A stretch of 6,893 nt of DNA, taken from Treponema sp. (GTDB lineage Bacteria > Spirochaetota > Spirochaetia > Treponematales > Breznakiellaceae). Every line of letters starts with the position of its first letter. Position 1 is the first letter of the stretch. Shown here piece after piece: positions 1 to 6,893 of the stretch. The notes under the pieces were generated by a model. The model ran no database searches. It was not told where the DNA came from and saw nothing but the letters and a program-made list of their open reading frames with translations. The position numbers and the translations under genes were made by a program. Where the stretch lies: NCBI GenBank assembly GCA_031283505.1, contig JAITBO010000027.1:1-6893 (forward strand). The letters are read 5' to 3'.

Positions 1-1797
1 GACGCCTGCCAGGGATGGAAGAACCCCAAGCTGGAACAGCTTGCCGCCAACGCCCGTGAAATCTATCAAACCACCAAGGCCGGGCAGGTGGTGTTTTGCG
101 ACCGGGTATTTTCAAGCGATGCTTCCTTTGCTATGCACCGGAAGATAAAAAAATCTCTGGTGGAAGCGGGCTTTAAGGAGAGTGAAATTGTCATTGTCAA
201 CGGGTTTACCAAATCGGGCGGGGCGCAGAGCGACAGCCAGATCGAGAAGGAAGTATCCCAGGCGGTGGAGAAATTCAACAATGGGACTTATAAAGTCCTC
301 ATCGGCTCCACCGCCTGTATCGGCGAAGGGCTTAACCTCCAGGAGAACTCCGCCGCCCTCCACCACTTCGACATCCCCTTCCGGCCCTCGGACTTTATCC
401 AGCGCAACGGGCGGATCGACCGCCAGGGGAATAACCAGAACGCCGTGGATCTCCATACCTATATGTCCGCGGGAACCATAGACAATTATTCGGTTTCCCT
501 GGTCCAGCGGAAAGCAAACTGGATTGACCAGTTATTGAAAACAAAGTCCCATGTGTTCGTAAATCCTAATGACGAGAACTTTGTCGATGCCGATGAGTTG
601 CTCCTGGCCCTTACCGAGGAATGGGGAGACGCGAGCCAGGCGGCGGCGCGGCGGGAGGCGGTGAACCGTCAGAAAGCGGAGAAGATGGCCGGGGCGCAGG
701 ACGCCCAGCGGAAAGAATTACTTGCCCAGCTTTCCCTCCTCCGCTTTTCCCTCAAATCCTTCGATGGGGACAAAGGTTCTCCGCGGTACCAGAACCGGGT
801 CAAAAAAATCAACATTGTGGAAAAGGCGCTTCTCAATAATCCCGGCATTACCGAACAGCAAAAAACGATTGCCAGGAAAGATACGCCGTTCCTGTATTCA
901 CAAGACCTAGACCAGATAGTCCTCAAGGGCGACCTCTTTTTCAGCTACGGCACGCCCTATGAAATTGTCGCTCTTAATTTCAAGAAACGGGAGTTTACCG
1001 GGAAGCCACTCCGGGAAGAAAGGCATAATAGTTACTCCCCCTACAGCCAGAAGCAGAACCTGAACGAGGAAATGTCCGTAGTGAAGATGAAATCGGCGAA
1101 TAATTTTGCCTATTACCCGCAGCCTTCTCGGGAAGACAAGAAACGGATTTTGAGCATTGACACAAAAGATTTTTACCGGATTGAAGATGATTCATTCAAA
1201 GAAAAGTATTATGAACGCCACCTCAAGACTTGCCGTAGTAATCCTGACTTTACCCCTGTCTATTTCTTTATCTACCAAGACAATGGGAAATTACTCATAC
1301 AGGATCATGCGCCCTATACCGCCGATGACCATTCGATACAAGCGATCAATCCCTTTAATGAGGTTGACCGGGAAAAGCTAAAAACGGCTCTCCGCGCGGG
1401 TATTGAGTTTGAAAACAAATACCGCCAGGAGTCCCAGCTTGAAACCATCGGCGAGACGATGCCTGAAATAGGGAAGCTCATAGAAAAAGCGATGGCCGGC
1501 CCAGGGCAGGAAGTGGCGGAGGGAAGCGCCCTCCTGAAAGAGAATACCCCGGAAAACTTCAGGGAAAACCTTATCGAGATGGGAAGGCGGCCCCGCTACC
1601 GAAACGATGTGATGGCGGCCGCCCAGCACCTTATCCGGACGGCGGAACCTTCCGACAGGGAACGCCTGAAAGAAAAGCTCCTCTCCCTGGGCTGCACCAG
1701 TCCGGATTCCACCAGGAATATCCTCGCCGCGTGGATTCAGGAACGGCCCGGCATCCCCCAACGCATGACTCCGCCTGATCCGGGCTTGGGGAGGTAG
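1..1797 (+). CDS. SNF2-like superfamily 2 helicase, C-terminal part (5' end outside window)
   Basis: The frame is open from base 1 to TAG at 1795-1797 (598 residues visible); the start and the ATP-binding half lie upstream. Visible motifs are those of the second helicase lobe: motif V (GSTACIGEGLNLQ, residues 102-114) and motif VI (Q134, R135, G137, R138, R141, Q142, G143 in QRNGRIDRQG), with the arginine-finger pattern of SNF2 ATPases. A Glu/Lys/Arg/Ala-rich, probably coiled-coil stretch follows at about residues 205-260. Residues 260-510 are unrecognised. Residues 515-581 are the C-terminal module shared with the next three genes, then a tail ending GLGR. Family knowledge: such helicases in phages and conjugative elements are often very large and carry an N-6 adenine methylase upstream; that part cannot be seen here. 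Likely role: ATP-driven action on DNA in element defence or anti-restriction (inference). The next gene begins 5 bases downstream. Confidence 0.85.
   Translation, partial: DACQGWKNPKLEQLAANAREIYQTTKAGQVVFCDRVFSSDASFAMHRKIKKSLVEAGFKESEIVIVNGFTKSGGAQSDSQIEKEVSQAVEKFNNGTYKVLIGSTACIGEGLNLQENSAALHHFDIPFRPSDFIQRNGRIDRQGNNQNAVDLHTYMSAGTIDNYSVSLVQRKANWIDQLLKTKSHVFVNPNDENFVDADELLLALTEEWGDASQAAARREAVNRQKAEKMAGAQDAQRKELLAQLSLLRFSLKSFDGDKGSPRYQNRVKKINIVEKALLNNPGITEQQKTIARKDTPFLYSQDLDQIVLKGDLFFSYGTPYEIVALNFKKREFTGKPLREERHNSYSPYSQKQNLNEEMSVVKMKSANNFAYYPQPSREDKKRILSIDTKDFYRIEDDSFKEKYYERHLKTCRSNPDFTPVYFFIYQDNGKLLIQDHAPYTADDHSIQAINPFNEVDREKLKTALRAGIEFENKYRQESQLETIGETMPEIGKLIEKAMAGPGQEVAEGSALLKENTPENFRENLIEMGRRPRYRNDVMAAAQHLIRTAEPSDRERLKEKLLSLGCTSPDSTRNILAAWIQERPGIPQRMTPPDPGLGR
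1543..1743 (+). repeat. Shared C-terminal module, copy 1 (helicase)
   Basis: Residues 515-581 of the visible helicase, beginning NTPENF and ending AAWIQE. By eye it aligns without gaps to the module in gene 2 (24 of 67 identical) and gene 3 (19 of 67). Probable helices are separated by the invariant Gly at module position 50. A 17-residue tail follows, ending DPGLGR at the stop codon. This copy best matches the consensus pattern AAQxLIR, then RExL, then LxxxG, then LxxWIxE. Confidence 0.8.
1788..1794 (+). promoter_or_regulatory. Ribosome binding site of gene 2
   Basis: GGGGAGG ends 8 bases before the ATG at 1803. It lies inside the last codons of the helicase gene, so translation of gene 2 is probably coupled to it. 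The site supports the 1803 start. Confidence 0.75.
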
Positions 1798-1802
1798 GGG
1801 AT

Positions 1803-3515
1803 ATGGCGGAATTAAAACAGTTTGATCTTGATTTTTCAGGCGATTTTCTTGATACAACAACCCCCGCTAAACCCGTCCCTAAAGAGTTAATCCCGGATAA
1901 AAAGCGCGAACCGGTTATTGAAGAAATGAAAAACAAAACGGAGAGCTATGACTTTGAACCGGTTACCAACGGCGTCGTTACCGATTATTCCGCGTTCCCC
2001 GCCAACCGTATCTATATTGCCAATGAAAAGACCATCCTCAAAAGCGGCGCCCCTCCCTGGATACCGCCTTTCGATCAGGACTTTATGCGCGGTAACGCCT
2101 ATATGCCCCCGGTTCTCAAAGACAAAGATACCTATCTCATGGCCGCTTCGCATAATTTCAAAAAGATGTACCGGCTGTCCATAGACGGGCTGGCCGCCAC
2201 CATTGATTATTACACCAAATACCAAAAAGCCCTGAATAATGAGGAAGCGAAAAATACCCTCGCCAGGCGGTTAGAGGAGGCCAAAGAATGGCTGGGTAAT
2301 CCCGAGAACGACACCGGGGGGAACTCATTTCTCAAGCGGTTTCATGAAAGCGTCATCAGGGGAGAACTCAAAGTAAAATCAAAACCGGTAAGGCTGCTTT
2401 CCCCGAACCGTATGACCCATTCCCAGATGAAACTCTTTTCCGATAACGGCCTGAAAAAACAGGACGCCTGGAACGCCTACCGGACTATCAAAGAAGAAGT
2501 CCGGCAGAAGATGCTGGATATGTCCTGCCAGATTGAAGACCTGCAATCATCCTATACCAAGGGAACCGAAACTTCCTACGGCGATACAAACACCAACAAC
2601 TCCCTGAAAGAAAAATACGGCGTCCTGGTGAAACGGCAGAATGGGAACGCCATAAACCGGGAAGAAATTAAGGACATCGCCTCCGCGCTGGATAAGATAG
2701 GCGGGGTATTCGGGGACTTAAAGAAAATATCCGAAGACTACGGCTTAAAAATCAGCCATGCCGGGGGAAAGCATATGTTCGCCCGGAGATTTACGGGTCT
2801 ATTCTTTGATGTCCACAAGGCTATCGGGGTGAGTTTCGGTAATAAGGATACTGATTTCCTGATTCTGGCCCATGAATACGCCCACTTTCTTGACGCCCAG
2901 GCGGGAAAAGGCTTAAATCATTTTTTCGCTTCCGATAAGCCGCTTACCGCCGAGAGCGCCATTGCCAGGGAATTCCGGTCGGTCATGAACAAGCGGGAAA
3001 CGAGAACTATAGAAAGCAAGTACCTTAACCGTACCTGTGAATGTTTCGCCCGCGCCATGGAACAATACACCGCCTATAAGGTCTCCCCGGAGCAGTTCAA
3101 ACAATATTGCGGGAAAGAAGCCTACGCGGGAGACGGGGTTTTCAAGGAGAAAATAGCGCCCCTGGTCGAAACCTTACTGGTGGAACGGCACGATCTTTGG
3201 CATTGCGTCCCCCCGGATACCGGCATGGCAAAACTAAAGGAATTCGGCATTTCCCCGGAAGACAATACCGGTCCGCGGTTCAAAAATAATTTCCTCTTGG
3301 TATGCCGTAACGCTGAATATAAAGAGAAACCCATGGAAGCGGCGCAGCTTCTGATTAAAAATGTTTTGCCGCAACACAAAGATACGCTTAATGGCTATTT
3401 ATTGCAACACGGATTTTCTAACCCGGAAGCAACCAGCAATAAACTATGTCAATGGATTTCGGAAACCAACCATGAGAAAAAGATGGAAAAGGAGGACCCG
3501 TCTATAGAGCGGTAA
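1803..3515 (+). CDS. Zincin-like metallopeptidase, polyvalent-protein (LPD1-like) type, with shared C-terminal module
   Basis: 570 residues, ATG at 1803 with a good ribosome binding site, TAA at 3513-3515. The zinc motif is L-A-H357-E358-Y-A-H361-F-L-D: H357 and H361 should bind zinc and E358 should be the catalytic base. E413 in CECFARAMEQY, 52 residues later, fits the third ligand; the E-x-F-A-R-A pattern is typical of LPD1 and related zincin domains of phage and conjugative-element polyvalent proteins (recalled, not searched). A beta-rich lead-in (GLFFDVHKAIGVSF) precedes HExxH, as in that family. The first 320 residues are unrecognised. There is no signal peptide or membrane segment, so it is cytoplasmic or delivered. 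The N-terminus MAELKQFDLDF resembles that of gene 5. Residues 488-554 are the shared module, and the tail ends DPSIER. Its substrate is unknown; cleavage of host or co-delivered proteins is inference. Confidence 0.83.
   Translation: MAELKQFDLDFSGDFLDTTTPAKPVPKELIPDKKREPVIEEMKNKTESYDFEPVTNGVVTDYSAFPANRIYIANEKTILKSGAPPWIPPFDQDFMRGNAYMPPVLKDKDTYLMAASHNFKKMYRLSIDGLAATIDYYTKYQKALNNEEAKNTLARRLEEAKEWLGNPENDTGGNSFLKRFHESVIRGELKVKSKPVRLLSPNRMTHSQMKLFSDNGLKKQDAWNAYRTIKEEVRQKMLDMSCQIEDLQSSYTKGTETSYGDTNTNNSLKEKYGVLVKRQNGNAINREEIKDIASALDKIGGVFGDLKKISEDYGLKISHAGGKHMFARRFTGLFFDVHKAIGVSFGNKDTDFLILAHEYAHFLDAQAGKGLNHFFASDKPLTAESAIAREFRSVMNKRETRTIESKYLNRTCECFARAMEQYTAYKVSPEQFKQYCGKEAYAGDGVFKEKIAPLVETLLVERHDLWHCVPPDTGMAKLKEFGISPEDNTGPRFKNNFLLVCRNAEYKEKPMEAAQLLIKNVLPQHKDTLNGYLLQHGFSNPEATSNKLCQWISETNHEKKMEKEDPSIER
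3264..3464 (+). repeat. Shared C-terminal module, copy 2 (metallopeptidase)
   Basis: Residues 488-554, from NTGPRF to CQWISE. Ungapped against copy 1 with 24 of 67 identities, including NT, F6, N9, AAQ, LI, LL, G50, P54, L61, WI and E67; 18 of 67 against copy 3. It lies immediately after the protease domain, and a 16-residue charged tail follows, ending in SIER. The codons differ from copy 1, so this is an old divergence rather than a recent duplication. Confidence 0.8.
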
Positions 3516-3520
3516 GGAGG
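3514..3520 (+). promoter_or_regulatory. Ribosome binding site of gene 3
   Basis: AAGGAGG overlaps the TAA of gene 2 and ends 8 bases before the ATG at 3529. It is close to the ideal Shine-Dalgarno sequence and the strongest in the window, which suggests that the solenoid protein is made in quantity. Confidence 0.8.
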
Positions 3521-3528
3521 ATAGAAAC

Positions 3529-4713
3529 ATGAAGGAATATATCGTTTCGACACAGGATGAATATGACAGTATCAAAGATGAAATAACCGCCCGGATTATA
3601 ATTCGAAATACCGACGGCTTAATCGAAGTAGGAGGAAAGGCGCTGATTATTGCCGCACAAGACAGCCACGTTAAAGCAAAAGAAAATACAATTATAGAAG
3701 CGTTTGAGAACGCAGAAGTGTCCCTGTATGATTCAGCCGAAGCCACAATCCAGGATACCGTGTGGTTACACGCTTTTGACCATTCCAGGGCGTACTGTTA
3801 CGGAGATTCAGAGGTGTATGCGCATAATCATTCGCTAATTCATGCGTTTGCAAACACGGGTGTACAGAGTTTTGATAAGGCAAGCATAAAAGCCCATCAT
3901 AATAGCCATGTTACCGCCTACGGGAATAGTTGCGTGTTGGCAAGCGATCACGCTATTGCTGTCTCTTATGAAGAAGCAACCGTCCGATCCGCTGGTCATG
4001 CTTTGGTCCACGCTTTTGGGAAAAGCAAAGTCGATGCCAAAGGCTATTCACAAGTTATAGCCCGCAACGAAAGTCATGTACACTCAGGAGATTTTGTCCG
4101 GGTTCAATCTTTTGATTCAAGCTATGTAGAAGCAATGAATGACGCTACTGTTTTCGCAAATGACAAGTCTCACGTTGACGCTAGAATGAAGGTGAAGATT
4201 ATCGCGTGGGATGCGGCTACTATTGACGCGGTTGATAATGCTCAAATTTCCGCCGTGGGTAAAACAACGGTAGAAGTTTTTGATTCAGTCCGTGTTGAAG
4301 CGAAGGGACAGAGCATGGTCTACGCGCATGATGAAACCACGATAATTGCAGGAGACAACTCATCTGTTCGTGCCTTTGGGCATCCTGCGGTAACAAGCGG
4401 GCCGGGGGTATCCGTTGCCCGGTTTCCCGCCACACGGATTCCTTTGCCCAATGAGCTAAATACAGCGGAGCATTTTGAGAAAAATTATATCGCCCTGGCT
4501 AACACCGCCGAATTCCGGCATAACCCCATCCATGCCGGAAGGCTGCTCATAAGAAACGCCGGACACGGAAACCGGGAAAAAATCCTGCTCATGCTCCATC
4601 AAAAAGGCTGCCATAACAGCCGGGAAATTAAGGACTATCTTATGAAACTCTTTGCGGAACACCGAAAACCAAAAAGGGAGACCCCTTCCAATGATTACTC
4701 CGTTGAACGGTAA
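3529..4713 (+). CDS. Octapeptide-repeat beta-solenoid protein with shared C-terminal module
   Basis: 394 residues, ATG at 3529, TAA at 4711-4713. Residues 1-37 look like a cap or lead-in. Residues 38-293 form 32 consecutive octads with no insertion or deletion, consensus [S/A/T]-x-[V/I]-x-A-[aromatic/x]-[G/D]-[N/H/K]. Small residues, alternating hydrophobics and Asp/Gly turns are the signature of a stacked beta-solenoid. Residues 311-377 are the shared C-terminal module and the tail ends YSVER. There are no catalytic motifs, signal peptide or membrane segments. Similar octad-repeat proteins occur, from memory, in phage and gut-bacterial genomes as hypothetical proteins; I know of no assigned function. 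The repeat resembles ice-nucleation octapeptides only in general design, lacking their regular AGYGST units. Possible roles are a structural rod, a scaffold or a binding surface (inference). The repeat body is visibly poorer in GC than its own C-terminal part. Confidence 0.85.
   Translation: MKEYIVSTQDEYDSIKDEITARIIIRNTDGLIEVGGKALIIAAQDSHVKAKENTIIEAFENAEVSLYDSAEATIQDTVWLHAFDHSRAYCYGDSEVYAHNHSLIHAFANTGVQSFDKASIKAHHNSHVTAYGNSCVLASDHAIAVSYEEATVRSAGHALVHAFGKSKVDAKGYSQVIARNESHVHSGDFVRVQSFDSSYVEAMNDATVFANDKSHVDARMKVKIIAWDAATIDAVDNAQISAVGKTTVEVFDSVRVEAKGQSMVYAHDETTIIAGDNSSVRAFGHPAVTSGPGVSVARFPATRIPLPNELNTAEHFEKNYIALANTAEFRHNPIHAGRLLIRNAGHGNREKILLMLHQKGCHNSREIKDYLMKLFAEHRKPKRETPSNDYSVER
3640..4407 (+). 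repeat. 32 tandem octapeptide-coding repeats
   Basis: Residues 38-293 of gene 3 divide exactly into 8-residue units such as SHVKAKEN, SHVTAYGN, SKVDAKGY, SYVEAMND and SSVRAFGH. Position 1 is small, position 3 is Val/Ile in most units, position 5 is mostly Ala and position 7 is mostly Gly/Asp. The units are not copies at DNA level. In the last twelve, V-[RK]-[VI] starts units 20, 24 and 28, hinting at a 32-residue super-period; early units show aromatics at position 6 roughly every third unit. Confidence 0.88.
4459..4659 (+). repeat. Shared C-terminal module, copy 3 (solenoid protein)
   Basis: Residues 311-377, from NTAEHF to KLFAE. Ungapped against copies 1 and 2 (19 and 18 of 67 identical). 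It keeps NT, F6, N9, LI, G50, L61 and E67, but has Leu-Phe where copies 1 and 2 have Trp-Ile. A 17-residue basic tail ends YSVER. A short linker (residues 294-310) joins it to the last octad. Confidence 0.78.
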
Positions 4714-4715
4714 AA

Positions 4716-4720
4716 AAGGA
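4716..4720 (+). promoter_or_regulatory. Ribosome binding site that decides the TTG start of gene 4
   Basis: AAGGA, just after the TAA of gene 3, ends 7 bases before TTG at 4728. The first in-frame ATG lies about 30 codons further in and has no comparable site, so TTG is preferred. Start strength should be lower than for gene 3. Confidence 0.65.
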
Positions 4721-4727
4721 AACGCCA

Positions 4728-5498
4728 TTGAAAGAAGCACAGGAAGAAAAATACTATGCCAGTCTCAATGCTATTATAAATCAGTATAACCGGAATCATT
4801 TTAACCATGCGGTTATGCCAGATGAACAATACGCCTCCTCCCTGGCGGAGTTTATCATGGTTTCCTATCCCCGGCTTACCCAAAATCTTTTGAACGGTTC
4901 AGTTTACACAGTCCCGAAAACACCCTTTTCCGAACGCATTATCCCGGCCATTATCAACGCCGCCAATAAAGGCACAGTAGTATCGGTCAGGGACGTTCAG
5001 GGGAAACTAAAAATATACGCCAATGCCGGAAAGGACAGGAAAGGAACTAAAAAGCGAATCCTCGTCCTTGACGGGCATGAGAAGGATATAGCGAAAAATA
5101 ACCACCGGCAGCTATTGGCCTACCATATCCTGAAAGACGACATCCACTATGTATTCCACAATGAAAAATATTCCCGGACAAGACCTATTTTGCCTGCTTC
5201 TCCCGCGCAACGGCAGAACAGGAATACTGTAACACCGAAAGGGAAATTTGAGAAGCAGTTTAAGTCCCTGATACGGGAGCAGGGCGCGGGTTCTTCCCCA
5301 GCCGTTACCGCCCAATACATCTTTACCACCATGGCCTATAGCGATAAAAGGAAGCTTAATGTTTCCCTCAAGGCAATGGGGGTGAAGACCAGTACCGATA
5401 TGGATAAGCTCCTGCAACGTTGGAAATCCGAAGCCTTGCGGGACAGCCCCCTTCCCAGCCACACCCATGCAAGGGAATCAGTGGGATATAGCCGATAA
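4728..5498 (+). CDS. Unrecognised basic protein with shared C-terminal module
   Basis: 256 residues from a TTG start; TAA at 5496-5498. I do not recognise the family. Residues 1-60 look helical and rich in Asn, Tyr and Gln. Residues 70-145 appear to be an alpha/beta region containing VVSVRDVQGKLKIYANAG and RILVLDGHEKD, followed by HNEKYSRTRP and a Pro/Gln/Arg linker. There is no catalytic motif, signal peptide or membrane segment that I can defend. Residues 168-235 are the most divergent copy of the shared module, and the tail ends VGYSR. The gene lies 14 bases after gene 3 and its stop codon overlaps the ATG of gene 5 (TAATG), so it is co-expressed with both. Many Lys and Arg residues would fit nucleic-acid contact, but this is a guess. 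Confidence 0.8.
   Translation: MKEAQEEKYYASLNAIINQYNRNHFNHAVMPDEQYASSLAEFIMVSYPRLTQNLLNGSVYTVPKTPFSERIIPAIINAANKGTVVSVRDVQGKLKIYANAGKDRKGTKKRILVLDGHEKDIAKNNHRQLLAYHILKDDIHYVFHNEKYSRTRPILPASPAQRQNRNTVTPKGKFEKQFKSLIREQGAGSSPAVTAQYIFTTMAYSDKRKLNVSLKAMGVKTSTDMDKLLQRWKSEALRDSPLPSHTHARESVGYSR
5229..5432 (+). repeat. Shared C-terminal module, copy 4 (unknown protein)
   Basis: Residues 168-235, from VTPKGKF to RWKSE; 68 residues because of one extra residue before F. Apart from that insertion it stays in register to the end. It has 15 of 67 identities with copy 1, 16 with copy 2 and 9 with copy 3, and keeps all six invariant positions (T2, F6, L46, G50, L61, E67) plus AQ and the Trp. On its own it would be weak; position at the C-terminus and operon context raise confidence. 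Confidence 0.65.
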
Positions 5499-6893
5499 TG
5501 GCGCAGCTTGAATTTGACTTTGCGGAGTTTATCAACAGGCCCAGGGAGAACCCTGACTTTGTGCAGCCTTTTCCCTGGCCCGCCGCCCTCCGACCGGAAG
5601 CGGTGTACCGGAAAGCCATCAACACGCCCAAGTCCGCCAATCTCTATTCCATTGTAGGCAGCAGGATAGAACTCAACAAAGAACGGTACCCGACCAGGCG
5701 GGGATGGAAAACCCTGAACAATCTCCTGGGCGTCTACCGGGACAAACGGTTTGAAACCGTGCGGTATCTCTTGGTGGACAAATGGGGGATAATCCGCGAT
5801 CACACGGCCATCACCAGTTATGCCACCAATCTCTGTAAAATCGTGCCTGATGATTTTTCGGGGAAAGACTTTGTTGACCAGGTGAAGAAACAAGCGGTAT
5901 ATAATTCATGCAAAATAATCCTTATCCATAACCACCCTTCAGGGAGAACTGATCCAAGCAATGAGGATATTGAGATAACCAAGTCTTTTGAAATGATGTT
6001 TGGAGGACTGTTCGCGGGACACGTTATTCTTGATCATGGAAAATTCGGCCTCTGTCTCCCCGGCGAAACTTTTGAAACTATTTCCCTTCCGGCAAAAAAT
6101 GATGATCCCCTGGTTAAACCTGACAACAAAGCATATTTTGGCATAAACCTTGCCGACAGTACCGATGATAAGTTTTCAATCCTGAAAAACGCCTTACAGG
6201 TTGACGGTATCCATTCCTGGAACGATACCGATTGGGTGCCGGTTGTCTTTGCCAACGGCGCGGGCGTTACCCAGGCCCTGCATTATTACGGAACCGCTGA
6301 ATTCACCAGGGAAAACGCCGCTAAACATATCATGGACAAAACCATCATGATAAGCCGCCAGTGCGGGGCGATCTGGGCGTTCCCTATTACCGATAACCGG
6401 GAATTGCTTGAACCAATCTCCCGGATTACACGGGAAACAAACATTTTCAGGGATTTCTATGTTAATGGAACAACAGGGCATTCGATGAAATTGGGAGGAT
6501 CGCTTACCCCGCATCTTCCGGTTGATACCAATTACGCCTCGACCTTTCCGGTTTATCCGGCTGTTTCCCCGCCACAACAGGAACGGCAGGTGGCGGGGGA
6601 AATATTGGCTGATGGAGCGGGAAAAGAACAAAAGGAGAAGACTATGGAAAAACCAATACCGGAAGGCAGAGAACTTAACCGGGAACAGCACATGGCCCTG
6701 GTTGAATTTCTGGATCAGTGTTCTACTAAAATGAATGACAGTTTTATGCGGGACTATACGCGAGACATAACCGGTATCAGAGAATTTAATTTCTTGAAGG
6801 ATTACATTCCTCCTATTGAAAATAATTCCTGGGATGTATACCGGGAGAAACTTCAGGAAGCCCATAGGCGGGAACTCCATTCCTATACGGAAC
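5498..6893 (+). CDS. RadC-like JAB/MPN metalloprotein with long C-terminal extension (3' end outside window)
   Basis: ATG at 5498 overlaps the stop of gene 4 (TAATG); the frame stays open for 465 codons to the window edge. The JAMM zinc motif is complete: E86 (in RFETVRYLLVD), H144-N-H146-P-S-G and S154-x-x-D157, in the order and spacing of RadC-family JAB domains, ending near LFAGHVILDH. The N-terminal helix-hairpin-helix region of chromosomal RadC is absent; residues 1-80 are different and start MAQLEFDF, like gene 2. Residues about 200-360 form a second, unrecognised domain (VPVVFANGAGVTQALHYYGTAEF from V247). A Pro/Gln/Glu/Lys linker at about 355-382 is followed by M383, which has its own ribosome binding site. 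RadC-like domains recur in phage and conjugative-element polyvalent proteins; the biochemical role is unsettled (hydrolase or peptidase). Only a weak GGGA precedes the start, so coupled re-initiation is likely. Whether it carries the shared C-terminal module cannot be seen. Confidence 0.85.
   Translation, partial: MAQLEFDFAEFINRPRENPDFVQPFPWPAALRPEAVYRKAINTPKSANLYSIVGSRIELNKERYPTRRGWKTLNNLLGVYRDKRFETVRYLLVDKWGIIRDHTAITSYATNLCKIVPDDFSGKDFVDQVKKQAVYNSCKIILIHNHPSGRTDPSNEDIEITKSFEMMFGGLFAGHVILDHGKFGLCLPGETFETISLPAKNDDPLVKPDNKAYFGINLADSTDDKFSILKNALQVDGIHSWNDTDWVPVVFANGAGVTQALHYYGTAEFTRENAAKHIMDKTIMISRQCGAIWAFPITDNRELLEPISRITRETNIFRDFYVNGTTGHSMKLGGSLTPHLPVDTNYASTFPVYPAVSPPQQERQVAGEILADGAGKEQKEKTMEKPIPEGRELNREQHMALVEFLDQCSTKMNDSFMRDYTRDITGIREFNFLKDYIPPIENNSWDVYREKLQEAHRRELHSYTE
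6631..6646 (+). promoter_or_regulatory. Candidate internal ribosome binding site and in-frame ATG in gene 5
   Basis: AAAGGAG at 6631-6637, a 6-base spacer, then ATG at 6644-6646 in the reading frame of gene 5 (residue 383). It follows a low-complexity linker and precedes what looks like a separate domain (MEKPIPEGRELNREQ onward). The Lys-Glu-Lys codons could produce the pattern by chance. Confidence 0.4.

Follow-up and report, generated by a model that had tools for sequence, protein, structure and literature searches.

Several C-terminal signals of T4SS substrates have been described. In alpha-proteobacterial relaxases, conjugation-linked toxins and the Bartonella Beps, the signal is bipartite and consists of a helical bundle, the BID domain, and a short positively charged tail. 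BID is a hook-topped four-helix bundle of ~100 aa. Relaxases as well as Fic, PezT, and zeta toxins carry it, their genes lie beside virB/virD4, and some tBID classes are described as co-evolving with their coupling protein (PMC6509941, PMC5675462). Different effectors of Xanthomonadales T4SSs share a C-terminal domain of ~120 aa (XVIPCD) that has a glutamine-rich end, binds VirD4, and serves a bacteria-killing chromosomal system (PMC6536674). Other T4SS signals are short C-terminal stretches with positively charged or hydrophobic ends, which are reported to be varied and notoriously difficult to predict (PMC11288057, PMC5675462). Phages and conjugative elements also encode polyvalent proteins, which combine domains such as ArdC-N and a zincin MPTase; transfer of these proteins together with DNA was proposed, and that account is not known to name a common terminal address (Iyer et al. 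2017, PMC5512222). Translocation of SSB by an F plasmid has also been reported.

The window analyzed here is a stretch of 6,893 nucleotides from Treponema sp., and the relatives of its genes are Treponema mobile-element genes. All features lie on the forward strand. The first gene (1..1797) encodes the C-terminal 598 residues of a DarB-like methylase-helicase, which is truncated on its N-terminal side by the window edge. This protein matched Helicase_C in Pfam (E = 1.5e-8) and the DNA methyltransferase and DarB-like families in PHROGs; its full-length relative at L001 has 1781 aa with N6_Mtase and Helicase_C. The following genes encode a zincin-like metallopeptidase protein of 570 aa with the motif HEYAH (1803..3515; phrog_22901, E = 1.4e-51), a beta-solenoid-like protein of 394 aa (3529..4713; phrog_15773, E = 6e-16; Beta_helix only at E = 0.22), and a 256-aa protein of unassigned function with a TTG start and homologs in rumen Treponema elements (4728..5498). 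The last gene encodes a RadC/JAB-domain protein (5498..6892; RadC, E = 4.3e-9) whose C-terminus lies outside the window; its relatives end in YDGPER (G003 and G012), DYGFDR (G005), or YVGLSM (G006).

The original prediction held that four adjacent, unrelated proteins carry the same module of about 67 residues and recognized no named domain in it; the shared module was confirmed, and the lack of a named counterpart held in the libraries searched. Copies are located in the methylase-helicase (67 aa, 1543..1743), the zincin protein (3264..3464), the beta-solenoid-like protein (4459..4659), and the 256-aa protein (5229..5432, with a one-residue insertion), and they represent a genuine shared domain of four helices. 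The AF2 model of copy 2 comprised four helices with a pLDDT of 86.4, and in the model of the 256-aa protein (overall pLDDT 70.9) the 10-residue blocks across copy 4 scored 77-88. Searches of Pfam, PHROGs, NCBIfam, PDB sequences (with alignment A4 as the query), and folds by Foldseek returned nothing significant for the module, so that in these libraries it has no described counterpart and its identity with a known domain was rejected on this basis. Above the cut-off, the module was hit by no family of Pfam or NCBIfam, libraries that may not include a BID model. BID and XVIPCD structures were absent among the fold matches listed for the module, a result with which relatedness remains compatible.

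With operon bounds that were drawn after the tails had been seen, the module (iE<0.01) occurred in 39/167 cargo proteins, in 0/200 T4SS or relaxase proteins, and in 3/1101 others; besides the contigs dropped from the VirB4 set (below), this tally leaves out G464C2 (a weak module-like match, iE 2.3e-4, with no T4SS seen) and G370C167 (a module match in a truncated gene). The module is not always C-terminal; it is internal in P0043, G280, and G369. The predicted arrangement of separate tagged genes applies to the window, whereas relatives also carry several effector domains in one chain of the polyvalent type, including the 1781-aa methylase-helicase of L001 and zincin proteins of 3081 and 3873 aa that end in the module plus a tail.

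A short terminal tail, which the original prediction missed, is a more general feature than the module. All four module proteins of the window end in hydrophobic-[E/G/S]-Arg-COOH: DPGLGR in the methylase-helicase (1777..1794) and DYSVER in the beta-solenoid-like protein (4693..4710), both of which fit the R-type motif, DPSIER in the zincin protein (3495..3512), and SVGYSR in the 256-aa protein (5478..5495). The last residue was R in 10/10 proteins of the 570-aa zincin class, with I or M at position -3 in all ten, and in 19/19 proteins of the 256-aa class, with Y (16), H (2), or I (1) at that position. Residues 241-256 of the modeled 256-aa protein had pLDDT values below 50. The tail also occurs without the module, as in P0041, P0044, P0045, and SSB. 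Tags are common to SSB and to proteins of the helicase, RadC, and methylase types, and the tail was also found on toxin-type proteins (Fic, zeta, AbiEii, and PBECR1). SSB, some relaxases, and these toxin types, all tailed, are among the sorts of protein known or expected to be T4SS substrates. Among relaxases, 2/12 were tailed in one count; in another, 18/21 were without a tail, the exceptions being G118, G172, and the near-duplicate G249C2.

Terminal R was present in 45/89 operon proteins of nine elements versus 34/404 other ORFs, with operon bounds again set after the tails were seen. Further loci were chosen by VirB4. Among 48 VirB4 places, 9 lay in discovery elements or earlier-read genomes, and 16 of the remaining 39 were taken on contig size, two of which were further loci in discovery genomes (G003C20 and G249C2). 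The near-duplicates G022C30 and G249C2 were dropped ahead of counting, and G012C2, G006C102, and G005C17 were dropped as additional contigs of discovery elements. Gene calls were mechanical ORF picks. In the 14 non-redundant loci, 30/65 cargo homologs ended in R versus 49/624 other ORFs, a criterion that predates the listing of these loci; terminal R was thus missing from more than half (35/65) of the held-out cargo homologs. A regex motif, written after that listing had been seen, matched 29/65 cargo homologs, 13/624 other ORFs, and 2/107 T4SS parts. Residues -2, -3, -4, and -6 were enriched in addition to the terminal Arg. The net charge of residues -30 to -7 was +1.3 in the 167 cargo proteins versus +0.2 in the 1101 others (MWU p 7e-11), and that of the last six residues of the cargo proteins was -0.43.

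Tails were alike inside most elements and different from element to element. Tail likeness among non-homologous proteins of one element exceeded label shuffling (0/5000; n = 101 proteins, 16 of them from G005, within bounds drawn after the tails were seen). The median tail score was -1.0 both for cross-lineage homologous pairs and for unrelated pairs within an element, and the means differed. Compared with random sets from the same contig, likeness was reached in 0/5000 draws in G003, G239, G005, and G460, and in 8, 25, and 31 draws in G069, G006, and G249, respectively, but it was non-significant in two of the nine elements (G012, 2741/5000; G109, 2192/5000). The regex motif fitted poorly in G003 (1/14), G006 (3/14), G012 (1/9), G069 (1/12), and G239 (0/8) because the tails of these elements differ. 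Relatives of P0003 and P0004 were predicted to show the -GIAS/-GMAF tail class of the 660-aa zincin class, but the searches yielded 6 and 34 proteins, not one of which had such a tail; elements with these tails may lack the P0003 and P0004 genes.

The original prediction had pointed to an address for a conjugation channel and had named relaxase and VirB4/VirD4 genes as neighbors to look for. The conjugation reading fits well: such genes do lie beside tagged operons in relatives of the window, along with other VirB genes, and the original interpretation as a whole was supported in part. In G003, genes for VirD4, VirB11, VirB4, VirB6, VirB9, VirB10, and a relaxase share a contig with the tagged operon. 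T4SS genes and a relaxase were also located on the tagged-operon contig in G069, G239, G249, and G109, and in truncated form in G460, while G005C2 contained VirB9/VirB10. The module carriers G369, G370, and G280, which turned up in the family search that also covered G001, harbored VirB4, which was on the module contig in the first two. G001, the genome closest to the window, is fragmented, with its operon on small contigs only, and gave no VirB4, coupling-protein, or TrbI match. Plasmid searches found no relative with P0002 or with the rumen homolog of P0004; P0001 gave 2031 plasmid records, and the 10 matches listed cover the helicase part only.

These tags probably constitute a C-terminal T4SS address on conjugative cargo, with recruitment to VirD4 and with tail plus module on a subset. 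The operon would be part of a gut Treponema conjugative element with its own T4SS, and the methylase-helicase, zincin, RadC, SSB, and ArdC-like proteins, and the toxins of relatives, would reach the recipient alongside the DNA. The coupling protein VirD4 would recruit this cargo via a two-part address. Its first part would be a flexible Lys/Arg-rich linker ending in a motif of 4-6 residues, which approximates [D/E]-x-[G/S/E]-hydrophobic-[E/G/S]-R-COOH and takes an exact form of its own in every element. The second part, on a subset of the cargo, would be the four-helix module, mostly placed directly before the linker, which may act jointly with the tail and probably adds affinity or order. A stricter version is put forward tentatively, in which each element has a private postcode of 4-6 residues, amplified by the module and read by its own VirD4, and all bearers, toxins included, are shipped with the DNA.

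Such an address would be functionally like BID plus its tail, with no common descent implied. The Treponema module is smaller (67 aa) and matched no PDB fold at E<=0.001, and the general part is the tail rather than the domain. Fic and zeta proteins and some relaxases bear the tail, and the module was in 0/200 T4SS/relaxase proteins. Unlike BID, the tail is element-specific, is found at the ends of numerous proteins encoded in an anti-restriction operon, and occurs in spirochaetes. Compared with XVIPCD, the tags are found in conjugative elements and on establishment proteins. The linker shares its basic character with short T4SS signals, but the motif is readable, element-specific, and common to unrelated proteins. 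The domain pool overlaps with that of polyvalent proteins, and in the present elements tags occur on the products of separate genes as well as on fusions of 3000 aa.

Alternatively, the tags might dock their bearers on one partner in the donor or new recipient, such as an ssDNA scaffold, in a complex without secretion. A complex that processes DNA would explain why SSB, helicase, RadC, and methylase proteins have tags in common, and element-specific tails would agree with it. However, the Fic, zeta, AbiEii, and PBECR1 toxins and the 2/12 tailed relaxases have no obvious role in such a complex, and in most related-zincin loci outside these elements the tails are not alike. Docking appears unlikely. 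More doubtful still is the view that duplication has spread an ordinary small helical domain that binds DNA or protein, and that the tail is unconnected with it and serves, for example, as a stability signal. Its internal position in some proteins and the separability of tail and module in P0041 agree with this, but an ordinary domain accords poorly with the near-absence of the module from T4SS/relaxase and other proteins, and a stability signal would be unlikely to vary between elements yet stay alike within each.

Packaging into a phage particle, also part of the original prediction, is very improbable. Phages do hold relatives of the zincin domain, but 22 phage or unplaced related-zincin loci (18 viral contigs and 4 genome contigs) gave only weak module matches, and tails were alike in only one, L012 (0/1000 random draws; two ORFs end in IEQFNL), the next best being L026 (62/1000); virion packaging was therefore rejected. 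In these loci the R-type motif occurred in 5/314 ORFs and terminal R in 19/283 same-strand ORFs. Viral contig scans with P0002 or P0003 alone and the phage search with P0004 found no relative, and tagged operons adjoin T4SS genes. It is scarcely credible that the ends are alike merely because ribosome-binding sites overlap the gene ends where genes are densely packed in an operon, and this was ruled out as the main cause: some ends look like a Shine-Dalgarno site (GGGAGGTAG at 1789-1797, for example), but the terminal Arg codons are mixed (n = 84; AGA 38, CGA 16, AGG 12, CGG 8, CGT 5, and CGC 5), 38/84 genes lack a start on the same strand within 60 nt, and the upstream residues are enriched as well.

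With many unrelated cargo proteins of one element sharing one readable end, sequence alone allows candidate T4SS cargo of a conjugative element to be listed. If the T4SS address is correct, it would strengthen the case for anti-restriction and polyvalent proteins being carried along with DNA, would extend toxin transfer in conjugation to spirochaetes, and would make matched tag-receptor pairs available for study. If the postcode reading also holds, these Treponema elements would use an orthogonal cargo code, and T4SS cargo could be read directly off the sequence.

The window holds five genes, all on the + strand, namely the end part of a methylase-helicase gene and genes for a zincin, a beta-solenoid-like protein, a protein without assigned function, and a RadC/JAB protein interrupted by the window edge. 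The zincin has its closest relatives among proteins of 570 aa, of which those with names derive from MAGs of Treponema sp.; a Termitinemataceae MAG supplies a more remote relative, and the names of these MAGs suggest a termite-gut origin. The closest genome found, the Treponema MAG G001 (locus L001), showed the same gene order over two contigs: the first carries ArdC-like, two unknown, SSB, 1781-aa methylase-helicase, and zincin genes, and the second the zincin end, solenoid, unknown, and RadC-like genes, the last identified from its start and position, which correspond. A search of G001 found neither VirB4 nor a coupling protein nor TrbI; therefore, the link of the window to a T4SS rests on relatives.

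The shared module, a four-helix domain of about 67 aa, occurs almost exclusively in one type of location. All five matches in G001 (one partial) lie inside the cargo operon, and the clear copies fall within 7.6 kb in G003 and 9.3 kb in G006 (rumen Treponema genomes of 3.4 and 3.7 Mb), with weaker copies in neighbouring genes. In both genomes, the zincin belongs to a longer chain (3081 or 3873 aa), likewise with module and tail at its end. At iE<0.01, 39/167 cargo-operon, 0/200 T4SS or relaxase, and 3/1101 other proteins on the contigs read carry the module; the last three are all large, two being distantly cargo-like and the third a cargo polyprotein truncated beside a repeated 412-aa ORF. At L087-L088 (G068C1:763379-769009), a polyvalent zincin gene stops within the module and adjoins a 412-aa ORF, probably a transposase, of which three copies have identical ends; the locus is probably a decaying element. 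Matches at E<=0.01 occurred in 10/274 genomes of the family of G003 and in 27/195 of that of G001, the latter consisting of 4 clear carriers (G001, G280, G369, and G370) and 23 weak, mostly partial matches (E 2e-4 to 0.01), including G460, in which tailed cargo adjoins a T4SS.

The C-terminal position given to the module by the original prediction held for most carriers, in which it directly precedes the C-terminus, but not for the protein P0043 or for G280 and G369, in which it is internal; in G369, it adjoins VirB4. A HipA-like protein of the G003 element has a weak match (iE 0.067) ahead of its -PDRLRD end. The weak matches at L098-L120 (e.g., G464C2:135095-136045) mostly cover model positions 22-62 at E 2e-4 to 0.01, many in proteins of 300-400 aa in the family of G001, and another of this sort lies at G080C50:112024-114030; the 10 kb read around the G464 locus contained no T4SS. 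At four related-zincin loci (L002, L013, L015, and L022), weak matches to the latter half of the module (iE 0.05-3), at about residues 230-290 of about 430-520-aa proteins, represent either chance or a distant relative.

Module and tail, the latter being the last 4-6 residues, are separable. The 496-aa zincin relative P0041 lacks the module and shares its final residues with relatives that carry one; P0044 and P0045 also lack it, yet end in SRER and SMER, and the G001 SSB and its G006 homolog, with no module match, end in DMGR and GMGR. Arg is the final residue of all four window proteins (MAFFT). In 19 relatives of the fourth, P0004 (256-aa class), R is last in 19/19 and G occupies position -4 in 18, with positions -5, -11, and -13 variable. 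A predicted tail class (-GIAS/-GMAF) was not seen among relatives of P0003, the beta-solenoid-like protein (6), and P0004 (34).

Tails take different forms in different elements. R ends 15/16 operon proteins of G005 vs. 1/31 other ORFs, and 14 of the 16 match the motif [ILVMFYWQ][EGSTDK]R (e.g., YEVER, DTIER, EGYER, PEIGR, and YEIER). The ends include SMSD, SISD, SISD, SISM, EMGM, and YDIF in G069; EIGM, EAGM, YDIF, and SMEM in G239; GVKR, GLKR, SFKR, and SIKR in G460; and SYGY, GMEY, GFSY, and GWSY in G188. In the nine discovery elements, whose operon bounds were set after the tails had been seen, R ends 45/89 operon proteins vs. 34/404 other ORFs (Fisher p 2e-18). The last six residues of non-homologous proteins were more alike within an element than between lineages by 1.74 score units (null 0 +/- 0.44; reached in 0/5000). 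Compared with random sets from the same contigs, two of the nine elements (G012 and G109) had no excess of tail likeness. Homologs across lineages scored on average slightly lower (mean -0.57, 216 pairs) than unrelated proteins within one element (mean +0.13, 490 pairs), with a median of -1.0 for both; thus, the tail depends on the element to roughly the same extent as on the protein. Small proteins encoded within or close to T4SS clusters also differ in their ends by element: DYGYSR at G003C28:89472-89720 (L050; sub-threshold DUF4177 match), DFGIPF at G069C14:157375-157605, and NSVSR at G249C1:1871288-1871545.

An origin of the tail in nucleotide signals was rejected, as the terminal Arg uses all six codons (AGG only 12/84; CGG or CGA in three of the four window genes), and 38/84 genes have no same-strand start inside 60 nt. 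A related zincin also occurs at 22 loci that are phage or unplaced; there, R ends 19/283 same-strand ORFs, and tails exceed random-draw likeness in one locus only.

Further loci were chosen by VirB4, with that of G003 as the query, which placed this kind of T4SS in 42/274 genomes (48 places); 16 loci outside the discovery elements were read, and two near-duplicates were dropped before counting. By the terminal-R criterion, which predates this set, R ends 30/65 homologs of discovery cargo vs. 49/624 other ORFs, leaving 35/65 without it. The motif, written after these loci had been listed, occurred in 29/65 cargo homologs, 13/624 other ORFs (Fisher p 2.5e-23), and 2/107 T4SS parts. Nine of the 13 resemble additional cargo. 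They comprise a Fic protein, a zeta toxin, and an AbiEii protein, a 448-aa neighbour in the operon, a small protein resembling DUF4177 on visual inspection, a trio of related proteins adjoining the relaxase or one gene away, and a 203-aa protein near the G188 relaxase. In G249, VirB11 and VirD4 flank a tailed PBECR1 nuclease. The tail is present on the relaxases of G118, its near-duplicate G249C2, and G172, and absent from 18/21 relaxases. A family of about 200 aa adjoins the relaxase or sits one gene away (G003C20:47635-48228, L194; G020C10:188454-189035, L181; G101C1:1403814-1404434, L187), ends in VSLEQER, VALDFER, and VALEMER, and may be a relaxosome accessory that supplies the address when the relaxase lacks it. 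On G265C74 (L198-L201), three proteins share an identical HNKEHERG end, which recent duplication may explain because each of them is a relative of the PBECR1 nuclease protein. The G012 gene matching a 348-aa protein of G003 is broken into two ORFs (L076, G012C4:173092-173617), with the T4SS of G012 on a different contig.

The literature describes recognition of VirB/VirD4 substrates via charged or hydrophobic C-terminal ends or, alternatively, via domains such as BID with a basic tail, a combination known from relaxases as well as Fic and zeta toxins (PMC6509941, PMC5675462, PMC11288057). It also describes delivery of SSB and other maintenance proteins to recipients by an F-plasmid T4SS (PMC8406263), and protein effectors as DNA escorts or as crossing the T4SS alone (PMC5512222). 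The analysis establishes anatomy and statistics, from which a receptor and transport are inferred; we consider it moderately probable that the tagged proteins bear a C-terminal T4SS address. The reading fits because of the tagged set, the T4SS proximity in relatives, the scarcity elsewhere, and the element-specific form, and is graded slightly lower because of the equal medians and the held-out homologs without terminal R. The address for a conjugation channel, one of the options in the original prediction, is upheld in part, the module being internal in some proteins and the tail being the more general feature. Weak points of the reading are that most relaxases lack the tail and that G001 gave no T4SS match. 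Pairs of giant proteins (about 1850-2500 aa) lie downstream of VirB10 in the G003, G069, G239, and G005 elements (in G003, L049/L050, G003C28:68311-75795 and 75808-81675), and are possibly surface or mating-contact proteins. Titles and abstract beginnings of the papers surveyed, with few subscription journals among them, named neither a shared terminal motif nor this module for spirochaete conjugative elements. A C-terminal T4SS address is already known as a kind, whereas the domain, the element-specific tail, and the spread of the tail across a whole operon appear to be new.
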